Shown: positions 1 to 64,000 of the stretch, in pieces
Layout of the letters: each line of letters starts with the position of its first letter
How positions within the stretch are numbered: the stretch's first letter is position 1
Assembly: GCA_014801225.1 (NCBI GenBank)
Contig: JAAVEO010000038.1
Span: forward strand, 26,388-90,387
Direction: 5' to 3'
Source of the DNA: Bacteroides sp.
GTDB lineage: Bacteria; Bacteroidota; Bacteroidia; Bacteroidales; Muribaculaceae
Length of the DNA stretch: 64,000 bases
Made by a program: the position numbers and the translations under genes
The notes under the pieces: generated by a model
Told to the model about the DNA's origin: nothing
Seen by the model: only the letters and a program-made list of their open reading frames with translations
The model's database searches: none

Positions 1-322
1 CCAGGCTATCCAGACCGGCAACCTCATTTTCGTTTCCGGCCAGCTTCCTATCAACGCTGAGACAGGCGAAATGCCCGCCGACATCAAGGCTCAGACTCGT
101 CAGAGCATCGAGAATATCAAGGCTATTCTCGCTGAGGCCGGTGCTACTCTCGATAATGTAGTGAAGTCTACTTGCTTCCTCGCTGATATGTCGCTCTTCG
201 GCGCCATGAACGAGGTTTACGGTGAAGAATTCCACAAGACTTTCCCCGCTCGTTGCGCTTTCGCCGTTAAGGAGCTTCCCAAGCAGGCTCTCGTAGAGAT
301 CGAGGTTATCGCCGCTATCTGA
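1..322 (+). CDS. ridA: RidA family protein (2-iminobutanoate/2-iminopropanoate deaminase), 5' truncated by window edge
   Basis: Reading frame open from base 2 (QAIQTGNLIFVSGQLPINAETGE...) continuous with ORF 71..322; RidA/YjgF motifs GNLIFVSGQLP and FPARCAFAVKELPKQALVEIEVIA. Confidence 0.93.
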   Translation, partial: QAIQTGNLIFVSGQLPINAETGEMPADIKAQTRQSIENIKAILAEAGATLDNVVKSTCFLADMSLFGAMNEVYGEEFHKTFPARCAFAVKELPKQALVEIEVIAAI

Positions 323-370
323 TAATTTCGCGGAGAGAATATTTCTTTTCGCGCCGCGTCAATATATCAT

Positions 371-425
371 AAGCGGGCCTTAAGGGATAAGCCTTCCGGC
401 TCCCCCGTAAGGTCCGCTTTTTATC
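371..425 (+). terminator. Rho-independent-like terminator after ridA
   Basis: AAGCGGGCCTTAAGGG...CCCGTAAGGTCCGCTTTTTAT inverted repeat plus T-run. Confidence 0.7.
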
Positions 426-490
426 TTTTTTCAAGAGTGCTTGGTGTCCGCTAAGCTTCTTCTTATTATTATTTCATTTTTTTCAAGATT

Positions 491-2308
491 ATGCGCAGCC
501 TGTTGCAGATTAATGGCCTTACTAAATCTTACGGCGACAGAATGTTGTTTGCCGATGTTACTCTCGGAGTATACGAAGGCGATAAAATCGGCCTTGTGGC
601 CCAGAACGGTACCGGCAAGACCACATTCCTGAATATCATAGCCGGAAACGAGGATTATGACAGTGGCTCTATCGTGGTGAGCGACGGTGTCAGAATCGGT
701 TTTCTGCAGCAGGTGCCTCCATTCGATCCGGAGATGACGGTGGAGGAGTATGCCACACCCACTCCCCGTAATCATGACGATTGGAATGCCGCCGACCGTA
801 TGGCCGGAATGTTGACCCAGTTCAAAGTAGGTGATCTTTCCCGAAAGATGGGCACCCTCTCCGGCGGACAGGCAAAGAGAGTGGCCTTGGCGAAAGTATT
901 GCTTGAAGAGCCTGACCTTCTTATTCTCGACGAACCTACCAATCACCTCGATATCGACATGATCGAATGGCTGGAGGATTATCTCGCTCGACAGAGAGTG
1001 ACGGTGCTGATGGTGACTCACGACCGTTATTTCCTTGACAAGGTCTGCTCCAAGATTATTGAAATCGACCTTCAGCAACTCTTCTCCTATGATGGAAATT
1101 TCGACTATTACCTGCGCAAACGTCAAGAGCGTATGGAGAATATGGAGGCGGAACTCTCTCGGGTGAAGAATCTCTTGCGTACCGAATTGGAATGGATGCG
1201 CCGTCAGCCTCAGGCCCGAGGTTCTAAGGCCAAGTATCGTATAGATAATTTTCATGATCTGGAGGCACGTTCCCATGTAAATCTCTCAGAGAAAAATGTA
1301 CAGCTTGATGTGAAATCAAGCTATATAGGCTCAAAGATATTCGAGGCAAAGGGAGTCTCCAAAGCGTTCGGCCCGATAAAGATTCTCGATGATTGGAACT
1401 ATACTTTCGCACGTTACGAGAAAGTCGGTATCGTTGGCGATAACGGCGCCGGTAAATCTACATTCATCAAGCTCCTTCTCGGAATAGAGAAGCCCGACCA
1501 CGGGCGTTTTGATATAGGCCAGACTGTAAGATGGGGTTATTACTCTCAGGAGGGGATGACTGGTTTTGACGAATCCAAGAAAGTGATTGACGCCGTCCGC
1601 GAGATTGCGGAAGAAGTGCGGGTGGATGATAAGACCCGACTTTCGGCTTCTGCTTTCTTATCGCGATTCCTTTTCACACCGAAGCAACAGCAGAAATATA
1701 TCTCTAAACTTTCCGGCGGAGAGCGCCGGCGTCTCTATCTCGCTACAGTGCTGATGCGTCAGCCCAACTTCCTCATTCTCGACGAGCCCACCAACGACCT
1801 CGACATTATGACGCTTACCGTGCTTGAGGATTATCTCTCCCGTTTTCAAGGATGTGTCATAGTAGTGAGTCACGACCGATTTTTCCTTGATCGCATAGTT
1901 GATCATCTCTTCGTGTTTAAAGGTAACGGAGTGGTAAAGGATTTCCCCGGCGATTACTCCACATATCGCCATTGTCTGCGTCAGGAAGCTAAAGAGAAGC
2001 GCGAACGTGAGGCGGCCGAAGGCGGAGGCGGCAAATCCGCTGAGTCAGTAGCCATAAATCCCGGTGTGGAGGAACGCAAGAGGAAGCAGGCGCAGAAACT
2101 CACGTATAAAGAGAAGAAAGAGATGGAGCAACTCGAAGCCGACGTAGAGAAAATGTCGGCCGAGAAGAGCGACTTGGAGATTCGTATGTCGTCAGGCGAA
2201 ATGAGCGCCGACGAGATTGTATCCGCCGGCGCCCTTATGCAAGAGCTCATCGATGCCATAGATATGGCCGAGCTTCGCCTTCTTGAGCTGATGGAAAAAG
2301 AAGGGTGA
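491..2308 (+). CDS. ABC-F family ATP-binding protein (Uup-like)
   Basis: Two Walker A (GQNGTGKTT-like, GDNGAGKST), two LSGG signatures (LSGGQAKRVALAK, LSGGERRRLYLA), charged C-terminal coiled coil. Confidence 0.93.
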   Translation: MRSLLQINGLTKSYGDRMLFADVTLGVYEGDKIGLVAQNGTGKTTFLNIIAGNEDYDSGSIVVSDGVRIGFLQQVPPFDPEMTVEEYATPTPRNHDDWNAADRMAGMLTQFKVGDLSRKMGTLSGGQAKRVALAKVLLEEPDLLILDEPTNHLDIDMIEWLEDYLARQRVTVLMVTHDRYFLDKVCSKIIEIDLQQLFSYDGNFDYYLRKRQERMENMEAELSRVKNLLRTELEWMRRQPQARGSKAKYRIDNFHDLEARSHVNLSEKNVQLDVKSSYIGSKIFEAKGVSKAFGPIKILDDWNYTFARYEKVGIVGDNGAGKSTFIKLLLGIEKPDHGRFDIGQTVRWGYYSQEGMTGFDESKKVIDAVREIAEEVRVDDKTRLSASAFLSRFLFTPKQQQKYISKLSGGERRRLYLATVLMRQPNFLILDEPTNDLDIMTLTVLEDYLSRFQGCVIVVSHDRFFLDRIVDHLFVFKGNGVVKDFPGDYSTYRHCLRQEAKEKREREAAEGGGGKSAESVAINPGVEERKRKQAQKLTYKEKKEMEQLEADVEKMSAEKSDLEIRMSSGEMSADEIVSAGALMQELIDAIDMAELRLLELMEKEG

Positions 2309-2370
2309 TCTCCCGATGTGATTAAGCGATTATCTTCTGTATGGTAAGGGATGGTAGCACCCCGTCACAC

Positions 2371-3618
2371 TTACTTAGCCTTATAAGAAGTTAGGCTTAG
2401 ACCGAATTCGAAGCGTGTTGTCTTTTCAAGATAGGAAGGAAGTTGCTTTAACACCTCCGTTATCTGCGGAAGTATCGGAGCCAACTCCGGATATTTTGCG
2501 AGTTCGGTGGAGAGAGCCTGCATTATTTTGGGGTCGGACAAGAGTGCTTGGGTAAGCGCTTGCACCACCGGAGCGGCAGTAGCCGTATCGAAGTAGAGGT
2601 CAAGACTGTTGTCAGTCTTGGTATATGCCATCGGTATGCCGCCGGCTATCTGCGGAGCAAGCTTGGCCATAAGTTGCTTTATCGCCGGCATGAGAGCGGT
2701 CAACGCTTCATTTGTCTCACCGTCAGTCTCAGATGAGATGGTATCGAATTTGGAATAAAGATCGGCTGCCACACCTGAAGTCATTGCCAATCCTGCCACA
2801 GAGAGAGGATTTACATAGAATTTGGCATACTGCGGTGAAGCTACGGTATACTGAATGGTGTTGCCGGAAAGAGTAGCCAAATGGGCAGCACCTCCTGTTG
2901 TGCTGACATACATTATCACGACATTGCCGTTGGGGAGGAACGTAGCGGTCTGCACCAACTGCGTGAGCAGTTGCGCCACCGAACTGTAAGCTGTCCCGTT
3001 ATACACCGGGATACAAGGCACTGTCACAGCCAATGAAAGCAAATCGCCAAGCTGAATGGTTTGATCCGGAAGGGGAGTGACATCCCATTCGATATGGAAA
3101 GGAGTCGACTTATATCCGATTCCATCCTCATTCTTCACCAACGGGGAAAGTTGCCAAACGCTTCCCGCCAAAGCGAGATTGTCAAGCTTCACATCCGATA
3201 TCTCCATTACCAGACTGTCGGCATATACCTTACCCGAATAAGAGAAAGTAGCATCGGCTGATTTCCCTTCCCCCGAGAAACTCCTGTAACCGTCGCCCGG
3301 CATCAAAGCCAAAGATAGGGGAGTGGAGACATCCCCCGGAATCACACCCGGAGCCGGAATATTACCCTCCACACCCTTTATGGAGAGTTGGCTCAAATCG
3401 AAATCACTATAGAGAGTAAGTTGAGCATTGCCATTATCGTCAGGAGTCAACCGCGCCGACTTTCCGGGCATAGCCTCCCCACAATAATATAATTTCAGGC
3501 CCTTGACTCCGGTAAAGACCGTATCCTTCAGCTCCGGCAGCGGAGCCTCCTTATCATCACTGCAAGCCGACAAAAGCACACCCGCCAAAGCCGCCGCAAA
3601 TAAACATCCAGCTTTCAT
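2371..3618 (-). CDS. DUF4925-like lipoprotein
   Basis: Lipobox LLSACSDD after signal peptide; Bacteroidales DUF4925-type sequence. Confidence 0.7.
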   Translation of the reverse strand: MKAGCLFAAALAGVLLSACSDDKEAPLPELKDTVFTGVKGLKLYYCGEAMPGKSARLTPDDNGNAQLTLYSDFDLSQLSIKGVEGNIPAPGVIPGDVSTPLSLALMPGDGYRSFSGEGKSADATFSYSGKVYADSLVMEISDVKLDNLALAGSVWQLSPLVKNEDGIGYKSTPFHIEWDVTPLPDQTIQLGDLLSLAVTVPCIPVYNGTAYSSVAQLLTQLVQTATFLPNGNVVIMYVSTTGGAAHLATLSGNTIQYTVASPQYAKFYVNPLSVAGLAMTSGVAADLYSKFDTISSETDGETNEALTALMPAIKQLMAKLAPQIAGGIPMAYTKTDNSLDLYFDTATAAPVVQALTQALLSDPKIMQALSTELAKYPELAPILPQITEVLKQLPSYLEKTTRFEFGLSLTSYKAK

Positions 3619-3803
3619 AAATTCTCATAATCAATTTAGTGGAATTCTACTATCTATATAATACCATTCTCCCCCCTAATGTTCACACATATCCCGCACT
3701 CTCTCCCCATCTCCAATTTCCTCCAAAATTAAATTCCTCCTTCGGCCGTAATATATTCATTGAAGATTTTCATAGCTATAATGTGGGAAATATTAAAAAA
3801 ACA

Positions 3804-3835
3804 GTTGTCTACTTCCCTAAATTTTTTTAATTTTG
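3804..3835 (+). promoter_or_regulatory. Bacteroidetes-type promoter (-33 GTTG, -7 TAATTTTG) for the structured leader/defence operon
   Basis: GTTG 3804-3807, 20-nt spacer, TAATTTTG 3828-3835 (consensus TAnnTTTG); predicted start about 3841. Confidence 0.7.
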
Positions 3836-3840
3836 CATTT

Positions 3841-4224
3841 GAACCCCGCGATGTGTGGTGCCTCAGAGGAGGGTAAACGCCGGGCATTGGGTGGTTCGTT
3901 TACATACGAAAGGCGTTTACTGCGCTTTATTTCTTGGCTCCTTGAAACCTGAGAAACTTCAATACTATAGTCAAGAATGAAGCAATAGTAGATGCCCTCG
4001 GGTACGTCTGTGTACCTTCTGACTCAATTTGAAAGAAATTGGGGAAGAGGGTCTGCATATACATACTTCGCGGGGTCATTTACCATTGCTCATTCTACTA
4101 TAGTGGGCAAATTCTCAGGGCCTCAAGGAGCGGAATGAGCAAGTGATGGCTCCCGCTTTTCGTTTATATCCACCCTGAAGAATTGCCATTTGGAGTCAAT
4201 GGCTGAGAAGCGACAGACCCCAAC
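3841..4224 (+). ncRNA. Highly structured RNA: 5' leader of the defence operon or independent ncRNA, family unknown
   Basis: Nested perfect stems: 3873-3881/3912-3920; 3937-3945/4123-4131; 3948-3955/4112-4119; 3964-3971/4097-4104; 3974-3980/4090-4096; 3982-3986/4085-4089; hairpins 4001-4005/4012-4016, 4023-4030/4036-4043, 4185-4190/4198-4203. Confidence 0.75.
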
Positions 4225-7200
4225 GTGCAACTGAAGCTGATTGATAACATAACTAATACCTTGAAGACGGATTTGATGACTACCATCAAATCAGGCAGTC
4301 GTATATCTATTGCGGCGGCAAGTTTTTCAATTTATGCATTTCAAGAACTTCGCGAGCAATTAAAAGATATTGAAGAGTTACGTTTTATCTTCACCTCCCC
4401 CTCGTTCGTCACGGAAAAGTCGGATAAACAGCGCCGTGAGTTTTATATTCCCCGGCTAAATCGTGAACGTAATCTTTTCGGATCCGAATTTGAGATAAAA
4501 CTCCGCAATGAGTTGTCGTTGAAGGCCGTCGCAAAGGAATGTGCCGAATGGATCCGGGAAAAAGTATGTTTCAAGTCCAATCGCACCAATGCGGGTATGC
4601 CCGCTTTTGCAACCGTTGACGATACGACATATATGCCTCTCAACGGTTTTACAACTGTCGAGCTCGGATGTGAGCGTGGCAACAATCTTGCGACGGCCAT
4701 AACTAAGATGGAGGCTTCCTTCACTCAGCAATATCTACAGATTTTCAATCAGATTTGGAATGACAGCGGACAGTTGCAGGTAGTGACAGAACAGGTGCTT
4801 GATCACATTACCAACGCCTACAAGGAGAATTCCCCGGAATTTATCTATTTCGTAACCCTTTATAATATCTTCAACGAGTTTCTTGAAGATATTTCGGAAG
4901 ATGTACTCCCGAATGAGGCGACCGGTTTCAAATCAAGCGTCATTTGGAATAAACTATATAATTTCCAGAAGGATGCGGCACTTGCCATCATCAATAAACT
5001 CGAAAAGTATAACGGTTGTATCCTTGCCGACTCCGTAGGCCTTGGCAAGACTTTTACGGCATTATCCGTAATCAAATATTACGAGAACCGCAATAAGTCG
5101 GTACTTGTATTATGTCCGAAGAAACTTCACGACAACTGGGTAACTTATCGCAGCAACTACAAGAACAATCCCCTTGTTGCTGACCGTCTGCGCTATGATA
5201 TACTGTATCATACCGATTTGTCGCGTCAGTCCGGTCAAAGCAACGGTCTTGACCTACAACATATCAACTGGGGCAATTACGACCTTGTTGTCATTGACGA
5301 GAGTCATAATTTTCGTAACGGAGGAAAAGTCACTACAGACGAGAACAACGAAAATCCGCGAGAGAACCGCTATCTTCAGTTGATGAATAAGGTGATCCGG
5401 TCCGGGGTAAAGACCAAAGTGCTGATGCTTTCCGCTACGCCTGTCAATAACCGTTTCGCTGACCTGCGCAATCAACTCGCGCTTGCCTACGAGGGTGACA
5501 GTTCCAGGATGGATGCACAGCTCAAGACCTCAAGCTCTCTCGACGATATATTCCGGCAAGCTCAGACTGCCTTCAATAAATGGGCGAAATTTCCGGCAGA
5601 GCAGCGTACTACAAATTCCCTGCTTGAAATGCTTGGTTTCGACTTTTTCGAGGTTCTGGACAGCGTTACAATCGCGAGAAGTCGCCGTCATATAGAGCAA
5701 TATTACGACACTACCGATATTGGGAAATTCCCCGAAAGATTAAAACCGATATCCTTGCGTCCGAATCTTACCGACCTTCCTAAAAGCGTTGATTTCAATG
5801 ATATCTTTAATAGTGTCAGCGAGCTCAACCTTGCTATCTATACCCCCTCCGATTTTATTCTGTCGAGCAAATTGGATAAATACTCCGAGGCGCGCGAAGA
5901 TGGACGATTTGGTAATCTTTCTCGTTCCGGGCGCGAACGGGGTATCCGTCAATTAATGAGCATCAATCTGCTCAAACGTCTGGAAAGTTCGGTTAACTCT
6001 TTCCGTCTCACGCTTGAAAGGATTAAGAAATATATTGCCACAACTATTGAGGCTATAGACGCTATTATTACCCGTCATGAGGTTTCGATGGTCTGTGACT
6101 ATGATTTTTCCTTTGGTCTTGATTTCGATGAAAGAGAGGATACTGTCTTTATCGGAAATAAGAAGACCAAGATTGACCTTGAGGATATGGATTATATCCA
6201 ATGGCGAAGTTATCTTGCCAAAGACCTTGACAATCTGAATATGCTTCTCTGCATGCTCGGCGACATTACACCCGAACACGACAGCAAGTTGCAGAAGCTC
6301 ATTGAAGTTGTCTTTAATAAGATTGAGCATCCTGTCAATGGCGACAATAAGAAAATCATTATCTTCACCGCCTTTTCCGACACTGCCCGATACCTCTATG
6401 ATAACGTCGCACCGCTTATCAAACAGCATAAAGGACTTGATACAGCCCTTGTATCCGGAGATGTGGAGGCTCGGTCCACATTGAAACTACGTGAGAAACT
6501 CGATTTCAATAAAGTGCTCACACTATTTTCGCCGGTATCGAAAGACCGTGACACACTATATCCCGATGTCAAAGAGGAAATAGATATCCTTATTGCCACC
6601 GACTGCATCTCCGAAGGTCAGAATCTTCAAGATTGCGACTATCTGATTAATTACGACATTCATTGGAATCCGGTACGTATCATTCAGCGTTTCGGACGAA
6701 TTGACCGTATCGGTTCGCAGAATGATAAGATACAGCTTGTCAATTTCTGGCCGGATATGGATCTTGACGATTACATTGATCTGAAAGGGCGAGTGGAGGC
6801 GCGAATGAAGGTGTCGGTGCTGACATCCACAGGAGACGACAACCCGCTTTCAGCAGAGGAACAAGGCGATCTGAAATACCGTCGCGACCAGTTGGAGCGT
6901 CTGAAAGAGGAGGTGGTCGATATTGAGGAAATGAATACGGGCGTTTCAATCATGGATTTGGGGCTAAACGAATTCCGCCTTGACCTGCTGGAGTATATGC
7001 GTACCGGCATAGATATCGAGCATACACCTATGGGGCTCCACGCAATCGTCCCCACAAGTGCAGAAGCGCCCAAAGGCGTGATATTTGTATTGAAGAACCG
7101 CAACAACGATATCAATATCGACAAGAAGAATCGCCTGCACCCGTTCTATATGGTCTATATATCGCAAGACTCCGAGGTGATAGTCAATCATCTTGACCCG

Positions 7201-7470
7201 AAGGGGCTTCTCGATCGCATGCGTCACCTTTGCCGTGGCAAGTCTGAACCAATACTTGACCTCTGTCGCAAGTTCAATGCCGAGACTCGCGACGGTCAAC
7301 GCATGGGCACATACTCCCGACTTCTCGGCGATGCAATCTCCTCGCTTATAGCAACCAAAGAGACCACCGACCTCTTCTCATTCCTTGACGGCGACAGCGG
7401 CTCACTCTTCGGCAACGAAGTGCGCGGTCTCGATGATTTTGAGTTAATTTGTTTCCTAATCGTGCGCTGA
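4225..7470 (+). CDS. PLD-like N-terminal region fused to SNF2-type helicase (defence-associated)
   Basis: GTG start; GCILADSVGLGKTFTA (Walker A/motif I), VVIDESHNFRN (DEAH-like), LSATPVNN, IATDCISEGQNLQ...IQRFGRIDRIGSQ (motifs V/VI); N-terminus resembles PLD-like anti-phage helicases (SIAAASFSIYAFQEL..FIFTSPSFV). Confidence 0.9.
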   Translation: MQLKLIDNITNTLKTDLMTTIKSGSRISIAAASFSIYAFQELREQLKDIEELRFIFTSPSFVTEKSDKQRREFYIPRLNRERNLFGSEFEIKLRNELSLKAVAKECAEWIREKVCFKSNRTNAGMPAFATVDDTTYMPLNGFTTVELGCERGNNLATAITKMEASFTQQYLQIFNQIWNDSGQLQVVTEQVLDHITNAYKENSPEFIYFVTLYNIFNEFLEDISEDVLPNEATGFKSSVIWNKLYNFQKDAALAIINKLEKYNGCILADSVGLGKTFTALSVIKYYENRNKSVLVLCPKKLHDNWVTYRSNYKNNPLVADRLRYDILYHTDLSRQSGQSNGLDLQHINWGNYDLVVIDESHNFRNGGKVTTDENNENPRENRYLQLMNKVIRSGVKTKVLMLSATPVNNRFADLRNQLALAYEGDSSRMDAQLKTSSSLDDIFRQAQTAFNKWAKFPAEQRTTNSLLEMLGFDFFEVLDSVTIARSRRHIEQYYDTTDIGKFPERLKPISLRPNLTDLPKSVDFNDIFNSVSELNLAIYTPSDFILSSKLDKYSEAREDGRFGNLSRSGRERGIRQLMSINLLKRLESSVNSFRLTLERIKKYIATTIEAIDAIITRHEVSMVCDYDFSFGLDFDEREDTVFIGNKKTKIDLEDMDYIQWRSYLAKDLDNLNMLLCMLGDITPEHDSKLQKLIEVVFNKIEHPVNGDNKKIIIFTAFSDTARYLYDNVAPLIKQHKGLDTALVSGDVEARSTLKLREKLDFNKVLTLFSPVSKDRDTLYPDVKEEIDILIATDCISEGQNLQDCDYLINYDIHWNPVRIIQRFGRIDRIGSQNDKIQLVNFWPDMDLDDYIDLKGRVEARMKVSVLTSTGDDNPLSAEEQGDLKYRRDQLERLKEEVVDIEEMNTGVSIMDLGLNEFRLDLLEYMRTGIDIEHTPMGLHAIVPTSAEAPKGVIFVLKNRNNDINIDKKNRLHPFYMVYISQDSEVIVNHLDPKGLLDRMRHLCRGKSEPILDLCRKFNAETRDGQRMGTYSRLLGDAISSLIATKETTDLFSFLDGDSGSLFGNEVRGLDDFELICFLIVR

Positions 7471-7471
7471 T

Positions 7472-8071
7472 ATGTTAGGTTTACCTCAATCAACCGAAGT
7501 TAAGCGACCGCTTCCAAAGACGCAGCTCTTTAAGCGGTTTGACTGGACAGCATCGCAACGCGAACGTTTTGATGCGGAGGTGTCGCGTCTTGACTTCGTG
7601 AATTGGATTTCACCTCGTACCGTTCCCGCAATTGCTATTGGTCACGAGGTGAATGAGATATTTGTTGTCGAAGTCTCGCTAAAATCGCACGATTTCGACA
7701 CAAAGGCAATCGTACTTCTCGCTAAGTATATTCCTCAGCGCATTATCTATGTTCTGCGCTTCGGGGGCGAGGCTATGCTTGCCGCATATCATGGCAAACT
7801 TTTCACCGCTCCTTGGCAATCTTTAGATGCTATCTCTTTAACCCTGTCAGGTCTCAATCTTGATGCCGTTTGGGAAAACATAGTTTCCACAATCGGTCAG
7901 TTCTCAGTTGAGCAGGATAAGTCCCTCAATGAGCAAATCAAGATTGACGAAGACCGTGCCAAACTTGAACGTCAGATTGCTGCTTTGGAGCGTCAGATGA
8001 ACGTTACCAAACAGCCGCGCCGCAAACGTGAATTATTCGTTGAACTTCAAAAACTGAAATCTCATGTATGA
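7472..8071 (+). CDS. DUF4391 domain-containing protein
   Basis: LPKTQLFKRFDWTASQRERFDAEVSRLDFVNWISPRTVP...; immediately follows helicase. Confidence 0.85.
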   Translation: MLGLPQSTEVKRPLPKTQLFKRFDWTASQRERFDAEVSRLDFVNWISPRTVPAIAIGHEVNEIFVVEVSLKSHDFDTKAIVLLAKYIPQRIIYVLRFGGEAMLAAYHGKLFTAPWQSLDAISLTLSGLNLDAVWENIVSTIGQFSVEQDKSLNEQIKIDEDRAKLERQIAALERQMNVTKQPRRKRELFVELQKLKSHV

Positions 8072-9065
8072 TGATATTGTAACAGATACTGCCAACGAAG
8101 AGAGGATAGGAGTAAGTGCAATTTCCTTAGCCTTTGAAAAGTTAGGATGGTCTTTGCGAGAACGTACTCATTCTGATTTTGGAATAGATGCAGATGTAGA
8201 ACAAAAAATTAATGGTTGTCGCACAAATTCTCATATTGCGCTACAAATAAAATCAGGGAAATCTTATACACGCATCAAGAAGAACGGAAAGATCTCATTT
8301 GAATTTGATGATAATCATTTTTATTACTGGTTATCATCAGATAGACCTGTTCTATTAATGATGTATGATAAGGATTCCGATAAAATATTTTGGGAGCAAA
8401 TTCGTCTTCCACTATTAAAATTTAATAAGTCGAAGACAAAGCATATAATTGAGATTCCTGCTACCAACGAATTATCAGCTTCGAGCTTGGAAGAATTTAA
8501 TAATATAATTGATACTTATATTCCTCATTATGAATATAATATTACTGAGGAAGATACTAAGTTCGAGTGTGCTGAAATATATTTGCATCAATATAGCACC
8601 GGTATAGAGGGATTAGTTAATAGTCTGGCAAAGTTTAGGGAGGATATAAAAACCTTATTTCAAAATCCCAATGCTGATAGATTAAAGATTTATCTTGAAC
8701 TTTTTTCAAAGTCCGTCAAAGACCATACAGAGGAAGATTACAAAAATCTCAAAAAGGCTTGGTTTTATCTTGCATATATGGTATTTGTAATCCCCGAAGA
8801 AGTCAGAGCCGATTACAGTAATGTAATAGATGAATATGCGGAGAACTTATTGCTCCAAAAAGCTACTTGGTTATTTAATATTGAGAACTTCAAGAAACTA
8901 TATCATACCAATATACCTCACAAGGTTCAGTACGCTGCTAAACGACTCGTTTCCATCTTAGAACAGTATGTTAGTTTGATTGATATATCAGTAGATGATT
9001 TCTTAATGTGTAAAATACAAAACGAAAACATCATAAATGGAAAAACTACGAATGAAAAGCCTTGA
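8064..9065 (+). CDS. DUF4365 domain-containing protein (PD-(D/E)XK-like nuclease fold expected)
   Basis: RTHSDFGIDADVEQ...HIALQIKSGKSY matches DUF4365 core D..xQxKSG; overlaps both neighbours. Confidence 0.8.
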   Translation: MYDDIVTDTANEERIGVSAISLAFEKLGWSLRERTHSDFGIDADVEQKINGCRTNSHIALQIKSGKSYTRIKKNGKISFEFDDNHFYYWLSSDRPVLLMMYDKDSDKIFWEQIRLPLLKFNKSKTKHIIEIPATNELSASSLEEFNNIIDTYIPHYEYNITEEDTKFECAEIYLHQYSTGIEGLVNSLAKFREDIKTLFQNPNADRLKIYLELFSKSVKDHTEEDYKNLKKAWFYLAYMVFVIPEEVRADYSNVIDEYAENLLLQKATWLFNIENFKKLYHTNIPHKVQYAAKRLVSILEQYVSLIDISVDDFLMCKIQNENIINGKTTNEKP

Positions 9066-11007
9066 CACGGTTGACGGGAATGTGGCTAAAATAGCTGCGC
9101 TATTCCCTCATTGCGTCACTGAGCACAAAGGCAAGGACGGCACCGCCGAACTTGCCATTGACTTTGACAAACTTCGCGCAGAGTTGTCAAAGGATGTTCT
9201 CGACGAGGGCGAAGAACGCTATCAGTTCACTTGGCCTGATAAGCGTGCTGCTTCTCGTCTCGCAAATACGCCTACTGATAAGACTCTCCGTCCTGATGTA
9301 GAGGCCTCCAAAGATTTCTGGAACACAGAGAATCTTTATATTGAGGGCGACAATCTCGATGTGCTGAAAGTTCTCCGCGAGAACTATCTCGGCAAAATCA
9401 AAATGATCTACATTGACCCTCCCTATAATACCGGCAATGACTTCGTTTATAACGATGACTTCACACAGGGTAAGGAAGACTTCGAGGTAACCAGCGGACT
9501 TTTCGATGAGGATGGTAATCAAGTTCTTGACCCGATGCAACGCAATACCGAAGCCAACGGTCGTTTCCATACCGATTGGCTTAATATGATTTACCCCCGT
9601 CTGAAAATAGCCAGAGATTTGCTTACAGAAGATGGTGTAATTTTTATCTCAATTGGAGAGGAAGAAATCCATAATTTGAAAAAAGTTTCCGACGAAATTT
9701 TTGGTGCAGAAAATTTCAGAAACTCATTCATTACAAGACGATATGACAAAAATCTTAATCGTCAATTTATGGATGCGGGTCTTCAAACTTTTAATATCGG
9801 GTTTGAATATATATTGTGTTATTCAAAAAAGGCATTCTCTTTTACTCCAGTATTTAGAGAAGCCTCAGAAGAAAGACAATCATTTGGCTACTGGAAAGGA
9901 TTCTGGAATGATGCTGATAGACCTACTATGAGATATGACATATTAGGGTTTACTCCTGAAAAAGGTCAATGGAAGTGGAAGCAGGATGTTGCACAGGAAG
10001 CAGTTGAAAACTATAAGACTTATGTTGATAAGTTTAGCAATACCATGTCTCTTGAAGAATATTGGGAAAAAACGGGTAAATGTAAAAAATTCATTCGTCG
10101 AAACCCCAATGGGAAAGGTAAAAACGCCGGGGTTGAAAATTGGATTGCTCCGACCGATTCCGTTCTTCGTAATACAAACTGGTTAGATTTACTTGCTTCA
10201 AAAAATGATAGCACTACACAAGGTCTATTTGATTTTCCTAAAAATGTAGATGTAATCAAACTTATACTTGAGGCAGGAGCAGACAAGGAGGCAACAGTCC
10301 TAGACTTCTTCAGCGGAAGTGCCACGACTGCGCATGCCGTTATGAAACTCAACGCAGAGGACGGCGGCAAGCGTAAGTTCATAATGGTGCAGCTACCCGA
10401 AGTCACCAATGAAAAGAGCGAGGCTCGTAAGGCTGGCTATGAAACCATCTGCCAAATAGGAGAAGAGCGTATCCGCCGTGCTGGCGATAAGATTCTCACG
10501 AATCTTTTGTCTGGTGCTGGTAGAGTTGATGGAACAGGATATGGGTGTGGAATAGATAATTATGAAGAATATGTCGAATCAACAGGAGACCGTGTACTTG
10601 ACACCGGCTTCCGCGTCCTCAAACTTGACTCGTCGAATATGGAGGATGTGTTCTATACTCCTGAAGATTTCAACGAGCAGGATCTGTTTAACTACGTTGA
10701 CAATGTGAAGCCTGACCGCACGCCGCTTGATTTGCTGTTCCAAGTACTGCCCGAACTCGGCATCGAACTCTCCGCCAAGATTGAGGAGAAGGATGTCAAT
10801 GGTAAAAAGGTCTTTTTCGTTGACGGCACTTATCTCATCGCTACGTTCGACATCGAAGTAAACGAGTCCACTGTTACCGAAATAGCCAAAATGCAACCGC
10901 AATACTTCGTAATGCGTGATGCGTCTGCCGCCAACGATAACGTTCTCGATAACTTCGAGCAAATCTTCAAACATTATTCCCCCGACACTATCTGCAAAAT
11001 CTTGTAA
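9037..11007 (+). CDS. mod: Type III restriction-modification DNA methyltransferase (Mod), N6-adenine, beta class
   Basis: IYIDPPYNTGNDFVYNDDF (motif IV DPPY) followed later by VLDFFSGSATTAHAVM (motif I); canonical type III Mod N-terminus (GNVAKIAALFPHCVTE). Confidence 0.93.
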   Translation: MEKLRMKSLDTVDGNVAKIAALFPHCVTEHKGKDGTAELAIDFDKLRAELSKDVLDEGEERYQFTWPDKRAASRLANTPTDKTLRPDVEASKDFWNTENLYIEGDNLDVLKVLRENYLGKIKMIYIDPPYNTGNDFVYNDDFTQGKEDFEVTSGLFDEDGNQVLDPMQRNTEANGRFHTDWLNMIYPRLKIARDLLTEDGVIFISIGEEEIHNLKKVSDEIFGAENFRNSFITRRYDKNLNRQFMDAGLQTFNIGFEYILCYSKKAFSFTPVFREASEERQSFGYWKGFWNDADRPTMRYDILGFTPEKGQWKWKQDVAQEAVENYKTYVDKFSNTMSLEEYWEKTGKCKKFIRRNPNGKGKNAGVENWIAPTDSVLRNTNWLDLLASKNDSTTQGLFDFPKNVDVIKLILEAGADKEATVLDFFSGSATTAHAVMKLNAEDGGKRKFIMVQLPEVTNEKSEARKAGYETICQIGEERIRRAGDKILTNLLSGAGRVDGTGYGCGIDNYEEYVESTGDRVLDTGFRVLKLDSSNMEDVFYTPEDFNEQDLFNYVDNVKPDRTPLDLLFQVLPELGIELSAKIEEKDVNGKKVFFVDGTYLIATFDIEVNESTVTEIAKMQPQYFVMRDASAANDNVLDNFEQIFKHYSPDTICKIL

Positions 11008-11014
11008 GTCGCAA

Positions 11015-12229
11015 ATGGATAATACAAACCTGATTCGAAATATCATCTCAAATAATAATGATAATATCGCATTCTTGATAGGTAATGGCATCCATTACCA
11101 ATTCAAGGACTGTGAGTTACCGTGGGATGAACTATTAAAAAAGCTTTGGCGTGAGTATGTTGATGATAGGGATGCTCTATTAGGTGATATGTCATTGACT
11201 GAAATATATGATATCGTAGAAATGAGCGCTATAGAAAGGCACTGTGAGGAGGAGTACAAACGTTTAATAGAAGCTTTAAAAAGTCCTTCATCTACGGAAT
11301 TCAAGGATACTTTAGGCGATCCTCGGAAGGACTTGTCTCGAATAGTCCAAAATTTAGCCCAAAAATCGTCCAATACACCTTTCGATAATAAAAAAATAGA
11401 CCGTGAGATATTAGAAAAATTTCAGAAAACTAATCAAGAATGGGTTCATTTTTGTAGGGAATGGTGCCGTTCAAATATTGATGGTTATGAATCTCTCACT
11501 GATGAACAATGTGTAAATGAGTTGTTCTCCTTGTTAGAAAATTCTTCTAAGCAGCAAATATTTAGAAATTCTCTAAAAAGAGAGGTAGCAGAAATGTTCC
11601 CTTCAAAGAAAATTTACAAGTTAGCTGAGTGCATATCCTATATCAAAGGGTTAAATGTTCCTATTTTAACAACAAATTTCGATACTTATATGAGTGATTC
11701 CGTAGGAGCGAAACGCTTCATCAATAACACGGAAGATCAACTGTATAAGTTCACAGACTTTTACCCATGGAATGTTTATTATAGTAATAATAAACTAAAT
11801 GAAAATATATTGGATAATTTTGGAATATGGCATATTAATGGCATGACTGACTATCCAAGAAGTATCAGATTAGGCTTAAGTGACTATATGGGCTGTGTTG
11901 AGCGAGCACGAGTGATGATACAGGGAAATAACCTTAATGAATATTTCACTGGAAAAAGAAAATCAAATTGGAAAGGCTATAATACATGGCTGCACATTCT
12001 TTTCAATAAAAATCTTTTCATCTTTGGTCTCGCTTTGGAACAAAATGAAGTATTTCTTAGATGGTTGCTTATACAGCGGGCAAAGTATAGCCGTCTATAT
12101 AATCTCAACCTAAATGGTTGGTATATAGGCAAAGGTATACCGGAAGGGAAAAGATATTTTCTGGAATTTTTAGGATTTGAAGTTGTTGAGCTTTCGAATT
12201 ATAATGAACTTTATCAGGCATTGAAATAG
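11015..12229 (+). CDS. SIR2-like family protein (putative NAD+ hydrolysing defence effector)
   Basis: NDNIAFLIGNGIHYQF, VPILTTNFDTY, GIWHINGMTDYPRSIRLGLSDYMG, LFIFGLALEQNEVFLRWLL; start M at 11015, 8 nt after mod stop (the ORF track start at 10916 lies inside mod). Confidence 0.85.
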   Translation: MDNTNLIRNIISNNNDNIAFLIGNGIHYQFKDCELPWDELLKKLWREYVDDRDALLGDMSLTEIYDIVEMSAIERHCEEEYKRLIEALKSPSSTEFKDTLGDPRKDLSRIVQNLAQKSSNTPFDNKKIDREILEKFQKTNQEWVHFCREWCRSNIDGYESLTDEQCVNELFSLLENSSKQQIFRNSLKREVAEMFPSKKIYKLAECISYIKGLNVPILTTNFDTYMSDSVGAKRFINNTEDQLYKFTDFYPWNVYYSNNKLNENILDNFGIWHINGMTDYPRSIRLGLSDYMGCVERARVMIQGNNLNEYFTGKRKSNWKGYNTWLHILFNKNLFIFGLALEQNEVFLRWLLIQRAKYSRLYNLNLNGWYIGKGIPEGKRYFLEFLGFEVVELSNYNELYQALK

Positions 12230-15200
12230 ATGAAATTCAAATTTAAAATACAAGGCTATCAGACCGAGGCTGTCGATAATACAACTGCTATCTTCACCGG
12301 TCAACTTAATCGCGATAACACACACTACCGCCGCGACTTGGGTAAACTTACCGCAGGTACCATGCGCGAGATGCTTGACGATGACGGCTACCGCAATGCT
12401 GATATTGAGCTTTCTTCGAAGCAACTGCTCGATAATCTTCACTCCGTTCAGACTGCCGCCGGTGTGCCGCTCTCCAAATCTCTCAGCAAGATCGACGGCT
12501 TGGGTGCCGTCAACCTTGATGTCGAGATGGAGACAGGTACGGGTAAGACTTACGTATATATCAAGACGATGTTTGAACTTAACAAGCTCTACGGTTGGTC
12601 GAAGTTCATCATCGTTGTGCCGAGTATCGCTATCCGTGAGGGTGTAGCGAAATCCTTCCGTATGCTTGAAGATCACTTCATGGAGCAGTACGGAAAGAAA
12701 GCACGTTGGTTCGTCTATAACAGCTCGAACCTCAATCAACTCGATCAGTTCTCACAGGATGCAGGGCTTAACGTGATGATAATAAATACTCAGGCGTTTG
12801 CCTCCTCACTCAAAGAGGGAAGTCGGTCAAAGGAGAGCCGAATAATTTACTCGAAGCGTGACGAGTTCGCTTCGCGTCGTCCGATCGACGTGATTGCGGC
12901 CAACCGCCCGATTATCATAATGGACGAACCTCAAAGAATGGAGGGAGCTGCTACACAATCCGCTCTCAAAAAATTCAATCCCCTGTTCGTATTGAATTAT
13001 TCCGCTACCCACCGCACAAGACATGATACTGTCTATGCACTTGACGCTCTGGACGCTTACCGCGAGCGCCTTGTCAAGCGTATCAAAGTAATCGGTTTTG
13101 AACTTAAGAACCTACCGGGCACCAACGGCTACATGTATCTCGAAGATATAGTCCTGTCTTCAACCAAACCTCCGATGGCACGCATATCTATTGAAGTCAA
13201 GAACGCCGCCGGCGAACCTCGCCGCCATTTCAAGACCTTTGGAGTAGGGGATTCCCTTTTCATAGCCTCAAATGAATTGGAGGAATATCGTGGCTACGAT
13301 ATTGCTGAAATCAATCCCGGCACTGCCTCACATCCTGTAGGATTTGTAACGTTTACCAACGGCGTAACGCTGCGCAAAGGCGACATCATAGGCGAATCCA
13401 ACGAACTGCACATGCAGCGCGTTCAGATTCGCGAGACGATTAAGGCTCACTTCGAGAAGGAACGCCGGTTGTTCAAGAAAGGGATCAAGTGTCTCTCACT
13501 CTTCTTCATTGATGAAGTGGCGAAATACCGCAAGTATGACGAGAACGGCGAACCTGTCAAGGGCATATTCCAAACCATCTTTGAAGAGGAATATTCTCGC
13601 CTCGTCAATGAAGAGATCAATATCTTTGATGAGGAATACAATGAGTATCTGCGTCGTTTCAGTCCCTCTCAGACGCATCGCGGCTATTTCTCCATTGACA
13701 AGAAAGGGAAGATGGTTGATAGCAAGACCAAACGCGGTTCTGATGTCAGCGAGGAGGCCTCTGACTATGATCTAATTCTCCGGGATAAGGAGCGTCTGCT
13801 GAGTTTTGAAGAACCGACACGTTTCATCTTCTCACACTCCGCTCTGCGCGAGGGCTGGGACAATCCGAACGTATTCCAGATTTGCACACTGCGCCATAGT
13901 AATTCCACTACTACCAAACGTCAGGAGGTTGGGCGTGGCTTGCGTATAGCCGTTGACCGCAATGGTATCCGTCAGGATAAAGAACTGCTTGGCGATAACG
14001 TTCACGACATAAATGTGCTTACAGTGATCGCCAACGAGAGTTATGCAGATTTTACCGGTGGGTTGCAGAAGGAGACTCGTGAGGCTTTGCGTGAACGCGC
14101 CACGAAAGCATCTACCGACTATTTCAAGGGTAAGAGCATTACTCTCGACGGTCAGCCTCATATCGTTTCAGATACAGAGGCAAGCCGCATAATGATCTAC
14201 CTTGAAGATAATGGATATATAGACGATGCCGGTAACATCACCCCGAAGTACCATGCCGATGTAGCTGCTGAGGCTGTTGCTCCCTATGGTAAGCAACTTG
14301 AACCGATGGCAGAGGGCGTGACGCTGTTGATTAACTCTATCTTCGACCCGAATCTGCTTAAAGAGATGACAGGGGACGGAAACAAGACCAAATTGCCTGA
14401 GCCAAGACTTAACGCGAATTTCGCCAAGCCGGAATTTCAGGCACTTTGGAAGGCGATCAACCATCAATATGTATATACCGTAAGTTACGACACTGCCGAG
14501 TTGATCAATAATGCAATTCTGCACCTCAACACTGATGAATTGCAGGTGAGAAAACTAAGGTATATCAAGATAGTTGGCGAACAAGATAAAGAGAATGTTG
14601 ATGAATATGGAAATACGAAATCCACAACAGACGAATTGACGGATGTTTCCACATCAACCGTAAGATATGATCTTATCGGCCTGATTGCCAAGGGATCCAA
14701 TATCACGCGCCGAACTGCCGCCAAGATTCTTCAAGGGTTGTCTTACGCGAAGCTCGCCTTGTTCCGTAACAATCCCGAAGAATTTATCCGCAAAGTAGTT
14801 AAGATTATCCGAGAGCAGAAAGCGACTATGATAGTGGATCATATACACTATCATCTGACAGATGGCAAGTATGACTCCGATATCTTCACCGCTGTAAGCC
14901 GGGCAGACTTCGACAAAGCTGTTCAGACATCTAAACATATCACTGACTACGTTGTATCAGACAGTAAGGGTGAGCGGGATTTCGCCCACGATCTTGATGA
15001 AGCCGATGAAGTGGTTGTGTACGCAAAGTTGCCTCGATCGTTTGCTATCCCCACCCCGGTAGGTAATTATGCACCCGATTGGGCGATAGCGATGCAAAAA
15101 GGCGATGTAAAGCACATCTTCTTTATCGCCGAGACTAAAGGATCTCTACAGTCAATGCAAATAAGCGCCCTTGAGAATGCGAAGATTGATTGCTGCACAC

Positions 15201-15292
15201 AACTCTTCCGGGAAATTTCGACTGATAAAGTCAAGTATCATAAAGTCACCTGCTATCAAGACTTGATAGATGCAATGACATCTGTAAAATAA
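12230..15292 (+). CDS. res: Type III restriction endonuclease subunit (Res), DEAD/DEAH helicase plus PD-(D/E)XK
   Basis: VEMETGTGKTYVYIKT, IIIMDEPQRMEG, REGWDNPNVFQICTLR, C-terminal NYAPDWAIA...FFIAETKGS (PD..ExK). Confidence 0.93.
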   Translation: MKFKFKIQGYQTEAVDNTTAIFTGQLNRDNTHYRRDLGKLTAGTMREMLDDDGYRNADIELSSKQLLDNLHSVQTAAGVPLSKSLSKIDGLGAVNLDVEMETGTGKTYVYIKTMFELNKLYGWSKFIIVVPSIAIREGVAKSFRMLEDHFMEQYGKKARWFVYNSSNLNQLDQFSQDAGLNVMIINTQAFASSLKEGSRSKESRIIYSKRDEFASRRPIDVIAANRPIIIMDEPQRMEGAATQSALKKFNPLFVLNYSATHRTRHDTVYALDALDAYRERLVKRIKVIGFELKNLPGTNGYMYLEDIVLSSTKPPMARISIEVKNAAGEPRRHFKTFGVGDSLFIASNELEEYRGYDIAEINPGTASHPVGFVTFTNGVTLRKGDIIGESNELHMQRVQIRETIKAHFEKERRLFKKGIKCLSLFFIDEVAKYRKYDENGEPVKGIFQTIFEEEYSRLVNEEINIFDEEYNEYLRRFSPSQTHRGYFSIDKKGKMVDSKTKRGSDVSEEASDYDLILRDKERLLSFEEPTRFIFSHSALREGWDNPNVFQICTLRHSNSTTTKRQEVGRGLRIAVDRNGIRQDKELLGDNVHDINVLTVIANESYADFTGGLQKETREALRERATKASTDYFKGKSITLDGQPHIVSDTEASRIMIYLEDNGYIDDAGNITPKYHADVAAEAVAPYGKQLEPMAEGVTLLINSIFDPNLLKEMTGDGNKTKLPEPRLNANFAKPEFQALWKAINHQYVYTVSYDTAELINNAILHLNTDELQVRKLRYIKIVGEQDKENVDEYGNTKSTTDELTDVSTSTVRYDLIGLIAKGSNITRRTAAKILQGLSYAKLALFRNNPEEFIRKVVKIIREQKATMIVDHIHYHLTDGKYDSDIFTAVSRADFDKAVQTSKHITDYVVSDSKGERDFAHDLDEADEVVVYAKLPRSFAIPTPVGNYAPDWAIAMQKGDVKHIFFIAETKGSLQSMQISALENAKIDCCTQLFREISTDKVKYHKVTCYQDLIDAMTSVK

Positions 15293-15294
15293 AT

Positions 15295-15450
15295 ATGGAC
15301 GAGTTAGACAAATTTGATAAATACGACGGTAATCCGATTCATGATATGGTAGTTGATTATGACTACCATATCAATACCGGAGCATTTGCTTCCGGGTTCG
15401 GTGATACTGACCTTGACGACTACATCAACAATCTAAATGACTGGGATTAA
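15295..15450 (+). CDS. Small acidic 51-aa ORF in the defence operon (not in supplied ORF track)
   Basis: MDELDKFDKYDGNPIHDMVVDYDYHINTGAFASGFGDTDLDDYINNLNDWD*; 2 nt after res stop, 2 nt before next ATG. Confidence 0.7.
   Translation: MDELDKFDKYDGNPIHDMVVDYDYHINTGAFASGFGDTDLDDYINNLNDWD
15342..15373. repeat. Perfect 12-bp inverted repeat, 8-nt loop
   Basis: TGATATGGTAGT-TGATTATG-ACTACCATATCA. Confidence 0.85.
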
Positions 15451-15452
15451 AT

Positions 15453-18400
15453 ATGAAATTACTTAAATCCATATTCAGGACGCTTTTTTCAGAAGAAATA
15501 TCTTCACTTCAAAAGCAGATTCAGTCGAAGCAGGAGGCTTTGGCTGAAAAGGAAACAACCATTAGTGAACTCAGGCGCGGGCAGCGACGATTAGTTGCCA
15601 AGATAGATACCTGTCATCAGGAAATTTCCAATTTGAAAAATCAGGCAAATACACTTCGGGGAACAATATCAGCAAAGGACACCGAATTATCTGCCAAGAA
15701 TCAGAGAATAATTGTTCTTGACCGGACTCTGTCCGAAAAGAAATCCGAATCTGAGCACGATAAGGTGCTTATTAGTGATTATCGACAGCAAATTGACAGT
15801 CTTGAGGTTGCCAAGAAAGAATTAGAGCAACTTATTGAAAATCAAAAACAACTTATTCAAGAAAATGATACTCAGACTCAGCAATTAGAAAATAACCTAA
15901 GACTTGCGAAAGAACAACTCGAGAACTCAATCTCTCAGAAGTCAGCTCTTGAAACCAAATTGCAGGATTTGACTCAAAAAATAGGTGAGGCTCAAAGAAT
16001 CATATCTGAAACAGAGAAAGAGGTTATTGAAAAAAACGATAGTCTTCTTGCAAAAGAGACAGAATTGACGGAATTGAGAAAAGTCGAGAAGTCTCTTGAA
16101 GAAGAAGTGAACAGATTGACCGGCTCATTGTCTGAAAGCAATAGTCAGATGGATATTCTTACATCCAGAAATGATCTTTTAGAGGCTGACAAGCAAAAGC
16201 TGCAAGCTAAGCTTAATGAGCTTAAAAATCAATCTTTCGATGAGGAATTATTGACTGCTCTAAAAAATGATGTCAAGCAAAAACAAGAATACATATCCGG
16301 TCTTGAAGTAGACATTCAACATCTAAATGAAGAGCTTTCTTCCATCCGAAATAAGAATAGAGAATCGAATAATCTGCTCAATGAGAAAATACGTGAGTGC
16401 GATGATCTAAAGAAGGAATTGCAATCTATCTCCGCACAATATGAAGCAGTCCAAAGTACCGAAAAAGCTCTCGCACAAGCTAAAGCACGAATTGGAGAAC
16501 TGGAAAATGCATTAAAAAATGCCCCAACACTCAGTGAACTGATTAAACGAGACAAAGAAATTGAAAGGCTTAAATCTAAGATTAGGGAATATGAAATTAA
16601 AATAGCGGAATTATCGAAACCTACCTCCGATGAACCGGAACAAGAGCCTGTTCAGGCTGAGCCCTCAACTCAGACTGGTAAAAGTGAACCGAAGACAACC
16701 ACTAAGGCTCGGTACAGGAAATTTCATTTCCCATATCGAAAAAAAACGATTGCCCCATCAAAAGATGTTGTCACGGTAGATTTTCCTATAATCGAAAATG
16801 ATAACGTCTATTCTCAGACGGCCAGACTGATAGACAAGGTATTCAATCATCGTTCAAACTCTTTTATTACGGCTAACGATATATTCCTACACAAGTCTGT
16901 AGAAGAAATGTCGCGAATGAGATTTGAACTTGAAGAAGCATTGCGAACCGGAGTGCCCTACCTAACTTGTCCTTGTTGTGGGAATATGGTAAAAATATCA
17001 AGTCGTAGCGTCGGATTTGGATTAAAGAGCAAGGAAGTCCAATTCTTTACTCACGCTGTAAAGAATATCCCTTGCGATCTTAAAAGAGATAATTCCTATA
17101 CTGTAACTATCGATGATGGTGATAGAGACCAGAACGATTTTTCATATTTGAAAGAATTGAGGAATCTATTGGCTAATTCTTTAAGAACAGAACTTAGCCG
17201 TAGCAAAGGCTTATCTGATGTTAAAGATTGGGTGTATATAAACTCAGATGAGTTGCCAACAATGAAAAGGCGACTTGCAGATGTAACTGCAAGATACAAC
17301 GATATTGATGTTGTGTTCGAACTGGTTACACCCACCACTCATGTGGCTCGCGTACATGACCGGGATATTTTCTATCTGATCAACCGCAGACAGGTATTTT
17401 GGATTTTAGGTCTGGAGTCGATTGTTGATTACAATGAATTGAGACGTTCTGTTTCAAAGGATATTTTCTTCACTAACAAACGCAACGTATTTGTATTTGA
17501 CCTTGAAGCCCAGAAAGAATCGAAACGACGTGGGGAGTTGATGCTTAAGTGTAATTGGTTGGACGAAGATGGTGCATGGTATTATCAGATTGAGAAAAAT
17601 GGTAAGAATGGTATTCTAATATCACTTGATCAGATACATTTTGAACAAGATAGTTGCCGTCCATATTTTTATGATGCGGACGAGCCTTTCTACCTAAAAC
17701 ATCCTACAGCAGAACGACCTCTTAAACTATCAAGAGAGAAACTGAAAGAGGAGATCATTGATGCTTGGAATTACGAACAGCAACGAAATCGAGCCATTGA
17801 GGAAATGCTTAGAGAGAATCGTGGTGTAGAAGCATATTCCGATGGTGGTAAATGGGGCTTCAAGTTCGGAGATACAGTCTTCATTGAACCCGTTTTTGAT
17901 TCTAAGCCAATGATGCTTGGAGATTTTGCCAAGGTTGAAAAAGATAGCAAGTTCGGTGTAGTCAACAGATTTGGAGAATATAGATTGCAACCGGATAAGG
18001 ATAATGTTGTTCTTCTTCCTAACGGTTATATTCTATATGCTTCTAAGGAGAATTGGTATTTATTCGGGGTGATCGACCCTCTGACATCATTTGCCTCAAA
18101 TGATGAAGTGATTGTATCTACAATATCGAGACCTTCTTCTATCTATCACCTTACAATCGGGAAGTATCTCTTTAAGGGACAACAACCGGAAGAGTTCTAC
18201 TTTGTTGGTAACGAAATATTCAGAAAGAATAATAATTCCGGGAAATGGAGCCTTTGGCAGTCGAACGGAGAGAAAGTAACAGATGTATACTGGGATAGTA
18301 TTGAATTTACATCAGAGGATAACATTAAGGTCTCAATAAATGGACGAACCCAAATATTGGCACTTGATGGTACTGTCTTAGAGGAACAGAAATATAAATC

Positions 18401-19664
18401 TGAGACAAACCTGCCGAATGGCTATTTTATTGTCGAAACATTTGACGGCCTTTGGGGGATAACAGATAGCGAGGACATCGAAGTATTATCACCAAAATAT
18501 GATGCCATAATCTCCCTTGATGGAAACTGTCTTAAAATTCAACAGGGCAACCGATGGGGTATAATTACCTCAACCGGGGAAGTAATAGCGGCCCCTATCT
18601 ATCATTCCGTTGATAGTTTTGACGGGGAATGTTTTGTTGTTTCGAAACCTGATGAAACAAGAGGTTGGGGCTATTTGTCAGGGAAATTAGATAAAACAGG
18701 TAGACCTGTATCCGAGGTTATTTCAAATACACAGAATGGTGTCTTGATAACTAAATCCTTTGAGAAATACGGATTGGAGAAAGAAGGGAAGGTCATTGTT
18801 CCCCAAATGTACGATAACATCTCTTATTGGGGTGAGGATAAGTATATCGCACAAAAGGATAACAAATTCGGTATCATTGACAGCTGTAACAAGGTTCTTC
18901 TAAACTTCGAGTATTCTTCTATTACCCCGCTCAAAGAAGGGAAGAGTACAATCAAGAGAGGTGCCTTACAGAATGAAATTGACAGTAACCTTAAGATAGT
19001 TGAAGATTTAGTAATCGAACTTCAGGAAGGCTATAAGAAGATAAAACTTAGTGGAAAATGGGGTATCCTTAATCCTCAAGGTCAAGTTATAGTAGATTAT
19101 CAATATGATGAGATAACTACATTCAGAGGACGTTTAGTTGGAATTTTGAATGAACGTCTTATTAAACTTAACGCCTATTATCCATATCGTTTGGCTATGA
19201 AAGCCAAAAATCTTGGGATAGTCGATTCAAGAGATTTGGTTAATTCAGGAGGTGTTAAGTTTCAGATTAAAAGACGTAACAATCCAACGAAAGGGCAAGA
19301 AGAATCTGTGATTCTTATAAACTGGATGTCTTCAATGAAATATCCTATTGTTCAACTTTATGATAAAGACAAACATATTAGACGAGCTAAACATATTGAT
19401 AAACCAACAGATTTTGCTATTGGAGATACTTTTGAAGCCTCTGTAAAATCAATAATAAAAGGTTACGGAGTATCTAAAGGTAAAATAAAAGGTGTTGAAA
19501 TAGTATTGTCCAATGGTATGAAATCATATATTTTTAAAAATGATTTCAAAACATCTGGAATTGACATTACAGCAGTAAATTTGGGTGATAGTTTCAGCGT
19601 AACTAAACTTGGTTACGATGAAGAATTAGATCGTACTCAATGGAGGGTTAAGAGTAAGCATTAA
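15453..19664 (+). CDS. 1403-aa multidomain protein: coiled coil + CoiA/DUF6035-like zinc-finger nuclease-like domain + WG repeats + S1-like C-terminus
   Basis: Heptad-rich residues ~1-390; TCPCCGN...FFTHAVKNIPC; RRLADVTARYNDIDVVFELV...RDIFYLINRRQVFWILG; repeated KWGF/LWGI/RWGI/KWGIL..I.P.YD units; terminal GDTFEASVKSIIKGYGV... Confidence 0.8.
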   Translation: MKLLKSIFRTLFSEEISSLQKQIQSKQEALAEKETTISELRRGQRRLVAKIDTCHQEISNLKNQANTLRGTISAKDTELSAKNQRIIVLDRTLSEKKSESEHDKVLISDYRQQIDSLEVAKKELEQLIENQKQLIQENDTQTQQLENNLRLAKEQLENSISQKSALETKLQDLTQKIGEAQRIISETEKEVIEKNDSLLAKETELTELRKVEKSLEEEVNRLTGSLSESNSQMDILTSRNDLLEADKQKLQAKLNELKNQSFDEELLTALKNDVKQKQEYISGLEVDIQHLNEELSSIRNKNRESNNLLNEKIRECDDLKKELQSISAQYEAVQSTEKALAQAKARIGELENALKNAPTLSELIKRDKEIERLKSKIREYEIKIAELSKPTSDEPEQEPVQAEPSTQTGKSEPKTTTKARYRKFHFPYRKKTIAPSKDVVTVDFPIIENDNVYSQTARLIDKVFNHRSNSFITANDIFLHKSVEEMSRMRFELEEALRTGVPYLTCPCCGNMVKISSRSVGFGLKSKEVQFFTHAVKNIPCDLKRDNSYTVTIDDGDRDQNDFSYLKELRNLLANSLRTELSRSKGLSDVKDWVYINSDELPTMKRRLADVTARYNDIDVVFELVTPTTHVARVHDRDIFYLINRRQVFWILGLESIVDYNELRRSVSKDIFFTNKRNVFVFDLEAQKESKRRGELMLKCNWLDEDGAWYYQIEKNGKNGILISLDQIHFEQDSCRPYFYDADEPFYLKHPTAERPLKLSREKLKEEIIDAWNYEQQRNRAIEEMLRENRGVEAYSDGGKWGFKFGDTVFIEPVFDSKPMMLGDFAKVEKDSKFGVVNRFGEYRLQPDKDNVVLLPNGYILYASKENWYLFGVIDPLTSFASNDEVIVSTISRPSSIYHLTIGKYLFKGQQPEEFYFVGNEIFRKNNNSGKWSLWQSNGEKVTDVYWDSIEFTSEDNIKVSINGRTQILALDGTVLEEQKYKSETNLPNGYFIVETFDGLWGITDSEDIEVLSPKYDAIISLDGNCLKIQQGNRWGIITSTGEVIAAPIYHSVDSFDGECFVVSKPDETRGWGYLSGKLDKTGRPVSEVISNTQNGVLITKSFEKYGLEKEGKVIVPQMYDNISYWGEDKYIAQKDNKFGIIDSCNKVLLNFEYSSITPLKEGKSTIKRGALQNEIDSNLKIVEDLVIELQEGYKKIKLSGKWGILNPQGQVIVDYQYDEITTFRGRLVGILNERLIKLNAYYPYRLAMKAKNLGIVDSRDLVNSGGVKFQIKRRNNPTKGQEESVILINWMSSMKYPIVQLYDKDKHIRRAKHIDKPTDFAIGDTFEASVKSIIKGYGVSKGKIKGVEIVLSNGMKSYIFKNDFKTSGIDITAVNLGDSFSVTKLGYDEELDRTQWRVKSKH

Positions 19665-19730
19665 CTCAAGTACACCTTTTGGAGGTTGTGATTAGGTTGT
19701 AATTTTGCAGAGTAAAGTTGCACTAACTGC
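19655..19730 (+). repeat. 76-bp direct repeat copy R1 (IS-end-like, contains promoter-like TAATTTTG)
   Basis: 72/76 identical by eye to 20252-20327. Confidence 0.85.
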
Positions 19731-19808
19731 AACCTCCAATTTTATGACATCCGACAAACAGATATGATGAAAACGGGTATGGCCCCCAAATATACGTGAT
19801 GAAAACCT

Positions 19809-19902
19809 GTAGGGGCGCTATAAATAGCGCCCGCGATGACCGCCCACAGGATTTTATTCGAGTATCCCGGGTCGATGCGGGCGCAATTTATTGCGCCCCT
19901 AC
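19809..19902. mobile_element. MITE/REP-like element with 26-bp inverted termini, each arm itself palindromic
   Basis: GTAGGGGCGCTATAAATAGCGCCCGC (19809-19834) versus reverse complement of GCGGGCGCAATTTATTGCGCCCCTAC (19877-19902), 24/26 matches. Confidence 0.75.
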
Positions 19903-19967
19903 CGTTGCAATTTTATGATAAAGTTCGAAGTGCCGCGGAATTACCCAATCCTATAGATATGGCAATA

Positions 19968-20234
19968 TTATCCTACGGTAATTATTGGTTGACCGAAGAA
20001 TGAGGAGAGCATAGCGAGTGTGGAAAGAGTGAAATTGTGCTGGCCGCTCAGCCACTTGGTAATTTCACATGGACGCTTACCTACAGCTCTGGCAAACTCA
20101 GCCTTCGACAGGCCTTTCTGCGTCATAATGTCATATATGCGGGTGGATATTGCAAATTCCAAATCTCCCTCTGCTTTAATATGAGGAGGTATTGCCCCTA
20201 CCATGGCATCGAATGTATCGTATGCTGTTTTCAT
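19968..20234 (-). CDS. XRE/HigA-like helix-turn-helix protein (orphan antitoxin-like)
   Basis: MTQKGLSKAEFARAVGKRPCEITKWLSGQHNFTLSTLAML HTH. Confidence 0.8.
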   Translation of the reverse strand: MKTAYDTFDAMVGAIPPHIKAEGDLEFAISTRIYDIMTQKGLSKAEFARAVGKRPCEITKWLSGQHNFTLSTLAMLSSFFGQPIITVG

Positions 20235-20251
20235 ATATCAAAGGTTTTATC

Positions 20252-20327
20252 GTAAGCATTAATTGAAGTACACCTTTTGGAGGTTGCGGTTAGGTTGTAA
20301 TTTTGCAGAGTAAAGTTGCACTAACTG
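20252..20327 (+). repeat. 76-bp direct repeat copy R2, fused to IS30 transposase remnant
   Basis: Same 76-bp sequence as R1 with four differences. Confidence 0.85.
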
Positions 20328-20507
20328 GCAAAAGGCTGTATCGAATACCATAACAAGCTCATCCGGCAGTATATCCCAAAGGGTACTGACTTCGATAACG
20401 TCTCTGACCAAATGCTGAAAGAAATAATCATCAAAATAAACAAAAGACCGAGGGTAAAACTTGGTTTTTCGTCCCCGGTCTCTGAGTTCTTCAAATTTAT
20501 TGCTTAA
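20328..20507 (+). pseudogene. IS30-family transposase C-terminal remnant
   Basis: Translated frame ...IEYHNKLIRQYIPKGTDFDNVSDQMLKEIIIKINKRPRVKLGFSSPVSEFFKFIA* has the typical IS30 transposase end; no start or catalytic region. Confidence 0.8.
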
Positions 20508-20563
20508 TTTTGCACTTGCAGGTAGAATCTGCGATTTCAACTCTAAGCCAAAATGACCAAGAA

Positions 20564-21136
20564 ATGAATAAGAGTGGTTTTATCACGTCAAAGGGTGATT
20601 ATCGTGAGCTGATAGTGTTTAAGAAAGGGGAGTGTATTTACGACCTGACATATCATTTTGCTCATAGATTTTTTAATCGAAGTGACCGTACTATCGATCA
20701 GATGATACAAGCAGCCCGTAGTTGCAAGCAAAATATCATAGAGGGATCGGCAGCTTCAAAAACATCTCGCGAAACTGAAATTAAACTATTCAATGTTGCG
20801 AAAGCAAGCCTTGATGAACTCTTAGCTGATTATGAAGATTATATTCGGGTAAGAGACTTGGCTTTATGGCCGGAACAAAAGCAGATAAAAGTCAGAGAAT
20901 TTTGCAAGAATCATAACGATTCAGCATTATATAGAAAAATTGCACCAAGTCGGAATGATGAGACATTGGCAAATCTTGCTATCACGATGATTCATCAAGA
21001 GATATACCTGCTTGTGCGTTTGATAGAGAAAGCCAAAAAAGATTTTCTTGAGAATGGCGGTATCCGTGAAGAGATGAGCCGCGCCCGAAGAGAATATCGC
21101 AACTCTACCGGGAATAAAGGAATTAATGGGAAATAA
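20564..21136 (+). CDS. Four-helix-bundle (23S rRNA IVP-like, 'suffix' type) protein
   Basis: YDLTYHFAHRFFNRSDRTIDQMIQAARSCKQNIIEGSAASKTSRETEIKLFNVAKASLDELLADYEDYI; likely start M at 20564 rather than 20510. Confidence 0.8.
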   Translation: MNKSGFITSKGDYRELIVFKKGECIYDLTYHFAHRFFNRSDRTIDQMIQAARSCKQNIIEGSAASKTSRETEIKLFNVAKASLDELLADYEDYIRVRDLALWPEQKQIKVREFCKNHNDSALYRKIAPSRNDETLANLAITMIHQEIYLLVRLIEKAKKDFLENGGIREEMSRARREYRNSTGNKGINGK

Positions 21137-21231
21137 TGGGAATAATGGGAATAATGGGGAATAATGGGAATTAATGGGAAATAATGGGAATTAATGGGAA
21201 ATAATGGGAATTAATGGGAATAATGAGAATT
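21121..21231 (+). repeat. Tandem array of 9-10 bp units (AATTAATGGG / AAATAATGGG), about 11 copies
   Basis: Directly visible; gene 20564-21136 terminates within the first two units. Confidence 0.9.
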
Positions 21232-21346
21232 CGATGAAAAGAGCATACATCTCCCTTCCCACAACCTTCCTATAATTCCCAAATCTCCCATAATTCCCAA
21301 CCTTTCCCACCTCTCCCAATTCAAAAAAATCCCCGGCTTGTCGGAA

Positions 21347-21640
21347 TCAGCATTCGTAGTCTACGCAGGCGCGGTCCTCCTTGTGCGGACCTACGATGGC
21401 GGCGGCAGCTACGTGGGCCGGATGCTTGGCATAGACCTCTACATCGGCCATGGTGTCTACTACGGCGGTCAGAACTACATCCCAGCTTTCAGCCGGATTC
21501 TCGTTGACGGCGCTCTCTACGGAGCGAAGCACTTCAATCTTCTCGGGCAGCGCGTTGATGGCTGCCGCAAACTCGCGGGCTATGCGCAGACGATCCTCAG
21601 CGCTCCCCTTGAGCTTGAACATTACGATATGTTTTACCAT
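21347..21640 (-). CDS. Dabb family (stress-responsive A/B barrel) protein
   Basis: MVKHIVMFKLKGSAEDR...VESAVNENPAESWDVVLTAVVDTMADVEVYAKHPAHVA. Confidence 0.88.
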   Translation of the reverse strand: MVKHIVMFKLKGSAEDRLRIAREFAAAINALPEKIEVLRSVESAVNENPAESWDVVLTAVVDTMADVEVYAKHPAHVAAAAIVGPHKEDRACVDYEC

Positions 21641-21749
21641 TTTTCTTTTCCTTGTTATTGAAATAGTCCAAACAACTTCTTTGAAAAATAGTCCAAACTT
21701 ATTCCCTGAAATTTTTAGGAAATAAGTTTGGACGTTATCTTGTTATTCA

Positions 21750-23435
<1,686 letters not shown>

Positions 23436-24551
23436 TTATTCTTTGATATTCTTTATTTCCGGATAATTCGCACGCTCCACTCCTTTATTGTAGGTATTGA
23501 AGATACGTGTGGCCGAACGGTCGAAGAGTTCCCAATGTCCTCTTTGCGCTCCGGGAAGTTTGGTCACAGCCCATGAGGGCACCACCATGAAATTGGGTAA
23601 TCCCTCCGGTTTGGCAGAGAGGAAGGTGTCATAATCGGCATGTACGAATCTCGCCACACCGTCGTCTCCTCTCTCTACCCTTGCTCTCACCAAAGCGCCG
23701 CCTCGTGTGTCATTGGTTTTCATATTGGAGATAAGATTGCCGAGAGAATACACCACCAGCACATCCTTCCCCTCCTTCTCGTTGCGTACGATTTCCATCG
23801 GTTGAATCACGTGGGGATGACCTCCTATGATAAGGTCGACACCCTGATCCACAAGAAAGTCGGCCAAACTTCTCTGATTGGCATTCTCGCGAAGTACATA
23901 TTCCACTCCCCAATGTATCGCTGTCACGATAATCTCGGCGCCGGCCTCTCGGGCCTCTTTTATTTCGGCAGCCATACGCTCCCGGTCAATAAGAGCCACC
24001 TCCATCCCGTCGCGCGGTTCGATTCCATTGGTGCCGTAGGTATAATTAAGGAAAGCGAATTTAATTCCCTTTATATCCTTGATGAAAGGCACCAAAGAGT
24101 CTCTCTGCGCCACATCATGGAATGTCCCCGTATGGTCGAGACCGAGAGAGTCGAGCGCCACAAGAGTGCGACGCGCCGCTTTGTCTCCGCGATCAAGACA
24201 ATGATTATTGGCAGTCAGCATCATATCGAATCCCGCATCCTTAAGCGCCTGAGCGTAAGAGTCGGGAGCCGAGAAGCAAGGATATCCCGAATAGGTAGGG
24301 CCGCCTCCGAGCGGAACCTCCAGATTCACCACTGCATAATCAGCCTCCGTCACGGTAGGAGCGATAAGTGTGAAGCAATCGCTGTAGTCATACTTTTTCC
24401 CACCCCCTGCTTTTAGAGCGGCGTCGAGTTGTGCCTGATGCTGCATGGCATCGCCGGCGAAGAGAAGGTCAACACCGGATTTATCACCCGGAGAATCCGC
24501 TCCGGTGATAAACGATAAGAGGCTGAAGAGAAGTACGGATGAAAGTCCCAT
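23436..24551 (-). CDS. CapA family protein (poly-gamma-glutamate synthesis-type metallophosphatase)
   Basis: LLFAGDAMQHQAQ, NLEVPLGG, TANNHCLDRG, IIGGHPHVIQPMEI. Confidence 0.88.
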   Translation of the reverse strand: MGLSSVLLFSLLSFITGADSPGDKSGVDLLFAGDAMQHQAQLDAALKAGGGKKYDYSDCFTLIAPTVTEADYAVVNLEVPLGGGPTYSGYPCFSAPDSYAQALKDAGFDMMLTANNHCLDRGDKAARRTLVALDSLGLDHTGTFHDVAQRDSLVPFIKDIKGIKFAFLNYTYGTNGIEPRDGMEVALIDRERMAAEIKEAREAGAEIIVTAIHWGVEYVLRENANQRSLADFLVDQGVDLIIGGHPHVIQPMEIVRNEKEGKDVLVVYSLGNLISNMKTNDTRGGALVRARVERGDDGVARFVHADYDTFLSAKPEGLPNFMVVPSWAVTKLPGAQRGHWELFDRSATRIFNTYNKGVERANYPEIKNIKE

Positions 24552-24609
24552 ATTATGGAAATAGAGTGGAGATTGGTGAGAGTGTGGAGATATAGAATTT
24601 AGTTTGAGC

Positions 24610-24651
24610 GCCGGCGTCTGCCATTGAGAAGAGGCACACGCCGGCGTGTAT
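24610..24651 (-). terminator. GC-rich hairpin downstream of DUF4270 gene
   Basis: GCGCCGGCGTCTGCC...GGCACACGCCGGCGT. Confidence 0.5.
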
Positions 24652-24692
24652 TGTAGCTATAATTTATGACTTGGGAGAAAGTTGCTTCCTTG

Positions 24693-26105
24693 TCATTTCA
24701 TGGTCTGAGTGGAATAAGTGAATACGATCACGGCGTGCTCCGTATCAAGAAGAGCCATAGCGGGAGAAAGCATATAAGGCGCACAGCGCGTCACGTAGGT
24801 AGTGACAACTCCCGTATATGAGTTGGTCTCGCTCTCTGTCACAAGATTCACGGGCACAAGAGTGAAATCCACATCATCATCCGTAATCTCTTTGCCGTTT
24901 TCCATCAGCGAGATAATATAATCGCGCATGGATGTGAAATTATATCGTCCTCGGGAGGAATCATACGAGCCCCAGAAAGAGGTCTTGTCATCCGGAATCT
25001 TGTTTTCACGGAAGAATTCATCCATCTCGGAAGTCTTCACCATCAGCAGAGTGGGGGGCAGACCGATGCCGTATTCATTCTCAATCTTATTTACCGGCAA
25101 TGCGAACGTGAGATTGCTTACGATGCCGAGACTATTGTCATGACGGTTGTAATCATCGATAATCTCCTTTGCGGGGAAAGTGATGCGCGTGACATACCCT
25201 CCCGGACTTGTCACTATCGACTTCCCCTCGGCCGCCATTCTGTGAAGCATTTCCGAAGGCTCGTAAGAGATGCAGTTGGCGCCGGTCACTTCCGGAGTAA
25301 TACGAAAAAGGGAGGTGGAATCGCGATGGGCTACAGGAGTATAGACCACCTCATCGTCTATTATCTCCTCTTTCGTAGAGGAATAATGATAATAGAGCTG
25401 GAAGTTCACCATCGAGATATTGGCGATACATCCGCGTCCGAAACTTTGCTCCACATAAATCCCCGGAAATTTCTGTGCAAACGTCTGTGGCCACTGGAAG
25501 ATAGCCGAGTTATCCTTGTAGGCCAAAAAGAGTCGGCGTGCATCCTCGTCAGGCAGTTTTACATGGATATTGATATATTTATCCTTGTAGAAAGAGCTGT
25601 CGTTCTTCGAAAGCGAAGTAAGGGTATATGTGGCTTCTCCGAGTGGCTTGGAGGCATCGTAATACCCTGTGGGGTCGAATTTATTTGAAATGTCGGAAGG
25701 AAGTTGCTTCGTGAGTGCAAACAGCTTCAGACGCTGCGGTGCCAGCGAGTCGCCCGTCAGATTTCCTCGGGCCACACTGACCACCATCTGAAGAGAATCC
25801 ACCTGAGTCGCCATTATCGAATCATTGATACCCAGGGATGTGGCCGGCATGAGTTGCCCCACGAAAGAGCATTTCAGCGTGCCGTAATTGTTGGCTGAGA
25901 TTCTTCCGAGAAGATTGGTAGTGGAACGGGAGTCAAACTGCTCCTGATATACGGATCTTCCTCTCAAGTTATGCTCCAGAGAGTCCACAGTGATAGTCAC
26001 CTCCCCTTGCGAGAGGCTCGACCCGATACCCGATACGTCATCGTCGCACGCCTGCAACAATAGCAATGCTGCAGCGGGAATAGCCAGATATCTGCTGCGC
26101 TTCAT
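24693..26105 (-). CDS. DUF4270 family lipoprotein
   Basis: Lipobox LLQACDDD; DUF4270 architecture and neighbourhood (glycogen synthase-like, panC). Confidence 0.85.
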   Translation of the reverse strand: MKRSRYLAIPAAALLLLQACDDDVSGIGSSLSQGEVTITVDSLEHNLRGRSVYQEQFDSRSTTNLLGRISANNYGTLKCSFVGQLMPATSLGINDSIMATQVDSLQMVVSVARGNLTGDSLAPQRLKLFALTKQLPSDISNKFDPTGYYDASKPLGEATYTLTSLSKNDSSFYKDKYINIHVKLPDEDARRLFLAYKDNSAIFQWPQTFAQKFPGIYVEQSFGRGCIANISMVNFQLYYHYSSTKEEIIDDEVVYTPVAHRDSTSLFRITPEVTGANCISYEPSEMLHRMAAEGKSIVTSPGGYVTRITFPAKEIIDDYNRHDNSLGIVSNLTFALPVNKIENEYGIGLPPTLLMVKTSEMDEFFRENKIPDDKTSFWGSYDSSRGRYNFTSMRDYIISLMENGKEITDDDVDFTLVPVNLVTESETNSYTGVVTTYVTRCAPYMLSPAMALLDTEHAVIVFTYSTQTMK

Positions 26106-26924
26106 TTATTTGGGCGATAATTGGTTGTAGAGTTCGGCGTATGCGTCAATACCCTTGGCTTTGAGTTCTTCTCCCGTGATATAAGGTATCTCCTTACTCT
26201 TCACGAAGTCAAGAAGTTCGGAATCGGGATTTTCCTCATAGAATATCACGGCGTCGCTGTATTCGATAGCGATCTTATGGAGAAGATTGGTATCGGCGGC
26301 CATACTCTTGAATTTTTTTATGTCACGGGCAGGTATGCCGTCGGCCTTCATCTTGTTGAGGATCTCCTCGTTGACTCCGCCGGTCAATTCCCCGGGAATA
26401 ACCGAATACACCACCTTTGTGGCCTTATAGCCCGGTTCGTCACCGCATACCCGACGCAGATAAAGAGGACCGAGCGCGGTAATCCATCCCGAGCAGTGTA
26501 CGATTGCGGGATCCCACTTCAATTTCTTGATTGTCTCCATTGTGCCGCGCGAGAAGAAAATGGCGCGCTCATCATTGTCTGTACGGTTGCTGCCATAGAT
26601 ATCCTCGTCGGAATCAAGTTTCTGGAAGTAATCGTCATTATCGATGAAATATACCTGGATTCGGGAAGGCTGCATGGAGGCTACCTTGATAATCAGGGGA
26701 TGGTCGGCATCGCTGATTATGATGTTCATTCCGCTGAGGCGTATCACCTCGTGCAGCTGATTGCGGCGTTCGTTGACAAGTCCGTATTTTGGCATTACGG
26801 TTCTTACCTCATATCCTCGGCTTTGGATTCCCTGTGCAAGCTCGCGGCTTAGTGTGGAGAATTCGGCTGCCGGAACATACGGCGCAATTTCCTGATTGAT
26901 AAAAAGGATTCTTTTTTTTGGCAT
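26106..26924 (-). CDS. Glycogen/starch synthase-like protein, N-terminal GT5 half only
   Basis: KKRILFINQEIAPYVPAAEFSTLSRELAQGIQSRGYEVRTVMPKYG...; 272 aa, no C-terminal Rossmann half. Confidence 0.85.
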   Translation of the reverse strand: MPKKRILFINQEIAPYVPAAEFSTLSRELAQGIQSRGYEVRTVMPKYGLVNERRNQLHEVIRLSGMNIIISDADHPLIIKVASMQPSRIQVYFIDNDDYFQKLDSDEDIYGSNRTDNDERAIFFSRGTMETIKKLKWDPAIVHCSGWITALGPLYLRRVCGDEPGYKATKVVYSVIPGELTGGVNEEILNKMKADGIPARDIKKFKSMAADTNLLHKIAIEYSDAVIFYEENPDSELLDFVKSKEIPYITGEELKAKGIDAYAELYNQLSPK

Positions 26925-27195
26925 ACTATTTGTTCTATGTAGAAGTGAGGACGTGGCCCCGCTCCCGTTCCGTGCGTCTCCCTCCGACAGACAATACTCG
27001 CTATCGCTTGTCGGCTGATTTCTATCCGCTCTTGGACGAAGTGGTGTGGTATAACGCGATGCAAAATTAATAAAAATATCTGAATTAAACGAGATTTAAA
27101 GGCGAAATATCCTTAATTTTAAGGTTGTTTAAGAGTAGAAGTCTCCTCCTGAGAAGAAATTTCTCCTCTTTTTGCCCAATATCCCAGCTTTTCAT

Positions 27196-27203
27196 TAATT
27201 TTG
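27196..27203 (+). promoter_or_regulatory. Promoter -7 box (TAATTTTG) for panC-panD
   Basis: TAnnTTTG match with upstream TTTG at 27171-27174. Confidence 0.5.
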
Positions 27204-27253
27204 CATCCTAAATAGGAAGTTATATACTTCGTCTAAGAAGTTTCGAAAGAACT

Positions 27254-28111
27254 ATGTTGATAATTAGAACCATAGCCGAGCTCGATTCTTACGTCGACTC
27301 GCTCAAGGCCAACAACCGCTCTATAGGCCTCGTGCCTACAATGGGAGCGCTGCATGCCGGTCATCTATCGCTCGTGCAGCGTGCGGTGGCTGATAATGAC
27401 GATGTGATCGTGAGTCTCTTCGTCAATCCCGTGCAATTCAATAATCCCGATGATCTCGCCACTTATCCCCGTAAGGAGGAAGATGATTTCCGTATGCTCG
27501 CTGAAGCCGGTGTGGTAGCCGTTTTCGCCCCTTCTGTTGAGGAGATTTTCCCCGACGGACCCGAAAATACGGATCGTAAACAGTTTGATCTCGGGTCGGT
27601 GGCGGAGGTGATGGAGGGCGCGATGCGTCCCGGTCATTTCCAGGGGGTCGCCTATATCGTCGACCGTCTTTTCCGCCTCTGCCGTCCAAAGCGCGCCTAT
27701 TTCGGTGAAAAGGATTTTCAGCAGATTGCAGTGATCTCCCGTATGGTGGAGACCGAGCATCTCGATGTGGAGATCATCCCTTGTCCCATCAAGCGGGCCG
27801 ACGATGGTCTCGCACTCTCTTCCCGCAATGCGCTCCTCACTCCCGAGCAGCGCTCCATAGCTCCCGAGATTCATAAGGCTCTCGCCGATAGCGTGGCCTA
27901 TTCCCGTGATCATTCCGTAAGAGCAACCCATGATTCTGTAGTGGAGCGCCTTGACGCTATCCCCGGCCTCAAAGTGGAATACTTTGAAATAGTGGATGCC
28001 CGCACTCTTCTCCCTGTGGAAGAATGGGAGGAGTCGCCCCGTATACAGGGTTGCATCACAGTCTACTGCGGTAAAGTACGCCTCATCGACAATATCTCCT
28101 ATCGCCCGTAA
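27254..28111 (+). CDS. panC: Pantothenate synthetase
   Basis: VPTMGALHAGHLSLV, VSLFVNPVQF, AYFGEKDFQQ. Confidence 0.97.
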   Translation: MLIIRTIAELDSYVDSLKANNRSIGLVPTMGALHAGHLSLVQRAVADNDDVIVSLFVNPVQFNNPDDLATYPRKEEDDFRMLAEAGVVAVFAPSVEEIFPDGPENTDRKQFDLGSVAEVMEGAMRPGHFQGVAYIVDRLFRLCRPKRAYFGEKDFQQIAVISRMVETEHLDVEIIPCPIKRADDGLALSSRNALLTPEQRSIAPEIHKALADSVAYSRDHSVRATHDSVVERLDAIPGLKVEYFEIVDARTLLPVEEWEESPRIQGCITVYCGKVRLIDNISYRP

Positions 28112-28130
28112 TAAATAAAATCACACCATC

Positions 28131-28478
28131 ATGCTTATAGAAATGATGAAATCGAAGATTCACCGTGTCACAGTCACTCAGGCGAATCTCAATTATATAG
28201 GCAGCATCACCATCGACTCTCTTCTGCTTAAAGCCGCCGGTATCCTCGAAGGTCAGAGAGTATGGATCGTCAATAATAACAATGGCGAGCGCTTTGACAC
28301 TTATGTCATTGCCGGCGAGGAAGGTAGCGGAGTGATTTGCCTCAATGGCGCCGCGGCCCGTAAAGCTCAACCCGGCGATATCGTGATTATCATGACCTAT
28401 GCTCTAATGACCCCGGAAGAGGCCGAGAGCTTCAAACCGGTTGTGATTTTCCCCGACACTGCCACTAATAGACTTTGA
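28131..28478 (+). CDS. panD: Aspartate 1-decarboxylase
   Basis: [28 protein letters not shown] (GS self-cleavage site), adjacent to panC. Confidence 0.97.
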
Positions 28479-28501
28479 TTCAAAACTATAATTAAGATAA
28501 G

Positions 28502-29857
28502 ATGTTCAACAGCCTTTCCGAAAACCTCGAGAAATCCTTCAAAAAACTGAAGGGCGAGGGAAAGATCACCGAGATTAATATTGCCGAGACTATGAAGGAG
28601 GTGCGCCGTTCGCTCGTTGCGGCCGACGTCAACTTCAAAGTGGCCAAGACTTTTACAGATACTGTCAAGCAGAAGGCTCTCGGCCAGAATGTAATCACTT
28701 CCCTCAAGCCCCGTGAGTTGATGGTGCGTATCGTACATGACGAGCTTACCGAACTTATGGGCGGTGAGGAAGCTCCACTCAACCTTTCAGGCAATCCCAG
28801 TGTCATCCTTATGTCGGGTCTGCAGGGTTCCGGTAAGACTACATTTACCGGCAAACTTGCCCGAAAGCTCCGTTCCGCAAAGGGTAAGCGTCCTCTGCTT
28901 ATCGCAGCCGATACCCGTCGTGACGCGGCTCGCGAGCAGCTCCGGATTCTTGCCGAGGGTATCAATGTGCCGGTCTATACAGAGGAGGATACTACCGATC
29001 CCGTTCAGATCGCTCTCAACGGTATAGCACATGCGAAGGCCAACCGTTATGATGTGGTAATCGTCGATACGGCCGGTCGTCTCGCTGTCGATGAGGAGAT
29101 GATGGATGAGATCGAACGTATCAAGAATGCCATTCATCCTCAGGAGACTCTATTCGTGGTGGACTCCATGACCGGTAATGATGCCGTGAATACCGCCAAG
29201 GCCTTCAACGACCGTATCGACTTCGATGGCGTTATCCTCACCAAGCTCGATGGTGATGCACGTGGCGGCGCCGCCCTCACAATCCGTACCGTCGTAAAGA
29301 AACCGATTAAATATATCGGCACCGGCGAGAAAATGGAGGATATCCAGGAATTCAATCCGGAAGGTATGGCGTCCCGTATCCTCGGAATGGGTGATATCGT
29401 GGAGCTCGCCAAGCGTGCACAGGAGATATATGATGAGAAGGAGGCTCAGAAGATGGCCGAGAAGATCAAGAAGAATAAATTTGACTTCGAGGACTTTCTG
29501 AAGCAGGTACATCAGATCAAGAAGATGGGTAACATCAAGGATCTTGCCATGATGATTCCGGGCGTGGGCAAAGCAATCAAGGATATCGATATCGACGACA
29601 ATGCCTTCAAGGGTATTGAAGCTATCATCTATTCCATGACTCCTGATGAGCGTCATAATCCCGAGATTATCCGTGGCTCTCGCCGCGACCGTATCGCCAA
29701 AGGTTCCGGCACTACCCGTCAGGAAGTGGACCGTCTTCTCAAGCAGTTTGAGCAGACCCGCAAGATGATGCGGATGGTGACAAATGTTAAGAATCCCATG
29801 AAGATGATGTCGCAGATGCGCCAGGCCCAGAAAGGTCAGGGCATGCCGCGTAGATGA
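28502..29857 (+). CDS. ffh: Signal recognition particle protein
   Basis: GLQGSGKTTFTGKLA, DTAGRLAVDEEMM, C-terminal Met-rich M domain. Confidence 0.97.
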   Translation: MFNSLSENLEKSFKKLKGEGKITEINIAETMKEVRRSLVAADVNFKVAKTFTDTVKQKALGQNVITSLKPRELMVRIVHDELTELMGGEEAPLNLSGNPSVILMSGLQGSGKTTFTGKLARKLRSAKGKRPLLIAADTRRDAAREQLRILAEGINVPVYTEEDTTDPVQIALNGIAHAKANRYDVVIVDTAGRLAVDEEMMDEIERIKNAIHPQETLFVVDSMTGNDAVNTAKAFNDRIDFDGVILTKLDGDARGGAALTIRTVVKKPIKYIGTGEKMEDIQEFNPEGMASRILGMGDIVELAKRAQEIYDEKEAQKMAEKIKKNKFDFEDFLKQVHQIKKMGNIKDLAMMIPGVGKAIKDIDIDDNAFKGIEAIIYSMTPDERHNPEIIRGSRRDRIAKGSGTTRQEVDRLLKQFEQTRKMMRMVTNVKNPMKMMSQMRQAQKGQGMPRR

Positions 29858-29867
29858 TATCTCACTG

Positions 29868-31718
29868 ATGAAAGATATAGTGATGTTTATAAGGCGCTTC
29901 ACGGCGCCTTATAAATGGAATCTTGTATGGAGCGTGGTCCTAAATCTTCTGACCGCGCTCCTTACGGTATTTTCATACGCCTTCATAATCCCTATCCTTC
30001 AGATGCTTTTCGGCATCAGTGAGCAGAAAAGCTACGAGTTCATGCCGCTCGGTTCCGCTTCGCTTGATAAGGTGGTGGTGAATGATTTCTATTATCTGAT
30101 AGGAAAGGTGGTAGGAAGCAATGGCCCCGTAAAGGCTCTCGGCCTTTTGGCCGGAGTGCTTGTGGCAATGACGCTGTTAAAAGTCCTTTCCGCTTTCTTC
30201 TCGGAGTATTTTACGATTGGCTTGCGCAATGGTGTGGTACGCGATATGCGCAACACTCTCTACGATAAGATACTCTCCCTCCCCATAGGATTCTTCACCG
30301 GCGAACGCAAGGGTGATATAATAGCGCGTATCTCCGGCGACGTTACTGAGGTGGATGCTTCCGTGGTGCAGAGTATCTATGCCCTTATCAAGCATCCGAT
30401 AGCTATCGTCATCTATCTTACGATGATGTTGATGGTGAGTTGGCAGCTTACGGTGTTTGTCCTACTTCTCCTTCCGGTAATAGGGGGGCTTATGGGGCTT
30501 ATCGGTCGTAAGCTCAAAGCGCAGTCGCATAAGGCTCAGGAGCTTTGGAGTCTTATTCTCTCTACAGTCGACGAGACTCTCGGCGGTCTGCGTATCATCA
30601 AGGCTTTCAATGCCGAGGGACTTATGAGACGTCGGTTCGGGAAAGAGACGGATGACTATTATCGTCAGATGAATCTCATTAGCCGGCGCTATGCCCTGGC
30701 TCATCCTATGAGTGAATTTCTCGGCACAGTGGCCATCGCCCTTGTGCTTTGGTTCGGGGGAATGTTGATTCTCTCCAAGGATTCCTCTATGGATGCCGCG
30801 AGCTTTATCTATTATATCGGTATATTCTACAGCATCATAAATCCCGCCAAAGAACTTGCCAAGACGAGTTATGCCGTGAGTAAAGGTATGGCTTCGCTCG
30901 AACGTATCGATGTCATTCTCAATGCCGAGAATCCCATCAAGGAGGGCTCCGGCAGTCTGACGCCCGGTGAAGAGTCGCAGCCCGCCTCGATCTCGTTCAA
31001 GGGTGTGGATTTCAGCTACGATGAAGGGAGAAAGGTGCTTTCCGATATCAATCTCGATGTGAAGGCCGGACAGACAGTGGCGATTGTGGGACAATCCGGA
31101 TCGGGAAAATCTACTCTTGTCGACCTTATCCCGCGTTTCTGGGATACGGAAAGGGGAGAGGTGCTGGTCAATGGTCGTGATGTGCGTTCCTATCGTATTG
31201 CCGACCTTCGCTCGCTTATGGGTAATGTGAATCAGGAGGCTATTCTATTCAACGACACCTTCTTCAACAATATCGCTTTCGGAGTGGAGGGTGCTACCCG
31301 CGAAGAGGTGGAAGCCGCCGCTAAGATCGCCAACGCTCATGATTTCATTATGGCTACTCCGGATGGATATGACACACTTGTGGGCGACCGCGGATGTCGT
31401 CTCTCGGGTGGCCAACGTCAGAGGGTGAGTATTGCACGGGCTATTCTCAAGAATCCTCCGGTACTGATTCTTGATGAGGCCACTTCCGCGCTCGACACTG
31501 AGAGCGAACGTCTCGTGCAGCAGGCTCTCGAGCATCTGATGAAGGAGCGTACCACAGTTGTCATTGCCCATAGACTCTCCACTATCTCCAACGCTGATCT
31601 TATCTGCGTGATGTATGAAGGAAGGATTGTGGAACGTGGCACTCATGATGAGCTTATGGCTCTTGACGGCCACTATCGCCGATTGGTGGACATGCAGCAA
31701 TTGGCCTCCTCGAAGTAA
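29868..31718 (+). CDS. ABC transporter ATP-binding/permease (MsbA-like)
   Basis: TM domain plus GQSGSGKSTLVDL, LSGGQRQRVSIARA, LILDEATSALD. Confidence 0.93.
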   Translation: MKDIVMFIRRFTAPYKWNLVWSVVLNLLTALLTVFSYAFIIPILQMLFGISEQKSYEFMPLGSASLDKVVVNDFYYLIGKVVGSNGPVKALGLLAGVLVAMTLLKVLSAFFSEYFTIGLRNGVVRDMRNTLYDKILSLPIGFFTGERKGDIIARISGDVTEVDASVVQSIYALIKHPIAIVIYLTMMLMVSWQLTVFVLLLLPVIGGLMGLIGRKLKAQSHKAQELWSLILSTVDETLGGLRIIKAFNAEGLMRRRFGKETDDYYRQMNLISRRYALAHPMSEFLGTVAIALVLWFGGMLILSKDSSMDAASFIYYIGIFYSIINPAKELAKTSYAVSKGMASLERIDVILNAENPIKEGSGSLTPGEESQPASISFKGVDFSYDEGRKVLSDINLDVKAGQTVAIVGQSGSGKSTLVDLIPRFWDTERGEVLVNGRDVRSYRIADLRSLMGNVNQEAILFNDTFFNNIAFGVEGATREEVEAAAKIANAHDFIMATPDGYDTLVGDRGCRLSGGQRQRVSIARAILKNPPVLILDEATSALDTESERLVQQALEHLMKERTTVVIAHRLSTISNADLICVMYEGRIVERGTHDELMALDGHYRRLVDMQQLASSK

Positions 31719-31741
31719 ACTTTGATACATACCTCTTTTTT

Positions 31742-31798
31742 AGCTGTCGGCAGGTTGGGAAAATTTCATGATTTTCCTCCTGTTGACAGCTTTTTTAT
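31742..31798 (+). terminator. Intrinsic terminator
   Basis: AGCTGTCGGCAGG...CCTGTTGACAGCTTTTTTA. Confidence 0.7.
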
Positions 31799-31829
31799 TC
31801 CACTTTTGTGCTCTTTGGGAAATTTTTTG

Positions 31830-31837
31830 TAATTTTG
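31830..31837 (+). promoter_or_regulatory. Promoter -7 box TAATTTTG for the 31.9-36.6 kb operon
   Basis: TAnnTTTG match with TTTG at 31805-31808. Confidence 0.5.
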
Positions 31838-31895
31838 AACCGAAGTAAGACCCCATCTCACAAGAAATATTAGCTGTGGGGTCGGATACAAGATT

Positions 31896-32996
31896 ATGAA
31901 AAGAATAGCTGTTTTTGCCTCCGGAGAGGGACGTGCGGCAGTTGCGCTCGCTTCTCTATTCAATGAAGGCAACCGCATAAAAGTGGTTCTCGCGATTTCC
32001 GACCGCGAGAATTCTCCCATGCTCGAGGCTATGCAGGAGCTTGGTGTGGAGACATTGTATGTGCCTCGTGAGAAATGGACTTCCTCCCCTGAGGAAATAT
32101 TGGATCTCCTTCATAGTGCCGAGATTGATATTCTTGTGGCGGATGGCCTTGGGTCTTTGATTCCCGCCCCGATTTTCGAGGCGTATAGAGGTGCCATTCT
32201 TGCCATATTCCCCTCTCTTACTCCTTCCGATTCTGTAGGAGCCGTAGATTCTCTTGCTGTGCAGAAGGAGGTCATTGCGGCAGATGATGCCTTGGCGGGA
32301 GCGGTTGTATGCCGTTCGGAAGATACTGATGGCACAGGCACCATTATACTTCAAGAGACATGCGATGCCGGCGTAGATCCGGAAACTCTTGCGGAGAGAG
32401 TCGCGGAGATTGAGCGTAACCTTCTCCCCCGTGCTGTATTCGCACATATCCGGGATATGGAAACTTCCGACTCTGACGTTGTTGTGACGGATGTTTCTGA
32501 TGTGACGGTAAAGCAGGAGGCTCATGTAGAACGTGATATCCCCATTGACGGCGAAGATGAAGAGAAGAAAGATGTCTCTATCGAGGAGCAATGGGCCGAT
32601 ACTCTCGGTATCCCGTATAATCCATCGGAGATAAAGGCAGTGCCCCCTCCCGTGCCGGGATACGCTTCTTCCGGGCCACACTCCTCTAATCCGTATGCCG
32701 GTATCGGAAATGCTCCGCAGTCCGCCTATACTCCGCAATCAGAGATTCCCGGAAGCGAGCTTCCTCCCATGCCGAAGAATTATCTTGTATGGTCGGTGCT
32801 ATGCACTGTCTTATGTTGTTTCATACCGGGTATTGTGGCCATCATCTATTCATCTCAAGTCTCCTCCCGTTATTATGCTCATGATTATGAAGGGGCGAAG
32901 CGCTCATCGGAGAAGGCTGAGATATGGATTATAGTCTCCTTCGTGCTCGGACTCGTCTGCTCCACATTCTACCTCCCTCTGATGCTTATATCATGA
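31896..32996 (+). CDS. GART/PurN-like formyltransferase fold (degenerate active site) fused to CD225/dispanin-like membrane domain
   Basis: MKRIAVFASGEGRAA...AILAIFPSLTPSDSVGAVDSLA...TGTIILQETCDAGVDPETLAERV...LLPRAV; C-terminal NYLVWSVLCTVLCCFIPGIVAIIYSSQVSSRYYAHDYEGAKRSSEKAEIWIIVSFVLG. Confidence 0.8.
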   Translation: MKRIAVFASGEGRAAVALASLFNEGNRIKVVLAISDRENSPMLEAMQELGVETLYVPREKWTSSPEEILDLLHSAEIDILVADGLGSLIPAPIFEAYRGAILAIFPSLTPSDSVGAVDSLAVQKEVIAADDALAGAVVCRSEDTDGTGTIILQETCDAGVDPETLAERVAEIERNLLPRAVFAHIRDMETSDSDVVVTDVSDVTVKQEAHVERDIPIDGEDEEKKDVSIEEQWADTLGIPYNPSEIKAVPPPVPGYASSGPHSSNPYAGIGNAPQSAYTPQSEIPGSELPPMPKNYLVWSVLCTVLCCFIPGIVAIIYSSQVSSRYYAHDYEGAKRSSEKAEIWIIVSFVLGLVCSTFYLPLMLIS

Positions 32997-33766
32997 TGTT
33001 CTCGCCTGATTTCTATTACACAGTGCTTATCGTGATGACGGTGTTGGCAGTAATCGTGTTCATCTTGCTTCATTTCGTCACCGCCGGATATGGCATGATG
33101 CGTTCCGGAAAATGGGGTGTGGCAATATCCAACCGTATCGGATGGATACTTATGGAAGCCCCGGTATTCTTCGCCATGCTCGCCCTTTGGTGGTGCAGCT
33201 CCCGGGCTACGCAGGTTGCTCCGATAGTGATGGCCTCTCTTTTCCTGCTTCATTATTTTCAGCGTTCCTTTGTTTTCCCCTTTCTGCTTAAGGGGAAAGG
33301 GAAGATGCCGGTTTCGATTGTGGCGATGGGAATCACGTTCAATCTTATCAATGCCTATATGCTCGGAGGATGGATTTTCTATGTCTCGCCCGAGGATACA
33401 TATCCCGTCTCATGGTTATGGTCGCCTCAGTTTATAATAGGCACAGTCATGTTCTTCTTCGGGATGGGCGTGAATATTCAGAGCGATCATATCGTGCGTT
33501 CGCTCCGTCGTCCCGGCGACACTCGCCATTATATTCCCAAAGGGGGAATGTATCGCTACGTCACATCCGCCAATTATCTCGGGGAATTTATCGAATGGAC
33601 CGGATTCGCAATCCTCACTTGGTCGTGGGCCGGAGCCGTATTCGCTCTCTGGACCTTCGCCAACCTTGCTCCGCGAGCCCGAAGCATACATAAAAGATAT
33701 CTTCAGGAGTTCGGCAATGAATATGTTGCCCTTCATCGTAAATATATATTACCTTTCATATACTGA
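32993..33766 (+). CDS. 3-oxo-5-alpha-steroid 4-dehydrogenase (SRD5A) family protein
   Basis: C-terminal IPKGGMYRYVTSANYLGEFIEWTGFAILTWSWAGAVFALWTFANLAPRARSIHKRYLQEFGNEY...ILPFIY matches the SRD5A signature; start M at 32993. Confidence 0.88.
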   Translation: MMFSPDFYYTVLIVMTVLAVIVFILLHFVTAGYGMMRSGKWGVAISNRIGWILMEAPVFFAMLALWWCSSRATQVAPIVMASLFLLHYFQRSFVFPFLLKGKGKMPVSIVAMGITFNLINAYMLGGWIFYVSPEDTYPVSWLWSPQFIIGTVMFFFGMGVNIQSDHIVRSLRRPGDTRHYIPKGGMYRYVTSANYLGEFIEWTGFAILTWSWAGAVFALWTFANLAPRARSIHKRYLQEFGNEYVALHRKYILPFIY

Positions 33767-33772
33767 CACCAC

Positions 33773-35002
33773 ATGAAACTCTTTACCCCGGGATGGATAG
33801 GTCCGGTGGAATTACGCAATCGTACTATCCGTTCAGCAGCCTTCGAGGGTATGGGAAAGGACAATGGGCCCACTCCCATGCTCCGTGCCTATCATCGTTC
33901 TGTAGCCGAGGGCGGAGTGGGCATGACCACTCTTGCCTATGCCGGAATATGCCGTTCGGCTCTGAGTTTCGACACCCAGCTTTGGCTAAGGCCCGAGATT
34001 GTACCCTCTCTCAGGGAAATCACGGATGATATCCATGCAGCCGGGGCAAAAGCCTCCATTCAGATAGGCCACTGCGGCAATATGACTCATATAGCCACGG
34101 CAGGTGGTATTCCCGTAGGTGCTTCTTCCGGATTCAATCTATATTCTCCCACTATCGTCAGAGGGCTTCGTAAGGATGAACTCAAAGATCTCGCACGATG
34201 TTTCGGCGATGCTGTTCGTACGGCCCGTGATGCCGGTTTCGATTGTGTGGAGGTCCATGCCGGTCATGGTTATCTCATCTCGCAGTTCCTTTCGCCCTAT
34301 ACTAATCATCGTCGTGACGAATATGGCGGCGACCTTGATTCCCGTATGCGTTTCATGCGGGAATGTATGGAGGAAGTGATGAAAGCGGCCGGCTCCGATA
34401 TGGGTGTACTGGTGAAGACCAATATGCGCGATGGTTTCAAAGGAGGGCTTGAATTGGAGCAGTGTCTTCGAGTGGCCCGCGAACTTGAGAATCTCGGAGC
34501 GCATGCCTTGGTGCTTTCCGGAGGTTTCGTGAGCAAAGCGCCGATGTATGTGATGCGCGGAGAGATGCCCATCTATTCCATGACGTACTACATGAAGCAG
34601 TGGTGGCTTAAGTATGGAGTACGTATGTTTGGCAAGATGATGATTCCCGAAGCACCGTTCAAGGAGTTGTATTTTCTTGAAGACGCCAAGGAATTTCGCC
34701 GTGAACTCAAGTTGCCGCTCGTCTATGTGGGAGGAGTGGTAAGTCGCGATGGTGCCGAAAAGGTGCTCGATGATGAAGGATTCGATTTTATCCAGATGGG
34801 CAGGGCTCTCCTCAACGAGCCGGATTTCGTCAACCGTATGCGAGACGTTGAACACCACCGTTGTGGTTGCGACCATGTGAATTATTGCATTGCCCGGATG
34901 TATTCTCGGGAGATGGCTTGTCATAAACATCTTGATAATCTTCCTCCGCGTATTTGCAAGGAGATCGAGAAAATAAAGAAGAGAAATGTTTCGCAAAAGT
35001 AG
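33773..35002 (+). CDS. NADH:flavin oxidoreductase / Old Yellow Enzyme family
   Basis: RNRTIRSAAFEGMG, VEVHAGHGYLISQFLSPYTNHRRDEYGG, FIQMGRALLNEPDFV. Confidence 0.92.
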   Translation: MKLFTPGWIGPVELRNRTIRSAAFEGMGKDNGPTPMLRAYHRSVAEGGVGMTTLAYAGICRSALSFDTQLWLRPEIVPSLREITDDIHAAGAKASIQIGHCGNMTHIATAGGIPVGASSGFNLYSPTIVRGLRKDELKDLARCFGDAVRTARDAGFDCVEVHAGHGYLISQFLSPYTNHRRDEYGGDLDSRMRFMRECMEEVMKAAGSDMGVLVKTNMRDGFKGGLELEQCLRVARELENLGAHALVLSGGFVSKAPMYVMRGEMPIYSMTYYMKQWWLKYGVRMFGKMMIPEAPFKELYFLEDAKEFRRELKLPLVYVGGVVSRDGAEKVLDDEGFDFIQMGRALLNEPDFVNRMRDVEHHRCGCDHVNYCIARMYSREMACHKHLDNLPPRICKEIEKIKKRNVSQK

Positions 35003-35795
35003 TATAGCCGGTCTGACAGCTGTTGTCACCGGTGCCTCCGGTGGTATCGGACTTCAGTTCTGTCGCGAGCTTGCCCGCCGTGGTTGCGACCTTGTCATGA
35101 TCAGCAATCAGGATTTGGAGCTTATGGAGTGTGCAGAGGCAATTCGCAAGGAATATGCAGTACGCACATATCCTCTTGCCGTCGACCTCACGGAACCCAA
35201 TGTGGCGCGTGCCATTGATTCCTGGCTGGATTCTCATGATATCGACCCCTCTATTCTTATCAATAATGCCGGGATTTTCTCCTTTATGCCGGTGATAGAG
35301 ACTTCGGCCGAGAAGATGAATAGCTTTATCAATCTCCATGTAGGGGCTGTGGCAAATCTATCACGCCGCTTCGCACATCGCTTCAAACGTCGCGGCAAGG
35401 GTTGGATTCTGAATATGTCGTCAATGTCATGCTGGATGCCTATGCCGGGCATTGCCCTCTATTCCTCCACAAAAGCATTCATCCGCACCTTCACTCGTGC
35501 GTTGCATTATGAGATGCGTGATTATGGAGTGAAGGTGATGGTGGCTTGTCCGGGAGGTATATCTACAGATCTTTTCGGCCTTCCCCCCAATCTTATGCAG
35601 TTGGCCCTTAAGCTTCATGCGGTGGAGACTCCCGAGCGATTTGTAAAGAAAGCACTCGATGCCATGCAAAGAGGTAAGAAACAATATATCAACGGATTCA
35701 TCAATCGTCTTACGATTCTTGCCGTAGGTATGGCTCCTACTCCGGTGAGGATGCTTGTTAAACGCCGGATGCTCGATAAGAAAATCAGACGATGA
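34986..35795 (+). CDS. SDR family NAD(P)-dependent oxidoreductase
   Basis: VVTGASGGIGLQF, INNAGIF, YSSTKAFIR. Confidence 0.92.
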   Translation: MFRKSSIAGLTAVVTGASGGIGLQFCRELARRGCDLVMISNQDLELMECAEAIRKEYAVRTYPLAVDLTEPNVARAIDSWLDSHDIDPSILINNAGIFSFMPVIETSAEKMNSFINLHVGAVANLSRRFAHRFKRRGKGWILNMSSMSCWMPMPGIALYSSTKAFIRTFTRALHYEMRDYGVKVMVACPGGISTDLFGLPPNLMQLALKLHAVETPERFVKKALDAMQRGKKQYINGFINRLTILAVGMAPTPVRMLVKRRMLDKKIRR

Positions 35796-36640
35796 AGAAT
35801 ATCGATTTCTCTTCTCTCCCTCGCGACTCCAAGGGACAATTCCTCCCTATACTCGTTTCCGGCGCTACAGGCGCTATCGGTAGAGAGATATTCCGTGCGC
35901 TTCATGAAGCGGAGGTGCCCGTGGTGATGGCTTGCCGCTCCTGGAAGAAAGCTGTTGATATGCTTTCAGGCATGAATATACCTGCTGATTCTCCCGGTTG
36001 CGAAGATGCCGGCTTCTTTTCTCTCTTCGGGGATATCTATTTCCTGCCTGTCGATCTTGGAAGCGAGGAATCCGTTCGCACCGCGGCCGCTCTTCTTCCG
36101 TCGGATATGAAATTGGGAGGATTGGTAAATAATGCGGGGGTGATGAATAGGGAATTTCATATTGGTCCGGATGGACGGGAAGATACCCTTAATGTCAATT
36201 ATCACAATACGAAGCTCTTCACTGAATTGCTTTTGCCGCATATCGCGGAGGGTGGGGCCATTGTCTTCACCACTTCCCTCACACGCTATTTGCGCGGTCA
36301 TCATAATTTCCCCGAAAGCATTTCCCATGAGCAGTTCGGGCAGCTGAGTACTTACGGACTGTCAAAAAAACTGATAACGGTATATGCCGCCTCTCTCTCC
36401 GAACGTTTGAAACCGGCGGGAATAAAAGTGAATTGTGCCGATCCCGGCATCGTGGATTCAGGCATGATACGTATGCATCGCTGGTTTGATCCCTTGGCCG
36501 ATGTTTTCTTTCGTCCGTTCATTCGGCGTCCTGCAGCCGGAGCGGTTCCGGCGCTTCGGGCATTGGCCGCTACATCCTCCGGCCAGATCTACTGCCGGCG
36601 TCTTACTCTTCCGCTCCCTTCATGGGCCTACGTAAAATGA
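35792..36640 (+). CDS. SDR family NAD(P)-dependent oxidoreductase
   Basis: VSGATGAIGREI, LVNNAGVM, YGLSKKLITVYA. Confidence 0.9.
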   Translation: MKNIDFSSLPRDSKGQFLPILVSGATGAIGREIFRALHEAEVPVVMACRSWKKAVDMLSGMNIPADSPGCEDAGFFSLFGDIYFLPVDLGSEESVRTAAALLPSDMKLGGLVNNAGVMNREFHIGPDGREDTLNVNYHNTKLFTELLLPHIAEGGAIVFTTSLTRYLRGHHNFPESISHEQFGQLSTYGLSKKLITVYAASLSERLKPAGIKVNCADPGIVDSGMIRMHRWFDPLADVFFRPFIRRPAAGAVPALRALAATSSGQIYCRRLTLPLPSWAYVK

Positions 36641-36643
36641 TAG

Positions 36644-37168
36644 TTAGCGCGTTGCCTGGAAGGAGATATGTTTCAGCATGAAGATAGGGATATTCGCCCC
36701 TATTACCATACCTAAAAGTATGGCGGCGCAAGTAAATCCGTTGTATCCGAGAAGGTAGAGATAATGAGAGGCCAATTCCTCTGTGGACGTACGCAGGAAG
36801 CAAACCAATGCCTCAACTGTGCGATAGGCATACATTCCCGGTATCATGGGAAGTAATGCCGGAAACAGACACGCCTCAGCCGGCACTTTCACCGTTGGCG
36901 AACACACTACGGCTATCACGCCTATGACAAAGGCCGCTATCGAACTTGCCAGAACTATGTCAAGGTGGAAGAAGTCGCCATTCATGAGAATAAAGCGTAA
37001 CGCATGACCGAGAGCGGCTGCCAACGCACATAAAATATATGTGCGCTGAGGCGTATGGCTTATACTTGCAAAACCTATTGATGCTATTGCCGCAAATACG
37101 GCGTCTTCTACGATATGGAGCGCGAAAGGAAGCTCTCCCGGTGCCTGATTCAGAATTATATCTACCAT
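36644..37168 (-). CDS. Threonine/serine exporter family protein (ThrE_2/DUF3815-type)
   Basis: FPALLPMIPGMYAYRTVEAL; paired with upstream ThrE half. Confidence 0.8.
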   Translation of the reverse strand: MVDIILNQAPGELPFALHIVEDAVFAAIASIGFASISHTPQRTYILCALAAALGHALRFILMNGDFFHLDIVLASSIAAFVIGVIAVVCSPTVKVPAEACLFPALLPMIPGMYAYRTVEALVCFLRTSTEELASHYLYLLGYNGFTCAAILLGMVIGANIPIFMLKHISFQATR

Positions 37169-37977
37169 ATCGGATTGATTTTCATTAGAACTATTGCCAG
37201 ATAAAGTCCCGCCGAAAGACAGGCCGTGAGCACCGAAGCGTCTATAAATCTACTTAACGCGCATAGATAGTGTTTATCGATAAGATCACTTGCCGCGTTG
37301 ATGAACGGCACTCCCGGGATAAGGTAGAGCACACTCGTGGCGAGGGCTATCTCCGGAGTGGTGCCCCAATGGAATATTTCGGCTCCGGCGGCAAGTGATG
37401 CGGATATGAAAGCGCAGATAAGGAATACTAATCTGATATCGAATTTATGGGCCAAAAGACGTTGTTTGAAGAAATATCCGGCGCAGGTGCTGCAAAACAC
37501 TATCAGCATAGCTATCACATCCCCTCCGAAAAGACGGCAGAAGGCAGCGTTGGCCAATGATGCGAGCAACAGAATTTGCGCTCCGTCGGTGTATCGTTCT
37601 CCGATAATCTTGTCGAAACGCTCTCGCGTCTCCTCAAGTGAGAGTGAATTATCGGCAACTGCCCAACTTAGTGCACTCAAATCGGAGTTAAGATTGAAAT
37701 TGATGCCGCATGTATGGGTATCGGCTATATAAGTGCGTGTCGCCCCCGTTTCGCTGTCAGTGACGGTAAGACTTATATGCTTTGGAAAGACAGTTAACGA
37801 TGCCTCGTAACCGAACGCTTCACTCATGCGCGTCACATTCTTCTCAACGCGCACACACGTCGCTCCGCAACCCAATAGCCATGAAGTATAAGAAGCGAGA
37901 AATTTTCCCGCTTCTCCGATTCTTGTATGCTCCTGATGAGGATCCTGATGTGTCTCGTAACTCTTGCGCGTAGCCAT
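37162..37977 (-). CDS. Threonine/serine exporter family protein (DUF1212-type)
   Basis: LLGCGATCVRVEKNVTRMSEAFG, YLIPGVPFINAASDLIDKHYLCALSR. Confidence 0.85.
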   Translation of the reverse strand: MATRKSYETHQDPHQEHTRIGEAGKFLASYTSWLLGCGATCVRVEKNVTRMSEAFGYEASLTVFPKHISLTVTDSETGATRTYIADTHTCGINFNLNSDLSALSWAVADNSLSLEETRERFDKIIGERYTDGAQILLLASLANAAFCRLFGGDVIAMLIVFCSTCAGYFFKQRLLAHKFDIRLVFLICAFISASLAAGAEIFHWGTTPEIALATSVLYLIPGVPFINAASDLIDKHYLCALSRFIDASVLTACLSAGLYLAIVLMKINPIW

Positions 37978-38066
37978 ATAGGATGTACTTTTCCTGACTA
38001 TCGGTAATGTTATAATCTTAGATGAATCTTCTCCCGTGGAGGGGATGGATTCCGTGATTATACCCC

Positions 38067-38231
38067 TTACCGGCGCTGGCGAAGACGATTGGAGTCATTC
38101 TCCACCATTACATGGCGGCGTACTGCCTGTCTATGATGATTGCGGCTGAATGTCTCGTGCATAAAGTGAAACACTACTGCAGTCAATACTGCGCCGGCTA
38201 CCAAAAACCATACTACAATTGGATCATTCAT
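38067..38231 (-). CDS. Small membrane protein (54 aa)
   Basis: MNDPIVVWFLVAGAVLTAVVFHFMHETFSRNHHRQ...; start reassigned from ORF track. Confidence 0.5.
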   Translation of the reverse strand: MNDPIVVWFLVAGAVLTAVVFHFMHETFSRNHHRQAVRRHVMVENDSNRLRQRR

Positions 38232-38569
38232 AGTCAATAATGAAATACAAATTTGATTAAACAATGCTTTTTTTGGATTCAGCTGACTCCATCGTGAGTT
38301 TCTTCCACTCACATCCATATAACACACCTTACCTCAAAAAAGATTTCTCTCCGATGAAAAAAATTAAATTTCTTCTTCATCACGGCTTATTCTGCCAAAA
38401 ATTACTAATTTTGTCGTTGAAGTGGTTCTCCATTGTTAATGAGTATCAGTTCAACGATAAAATCTACAAACCTGAATTTGGATTATTAAGCTCTATAGAG
38501 TCATCTACACTACGAAATAAGAGCTCATTCTTATTTCGGTCTATATTGAGCCAACACATTTAATTCTTT

Positions 38570-41500
38570 ATGAAGACTAAATTCCTTTTGTCTCTCCTTT
38601 CTTCCGCTATTGTCGTGCCTGTATGGGCACGTACTTCTATCGACATTTCGGGTAGCGACTGGCGTGTTTTCCTTGATAAGGAGGCAAGCTGGCAATCTGA
38701 TAAATTATTTCTTCCCGGAGACTATGCTACTCTGAGCGAACTTCCCTTAAATCCTCCTACAATGGGTTGGTCTTCCTTTGATGGGAATGGTATGGCGGTG
38801 TCGGTGCCGGGCACATTAGAGGAATATTTCACTCAAAGCTCCCAACCTGATCCTTCGGATCAAAGCGGTGTCAGTTGGTGGGTGCGTGATTTTAAATTGC
38901 CACTCGTTGCTAAAGGAGAGAGGGTCATATTGCATTTCGGTTCGGTGCGTCATCGTGCCGAGATTTTTGTGGATTCTCAACTGGTGGGGTATGATATGGT
39001 AGCTGAAACTCCGTTTGATGTTGATATCACCGAGGCGGTCAAGGCCGGAGGTATACATCGCCTTGCTGTAAGAATCACACATCCCGGAGGAAATTTTCAT
39101 TGGCAAGATTTCACTCCGATGGAATGGGGTGAATATCGATTGTTGCCGAGCCGTGGTTTTGGCGGTATCCTCGCTCCGGTATTGCTGGAGATTGTGCCGG
39201 AAGTGAATATCTCCGATATCTATATGCAGAATCAGCCCGATCCTCATAAGGTGAAGGCTTTTGTTACTGTCGCTAATAATGGTGCCTTCAAAAAAAAGGA
39301 GGAGTTGTTAATTCGTATCTATCCCAAGGGAAGACCCCGGGAGATTGTGTCTGAAAAGAAGGTAAAGCTTGTTTCTCTCTCTTCAGGCGAGAATATTGTG
39401 GAGGTATCCTTTGATTGTCCGGGGGCAGATTTATGGAATATTGACTCTCCCCGGCTTTATACATGCGAGGTTGTCATCTCCGGATCGCATGACTCCAAAT
39501 CGCAAGATTTCGGATTCAGATGGTTTGGAGTGGAAGGATGTGGCGAGGATGCATATCTTTCTCTCAACGGCAAAAGGATAATGTTGCGCACTGCCATAAA
39601 TTGGGGTTTCTGGCCTGTCACGGGTCTTTACCCTTCCGGAGATATGGCTACGCGTCAAGCAGAGGTAGCGAAAAGTCTTGGGCTCAATATGGTTAATTTC
39701 CATAGAAGCATGAGTTCGGAAAGAGCTCTCTCTGCCGCTGATTCCATAGGATTACTCGCGTATGAAGAACCGGGTGGCTTTCATTCGGCCGATCATGATC
39801 CATTCATGCGAAAAATGGCTAAGATAAAGCTCGATCGTATGGTGCGTCGCGATCGTAGTCATCCCTCTCTGGTTATCTATAATCTTATAAATGAATGGGG
39901 AGGTACGCGTGCGGCTGATACTGTACTTACCATGAAACGCTTTGATGATATGCGTACAGCACATGCAATAGATCCAAGCCGAGTAATGACATTTACGTCG
40001 GGATGGGCGGGAAAAAAGGATGTCGATGAGTTTGCTAAGGCAAATATGCTCCCGTTCGATACTACTTTGTATCTTAATGGATGGTATGACAATCATCGCG
40101 CCGGAGGCCCTGCCACATGGGAGGAGGGTTATTACGTATCTCCTTCATCCAATATAATGTATACCGACAATATAAGAGAAATATACATGAGAGGGGAGGA
40201 AGGTGCGATATCCACTCCTCCGCGTATTGCCGCTATTCATGAGGAGATTGTGCGCACCGGCAAAACCGGTTGGGACGGTCTCTTCTGGGAGAAACAATAT
40301 GAGCAGTGGGATCGCTTTTTCAATCATAAGGCCCTTGCCGCATATTTCGGCGATATAGATTCTTTGACCCGCACTCTCGGTGATATCCAGTTTGATCATC
40401 AGGGGCGTCGTATACAAGGTATGAGAATGCAGGATATCGGTGATGTCTATGCCGTCAACGGATGGGAATCCATGCCTTATGACAATCATTCGGGAATAGT
40501 AGACGATTATCGTAATGCCAAAGGGAATACCGAGACCTTGTATCGATATACCCGGCCAGCGTATATCGCGGTGTGTCCGCGCCGTCAGTTTGTCAATCCA
40601 GGCGACTCTCTGCCGATGGATATCTTTGCTGTCAACGAGGTGGATGTCAACGGTATTTGCGCTCTTGAGTTGCGTGTCATGTCGCCGTCCGGTGTCATCT
40701 CGGATTCTATCGATATGAATGTGGATATCCTCGGCGGAAAAAAGTTTGGCCAGCTGCTCAAGGAGAATTTGAATATGCGAGTAGGTGAGGAGGAAGGAAT
40801 GTATCGTATAGAAGCACGCCTTACCGATTCCGAAGGAAATGTCGTGATGGACGGTTATGATGAAGTGCTTGCCTTGAATGATAAGTATGAGAATCTTGAT
40901 TTGGGTAAGGGTGCTTTCTATGGCAGAGAGGATTCTCCGGTGCGTGAGTTCTATCAATGTATCACGGGTAAAGAGCTCCCGATATACGATGATACTCCCG
41001 ACCGGCTCGACTGGATCATCATATCCCGCTCTATGCTTGATGACCCTCAGCCGATACCTCAGGATGCTGTCAGCCCGGAAGGATTCACCACCACTTATTT
41101 CCGATATCATGATATAGCCGATCCGGCTACCACTGTGACGGAACCTATCGTCAACCATACTTTTGTGGATGGAGAGCAGCCTCATTCATCCTTATCGGCG
41201 AATCAGTCGTTCTCGGTTATCTGGAACGGTGATATCGTAGCTCCGGCCGACGGTGTATTCATGCTTGGAGTGAAAAGCAATCAGGGAATAAGATTCAAAG
41301 TCAATGGTGTGGCCATCACGGATGACTGGGGTAATAAAAAGGAATTGGCGGAGGCCCGGCCTTTTACTCTCACCAAAGGAGAGAAAGTGAATGTGGAGGT
41401 GCAGTATCGTCAGACAGACCCTTCCGGTTATGTGCAGTTGGTATGGACTCTCCCCGGCCAAAGCGAGGTCTCACCCGAGAATATTTTGAATAAGGCTTAT

Positions 41501-41923
41501 GATGCCGGCACCAGAATCGTAATTCTCGACAATGCCGACACATGGATGGAGACGGTATGTAAAGCTGTAGGTAAAGACTATGACGGATTCTATACGGTAG
41601 GACGTAACTGGGTTGGAGGTGTACACTTCGTAAAAGATAATCCCTACTTCGACTGTATGCCCGTCAACACAGGAATGGGTTGGCCCTATCAGGCTATCGT
41701 ACGTGATGGTGACCGTCGGTTGGGATTTGAACTTGAAGACGAGAATATGCTCGCCGGCAGCTACCGTTCCTGGCCCTTCCACCTCGGAAGCGCCTTAGGC
41801 GAATACTCCTACGGCAACGGGAAAATCATCTACAATACCTTCGATCTCGAAACCAACCTCCTCAACCCCTCCGCCCCCGCCTCAGTAGCCCGCCGCCTTT
41901 TCCTAAACCTCCTCACCAAGTAA
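38570..41923 (+). CDS. Glycoside hydrolase family 2 protein with C-terminal PA14-like domain
   Basis: Signal peptide; GH2 sandwich; VIYNLINEWGG acid/base, GEEGAISTPPRI likely nucleophile region; PA14-like WNGDIVAPADGVFMLGVKSNQGIRFKVNG. Confidence 0.85.
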   Translation: MKTKFLLSLLSSAIVVPVWARTSIDISGSDWRVFLDKEASWQSDKLFLPGDYATLSELPLNPPTMGWSSFDGNGMAVSVPGTLEEYFTQSSQPDPSDQSGVSWWVRDFKLPLVAKGERVILHFGSVRHRAEIFVDSQLVGYDMVAETPFDVDITEAVKAGGIHRLAVRITHPGGNFHWQDFTPMEWGEYRLLPSRGFGGILAPVLLEIVPEVNISDIYMQNQPDPHKVKAFVTVANNGAFKKKEELLIRIYPKGRPREIVSEKKVKLVSLSSGENIVEVSFDCPGADLWNIDSPRLYTCEVVISGSHDSKSQDFGFRWFGVEGCGEDAYLSLNGKRIMLRTAINWGFWPVTGLYPSGDMATRQAEVAKSLGLNMVNFHRSMSSERALSAADSIGLLAYEEPGGFHSADHDPFMRKMAKIKLDRMVRRDRSHPSLVIYNLINEWGGTRAADTVLTMKRFDDMRTAHAIDPSRVMTFTSGWAGKKDVDEFAKANMLPFDTTLYLNGWYDNHRAGGPATWEEGYYVSPSSNIMYTDNIREIYMRGEEGAISTPPRIAAIHEEIVRTGKTGWDGLFWEKQYEQWDRFFNHKALAAYFGDIDSLTRTLGDIQFDHQGRRIQGMRMQDIGDVYAVNGWESMPYDNHSGIVDDYRNAKGNTETLYRYTRPAYIAVCPRRQFVNPGDSLPMDIFAVNEVDVNGICALELRVMSPSGVISDSIDMNVDILGGKKFGQLLKENLNMRVGEEEGMYRIEARLTDSEGNVVMDGYDEVLALNDKYENLDLGKGAFYGREDSPVREFYQCITGKELPIYDDTPDRLDWIIISRSMLDDPQPIPQDAVSPEGFTTTYFRYHDIADPATTVTEPIVNHTFVDGEQPHSSLSANQSFSVIWNGDIVAPADGVFMLGVKSNQGIRFKVNGVAITDDWGNKKELAEARPFTLTKGEKVNVEVQYRQTDPSGYVQLVWTLPGQSEVSPENILNKAYDAGTRIVILDNADTWMETVCKAVGKDYDGFYTVGRNWVGGVHFVKDNPYFDCMPVNTGMGWPYQAIVRDGDRRLGFELEDENMLAGSYRSWPFHLGSALGEYSYGNGKIIYNTFDLETNLLNPSAPASVARRLFLNLLTK

Positions 41924-41934
41924 TCCCCCGGAAT

Positions 41935-41978
41935 AAATGCGACAAGGGATGCGCTTAAGCGCATCCCTTGTCGCATTT
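41935..41978. terminator. Perfect 44-bp palindrome, convergent terminator between GH2 gene and PorP-like gene
   Basis: AAATGCGACAAGGGATGCGC-TTAA-GCGCATCCCTTGTCGCATTT. Confidence 0.75.
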
Positions 41979-41989
41979 AAAAGGTTTGT

Positions 41990-42025
41990 CGCATCCGGCT
42001 CACCGTACCCGGCGAGCCGGATGCG
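41990..42025. terminator. Second perfect hairpin (12-bp stem)
   Basis: CGCATCCGGCTC-accgtacccggc-GAGCCGGATGCG. Confidence 0.6.
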
Positions 42026-42032
42026 GTGAGAA

Positions 42033-43421
42033 TCAGAAGGGGAAGTCGATACCGAGGTTCACTTTGGCGTTGGAGTTGAGGGGTACGCCCTGCTTGGCGA
42101 GCTTGCCCAAGGTCTGGTCCATGCCTAAGAAGAGGTTGAAACCTTTCTTGAGGTTGAGATTGAGCATCCAGCCGAAGCCCCAACCGAAGGTGCCGCAGGC
42201 TACGTTTGCACTTGCGGAGAAGATATCCACAGGCTGCACATTGGCACTCAATCGGAATTGTGTCCAGGTGTAGCTGCCATTGATACGGGTGGAGTTCACA
42301 ATACCGAAGTGCAGACGGTCATAGTAGGGAAACTCATACTCGGCACCTAAGTTGAGTGTGGCGGCCAGACCGGTGGTGCGGCCTCCGATCTCTCCTTTAT
42401 CTTTCAACTGATAGATCTGTGAAAGATCGTTCTTCATAGCGTCAAACTCATCTTCGTCGTCATCGCCGACAACATCAAACTCATATTTGTTGGTCTGGAA
42501 GTTGACCACGCCGTCGGTGGAGGCGTAATGTGTCTCGCCCCAGGATATGAAGCCAAGGTCAAGAATGGCGGCAGAGAATTTCCAGTTGTTAAACTGTCCG
42601 CCGTTCCAATCATAAGTGACACCAAGGTCGAAAGCCATACCGAAACCGTTAAGACCGAAGTTGTCGAGCTTCACTCCGCTTACGTATTCTCTGGCCGGTG
42701 TCACATCATGATTGTAATCATGCTCAAACTCCATACCTTTTACATTTGCATAGATGTCGGCTTCGGCTGTTATATCCCAGGAATCCTCTCCGAGCATCAG
42801 GCGAGCGTCTTTGAAATTGGCGTCAACGCGGCCGATGCCTATAAGAAATTTCATAGCCGCACCCACTCTAAGCCCCGGCACCTGCTTGATGTCGCGTGAA
42901 TGATTGAGGGCTATCTCTGCATAGTTGTTGGTTCGCGCTCCAAAATGGTGGATATCATATTCCTGATTGCTCACTCCCTCTTTAAGCAGAGAGAAGAGTG
43001 TGCCCGGAATCATAGCCTCTACATTGGATACTACATTGATACCCACTGTGTTATAACCGCCCCATGCTTTCCAGCCGGCATTGAGCACATTCACCTTTAC
43101 ATCAGCTCCAAGACGATTCTTATCGTGCATTCGCTTCATGAAGTCGGCGGCATCCACACCGGGATTGGTGAAAAGACATGTCTTGCCGTCGATATTATAG
43201 AGGAGGTCCTTCACGTGGAGATTACCCTGCATACCGATATTGAGATTGCCAAGACCGGGGAAACCCACGAAGCCGCTCTCATTGCCATAGGCCGGGTTCA
43301 TCTCAAAGCGATAAGTATAGTTGTCCAGAAAATATCCGGAATATGTATTCTGGGCTGCGGAAGGAAGCGACATAGCGGCTACACCGGCAGCCAGGAAAAT
43401 ATATCTTTTTATTGATTTCAT
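42033..43421 (-). CDS. DUF5723 family / PorP-like outer membrane protein
   Basis: Signal peptide, NTYSGYFLDNYTYRFEMNPAYGNESGFVGFPGLGNLNIGMQGN. Confidence 0.8.
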   Translation of the reverse strand: MKSIKRYIFLAAGVAAMSLPSAAQNTYSGYFLDNYTYRFEMNPAYGNESGFVGFPGLGNLNIGMQGNLHVKDLLYNIDGKTCLFTNPGVDAADFMKRMHDKNRLGADVKVNVLNAGWKAWGGYNTVGINVVSNVEAMIPGTLFSLLKEGVSNQEYDIHHFGARTNNYAEIALNHSRDIKQVPGLRVGAAMKFLIGIGRVDANFKDARLMLGEDSWDITAEADIYANVKGMEFEHDYNHDVTPAREYVSGVKLDNFGLNGFGMAFDLGVTYDWNGGQFNNWKFSAAILDLGFISWGETHYASTDGVVNFQTNKYEFDVVGDDDEDEFDAMKNDLSQIYQLKDKGEIGGRTTGLAATLNLGAEYEFPYYDRLHFGIVNSTRINGSYTWTQFRLSANVQPVDIFSASANVACGTFGWGFGWMLNLNLKKGFNLFLGMDQTLGKLAKQGVPLNSNAKVNLGIDFPF

Positions 43422-43441
43422 TTCTTTAGATCTTTAAGACA

Positions 43442-45235
43442 TTAAAGCTCCTTGGTGTAGGTGCCGGTTACTCTTACTTTAAGGTTGTCAAGTTTGATAT
43501 CCTGTTGGGGTGTGAGTGGCTTGCCGTCGAAGCTCTCGGCAGTGGCGATGAAATGTATGCCGTCGAGATGACGTATATCTCCCACCATTGTGATGGTGAA
43601 AGGTTCATCCTTGGCGTATGCGCTTATCTCTGCCTGAGCCTCCTCCGGATTCATGAGTACGATATCCTTGCCGTCAAGGCCTACGGGGCGTGCTTTGAGC
43701 ACTACGCCGCAGGGAAGATCGGTAGTAGCGGTGGCGCTAACCGAGAAGGATGATACGGCGAGAGCATCGAGATCCTCATCGTTCCAACCATCGTCGGTCT
43801 TCTCGTATACTATGCGTGAGCCGTTGTCGAGAGCGAGAAGTGTCAGGAATGTGTATGTGCCGTCAACACTCTCGAGAGAGCTCCCGAGAGGGAAATCTAC
43901 AGCATCACCCTTGATGTGGGGGGCTGGAAGATCGGAGCTGGCAAGCTCCACATCGAGACGCTCGGGCAGACCCTCGCCTGCGAGGATATAGCTGAGCCCT
44001 GCAAACTCATAATTGGAGCGATTTCCCGCTTCGGGAATATTAAGGGCATCTTGCGGACGTGGGGCAAGTACGAGAGTGTACGGGCCGGTCTTCTTATCAT
44101 AACCGATTTTCATATCGCCCGGTAGACTCTGGCTCGCTACTTCCATGTTATCCTTGATAGATTTTATGGTGAGACCCGATACACATTCGAGCTGATAATC
44201 TCCCGCAGGATTGTTCACTGTGAGCGTGAGTTGCGGGTTACTCATGATAAGATTCGTCTCGGGACCTGCAAGAAAATCGGGAAGATCATCGAGGTTGACG
44301 GCATCGATATCGTCAACGGAAGTGGCATAGTCGATCATACCGCTGAAGCGGGTAGCGGTAAATCCGCTCAGATCATAGTCGATAGTGAAATTAATATCGC
44401 TCAGAAGGTCGGCGGAATTCTTGGGATATACGATAAGGTCGCCCTTGAGTACACCCAATTCGGATGTATAATCGAATTCCTTATTTTTTACTTCAATACC
44501 TTTCGCGCCATACTGTGCGGTGAAATCAACATAATCGGCTACAATTCGGAGAGTGGCGCTGTTCCCTTTGCCGGTAAGAGAAGGTACGGTAAGCAGATTA
44601 TCTTTGATAGTGCCGGCTGCACATGTGGCTTTCATCCCTTTGGGAAGAGTGAGCACAAGATCTTTGAATTCTACACTCTCGGCTGTATTCACTATATCGG
44701 CGGAACTGAGCGTGATGTCGATAAGGAGGCGATTGTTGTCCATGTGGACATTCTTCACCGATTGTATAGCCTCGTCCACATCGTTGATATCATATGTGAA
44801 CCGTGTCTCATCCTCATTGATGACGTATTTCATCGCGGTGCCCGGAGCCTTCTTCAATGAAGCTGCGGAAGGCGCCCCCTGATAAGGAGTGCCGGATACA
44901 GTCTGGCGGATAGGATCAATACCGGAAGGTGAGGATGCCACCACCTCTTTGATAGTGCTCGGATTTGCATGGAAATCTCCGGATTTTTCAATGGCAAAAT
45001 ATTTCTGGTCGCCTACTGTGAGATACTTGATAGTGGCATCGGGGTTATTCTCATCGATGTCTATCACATTGTCGAGGGTGATACTCTTTAGATTGAGAGG
45101 CACCACAAGATCGTTGACCTTGAGCTCTGTTGTGGTATCGATGTCCGACAAATCATAATTGTCGTCGATACAGCCCGGCAACATCAGAAGTGCCGAGGCG
45201 GAAGCCATACCGGTCAGGAAGTAATTGATCTTCAT
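43442..45235 (-). CDS. Bacteroidales lipoprotein, function unknown
   Basis: Lipobox LMLPGCIDDNYDLSDIDTTTELKVNDLVVP. Confidence 0.75.
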   Translation of the reverse strand: MKINYFLTGMASASALLMLPGCIDDNYDLSDIDTTTELKVNDLVVPLNLKSITLDNVIDIDENNPDATIKYLTVGDQKYFAIEKSGDFHANPSTIKEVVASSPSGIDPIRQTVSGTPYQGAPSAASLKKAPGTAMKYVINEDETRFTYDINDVDEAIQSVKNVHMDNNRLLIDITLSSADIVNTAESVEFKDLVLTLPKGMKATCAAGTIKDNLLTVPSLTGKGNSATLRIVADYVDFTAQYGAKGIEVKNKEFDYTSELGVLKGDLIVYPKNSADLLSDINFTIDYDLSGFTATRFSGMIDYATSVDDIDAVNLDDLPDFLAGPETNLIMSNPQLTLTVNNPAGDYQLECVSGLTIKSIKDNMEVASQSLPGDMKIGYDKKTGPYTLVLAPRPQDALNIPEAGNRSNYEFAGLSYILAGEGLPERLDVELASSDLPAPHIKGDAVDFPLGSSLESVDGTYTFLTLLALDNGSRIVYEKTDDGWNDEDLDALAVSSFSVSATATTDLPCGVVLKARPVGLDGKDIVLMNPEEAQAEISAYAKDEPFTITMVGDIRHLDGIHFIATAESFDGKPLTPQQDIKLDNLKVRVTGTYTKEL

Positions 45236-45378
45236 AAAACTGGTTGTTATTGTTGTGATACTAATACAGTTTATAGTTACAAAGGGAATTTTATATTTGC
45301 AAAGAGAATTGTGAAGATAGATAAAATCAAAATCTTAAAGAATCGAATTCTTATAGAAATCTATTTGTAAGTTGTTTT

Positions 45379-45418
45379 ATTCTTCCGCCGTGCAACTATT
45401 CTTGCACGGCGGAAGAAT
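45379..45418. terminator. Perfect 17-bp hairpin downstream of galE
   Basis: ATTCTTCCGCCGTGCAA-ctattc-TTGCACGGCGGAAGAAT. Confidence 0.6.
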
Positions 45419-45472
45419 TATAGATCTTATAGATTTTGAAAGTCTATTGAATGGCTTTCAGGTAGAGGGTGG

Positions 45473-46495
45473 TCATTTACCGAGTTTGCACTGCCATCTC
45501 CAGGCGTTGCGCATAGTGTCCTCTATATCCATCTCTGCTTTCCACCCCAGCACTTCATTGGCTTTCTTCGGGTCGGCCCAGATTTTTTCAATATCGCCTT
45601 CGCGACGTGCGCCGATCTTATGGGGCACTTTCACGCCTGTGGCATGCTCGAAGGCATTTATAAGCTGGAGCACTGAAAGACCGTTGCCTGTGCCGAGATT
45701 GAATACCTCTACGGCACGGGTATCCTCTCCGTCGAGCATGCGTTTCATAGCGATAACGTGTGCCTTGGCAAGGTCGGTCACATCTATGAAATCGCGGATA
45801 CAGGTGCCATCGGGAGTGTTGTAATCATCGCCGAATATGGTAAGCTCCTTGCGGATTCCTGCCGCTGTCTGGGTGAGGTACGGGACAAGATTATTGGGTA
45901 CTCCATTGGGGAGCTCTCCAATCTCAGCCGAGGGGTGAGCGCCTACAGGATTGAAATAGCGGAGAAGAATGCTCTTTACGGGTGCGCCGGAAGCTACGAA
46001 GTCGCGGATAATCTCCTCGGAAATCTGCTTGGTATTGCCGTAAGGGGAGGTAGCCTCCTTGATGGGAGCGGTCTCGTCTATAGGATTCACATCAGGCTCT
46101 CCGTATACAGTGCAGGAGCTTGAGAATACGATACCTTTCACACCGTTGGCGGGCATCTCCTCAAGAAGATTGATGAGGGTGACGAGGTTGTTGCGATAAT
46201 AGAGAAGAGGTCGCTGAACGGACTCGCCTACAGCTTTGGAAGCTGCGAAATTAATAATGCCGTCGATGCCGGGATGCTCCTTGAAGAGACGGTCGAGAGT
46301 AGCGAGATCGGTGCAATCACCCTCTACGAATGCCGGGCGTACACCTGTAATCTTCTCGATGCCGTCGAGCACTTTCACATTGGAATTGGAGAGATTGTCG
46401 ATAATCACGACTTCATATCCGGCATTGATAAGCTCTACAGTAGTGTGGCTACCGATATAGCCGGTACCTCCGGTCACAAGAATCTTGTGTGCCAT
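45473..46495 (-). CDS. galE: UDP-glucose 4-epimerase
   Basis: VTGGTGYIGSHTTVELINAGYEVVIIDNLSNS. Confidence 0.95.
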   Translation of the reverse strand: MAHKILVTGGTGYIGSHTTVELINAGYEVVIIDNLSNSNVKVLDGIEKITGVRPAFVEGDCTDLATLDRLFKEHPGIDGIINFAASKAVGESVQRPLLYYRNNLVTLINLLEEMPANGVKGIVFSSSCTVYGEPDVNPIDETAPIKEATSPYGNTKQISEEIIRDFVASGAPVKSILLRYFNPVGAHPSAEIGELPNGVPNNLVPYLTQTAAGIRKELTIFGDDYNTPDGTCIRDFIDVTDLAKAHVIAMKRMLDGEDTRAVEVFNLGTGNGLSVLQLINAFEHATGVKVPHKIGARREGDIEKIWADPKKANEVLGWKAEMDIEDTMRNAWRWQCKLGK

Positions 46496-46522
46496 ATCTA
46501 TATATTATCTTTATGGTATGAA

Positions 46523-47422
46523 TCAGAAAAGGGGAGAGGGGTAGACACCTTCCTCCACGAGTTTCTTGAACTGGTTGACTGTGTCCTCACGGTCGGCGGC
46601 ATAAGTCACGCCAAACCATTTGGAGGGAGTCTCTTTCACCGCGAGTGTAATTTCGTTGGCCTCGATAAGGTCGTTTACAACGGTGGGGATATAGAATTCT
46701 CCCTTGAGTTCACCGGCATACTTGGAGAGGAATTTTACGAATGCCTTCTCGGAATAGCCGAAGTAGTCGGGAGTGAAGCCCCACATATTCATGGAAACAT
46801 TAGCTCCAGCGGGGAATTCTTTCTCTTCACCGTTTAACACATGGATAAGCTTGTCTCCCTTGCGCTCGATGCCATGACATTCTGTCACCCCGGTGAGATT
46901 GCCGTCGGCCGACACTTCACAGAGGCCACGCGATACGCCGCCGTTCTCGCTGAGTGTATTCTCGATGCGGAACCCGATCATGCAATACTCGCCTTTCTTC
47001 CCCTCCATATCGCGGAGTGCCTGCGCGAGAATCTCGAAACTCTCGCGTCCATAGTAATCGTCGGCGTTGATTACTGCGAAGGGCTCATTGATGACGTCCT
47101 TGCCCATCAGTACGGCGTGGCCGGTGCCCCAGGGTTTTGTGCGCTCGGGGTTGCGAGTGAAGCCCTCGGGTATATTGTCAAGATCCTGGAAAACCACCTC
47201 AACGGGTACATGGCCCTCATATTTGGAAACAACCTTCTCACGGAATTCCTGCTCGAAGTCATGACGGATCACGAATACGATCTTACCGAAGCCGGCCTTG
47301 AGAGCATCATATACAGAATAGTCCATGATTGTCTCGCCCGACGGGCCGAGGCCGTCAAGCTGCTTGAGACCGCCGTAGCGGCTACCCATTCCTGCTGCCA
47401 GGATAAAAAGTGTTGGTTTCAT
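46523..47422 (-). CDS. Sugar-phosphate nucleotidyltransferase
   Basis: LFILAAGMGSRYGGLKQLDGLGPSGETIMDYSVYDA, FAVINADDYYGRE. Confidence 0.88.
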   Translation of the reverse strand: MKPTLFILAAGMGSRYGGLKQLDGLGPSGETIMDYSVYDALKAGFGKIVFVIRHDFEQEFREKVVSKYEGHVPVEVVFQDLDNIPEGFTRNPERTKPWGTGHAVLMGKDVINEPFAVINADDYYGRESFEILAQALRDMEGKKGEYCMIGFRIENTLSENGGVSRGLCEVSADGNLTGVTECHGIERKGDKLIHVLNGEEKEFPAGANVSMNMWGFTPDYFGYSEKAFVKFLSKYAGELKGEFYIPTVVNDLIEANEITLAVKETPSKWFGVTYAADREDTVNQFKKLVEEGVYPSPLF

Positions 47423-47539
47423 TGTCTGATAATCTGTTATTGTTTTTTCTTCCCTCGTCGTGGAAGGCGAGGCATCTGTATCTTTTTTACCTTTTTATAT
47501 CTTTATCTTTTTCTTTTGTCTCTGATTACCGTCTGCTCG

Positions 47540-48679
47540 CTATGTCGGGCGCGAGGTGCGGATAAGTTGGCATAGCCATAGGCTGAGGGAGAACATCACC
47601 ATCTTGCCGTTGGCATTCCCGCTTACATCGCGTATGGCTTTGTCAAATTCCTCAGCCATGCGCTCTACATTGCCGCTATGGATGAAGGGTGCGAATTTTC
47701 GGGAGAAGGCTCCCTCCTCAGCCGTCATTAAGTTGAGCGCGGGTTTATGGAGATTATAGATGAAATTCTCCCTGACCATCCGTGTGCAGTATTCCAGATA
47801 GCGTATCAGTTTGGGACGATTAAGTGAGCCTGTCTTATCGGAAAACTGTTTAAGACCGTCCACTTGTCTGGAATAAGCCATTCTCATCATCCCACGGAAA
47901 TACTCACCGAATTCCTTATTCTCTTCCGCCCCTCTCAATATTCCGATAGCGGCTCCGATTCTTCCCTCTCCGAGTCTGGCGGCTTCGTAGGCGGAGATTT
48001 GATCGGTGTGCTCCTCTTTTTCAAGCCAATGTCCCAATTCCGCAATAGGAAGAGGTTTCATATTGTAAGGCTGTGTACGAGAGAAGATCGTGGGGAGAAT
48101 TAGTTTTGAATCGTTGCTCACAAGGATGAAGAGCGTATCCTCGAAGGGTTCTTCTATAAGTTTCAGCAATTTGTTGGCCGCCTCCGTATTCATCTTCTCC
48201 GGAAGCCAGATTATATAAATCTTGAGGTCTTCCTTGTAAGGCGAAAGTGACGCGGATTCCAGAATCTTCTTAGCCTCCTTCACATTGATGAGCAATTGCT
48301 TATTGCCTGCTTCCTGAAGTTCGCTCCATTGCTCCACAGGCATATAGGGGTAATCCTCGAGCATACGCCGCCAAAGATCGATACAATCTTCAGAGACTTC
48401 CCTTTCCTGAGTCTTGGCCACAGGGTAGACATAGTGCATATCGGGATTATTGCCGCTTTCGTGCTGACGACATGAGGGGCATACGCCGCAACTGTCGCCT
48501 CCCTGTCGATTACTGCAATGGAGATACTGCGCGAGTGCGCGGGCAAGACGCATCTTACCGATACCCGAGGGTCCGGCAAGCAACACTGCGTGAGGAAGTC
48601 GCCCTTCATCGGCCTGACGCCGAAGAGCTGCCTTCACTTCTTCATGACCTGCGACATCTGAGAATTTCATTGGTTGCAA
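47540..48679 (-). CDS. holB: DNA polymerase III delta' subunit-like clamp loader protein
   Basis: HAVLLAGPSGIGKMRLARALAQYLHC, CGVCPSCRQHESGNNPDMHYVYP. Confidence 0.85.
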   Translation of the reverse strand: MQPMKFSDVAGHEEVKAALRRQADEGRLPHAVLLAGPSGIGKMRLARALAQYLHCSNRQGGDSCGVCPSCRQHESGNNPDMHYVYPVAKTQEREVSEDCIDLWRRMLEDYPYMPVEQWSELQEAGNKQLLINVKEAKKILESASLSPYKEDLKIYIIWLPEKMNTEAANKLLKLIEEPFEDTLFILVSNDSKLILPTIFSRTQPYNMKPLPIAELGHWLEKEEHTDQISAYEAARLGEGRIGAAIGILRGAEENKEFGEYFRGMMRMAYSRQVDGLKQFSDKTGSLNRPKLIRYLEYCTRMVRENFIYNLHKPALNLMTAEEGAFSRKFAPFIHSGNVERMAEEFDKAIRDVSGNANGKMVMFSLSLWLCQLIRTSRPT

Positions 48680-48853
48680 AATTACAAAATCTTATGCTAT
48701 TTCCCCTATTTTTCCATGTTTTTTTTCAGTGAAAGATCTCTTAACTTAATTATAATGAAGTTTGGATAGCCTGTTCGGTCTTTTTTATTATTTTTGCATA
48801 GGGTTTCCCTATAATTCCTCTCTTCTTCTCACATTACTGCACAAAACAAAATC

Positions 48854-51800
48854 ATGATACCATTTCTCAAATCCGTAGCACAAGCCTACGCTGCCGTTCC
48901 TCATTCTCTTCTGAGCCGCTACTGCTTCCTTTTCCCGAATAAGCGTAGCGCGGCTTTTTTTCGTAAATATCTCGCTGAGTCCTTACCCGAAGGAGAGGCT
49001 CTCCTTTCTCCGCGGCTCGTCACTATCTCCGATCTTATGGAGGAGTTGTCAGGCCTGACTGTGGATTCTCATATCGACCTTCTTTTTTCTCTATATAATT
49101 GTTATGTCTCGCTTATTCGCGGGGGAAAAGTTAAGAATATAGATAGCGCGGAGGATGCCGCTTCCGGCGATCCGCAAGGAAAGGATAATGAGGAGTCAAT
49201 TCCGGATTTCGATTCGTTCGTACGTTGGGGAGAGACTGTGCTCCAGGATTTCAACGATGTAGATCTCTTCTGCGTCGATAATAGGGTGGTGTTCAAGAAT
49301 GTGGAAGATTTTCGTAAGATTTCCGCTAATTATCTTACGGAGGAACAGAAATATGTAATGCGGGAATATTTCAATTTCGAACCCTCCACAGATGAAGTGG
49401 AACGCTTCTGGAACAGTTTTCCTAAGGATAATGGTAAGAACGGTAGTCGCCGTTTCCGTTTGCTTTGGGAAGTGCTTTCCCCGCTGTATGAGAAGTTCTC
49501 GGATCTGTTGGATTCCGAAGGTCTTGCCACACAGGGAGGTGCCTACCGTGTGGCTCTCCGCCGTATTCGCGAAAAGGGGAGGGATATGCTTCCCTTCTCT
49601 CGCATTGTGGTGGTTGGATTCAATGTGCTGACGATGGTGGAATACAATATCTTCAAGGAGTTTCAGAAGATGAAGTGTGAGCCTGAATTTGCAATTGAGG
49701 ATTCCGATAGTTTTGCCGATTTTTTCTGGGACGCCACGGGCCCTGTGCTTACGGCGGAAATAAAGAATTCCGCCTCGCGCTTTGTGCAATTCAATAAAAA
49801 GGAGTTCCCTTCTCCGGAATGGGCGTATCCCATCGTTTCCGCCAGCGATAAGGATTCCTTGCCCGACTTGCTTGAAGCCATAGCTTCCCCCTCCAATGCC
49901 ATGCAGGCAAAGATAGCCGCCGAGATTGTGGAGCGTGATTTGCGCGGAAGCGGTGAGGTGAAGGATTTCTCCGATGCCAATGTGGCGGTGGTGCTTCCGG
50001 ATGAGTCGCTCCTTTTCCCACTCCTCTATTCGCTCCCCGATAACTTGGAGATAAATCTCACAATGGGTTATCCTTTGCGCCAGACCACTGCTTTGACGTT
50101 TGTAGGTCTGTTGCGACGGCTCCTGATGAAGCGTCGCGCTGTGGGAGGCCGCGGAATAGTGGTCTATAAGCCCGACCTTTCCGCGTTGCTCGGTCATCCT
50201 TTTGTGCAGGCTCTCGATGATCATGGACGTCTGCGTCATTTGGGCGATGTTATAGCCTCTTTCCGTGGGTCGGAGATGGGTGTGACGGATATCGTGGAGG
50301 CTATCGGGGTGTGTCCGTTGTCGGATTTCCTTCAGCAGGTAATGACACTTCCTAAGCAAAAGGGAGATCTTTCTGCAGAGGGTGTGGTCAGTATCTTGCG
50401 CCATGTCAATGATATAGTGATGTCCGTAAAGCTATCGCTCCTTTCCGCCGATTTTAAGCGTAGGGAGGTGGCTGAAAAGGGAGTCGCCCCGGATGAAGGG
50501 AAGGATAATGTGACGGTGTCGCCGGAAAGCGGTGAGGAGGTATTTTCCTCTCCGCTCGATATCGCTCACCTGGATATCTATTCCGATGCCCTTCGCCGTA
50601 TGGAAGATGCCATTCTGGAGCGTGGTGTGCCGATGAGCGAACAGACCGCTCTCTACCTTGCCGACCGTTTGCTCGGTGCGGAAAAAGTGGAGTTCGAGGG
50701 TGAACCGTTACGCGGTCTTCAGGTGATTGGTCTTTTGGAGACTCGTGGCCTTGATTTTGAATACCTTGTGATTCCTTCGCTAAATGAGCGTATTTTCCCG
50801 CGTAAGGCCCGTAGCCGTTCGTTTATTCCGGATGCTTTGCGCCATGCCTACGGTATGCCCCCTTCCAACTATCAGGAGAGTCTTTTTTCCTATTATTTTT
50901 ATCGTATGCTATCGCGCGCCAAGAAAGTATGGATGATATATGATGCGAGAGTCTCTACGGGTGGACGTAATTTCGAGCCCTCTCGCTATCTCACTCAATT
51001 GCGTTATCTCCATGCCCCGGATCGTCTTGTCACACGTGAATGTGGTTTCGTCATCCCGGAAAATTCATTCGATCTCGATCCTATCGAGAAGACTGAGGCC
51101 GTGATGGAAAAGTTGTCGGATTTTCTTTGGGATGATACTCCATTTCCGGGATTAAAGGCCGGGAAGCCGGGTGTGAAGAATTTCTCCGCCTCCGCTTTGC
51201 AGCGTTATCTTGATTGTCCCGCTAAGTTCTATTATGAATTCGTGGAGGGGATAAACGATAAGAATACCTTCAGCGAGAATATTGATGCGTTGTCGCAAGG
51301 TAATATCTATCATAAGGTTATGGAGGAGATATATTGCATGGGAAAGCCTCATAATCCCGCCGATATAACTGCTGAATATATTGGGAAAGTAGTCTCTGCT
51401 CCGGAGAAAATCAAGGAGATAGTGCTCCGCGCTGTAGCCACAGAACATTTTGGTGCGGGAAATGGGAAAGATGCCGATCCGGAGGCTGAGATAAAGCAAT
51501 GTATGGAGCGTTTCCCCGGAAGTGTGGATTCTGTGGCGGATGGTATTGTTGACCAGGTGATAGCCACTCTACGCCATGACATGCTCCTTACGCCGTTCCG
51601 TATGCTCGGAAGTGAGGTGAAAGGCACATTACCCCTAACGGTGACGCGTCTTGACGGGTCGGGAGATTTCCGTATCAATATGCGTTTCGCTATCGACCGT
51701 CTTGATGTGGTGAATGTCGTCACAGACAAGAAGTCAGGAGCGAGGGAAACTTTCCTGCGTATAGTGGACTATAAGACCGGTAAGGCTCACAATACGGCCT

Positions 51801-52174
51801 CCGATGTGGAGGGTATATTCTCGGAGTTTGGGGCGAAGAATATGTTCCAGCTTATGCTTTATGCCCGGATGTTGCAGGTTTATCAGTCATTCCCTGGTCT
51901 TAGACATCTTCACACATCGGTGTGCGGTAAGGAGGAAGTGCCTGATGCCGCAATGGAGATTTATGAGGTGGGTGCCATTTCAGGTAATAGCAAGCGAAAT
52001 GTGCCGGAAGTGGATAAAGAAGCTATTCTCCGCTTTTCGCAGTGTGAAGAGGAATACAATCGGATTCTCAATGAAAAACTCAATGAGCTCTTTGATCCGG
52101 CAGTGCCATTCGTTCATACCGACAATCCCCGCACCTGCTCCTATTGCCATCTCCGCACTCTCTGCCGCCGCTGA
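48854..52174 (+). CDS. PD-(D/E)XK nuclease family protein (AddB-like)
   Basis: LRGLQVIGLLETRGLDFEYLVIPSLNERIFPRK; YLDCPAKFYYEFVEGI...RIVDYKTGKAHN...CSYCHLRTLC (AddB-like nuclease and Fe-S cysteines). Confidence 0.88.
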   Translation: MIPFLKSVAQAYAAVPHSLLSRYCFLFPNKRSAAFFRKYLAESLPEGEALLSPRLVTISDLMEELSGLTVDSHIDLLFSLYNCYVSLIRGGKVKNIDSAEDAASGDPQGKDNEESIPDFDSFVRWGETVLQDFNDVDLFCVDNRVVFKNVEDFRKISANYLTEEQKYVMREYFNFEPSTDEVERFWNSFPKDNGKNGSRRFRLLWEVLSPLYEKFSDLLDSEGLATQGGAYRVALRRIREKGRDMLPFSRIVVVGFNVLTMVEYNIFKEFQKMKCEPEFAIEDSDSFADFFWDATGPVLTAEIKNSASRFVQFNKKEFPSPEWAYPIVSASDKDSLPDLLEAIASPSNAMQAKIAAEIVERDLRGSGEVKDFSDANVAVVLPDESLLFPLLYSLPDNLEINLTMGYPLRQTTALTFVGLLRRLLMKRRAVGGRGIVVYKPDLSALLGHPFVQALDDHGRLRHLGDVIASFRGSEMGVTDIVEAIGVCPLSDFLQQVMTLPKQKGDLSAEGVVSILRHVNDIVMSVKLSLLSADFKRREVAEKGVAPDEGKDNVTVSPESGEEVFSSPLDIAHLDIYSDALRRMEDAILERGVPMSEQTALYLADRLLGAEKVEFEGEPLRGLQVIGLLETRGLDFEYLVIPSLNERIFPRKARSRSFIPDALRHAYGMPPSNYQESLFSYYFYRMLSRAKKVWMIYDARVSTGGRNFEPSRYLTQLRYLHAPDRLVTRECGFVIPENSFDLDPIEKTEAVMEKLSDFLWDDTPFPGLKAGKPGVKNFSASALQRYLDCPAKFYYEFVEGINDKNTFSENIDALSQGNIYHKVMEEIYCMGKPHNPADITAEYIGKVVSAPEKIKEIVLRAVATEHFGAGNGKDADPEAEIKQCMERFPGSVDSVADGIVDQVIATLRHDMLLTPFRMLGSEVKGTLPLTVTRLDGSGDFRINMRFAIDRLDVVNVVTDKKSGARETFLRIVDYKTGKAHNTASDVEGIFSEFGAKNMFQLMLYARMLQVYQSFPGLRHLHTSVCGKEEVPDAAMEIYEVGAISGNSKRNVPEVDKEAILRFSQCEEEYNRILNEKLNELFDPAVPFVHTDNPRTCSYCHLRTLCRR

Positions 52175-52196
52175 TTATATTATGAACATATAAAGG

Positions 52197-52238
52197 TAAG
52201 CGCCGCACTCTCATTTCTTGTGAGTCCGGCGCTAATTT
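52197..52238 (+). terminator. Intrinsic terminator
   Basis: AGCGCCGCACTCTCATTTCTTGTGAGTCCGGCGCTAATTTT. Confidence 0.65.
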
Positions 52239-52320
52239 TCAATATGAAGATGAGGGCTTGATACTCAACCAAAACGGATGAAAATATGTTAAATACTCAA
52301 ACACACATATTGATTCCGCT

Positions 52321-53766
52321 ATGAAAAGTATCACACTGCTTATCGCCGGAGCCGCTCTATTCAGTTCTTTTCCCGTGGCTGCCGATGATATGACCTCCGG
52401 ACAGTTCTCTGCCGATGAAACGGCTAAGGCCGCCGAGCAGGGAGTCAAGCTTCTGCGTGACTCGCTTCCTCAGTCCTGGACTTACTCCGAGGGTAGGCCC
52501 CAGACTCTTCCTTCCTACGATAAATGGTGGCAGGCGTTTGCCGATCCCTTGCTCGATCAATTGATGGATAAGGCTGAATCGAACAATTTCAATGTTCTTT
52601 CCGCTCTTAAACGCATTGAGGTGGCTCAGAAAGAGGTTGAGCTCGCCCGCTCCGCATATTTCCCGCAGATAAATGCTTCGGCAGGGTGGGGCAGAACCCA
52701 GAATGCAGGTGCTGTAAGCGGTAAGAATGTGCCTTCCTCTGTAGGCTCGTCATTCAGCGTAGGAGTCACTGCCAATTGGGAGATAGATCTTTTCGGACGT
52801 GTGGCTGCCGAGGCAAAAGCGGCGAAGGCCGGTTGGAATGCCTCCCGCGCCGACTATGAAGGAGTGATGGTGGCTCTCTGTGCTTCTCTTGCCAAAGCTT
52901 ATATAAATCTCCGCACATATCAGGCCCAATATGAAGTGGCCATGACTCATATAGCTTCACAAGAGAAGGTTCTCAAAATCACTGAAGCTCGTTTCGAGGC
53001 CGGTATAGGCGATATGCTTGAGGTGACTCAGGCTCGTATAGTGCTCTCTTCCACAAAAGCCACAATTCCCGGTCTGGAATCCCTTATACGTTCCACAATC
53101 AATTCTATTGCTGTTCTTTGTGGCGAATTCCCTTCCGAGCTTACTGACGAATTGGCAAAGACAGCACCAATGCCCGCGATGCCCCCTCTTCCTCCGGATG
53201 GAGTGCCTGCGGATCTGTTGCGTCGTCGTCCGGATGTGTTGCAGGCTGAATTTGATGTGGCTCAGCTTGCCGCTCAAGCCGGAGTGGCCAAGAAGGATTT
53301 CCTTCCTACGCTCTCGATCTCCGGTTCGATTTCAACAGAGGCTCGTCGCATTGACGGTCTGTTTGGAAGCCACAGCCTCGCTTACTCCGTTGCCCCCACA
53401 CTGACATGGACCGTTTTTGACGGTCTGGCTCGCAATATCCGAGTGGCGGAAGCCAAACTGAATATGCAGGCTGGAGTGGACAATTATAATATGACTGTTC
53501 TCAACGCTGCGAGTGAGGTTGAGAACGCCATGAGTCGTATTTCCTCCTCAATTGCGGAGGCGGCTCTGGAGAAAGAAGTGATGGAACTCAGCTCTAAAAG
53601 CCTTGATCTTTCCATGGATCTTTACAAGCGCGGTCTCTCCAATTTCACTAACGTTGTGGATGCCCAGCTGAATTATCTCACATATCAAAATTCATATATC
53701 ACAGCCAATGCCGATGCCATGGTAGCCATGGTGGAGCTTTATGAAGCCCTCGGAGGCGGTTATTAA
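52321..53766 (+). CDS. RND efflux outer membrane lipoprotein/TolC family
   Basis: LRRRPDVLQAEFDVAQLAAQAGVAKKDFLPTLSISGS. Confidence 0.92.
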   Translation: MKSITLLIAGAALFSSFPVAADDMTSGQFSADETAKAAEQGVKLLRDSLPQSWTYSEGRPQTLPSYDKWWQAFADPLLDQLMDKAESNNFNVLSALKRIEVAQKEVELARSAYFPQINASAGWGRTQNAGAVSGKNVPSSVGSSFSVGVTANWEIDLFGRVAAEAKAAKAGWNASRADYEGVMVALCASLAKAYINLRTYQAQYEVAMTHIASQEKVLKITEARFEAGIGDMLEVTQARIVLSSTKATIPGLESLIRSTINSIAVLCGEFPSELTDELAKTAPMPAMPPLPPDGVPADLLRRRPDVLQAEFDVAQLAAQAGVAKKDFLPTLSISGSISTEARRIDGLFGSHSLAYSVAPTLTWTVFDGLARNIRVAEAKLNMQAGVDNYNMTVLNAASEVENAMSRISSSIAEAALEKEVMELSSKSLDLSMDLYKRGLSNFTNVVDAQLNYLTYQNSYITANADAMVAMVELYEALGGGY

Positions 53767-53793
53767 TAATCTTTTTTAAATCATATCGCCGCT

Positions 53794-54963
53794 ATGAATA
53801 CACATAAATTGATTTACGGTAGATTTACAATGAAGGGGCTTTCATCTCTATCTCTGGTGCTCCTCTCAGCTTTGCTTTCATTCTCTCTGTCTTCGTGTCA
53901 TAAATCGGAAAAGGAGGCTCAAGGTGCTCCTTCTATTGATGTGGAACAGGTGATGGAGGATTCCATCGTTGTGCATCAGTCCTTTCCGGCTGTTCTCTCG
54001 GCTGCCTCCAAGACTGATGTGGTAGCTCAGATCAATGGCAAAATGCTGACATGTAATTATAAAAGTGGTGAATTCGTGGAGAAGGGCCAGGTGCTTTTCA
54101 CATTTGAATCTACCACATATCGGGATGCTGTGAAGCAAGCGGAAGCAGCCCTCGCTACAGCCCGTAGCCAATATGATTATGCCAAAAGCCAGTATGCGGC
54201 AATGAGCAAGGCGCTCGAAGCGGATGCTGTCTCCAAGATGGAGGTGCTCCAGGCTGAAAGCAGCATGGAGCAGGCAAAGGCCGCTATCAGCCAGGCCGAG
54301 GCTACTCTCAGCACAGCTCGCCAGAATCTCGGATATTGCACTGTGACAGCGCCTATAAGCGGATATATCACGGCTAATACTCTTGATCCGGGCAGTTACG
54401 TCGCCGGCGGCGGATCGCCGGTGGTGCTCGCATCGATCTACAACAATAATTTCCTCACTGCCATATTCAGTCTCAGCGAGGAACAGTACGAGAAACTGGT
54501 ACTGGCCAATGGCGGTATCTCGGCACCGATTTATCGCACGGTGCCGGTGACTTTCAAACAGAATCTTAGTCAGGCTTACACTGCGGATCTTAATTATGAG
54601 GCTCCGGTAGTGGAACGTTCCACAGGCACTATGACCATGAAGGGGCGTATTCTGAATCCCTCCAATGAGTTGAAGGATGGAATGTATGTCACTGTCGAAC
54701 TCCCCACCGGCGTGAGTCCTAAGGCTCTTTTGGTCAAGGATGCCAGCATAGGAAGCGATCAGCTCGGTAGCTATCTCTATCTTGTCAACGATTCCAATAA
54801 GGTGGTATATACTCCTGTCAAGACAGGCGAGCTTTATCAGGATTCTTTGCGGGTTATCCTTGAGGGGGTACGTCCCGGCGATCGCTATGTAAGCAAGGCT
54901 CTCCTTACGGTGAGGGCCGGAGAGAAAATCAATCCCGTGATGGCGGGCAGTAAGAAGAAATAA
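53794..54963 (+). CDS. RND efflux periplasmic adaptor (MFP)
   Basis: Lipobox; QINGKMLTCNYKSGEFVEKGQVLFTFE, YCTVTAPISGYI. Confidence 0.93.
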   Translation: MNTHKLIYGRFTMKGLSSLSLVLLSALLSFSLSSCHKSEKEAQGAPSIDVEQVMEDSIVVHQSFPAVLSAASKTDVVAQINGKMLTCNYKSGEFVEKGQVLFTFESTTYRDAVKQAEAALATARSQYDYAKSQYAAMSKALEADAVSKMEVLQAESSMEQAKAAISQAEATLSTARQNLGYCTVTAPISGYITANTLDPGSYVAGGGSPVVLASIYNNNFLTAIFSLSEEQYEKLVLANGGISAPIYRTVPVTFKQNLSQAYTADLNYEAPVVERSTGTMTMKGRILNPSNELKDGMYVTVELPTGVSPKALLVKDASIGSDQLGSYLYLVNDSNKVVYTPVKTGELYQDSLRVILEGVRPGDRYVSKALLTVRAGEKINPVMAGSKKK

Positions 54964-54975
54964 AAATACAGCGCT

Positions 54976-57900
54976 ATGTTTTCAAAATTTTTCATCGACC
55001 GTCCGATATTCGCTACAGTGCTCGCTGTGCTGATGGTGCTTGCGGGTATTCTGACGGTGAAGACACTGCCTATAGCGCAGTATCCGGATATCACTCCCCC
55101 TACGGTGATGGTCAGCGCTTCCTATCCGGGAGCTAATGCCGCGACTGTGGCCCGAACAGTGGGTGTCCCTATCGAGCAGCAAGTCAACGGTGTTGAGAAT
55201 ATGCTCTATATGAGTTCCAATTCATCCGATGATGGAAGTTACTCGCTCACAATCACATTCCGCAACGGCACGGATGTGGATCAGGCCGCTGTAGATGTGC
55301 AGAATCGTATCTCTCTCGCTTCGGCCCAGCTTCCCTCTCAGGTGCAGGAGCAGGGTATCAGTGTCAATAAGGAGTCGAGCAATAATGTGCTCTTCATTGC
55401 TCTTATGTCTGACGATCCTCAACGTTATGACGCTCTATATCTCACCAACTATGCTCAGCTCAATATGATCGAGCCGCTCTCGCGAGTGGAGGGTGTAGGC
55501 GGTGTCCAGGCTTTCGGTGCCGGTGAATACAGTATGCGTGTCTGGCTTGATCCGGATGCGATGCGTGTGCGCGGTGTGACACCGGCTGATGTTGAAGCGG
55601 CGATTCGTTCGCAGAATATGGAGGTGAGTGCCGGTAGTGTGGGTAATCCCCCGGGTAATAGCGATTCCGAATTTCAGTATACTCTTACGGCGCAAGGTCG
55701 CCTCTCTTCTGCTGATGAATTCGGAAATATCATTATCCGTACTGATGGCACAGGTGTGCTTCGCTTGAAGGATATTGCTAAAGTGGAGCTTGGCAGCGAG
55801 AGTTACAGCATGGTGGCCCGTGTCAACGGACAGGAAGCCGCTCTTATCGGTATCGAACAGCTTCCGGGAGCGAATGCTATGGAAGTGGCCGACGGTTCTC
55901 TTAAGGAAATGGAGCGTCTGAGTCGGTATTTCCCTGATGGCGTGCATTACCAGGTAGTGCTCAACACTACTGATTTCGTTAAATCTTCGATTGATGATGT
56001 GGTGGTCACATTCGTGGAGACAGTACTCATTGTGATGGTAGTGATTTTGCTTTTCCTTCAGAACTGGAGAGCTGTCATTATCCCGATGCTTACTATCCCG
56101 GTGTCGCTTATCGCGACATTTGCGGTGATGAAGATCATGGGCTTCTCTCTGAATACTCTTACGCTCTTTGGCTTGGTGCTCGCCATTGCGATTGTGGTAG
56201 ACGATGCGATAGTCGTGGTGGAAGATTGTTCCCGACTTGTTGACAAGGGCGATATTTCACGCCGCGCGGCTGCCGAGAAGGCAATGAAGGAGCTTACGGG
56301 CCCTGTCGTGGGTGAGGTTCTCGTTCTTCTTTCCGTATTTATCCCTACGGCTTTCGTAAGCGGTATCACAGGTCAGCTATATAAGCAGTTTGCTCTCACT
56401 ATCGCGGTGTCCACGGCTTTCTCCGGGTTCAACGCTCTTACTCTTACTCCGGCTCTATGCGCGCTTTTCCTTACTCCGCGCAAACCGGCTCGTAATTTCA
56501 TTTACAAGGGTTTCAACAAGGGGTACGGCAAGATACTCAATCTATATGAAAAGATTATCGGTGGCATGCTTAAGCGCCCGGTGCTCTCGATGGTAAGTTT
56601 TCTTGTGATAGCGGCTGTAGCCATCTGGGGATTCCTTGCTTGGCCTACCAGCTATATCCCGGAGGAGGATATGGGATATTTCATGACTTCCGTGGAGCTC
56701 CCGGATGGTGCTTCCATGGAACGTACTGAAAAGGTGGTCAATGGCTTGACTGCCGAGCTCAAAAAGAATCCTTACGTGAAGGATGTGATGAGTGTATCCG
56801 GTTTCTCTATGATGGGAGGAGGCTCGGGATCGAATATGGCCACTCTCAATGTGATTCTCAAACCATGGAAGGATCGTGGCCGTAAGGGTTCTGTGGAGAA
56901 CGTAATCAAGGATTTTGAAAAATATACGTCTACTGTACAGGATGCAATAGTATTCTCCGTGAATCCGCCTGCAATTCCGGGCCTGGGTATGTCGTCGGGG
57001 CTTCAGATGGAACTCCTCGACATTAATAACCTCGGAGCCGGTGAACTCAAGAAGGCTCTTGCTGAGGTAACTCGTACGGCTGAGGAGGATCCGCGTATCA
57101 AGATGGTGACTTCCCTCTATCAAGGTCAGGTAAGACAGTATCAGGTGAATGTCGATCGCGACCGTATTAAGCTGCTCGGTATCGATGTTGACGATGTATA
57201 TAGTGTGATTTCTACCTATATGGGTGGTGGATACGTAAATGATTTCGTCGATTTCGGCCGCACTTTTCAGGTGAATGTACAGGCTGACGGTGCCTCACGC
57301 CGGCAACCGCAGGATATACTTTCTCTCAGCGTTCGTAACGCCTCGGGCGATATGGTGCCTCTATCTGTATTCACCACAGTAGAACCTGTGATGGGCGAGC
57401 CCTCGGTGGCGCGTTACAATATGTACACTGCGGCTTCTCTCACGGCTACTCCCGCTCATGGTGTCAGTTCTTCAGAGGGTATCAAGGCTATGGAGGAGGC
57501 TGTCAACAAGGCTCTTGGTAAGAATTTCTCTTACGCATGGAGCGGTATCGCTTATCAGGAGACTCAGTCCGGCACTACGATTTCATTCGTATTCATCTTT
57601 GCGATTGTCATGACTATCCTTGTGCTTGCTGCTCAATATGAGAGCTGGACTGATCCTATAGCTGTAGTGCTCAGTATGCCTATAGCCATTCTGGGTACCG
57701 TGCTTGGATGTATCGTGATGAGTCAGAGTATAAGTATCTACACACAGATCGGTCTTATTCTCTTGCTGGGTATGTCGGCCAAGAATGCAATTCTTATCGT
57801 GGAGTATGCTATGGACTTCCGCAAAGCCGGGGTGCCTGTGATGAAGGCTGCTCACGATGCAGGTGTGATCCGATTCCGTCCTATCATGATGACGGCGTGT

Positions 57901-58158
57901 GCATTCGTATTTGGTGTGATGCCGATGATGTTCGCCACCGGTGCCGGTGCCAACAGCCGAATAGAACTCGGCACAGCCGTTGTATTCGGTATGGCTCTCA
58001 ATGCTCTTGTCGGCACGCTGTTCGTACCTACCTTCTGGGAGGTGCTGCAACGCTTCAACGAGAAATATCTTAACAATATGTTCAAGGATCCTAATGCCGG
58101 GAAGACCGGTGCTCCTTCCGGCACTTCATCATCTTCCGATACGGCTCCTGATATCTGA
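54976..58158 (+). CDS. RND efflux permease (AcrB/MexB family)
   Basis: MFSKFFIDRPIFATVLAVLMVLAG, VVDDAIVVVEDCSR, GMSAKNAILIVEYA. Confidence 0.95.
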   Translation: MFSKFFIDRPIFATVLAVLMVLAGILTVKTLPIAQYPDITPPTVMVSASYPGANAATVARTVGVPIEQQVNGVENMLYMSSNSSDDGSYSLTITFRNGTDVDQAAVDVQNRISLASAQLPSQVQEQGISVNKESSNNVLFIALMSDDPQRYDALYLTNYAQLNMIEPLSRVEGVGGVQAFGAGEYSMRVWLDPDAMRVRGVTPADVEAAIRSQNMEVSAGSVGNPPGNSDSEFQYTLTAQGRLSSADEFGNIIIRTDGTGVLRLKDIAKVELGSESYSMVARVNGQEAALIGIEQLPGANAMEVADGSLKEMERLSRYFPDGVHYQVVLNTTDFVKSSIDDVVVTFVETVLIVMVVILLFLQNWRAVIIPMLTIPVSLIATFAVMKIMGFSLNTLTLFGLVLAIAIVVDDAIVVVEDCSRLVDKGDISRRAAAEKAMKELTGPVVGEVLVLLSVFIPTAFVSGITGQLYKQFALTIAVSTAFSGFNALTLTPALCALFLTPRKPARNFIYKGFNKGYGKILNLYEKIIGGMLKRPVLSMVSFLVIAAVAIWGFLAWPTSYIPEEDMGYFMTSVELPDGASMERTEKVVNGLTAELKKNPYVKDVMSVSGFSMMGGGSGSNMATLNVILKPWKDRGRKGSVENVIKDFEKYTSTVQDAIVFSVNPPAIPGLGMSSGLQMELLDINNLGAGELKKALAEVTRTAEEDPRIKMVTSLYQGQVRQYQVNVDRDRIKLLGIDVDDVYSVISTYMGGGYVNDFVDFGRTFQVNVQADGASRRQPQDILSLSVRNASGDMVPLSVFTTVEPVMGEPSVARYNMYTAASLTATPAHGVSSSEGIKAMEEAVNKALGKNFSYAWSGIAYQETQSGTTISFVFIFAIVMTILVLAAQYESWTDPIAVVLSMPIAILGTVLGCIVMSQSISIYTQIGLILLLGMSAKNAILIVEYAMDFRKAGVPVMKAAHDAGVIRFRPIMMTACAFVFGVMPMMFATGAGANSRIELGTAVVFGMALNALVGTLFVPTFWEVLQRFNEKYLNNMFKDPNAGKTGAPSGTSSSSDTAPDI

Positions 58159-58182
58159 TACCCCTTTATTCATACCTATAGC

Positions 58183-58217
58183 GAGGCGCGACAGATTTTA
58201 TCAATCTGTCGCGCCTC
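58183..58217. terminator. Bidirectional terminator
   Basis: GAGGCGCGACAGATT-TTATC-AATCTGTCGCGCCTC. Confidence 0.75.
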
Positions 58218-58233
58218 CGGTATATATCGCTTT

Positions 58234-58797
58234 TTATGAATTGAAATGATTCATGGCGAATGCCGCGCCGGAAAGGCAGAAGGCTTTCACTGCCTCGGCA
58301 GCTTTCTCCAGCTTTTCGGGAAGAAGCTTTTTCTCTTCGGGAGGGAATGTGCCCAATACGAAATCAATCTGGGCTCCGCGGGCGAAATCGTTGCCCACTC
58401 CGAATCGTAGACGTGCATAATTCTGTGCACCCAATTCGGAAGCGATATTCTTCAGACCGTTATGTCCGGCGTCCGACCCTCTGGTACGCATACGCAGGTT
58501 GCCGAAAGGCAACGCGAGATCATCCACTATCACCAGAAGATTTTCCAACGGCAATTTCTCCTTGTTCATCCAATAGCGGATGGCCACTCCGCTGAGATTC
58601 ATGAAAGTGGAGGGTTTCAAAAGAAGAAGCTCACAGTTTTTTACTTTGACTGTGGCCATATCGCCATATCGGCATGACGAAAAGGATACACCGGCATCAG
58701 AGGCGATTTTATCGCCTACCATAAAACCGATATTATGGCGCGTATCGGCATATTCCGGACCGATATTGCCAAGACAAGCTATAAGATATCTTTTCAT
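58234..58797 (-). CDS. pth: Peptidyl-tRNA hydrolase
   Basis: [54 protein letters not shown]; start corrected to 58797. Confidence 0.95.
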
Positions 58798-58953
58798 AGA
58801 GTCAGAGGGAGCGGGGTTATGTCGCTCCGAATCGAGAAGAGCGAGTAGAGATTTTATCCAATTCACAGAGTCAGGATATGAGGTCTGATTATTTTTCGAC
58901 CGCAAAATTAATAAAAAAGAGGGATATCGTTTGGGTATGTGGGGGAAAAATAG

Positions 58954-58961
58954 TAATTTTG
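58954..58961 (+). promoter_or_regulatory. Promoter -7 box TAATTTTG for rplY
   Basis: TTTG 58930-58933, 20-nt spacer, TAATTTTG. Confidence 0.55.
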
Positions 58962-59077
58962 TGCGCTCTTTGCAGAAGAAGCAACCGTGTGATGGGAAAT
59001 TTGTTCTCCCTCCATAATGGCTATAATGCCCGGAGCAAGACTTATTTTGAGTAACACTTTAAAAAGAAAAAGAAGAA

Positions 59078-59734
59078 ATGAAATCTTATGAACTTCAGGC
59101 CGAACCCCGCGTAGAACTCGGCAAGAAATCAGTGAAGGCCCTCCGCGCAGAGGGTAAGATTCCCGCTGTCCTCAATGGCGGCAAAATCATCGACCTCCCC
59201 TACACAGGCACTCTCCGTGCCGGTGAGAAAATCGTAGAGATCGATCCCGTCCGCAAGCGCGGTCTTATCACTACCGACCTCACTGTGAAGGCAGAGGACG
59301 TCCGCAAGCTCATCTATACTCCCGACATCTTCGAGATCGATCTCGAGGTGAACGGCGAGAAGCGCAAAGCTGTCATGAAGGAGCTCCAGTTCCAGCCCGT
59401 GAAGGATACAGTTCTCCATATCGATTTCCTCGAGGTTTATCCCGAGAAGCCTATCGTAATGGAGGTGCCCGTTCAGGTAGAGGGCCACGCCGAAGGTGTG
59501 AAAGCCGGTGGTAAGCTCACTCTCTCCATGCGTAAGCTCAAAGTGAAAGCCACTTACGACAAGATTCCCGAGCGTCTCGTTGTCAACGTTGACAACCTCG
59601 GTCTCGGCCAGAGCCTCGCTGTAGGCGACCTCGCTTTCGAGGGTCTCGAGCTCATGAACGCCAAGAACGCTGTCGTTTGCGCTGTTCAGCTCACTCGTGC
59701 CGCTCGTGGTGCTGCTGCCAAAGCTGCTGAGTAA
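59078..59734 (+). CDS. rplY: 50S ribosomal protein L25/general stress protein Ctc
   Basis: ELQAEPRVELGKKSVKALRAEGKIPAVLNG, VLHIDFLEV. Confidence 0.95.
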   Translation: MKSYELQAEPRVELGKKSVKALRAEGKIPAVLNGGKIIDLPYTGTLRAGEKIVEIDPVRKRGLITTDLTVKAEDVRKLIYTPDIFEIDLEVNGEKRKAVMKELQFQPVKDTVLHIDFLEVYPEKPIVMEVPVQVEGHAEGVKAGGKLTLSMRKLKVKATYDKIPERLVVNVDNLGLGQSLAVGDLAFEGLELMNAKNAVVCAVQLTRAARGAAAKAAE

Positions 59735-59766
59735 TCCAACGACTCAAGGTAAAATATTAATATTAG

Positions 59767-59815
59767 AGAAAAGAGGCTGTCGCGATTTTTTCGCGGTAGC
59801 CTCTTTTTCTTTTTT
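59767..59815 (+). terminator. Intrinsic terminator after rplY
   Basis: AAAAGAGGCTGTCGCGATTTTTTCGCGGTAGCCTCTTTTTCTTTTTT. Confidence 0.75.
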
Positions 59816-59850
59816 CATTACGCTATTTTTGTATATAAGCGGCAGGATTA

Positions 59851-61116
59851 TCAGTCGCCCCAATGTCGTCTTACGGGGAAGCGAGTGGGGCGTAGCAATA
59901 GTCGGAGTGATGTGCTGGTAGTGGTATAATTCCAAATCCAGTTGAGAAGCACCACTACCTTATTGCGCATACCTAAAATCGACATAAGATGGATTGCAAG
60001 CCAAATAAACCAGGCGAAGAAACCTCCGAAGGATACTTTCGGAAGATCGGCCACGGCCAAATGCTTTCCTACTGTGGCCATGCTTCCTTTGTCGTGATAT
60101 TTGAACGCGCTCTTGAATTCCCCGGCATTGAGATTGCGGGCGAGATTCTCTGCCTGCTGTATTGCCGGCTGTGCCATCTGAGGATGTCCGGCCGGATAAT
60201 CCTCGGTCTGCATGAGAGCTATGTCACCAATAGCCAGTACGCTCTCTTCAAGCCCTTTCACCCGGTTGTATTCATCCACAATGATTCTCCCTCCACGGCC
60301 CACGGTGGTCTCCGGCATACCGGGCATGGGTTCCCCTTTTACTCCGGCTGTCCAGATAAGCGTCTCCCAATATTCTTTATGGCCGTCGGCAAACTCTACC
60401 ATCTTGTCCTCATATCCTTTCATAGTGGTATTGAGCCTTACATCCACCATCAATGATTTCAAGTATTCAAGAGCTCGCGCAGAAGATTTCTCACTCATTG
60501 CTCCCAAAAGACGGGGAGCCCCTTCTACAAGGGTCACAGTGACATCCTCCTGCTTGAGTTCCGGATATTCCCTCTTCAAGATATTTTTCTTCATCTCGCC
60601 GATGGCCCCGGCTATCTCCACACCGCTCGGTCCGCCTCCGACTACCAGAAAACTCAGCAATTGACGTCTCCTTTCCGGATCTTTGCAGAGGGCCCCGCGT
60701 TCAAGGCGATCAAGAATCTCATCGCGTGTATGCGCTGCCTCTCCAATAGTCTTGATACCATATACTGTCTCTTCCAGTCCTTTCATACCGAAGTAGTTGT
60801 TGGTGGAGCCTGCTGCTATCACCAGGCGATCGTATGGAATGCTCTCGTAACTCGTGGTAACTGTTTTTCCCTCCGTATCGATATTCTTCACATGGCCCAT
60901 GTGGTAGGATACATTACGGAGTTTCTTGATTTCAAGTCGGAAGGGGAAGGATATGTTGGATTCGGTGAGTCCCGAGGAGGCCACTTGATAAAAGAGGGGA
61001 GGAAAACTGTGGAAATTATTACGGTCGATGATATGCACGTTGAATTTATCCCGTGCAAGTCGCTTTGCAAGTGTTAGTCCGGCGAAGCCGCCTCCTATTA
61101 TTACTATATTCTCCAT
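59851..61116 (-). CDS. ndh: NAD(P)/FAD-dependent oxidoreductase (type II NADH dehydrogenase-like)
   Basis: IVIIGGGFAGLTLAKRL, VGGGPSGVEIAGAIGEM. Confidence 0.9.
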   Translation of the reverse strand: MENIVIIGGGFAGLTLAKRLARDKFNVHIIDRNNFHSFPPLFYQVASSGLTESNISFPFRLEIKKLRNVSYHMGHVKNIDTEGKTVTTSYESIPYDRLVIAAGSTNNYFGMKGLEETVYGIKTIGEAAHTRDEILDRLERGALCKDPERRRQLLSFLVVGGGPSGVEIAGAIGEMKKNILKREYPELKQEDVTVTLVEGAPRLLGAMSEKSSARALEYLKSLMVDVRLNTTMKGYEDKMVEFADGHKEYWETLIWTAGVKGEPMPGMPETTVGRGGRIIVDEYNRVKGLEESVLAIGDIALMQTEDYPAGHPQMAQPAIQQAENLARNLNAGEFKSAFKYHDKGSMATVGKHLAVADLPKVSFGGFFAWFIWLAIHLMSILGMRNKVVVLLNWIWNYTTTSTSLRLLLRPTRFPVRRHWGD

Positions 61117-61179
61117 GGTAGTCTATGTGTGTGTTTTGTATTTATTTCTATTTTGAAAACACATCGGGGAGGAAGGATG

Positions 61180-61211
61180 TTTGCCTAAGTCGGCGAATTA
61201 AACTAATTTTG
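61180..61211 (+). promoter_or_regulatory. Promoter for META-domain gene
   Basis: TTTG 61180-61183, 20-nt spacer, TAATTTTG 61204-61211. Confidence 0.6.
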
Positions 61212-61322
61212 CAGAATAAGGGTTATATTCTTATATATTGTGTAAGTAGTCCGGGGGCACTATTGCCGCCCGGCATGTGACACAATGGCGAATATATTTC
61301 TCCAATAAAAATAGAAACTACT

Positions 61323-62249
61323 ATGGCAGATATAAAGATATTCCGTGTAAGACACATGTTGCCCGTAGCTGCGGTTGCTATGGCTATGCTTTCAAGCTGT
61401 TCGTTGCTCGGTTCGAAATCGGGCGGTGAAGGTGGCGGTCTTCTTGGCGGAGGCGGTGGTAAGGTGAAGACGGATGCCGTGCTTCCTCAAGACCGTGAGA
61501 AGATTCATGAGAATGCCTCGGCAAAGGCTTATACCTCCGAAGAACTCGGACGTGGTGTGGTGAAGGGCGATTGGGCCATAGAAAAGGTTATGGGGCAAAC
61601 GGCAGTAGGGGAGACGGCTCCTTTCCTGAAATTCGTGCCTTCCGAAAAGAGAGTATATGGCAATAACGGTTGCAATTTCATCAATGCCGGATATGAATAT
61701 AATCCTGCTGACAGCACGCTGAGTTTCAGCAATCCGATCTCCACTATGATGGCGTGTGGAATGGAGGGAATCACGGATGCCCAGATAATGCAGGCCCTCA
61801 ATTCAGTGAAGTATTATACATGGAAATTGGAAGGTTCGGAGTATTACCTCTATCTATATGATGAAGCTATGCAACCGATGTTGGAACTCATGCACCAGAA
61901 TTTCGACTTTCTTAACGGCACATGGCGTGTCACGGCTATTGACAACGAGGCTGTGAATGTACCTGATATGAAGCTCGTGATTGATGTGGATGAGGGTAAG
62001 CTGCATGGCAATACGGGATGCAATATCCTTAACGGCACTCTTGAGACGGATATGGACGCAGCCAATTCTATATCGTTCCAGTCGATAGCCACTACCCGCA
62101 TGGCTTGTCCCGACCAAAGTTATGAGACGCGTCTTGTCGTGGCGTTGGAGGATGCCTCTACTGCCAAACCGATATCAGCCAATAAGGTAATATTCCTTAA
62201 TCCTCAAGGAGAGAACGTACTTCAACTTGAGCGCACTACAGATAAATAA
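61323..62249 (+). CDS. Lipoprotein with two META domains
   Basis: Lipobox MLSSCSLLG; repeated YGNNGCNFINAGYE.. / HGNTGCNILNGTLE.. units. Confidence 0.88.
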   Translation: MADIKIFRVRHMLPVAAVAMAMLSSCSLLGSKSGGEGGGLLGGGGGKVKTDAVLPQDREKIHENASAKAYTSEELGRGVVKGDWAIEKVMGQTAVGETAPFLKFVPSEKRVYGNNGCNFINAGYEYNPADSTLSFSNPISTMMACGMEGITDAQIMQALNSVKYYTWKLEGSEYYLYLYDEAMQPMLELMHQNFDFLNGTWRVTAIDNEAVNVPDMKLVIDVDEGKLHGNTGCNILNGTLETDMDAANSISFQSIATTRMACPDQSYETRLVVALEDASTAKPISANKVIFLNPQGENVLQLERTTDK

Positions 62250-62266
62250 TAAAAACAACGAATGAT

Positions 62267-62701
62267 ATGGCGAAAGCCGAAGAAAGAGTAGATAAATGGC
62301 TGTGGGCGATGCGCGTATTCAAGACGCGTACTATTGCCACTGATGCCTGTAAGAAGGGACGTGTCTCTATCGGAGGGACGGCCGTAAAACCATCTCGCAC
62401 TATTAAGGTAGGGGATGTAATTGATGTAAAGAAACCACCTATCACATATACTTTCCGTGTGCTTCAAGTCACAGGTAACCGCCTCGGAGCACGTCTCGTG
62501 CCTGAGTATCTTGAGAATATCACTGCTCCCGAGCAGTACGAACTTCTTGAGATGACAAAGATAAGCGGATTTGTAGACCGCCAGAAAGGTCTCGGCCGTC
62601 CCACCAAGCGCGACAGCCGCGAGCTCAACCGCTTCAAAGAAGATTCCTATGCCGACAACTTCTTCCTCGACTGGGAAGACGATGACCCCGACGAAGATTA
62701 A
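62267..62701 (+). CDS. S4 domain RNA-binding protein (HslR-like)
   Basis: RVDKWLWAMRVFKTRTIATDACKKGRVSIGGTAVKPSRTIKVGDVI. Confidence 0.92.
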   Translation: MAKAEERVDKWLWAMRVFKTRTIATDACKKGRVSIGGTAVKPSRTIKVGDVIDVKKPPITYTFRVLQVTGNRLGARLVPEYLENITAPEQYELLEMTKISGFVDRQKGLGRPTKRDSRELNRFKEDSYADNFFLDWEDDDPDED

Positions 62702-62729
62702 TTCCCATTCGGGCTAATATCCGGATAAA

Positions 62730-62772
62730 ACAAGGAATCCTTTCAAGAGCGGCTCTTGAAAGGATTCCTTGT
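62730..62772. terminator. Long perfect hairpin terminator
   Basis: ACAAGGAATCCTTTCAAGAGC-G-GCTCTTGAAAGGATTCCTTGT followed by CATTTTT. Confidence 0.75.
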
Positions 62773-62908
62773 CATTTTTACCAATTCCACATCTGCGGAT
62801 CTTACATTTCTTGTGAGATGGAAGATCTAAGAATTCATCCACAGATTGTTTTCAATCCTCGGCCTCCAATTCTTGTTTAAGCTATGAAGTTTCAGGAGGG
62901 AAAAGCCT

Positions 62909-63709
62909 TTAAAGCTCCCGCAGTCTTTTCAATGAAAGCCCCGTCATTGAAGATATTTCATCGGGCGAGATTCCCCTCATGCGCATCTTGCGCGCAATGT
63001 CAATCATCGCCTCTTCCCTACCTTTTTCCATCCCTTTCTCCATCCCTTTTTTCAAGCCTTTCTCCATACCTCTCTCCATAGCTTTTCTTTCGGCAAGTCT
63101 GACAGCACTCTGATTCTCGAGTTCTTTGTAGTAGGAGTCAGAGTAGGCCACCGCTTCCTCTGCGCTGAGCATCTGAGTGGAGGCGGCATCAAAAAATTCC
63201 TCGTATAATCCGCTCTTGTACGGTTTTGAATCTCGTGTCATGTTTTCCATATTCTTGATAAGATATAAAATTCTTAAAATCTCGGTATCACAGTCATCCC
63301 ATTCCGCCGGTACCTCTGGCAGAGTTATGAAAATCAGTCTGAGCAACTCGGAATATACCTCCTTCGTATATCTATCCGTCAGCACGATATCTTTCAGGAG
63401 CGTGTGGCTCATACCTGAAAGATAGAAGTCGGTAAAGACAACGCAATATACAGGGGCGATGTCATATTCAATCCCTCTCACTCCCTGCTTAATAATCGCC
63501 GAGGCTCCGTAGAACAGAATTCGCGTGGTGAAGTTGTCAGATTCCACCTGTTGCATCTCCAGGATGAAATGCTCTCCGCGGTCAGTGGTGCAATAGATAT
63601 CGTAGAGTATCTTCTTGCCGTTCGGATGGAAAGGAAGTACTTCCTTATCACGGAATTCCACACTCTTTATCACCATCTTCCCCTCAAAGAGTGCATTAAG
63701 AAAACGCAT
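62909..63709 (-). CDS. Rpn/PD-(D/E)XK nuclease family transposase-like protein, N-terminally truncated (possible pseudogene)
   Basis: LLMRFLNALFEGKMVIKSVEF...YDIYCTTDRGEHFILEMQ...; lacks usual N-terminal P..D.xFKxxFG segment. Confidence 0.75.
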   Translation of the reverse strand: MRFLNALFEGKMVIKSVEFRDKEVLPFHPNGKKILYDIYCTTDRGEHFILEMQQVESDNFTTRILFYGASAIIKQGVRGIEYDIAPVYCVVFTDFYLSGMSHTLLKDIVLTDRYTKEVYSELLRLIFITLPEVPAEWDDCDTEILRILYLIKNMENMTRDSKPYKSGLYEEFFDAASTQMLSAEEAVAYSDSYYKELENQSAVRLAERKAMERGMEKGLKKGMEKGMEKGREEAMIDIARKMRMRGISPDEISSMTGLSLKRLREL

Positions 63710-63801
63710 AAGGAGCCCCGCAAATTCTGCAATACCTAATGCAAACGTGCCTATAGCTAATTTTTTGATTCTCCATAGTTTTCTTCAATTCTTAGGTACA
63801 C

Positions 63802-64000
63802 TTAATCTGTTTTGGCTCGTAGGAGCTTTTTTACCCTCATATACCAATACACGAAGGCCATTACCGCTACTCCTCCTCCTACATAACCAATTTTGTCTAT
63901 CGAAATATAGGTGCATACATAGCCGCCCAACAATGTGCCACATCCTATCCCCAGGTTGAAGATGCCAGAGAAAATAGACATTGATATGGAGGTGGCATTC
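63802..64000 (-). CDS. MFS transporter C-terminus, truncated by window edge
   Basis: Reverse-strand frame NATSISMSIFSGIFNLGIGCGTLLGGYVCTYISIDKIGYVGGGVAVMAFVYWYMRVKKLLRAKTD*. Confidence 0.75.
   Translation of the reverse strand, partial: NATSISMSIFSGIFNLGIGCGTLLGGYVCTYISIDKIGYVGGGVAVMAFVYWYMRVKKLLRAKTD

Follow-up and report, generated by a model that had tools for sequence, protein, structure and literature searches.

A pseudoknotted leader RNA in front of diverse accessory genes of gut Bacteroidales, probably an on/off transcription switch

Introduction

In a genome of Bacteroides sp. (Muribaculaceae; assembly GCA_014801225.1, contig JAAVEO010000038.1), a phage-defence operon is preceded by a long region without coding. 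What does this region do, and does it belong to the defence system? We analysed a stretch of 64,000 nucleotides around it, here called the window, and all positions refer to this stretch. A first-pass annotation, made from the sequence alone, had seen a large structured RNA behind its own promoter and had proposed a regulatory leader, an attenuator sensing phage attack or an RNA component of the defence system. The RNA is indeed structured, lies behind its own promoter, has no Rfam family and is probably regulatory. The proposed role in defence or phage sensing did not hold, because unrelated genes are headed by the same RNA. With fair confidence, we regard positions 3841-4203 as one copy of an uncatalogued family of cis-acting leaders of Bacteroidales, with a core of about 260 nt and attenuation as the likeliest mechanism.

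Results

Locus and occurrence

The sequence agrees with the promoter proposed in the first-pass annotation, and 3841-4224 is free of coding up to the GTG at 4225, as had been stated (Table 1). The helicase that starts there has 1081 aa (PADLOC HKD+Snf2, E 1.6e-121). Around mod, the type III R-M operon holds an inserted DUF4365 gene and a gene for a 437-aa protein (8064-9065 and 10916-12229); a Pfam search with the latter gave no match. After the restriction operon, 15453-19664 encodes a weakly LmuB-like protein of 1403 aa with a coiled coil, DUF7830 and WG repeats. An 86-nt direct repeat (19644-19729 and 20242-20327, 598 nt apart, 91% identity) contains the promoter-like TAATTTTGC and flanks a small antisense ORF (19968-20234). 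In two genomes of the same genus, a similarity of 77% to the window begins at 3828, the -7 element, and continues through leader and helicase, whereas the upstream flank differs. Hence, leader and operon are passed on as one unit.

Table 1 Predicted features of the leader and its operon in window coordinates. A9 is the alignment of the window copy with eight close relatives
Feature	Position	Strand	Description
Bacteroidetes-type promoter	3804-3835	+	GTTG 3804-3807, -7 element TAATTTTG 3828-3835; from sequence
5′ domain	3841-3897	+	Branched hairpin (MFE); helices 91-100% paired in A9, few compensatory pairs
Conserved block	3909-3919	+	AAAGGCGTTTA; AAAGGCG 3909-3915 can pair with CGCTTTT 4154-4160 (P1)
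Helix A	3924-3983	+	3924-3927 + 3931-3936 with 3972-3977 + 3980-3983; hairpin, rod 5′ strand in loop
Helix B (rod)	3937-4131	+	3937-3945 with 4123-4131
Helix C	3942-3962	+	Small hairpin 3942-3946/3958-3962, D as loop, overlaps B
Helix D	3948-4119	+	Loop-loop pseudoknot; CCTGAGAA 3948-3955 with TTCTCAGG 4112-4119
Helix E (rod)	3964-4104	+	3964-3971 with 4097-4104
Helix G	3988-4083	+	Conserved GTAGATGCC 3988-3996 with 4074-4083, variable insert enclosed
Helix H	4086-4142	+	TTGCTCATTC 4086-4095 with GAATGAGCAA 4133-4142; loop holds rod 3′ strand and conserved GGGCAA
Intrinsic-terminator hairpin	4129-4160	+	AGCGG 4129-4133/CCGCT 4153-4157 + TTTT; shares bases with B and H
Post-terminator element	4148-4203	+	GGAGTC 4192-4197, loop of 4185-4189/4199-4203, pairs back to GGCTCC 4148-4153 (terminator 3′ side)
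HKD-Snf2 helicase, operon gene 1	4225-7470	+	GTG start; Pfam Helicase_C, SNF2-rel
Later operon genes	7472-15292	+	DUF4391, DUF4365, type III mod, Pfam-less protein, type III res

The Rfam 15 scan of the window returned nothing credible, only a 17-bit miRNA match (gathering threshold 70), and seven related loci were scanned without a match. The 6S RNA model RF00013 did not match in the genome of the window; the same model matched 5 of 14 control genomes. Thus, the check for 6S or another housekeeping family came out in favour of the leader, and a housekeeping RNA was rejected. Most Bacteroidetes motifs of the 2010 candidate list have Rfam accessions, and the leader matched no Rfam family. In the open-access literature searched, the family is not described; a human-microbiome candidate set with thousands of motifs (PMC8040213) may list a fragment.

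With blastn, 12 of 393 Bacteroidales genomes gave matches to the window leader, and the genes around these matches differ widely. The 5′ half and the 3′ half of the leader were then represented by separate covariance models (R1 and R2), which were searched independently. R1 matched 72 of the 393 genomes, several of them 6-10 times, and R2 matches followed those of R1 at a consistent spacing in almost all copies. After removal of duplicates, 125 full copies with a core of 212-330 nt (median 258) were obtained. Their sequences are strongly diverged, and the helices are preserved by complementary changes. In the family to which the window belongs, R2 matched 52 of 59 genomes (1-17 matches each), and the copy number varies strongly within genera. 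The genomes are mostly draft metagenome assemblies, and that of the window is 68% complete. Carriers include Muribaculaceae, Prevotellaceae, Barnesiella, Phocaeicola oris and Bacteroides ndongoniae. A phylum-wide draw gave clear matches only inside Bacteroidales; the three matches outside are weak (the E-values of the models are rough).

The plasmid and phage records searched contained no copy. One complete copy lies at 392-635 of an 85-kb IMG/VR contig classed as viral (L217), which may be host contamination. A plasmid or phage element was rejected, as these records gave no match and the viral contig is single. Two same-genus pairs (L085/L086 and L088/L092) have kept the leader together with the same downstream genes, which indicates vertical retention too.

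Predicted fold

The extreme structure claimed for the window RNA was confirmed: its fold has -158.4 kcal/mol, dinucleotide shuffles have -111.9 ± 5.8 (z -8.06), and none of 100 shuffles reaches the observed value. The rod, the long central pairing of the first-pass annotation, was also borne out. It comprises helices B, D and E, which are kept by compensatory change in relatives, so that the covariation in homologues named as a check is present. We used a cognate test: for two paired segments, the 5′ segment of a copy is expected to match its own 3′ segment more closely than the 3′ segments of the other copies. For the rod, the cognate duplex has a mean of -38.0 kcal/mol, compared with -18.4 for non-cognate duplexes (z about -49), and 98 of 109 copies had the cognate partner in first place. 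Helices B, D and E also emerged from an unbiased G-test covariation scan (average-product correction), followed by C, A, H and the local terminator hairpin.

In the 125 copies, helices were further evaluated by a permutation test with weighted sequences and permuted partners; shared ancestry remains in it, and hence its figures are not probabilities. The observed value was reached in 0 of 1000 permutations for B, D, E, A, H or the terminator. The paired fraction is 0.95 for B (0.61 permuted, z 27), which is among the top pairs of the unbiased scan, 0.985 for D (0.76, z 17.7), with compensatory changes, and 0.71 for E (0.47, z 13.7). In A9, 7 of the 8 pairs of E have changed on both sides. Helix A is paired at 0.87 (0.79, z 8.0; 92-100% in A9) and helix H, which is also seen in the unbiased scan, at 0.967 (0.920, z 8.5). 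In A9, 91.7% of the full pseudoknotted structure is paired, and 23 pairs have changed on both sides. When the structures were slid by 1-3 columns, these values fell to 39-47% and 3-7 pairs. The slid controls keep the ancestry yet fail, which counters the ancestry caveat on the permutation figures.

A and H are hairpins whose loops are joined by B, D and E, and both therefore cross the rod. The hairpins flanking the rod covary too. These pseudoknots had been overlooked in the earlier reading. A, H and the rod are predicted to form a double pseudoknot, in which the strands may coexist or alternate. Helix C appears in the unbiased scan (columns 57-71 and 56-72) and is 91% paired in A9. In A9, helix G is paired at 92%, and one of its pairs is compensatory; the helix shows a cognate preference (z -7.6) and is mostly conserved in sequence. 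P1 is 100% paired yet almost invariant in A9, and thus covariation speaks neither for nor against it. The 5′ domain is retained in R-M-associated copies, and most others have another sequence there, as seen in the flanks of all copies.

Other parts of the earlier fold did not survive the comparison. The 5′ hairpin GTAAACGCC/GGCGTTTAC is not conserved, as in A9 its 5′ arm varies and its 3′ arm is almost invariant. The inner pairing of 3972-3986 with 4085-4095 (AGAATGA.GCAAT/ATTGC.TCATTCT) is present in the single-sequence fold; relatives use its arms elsewhere, in A with 3924-3936 and in H with 4133-4142, and some support is left only for a short remnant of 5 bp. The rod-internal hairpins sit in the most variable part and were not confirmed. 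The last hairpin (GCCAT/ATGGC), on the other hand, is borne out in A9. We also considered a strand exchange between A and H and rejected it: a/h′ is unsupported, and a′/h is supported over about 5 bp only. A longer-range helix closing the terminator (GCGTGGG/CCCACGC) was rejected as well, because its high pairing is conserved in sequence without covariation (permutation z 1.5), though a cognate preference was seen.

Terminator

The first-pass annotation had seen no intrinsic terminator before the helicase. A terminator hairpin followed by TTTT, however, forms in 9 of 9 A9 sequences and covaries family-wide. It is 100% paired in A9, with one compensatory change, and 0.84 paired in the 125 copies (0.78 permuted, z 6.5). 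A T-run (at least 6 T in 8 nt) stands at the 3′ end of 113 of the 125 copies; that of the window copy, TTTTCGTTT, is among the weaker ones. Some bases of the hairpin also belong to H and to the end of B, and the arrangement thus has the anatomy of an attenuator. The overlap comprises a few bases only, and all three elements covary.

The pairing of the post-terminator loop back to the terminator has a cognate z of -8.4 in 121 copies, whereas control segments gave +1.8 and +1.7, and it is 90% paired in A9. This pairing is possible only past the terminator, which suggests that the read-through RNA is under selection. In seven loci (L062, L063, L075, L079, L090, L095 and L180), a motif similar to GCCAACGAGAGGATGACCGCGGC, directly behind the terminator, replaces the usual GGAGTC loop.

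Genes behind the leader

In 105 of the 125 copies, the promoter motif TAnnTTTG stands 30-160 nt ahead of the core; downstream of the core it is not enriched. According to simple ORF calls, 105 of 113 nearest downstream genes share the strand of the RNA, at a median distance of 62 nt, whereas this holds for just 66 of 116 nearest upstream genes. The RNA is thus placed as the leader of a co-oriented gene with a predicted promoter upstream, and it carries a conserved folded domain with covariation. This placement strongly supports a predicted action in cis.

The leader fronts diverse accessory genes of gut Bacteroidales, namely those for surface proteins, capsule regulators and phage-defence operons. 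The 113 first downstream genes encode 13 BspA-type LRR proteins, 7 UpxY antiterminators, 5 HKD-Snf2 helicases and 3 type III mod proteins, the rest being mixed; no common pathway emerges among them.

Discussion

The leader family is probably an on/off transcription switch for the genes downstream. The RNA would be transcribed from its own promoter; hairpins A and H would form, and their large loops would pair through B, D and E to give the double pseudoknot. The terminator directly 3′ uses some bases of B and H and should therefore not coexist with the folded core; from this sharing of bases we infer the direction of the switch. A core folded in time, perhaps aided by a ligand or protein as the signal, would block the terminator, and the operon would be read. 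If the core is unfolded, transcription would stop about 60 nt ahead of the first gene. The post-terminator loop that pairs back probably holds the read-through mRNA open or acts on translation. We counted against attenuation the small overlap with the terminator, the weak T-run of the window and the absence of a shared metabolic theme downstream. In nested folding, the rod is favoured by about 24 kcal/mol, and for this reason the exclusion of the terminator could be constitutive, which is a point against switching. Hairpin A is made first, so that kinetics or a factor could decide the fold.

In a rival reading, the leader is a recognition element for UpxY, a processive antiterminator of the NusG type. 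As in the capsule leaders of Bacteroides, the protein would be recruited at the leader and enable RNA polymerase to read past terminators throughout the operon. In a review (PMC7819879), UpxY is described as preventing termination in 5′ leaders. The capsule leaders treated there (Chatzidaki-Livanis et al. 2009) share with our family the occurrence in Bacteroidales, premature termination and surface-related operons, and the 7 copies listed above directly precede an upxY-type gene. However, 14 of 25 RNA-bearing genomes tested, including that of the window, have no UpxY above the cut-off (some genomes are incomplete), UpxY is present in 14 of 21 genomes in which no copy was detected, and most copies head other genes. 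Hence, UpxY as an obligate partner or general factor was rejected by genome co-occurrence, a result that bears on UpxY and not on other antiterminators, and we consider recognition by UpxY unlikely. Little credence is given to purely translational control, in which the fold and the post-terminator loop govern ribosome access and the T-run is incidental. It would account for a conserved loop a short way ahead of the start codon, which has coevolved with the 3′ side of the terminator, but a conserved T-run and a conserved, covarying terminator hairpin are hard to explain without termination; both levels of control could also operate together.

Own promoter and terminator, a rod-like fold and the lack of an Rfam family would suit a stand-alone RNA, trans-acting or 6S-like, that ends at the terminator and adjoins genes by chance. 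The 6S and 6S-Flavo RNAs of Bacteroidetes likewise have a rod-like fold of 200-300 nt. Unlike them, the leader is pseudoknotted, multi-copy and gene-leading, and it matched neither 6S nor other models in the Rfam scans. The co-orientation with the downstream gene and the conserved pairing beyond the terminator also speak against this very improbable reading. Even less can be said for an RNA component or phage sensor of the defence system. In the window and its relatives, the leader does head HKD-Snf2 or type III R-M operons, but only 8 of 113 first downstream genes (5 + 3) are components of this module, and a defence-specific RNA was rejected because the majority of copies precede other genes. 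Ribosome-mediated attenuation through a leader peptide is just as hard to credit. An ATG frame of the window from about 3851 runs into the core; across the leaders, however, ATG frames of at least 8 codons are rarer than in shuffled leaders (44 vs 55 ± 4), the loop lengths of the conserved 5′ hairpin vary by non-multiples of three, and the search for a conserved leader peptide found none.

Attenuation by the leader RNA itself is thus the reading that we carry forward. Like riboswitches and attenuator leaders, the family is a promoter-proximal 5′ leader with a conserved folded domain, many genomic copies and a 3′ terminator that shares bases with this domain. Unlike riboswitches, it has no known aptamer (no Rfam 15 match), a double pseudoknot between two hairpins and a conserved post-terminator loop, and its downstream genes are unusually diverse, without the common metabolic theme of most riboswitches. 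EAR, put and other RNA-based antiterminators are structured leader RNAs that promote read-through of accessory operons and may be comparable in this respect. In contrast to EAR and put, the leader is much larger, has another structure and carries its own terminator directly attached.

Our best reading is a new riboswitch-like class of attenuators that moves with accessory operons and would respond to a putative ligand. A wider proposal, that the double-pseudoknot leader with its own terminator defines a widespread RNA-controlled accessory regulon of horizontally variable operons (adhesins, capsule regulators and restriction systems) under one putative ligand or factor, is tentative and may well prove wrong. 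With about 260 nt, pseudoknots, up to 17 model matches per genome and no entry in Rfam, the RNA would rank among the larger uncatalogued leader RNAs of bacteria. The family offers a defined target for ligand searches, structure determination and transcription assays. It would mean that one decision at the RNA level governs surface variation, capsule control and restriction in a dominant group of gut bacteria.
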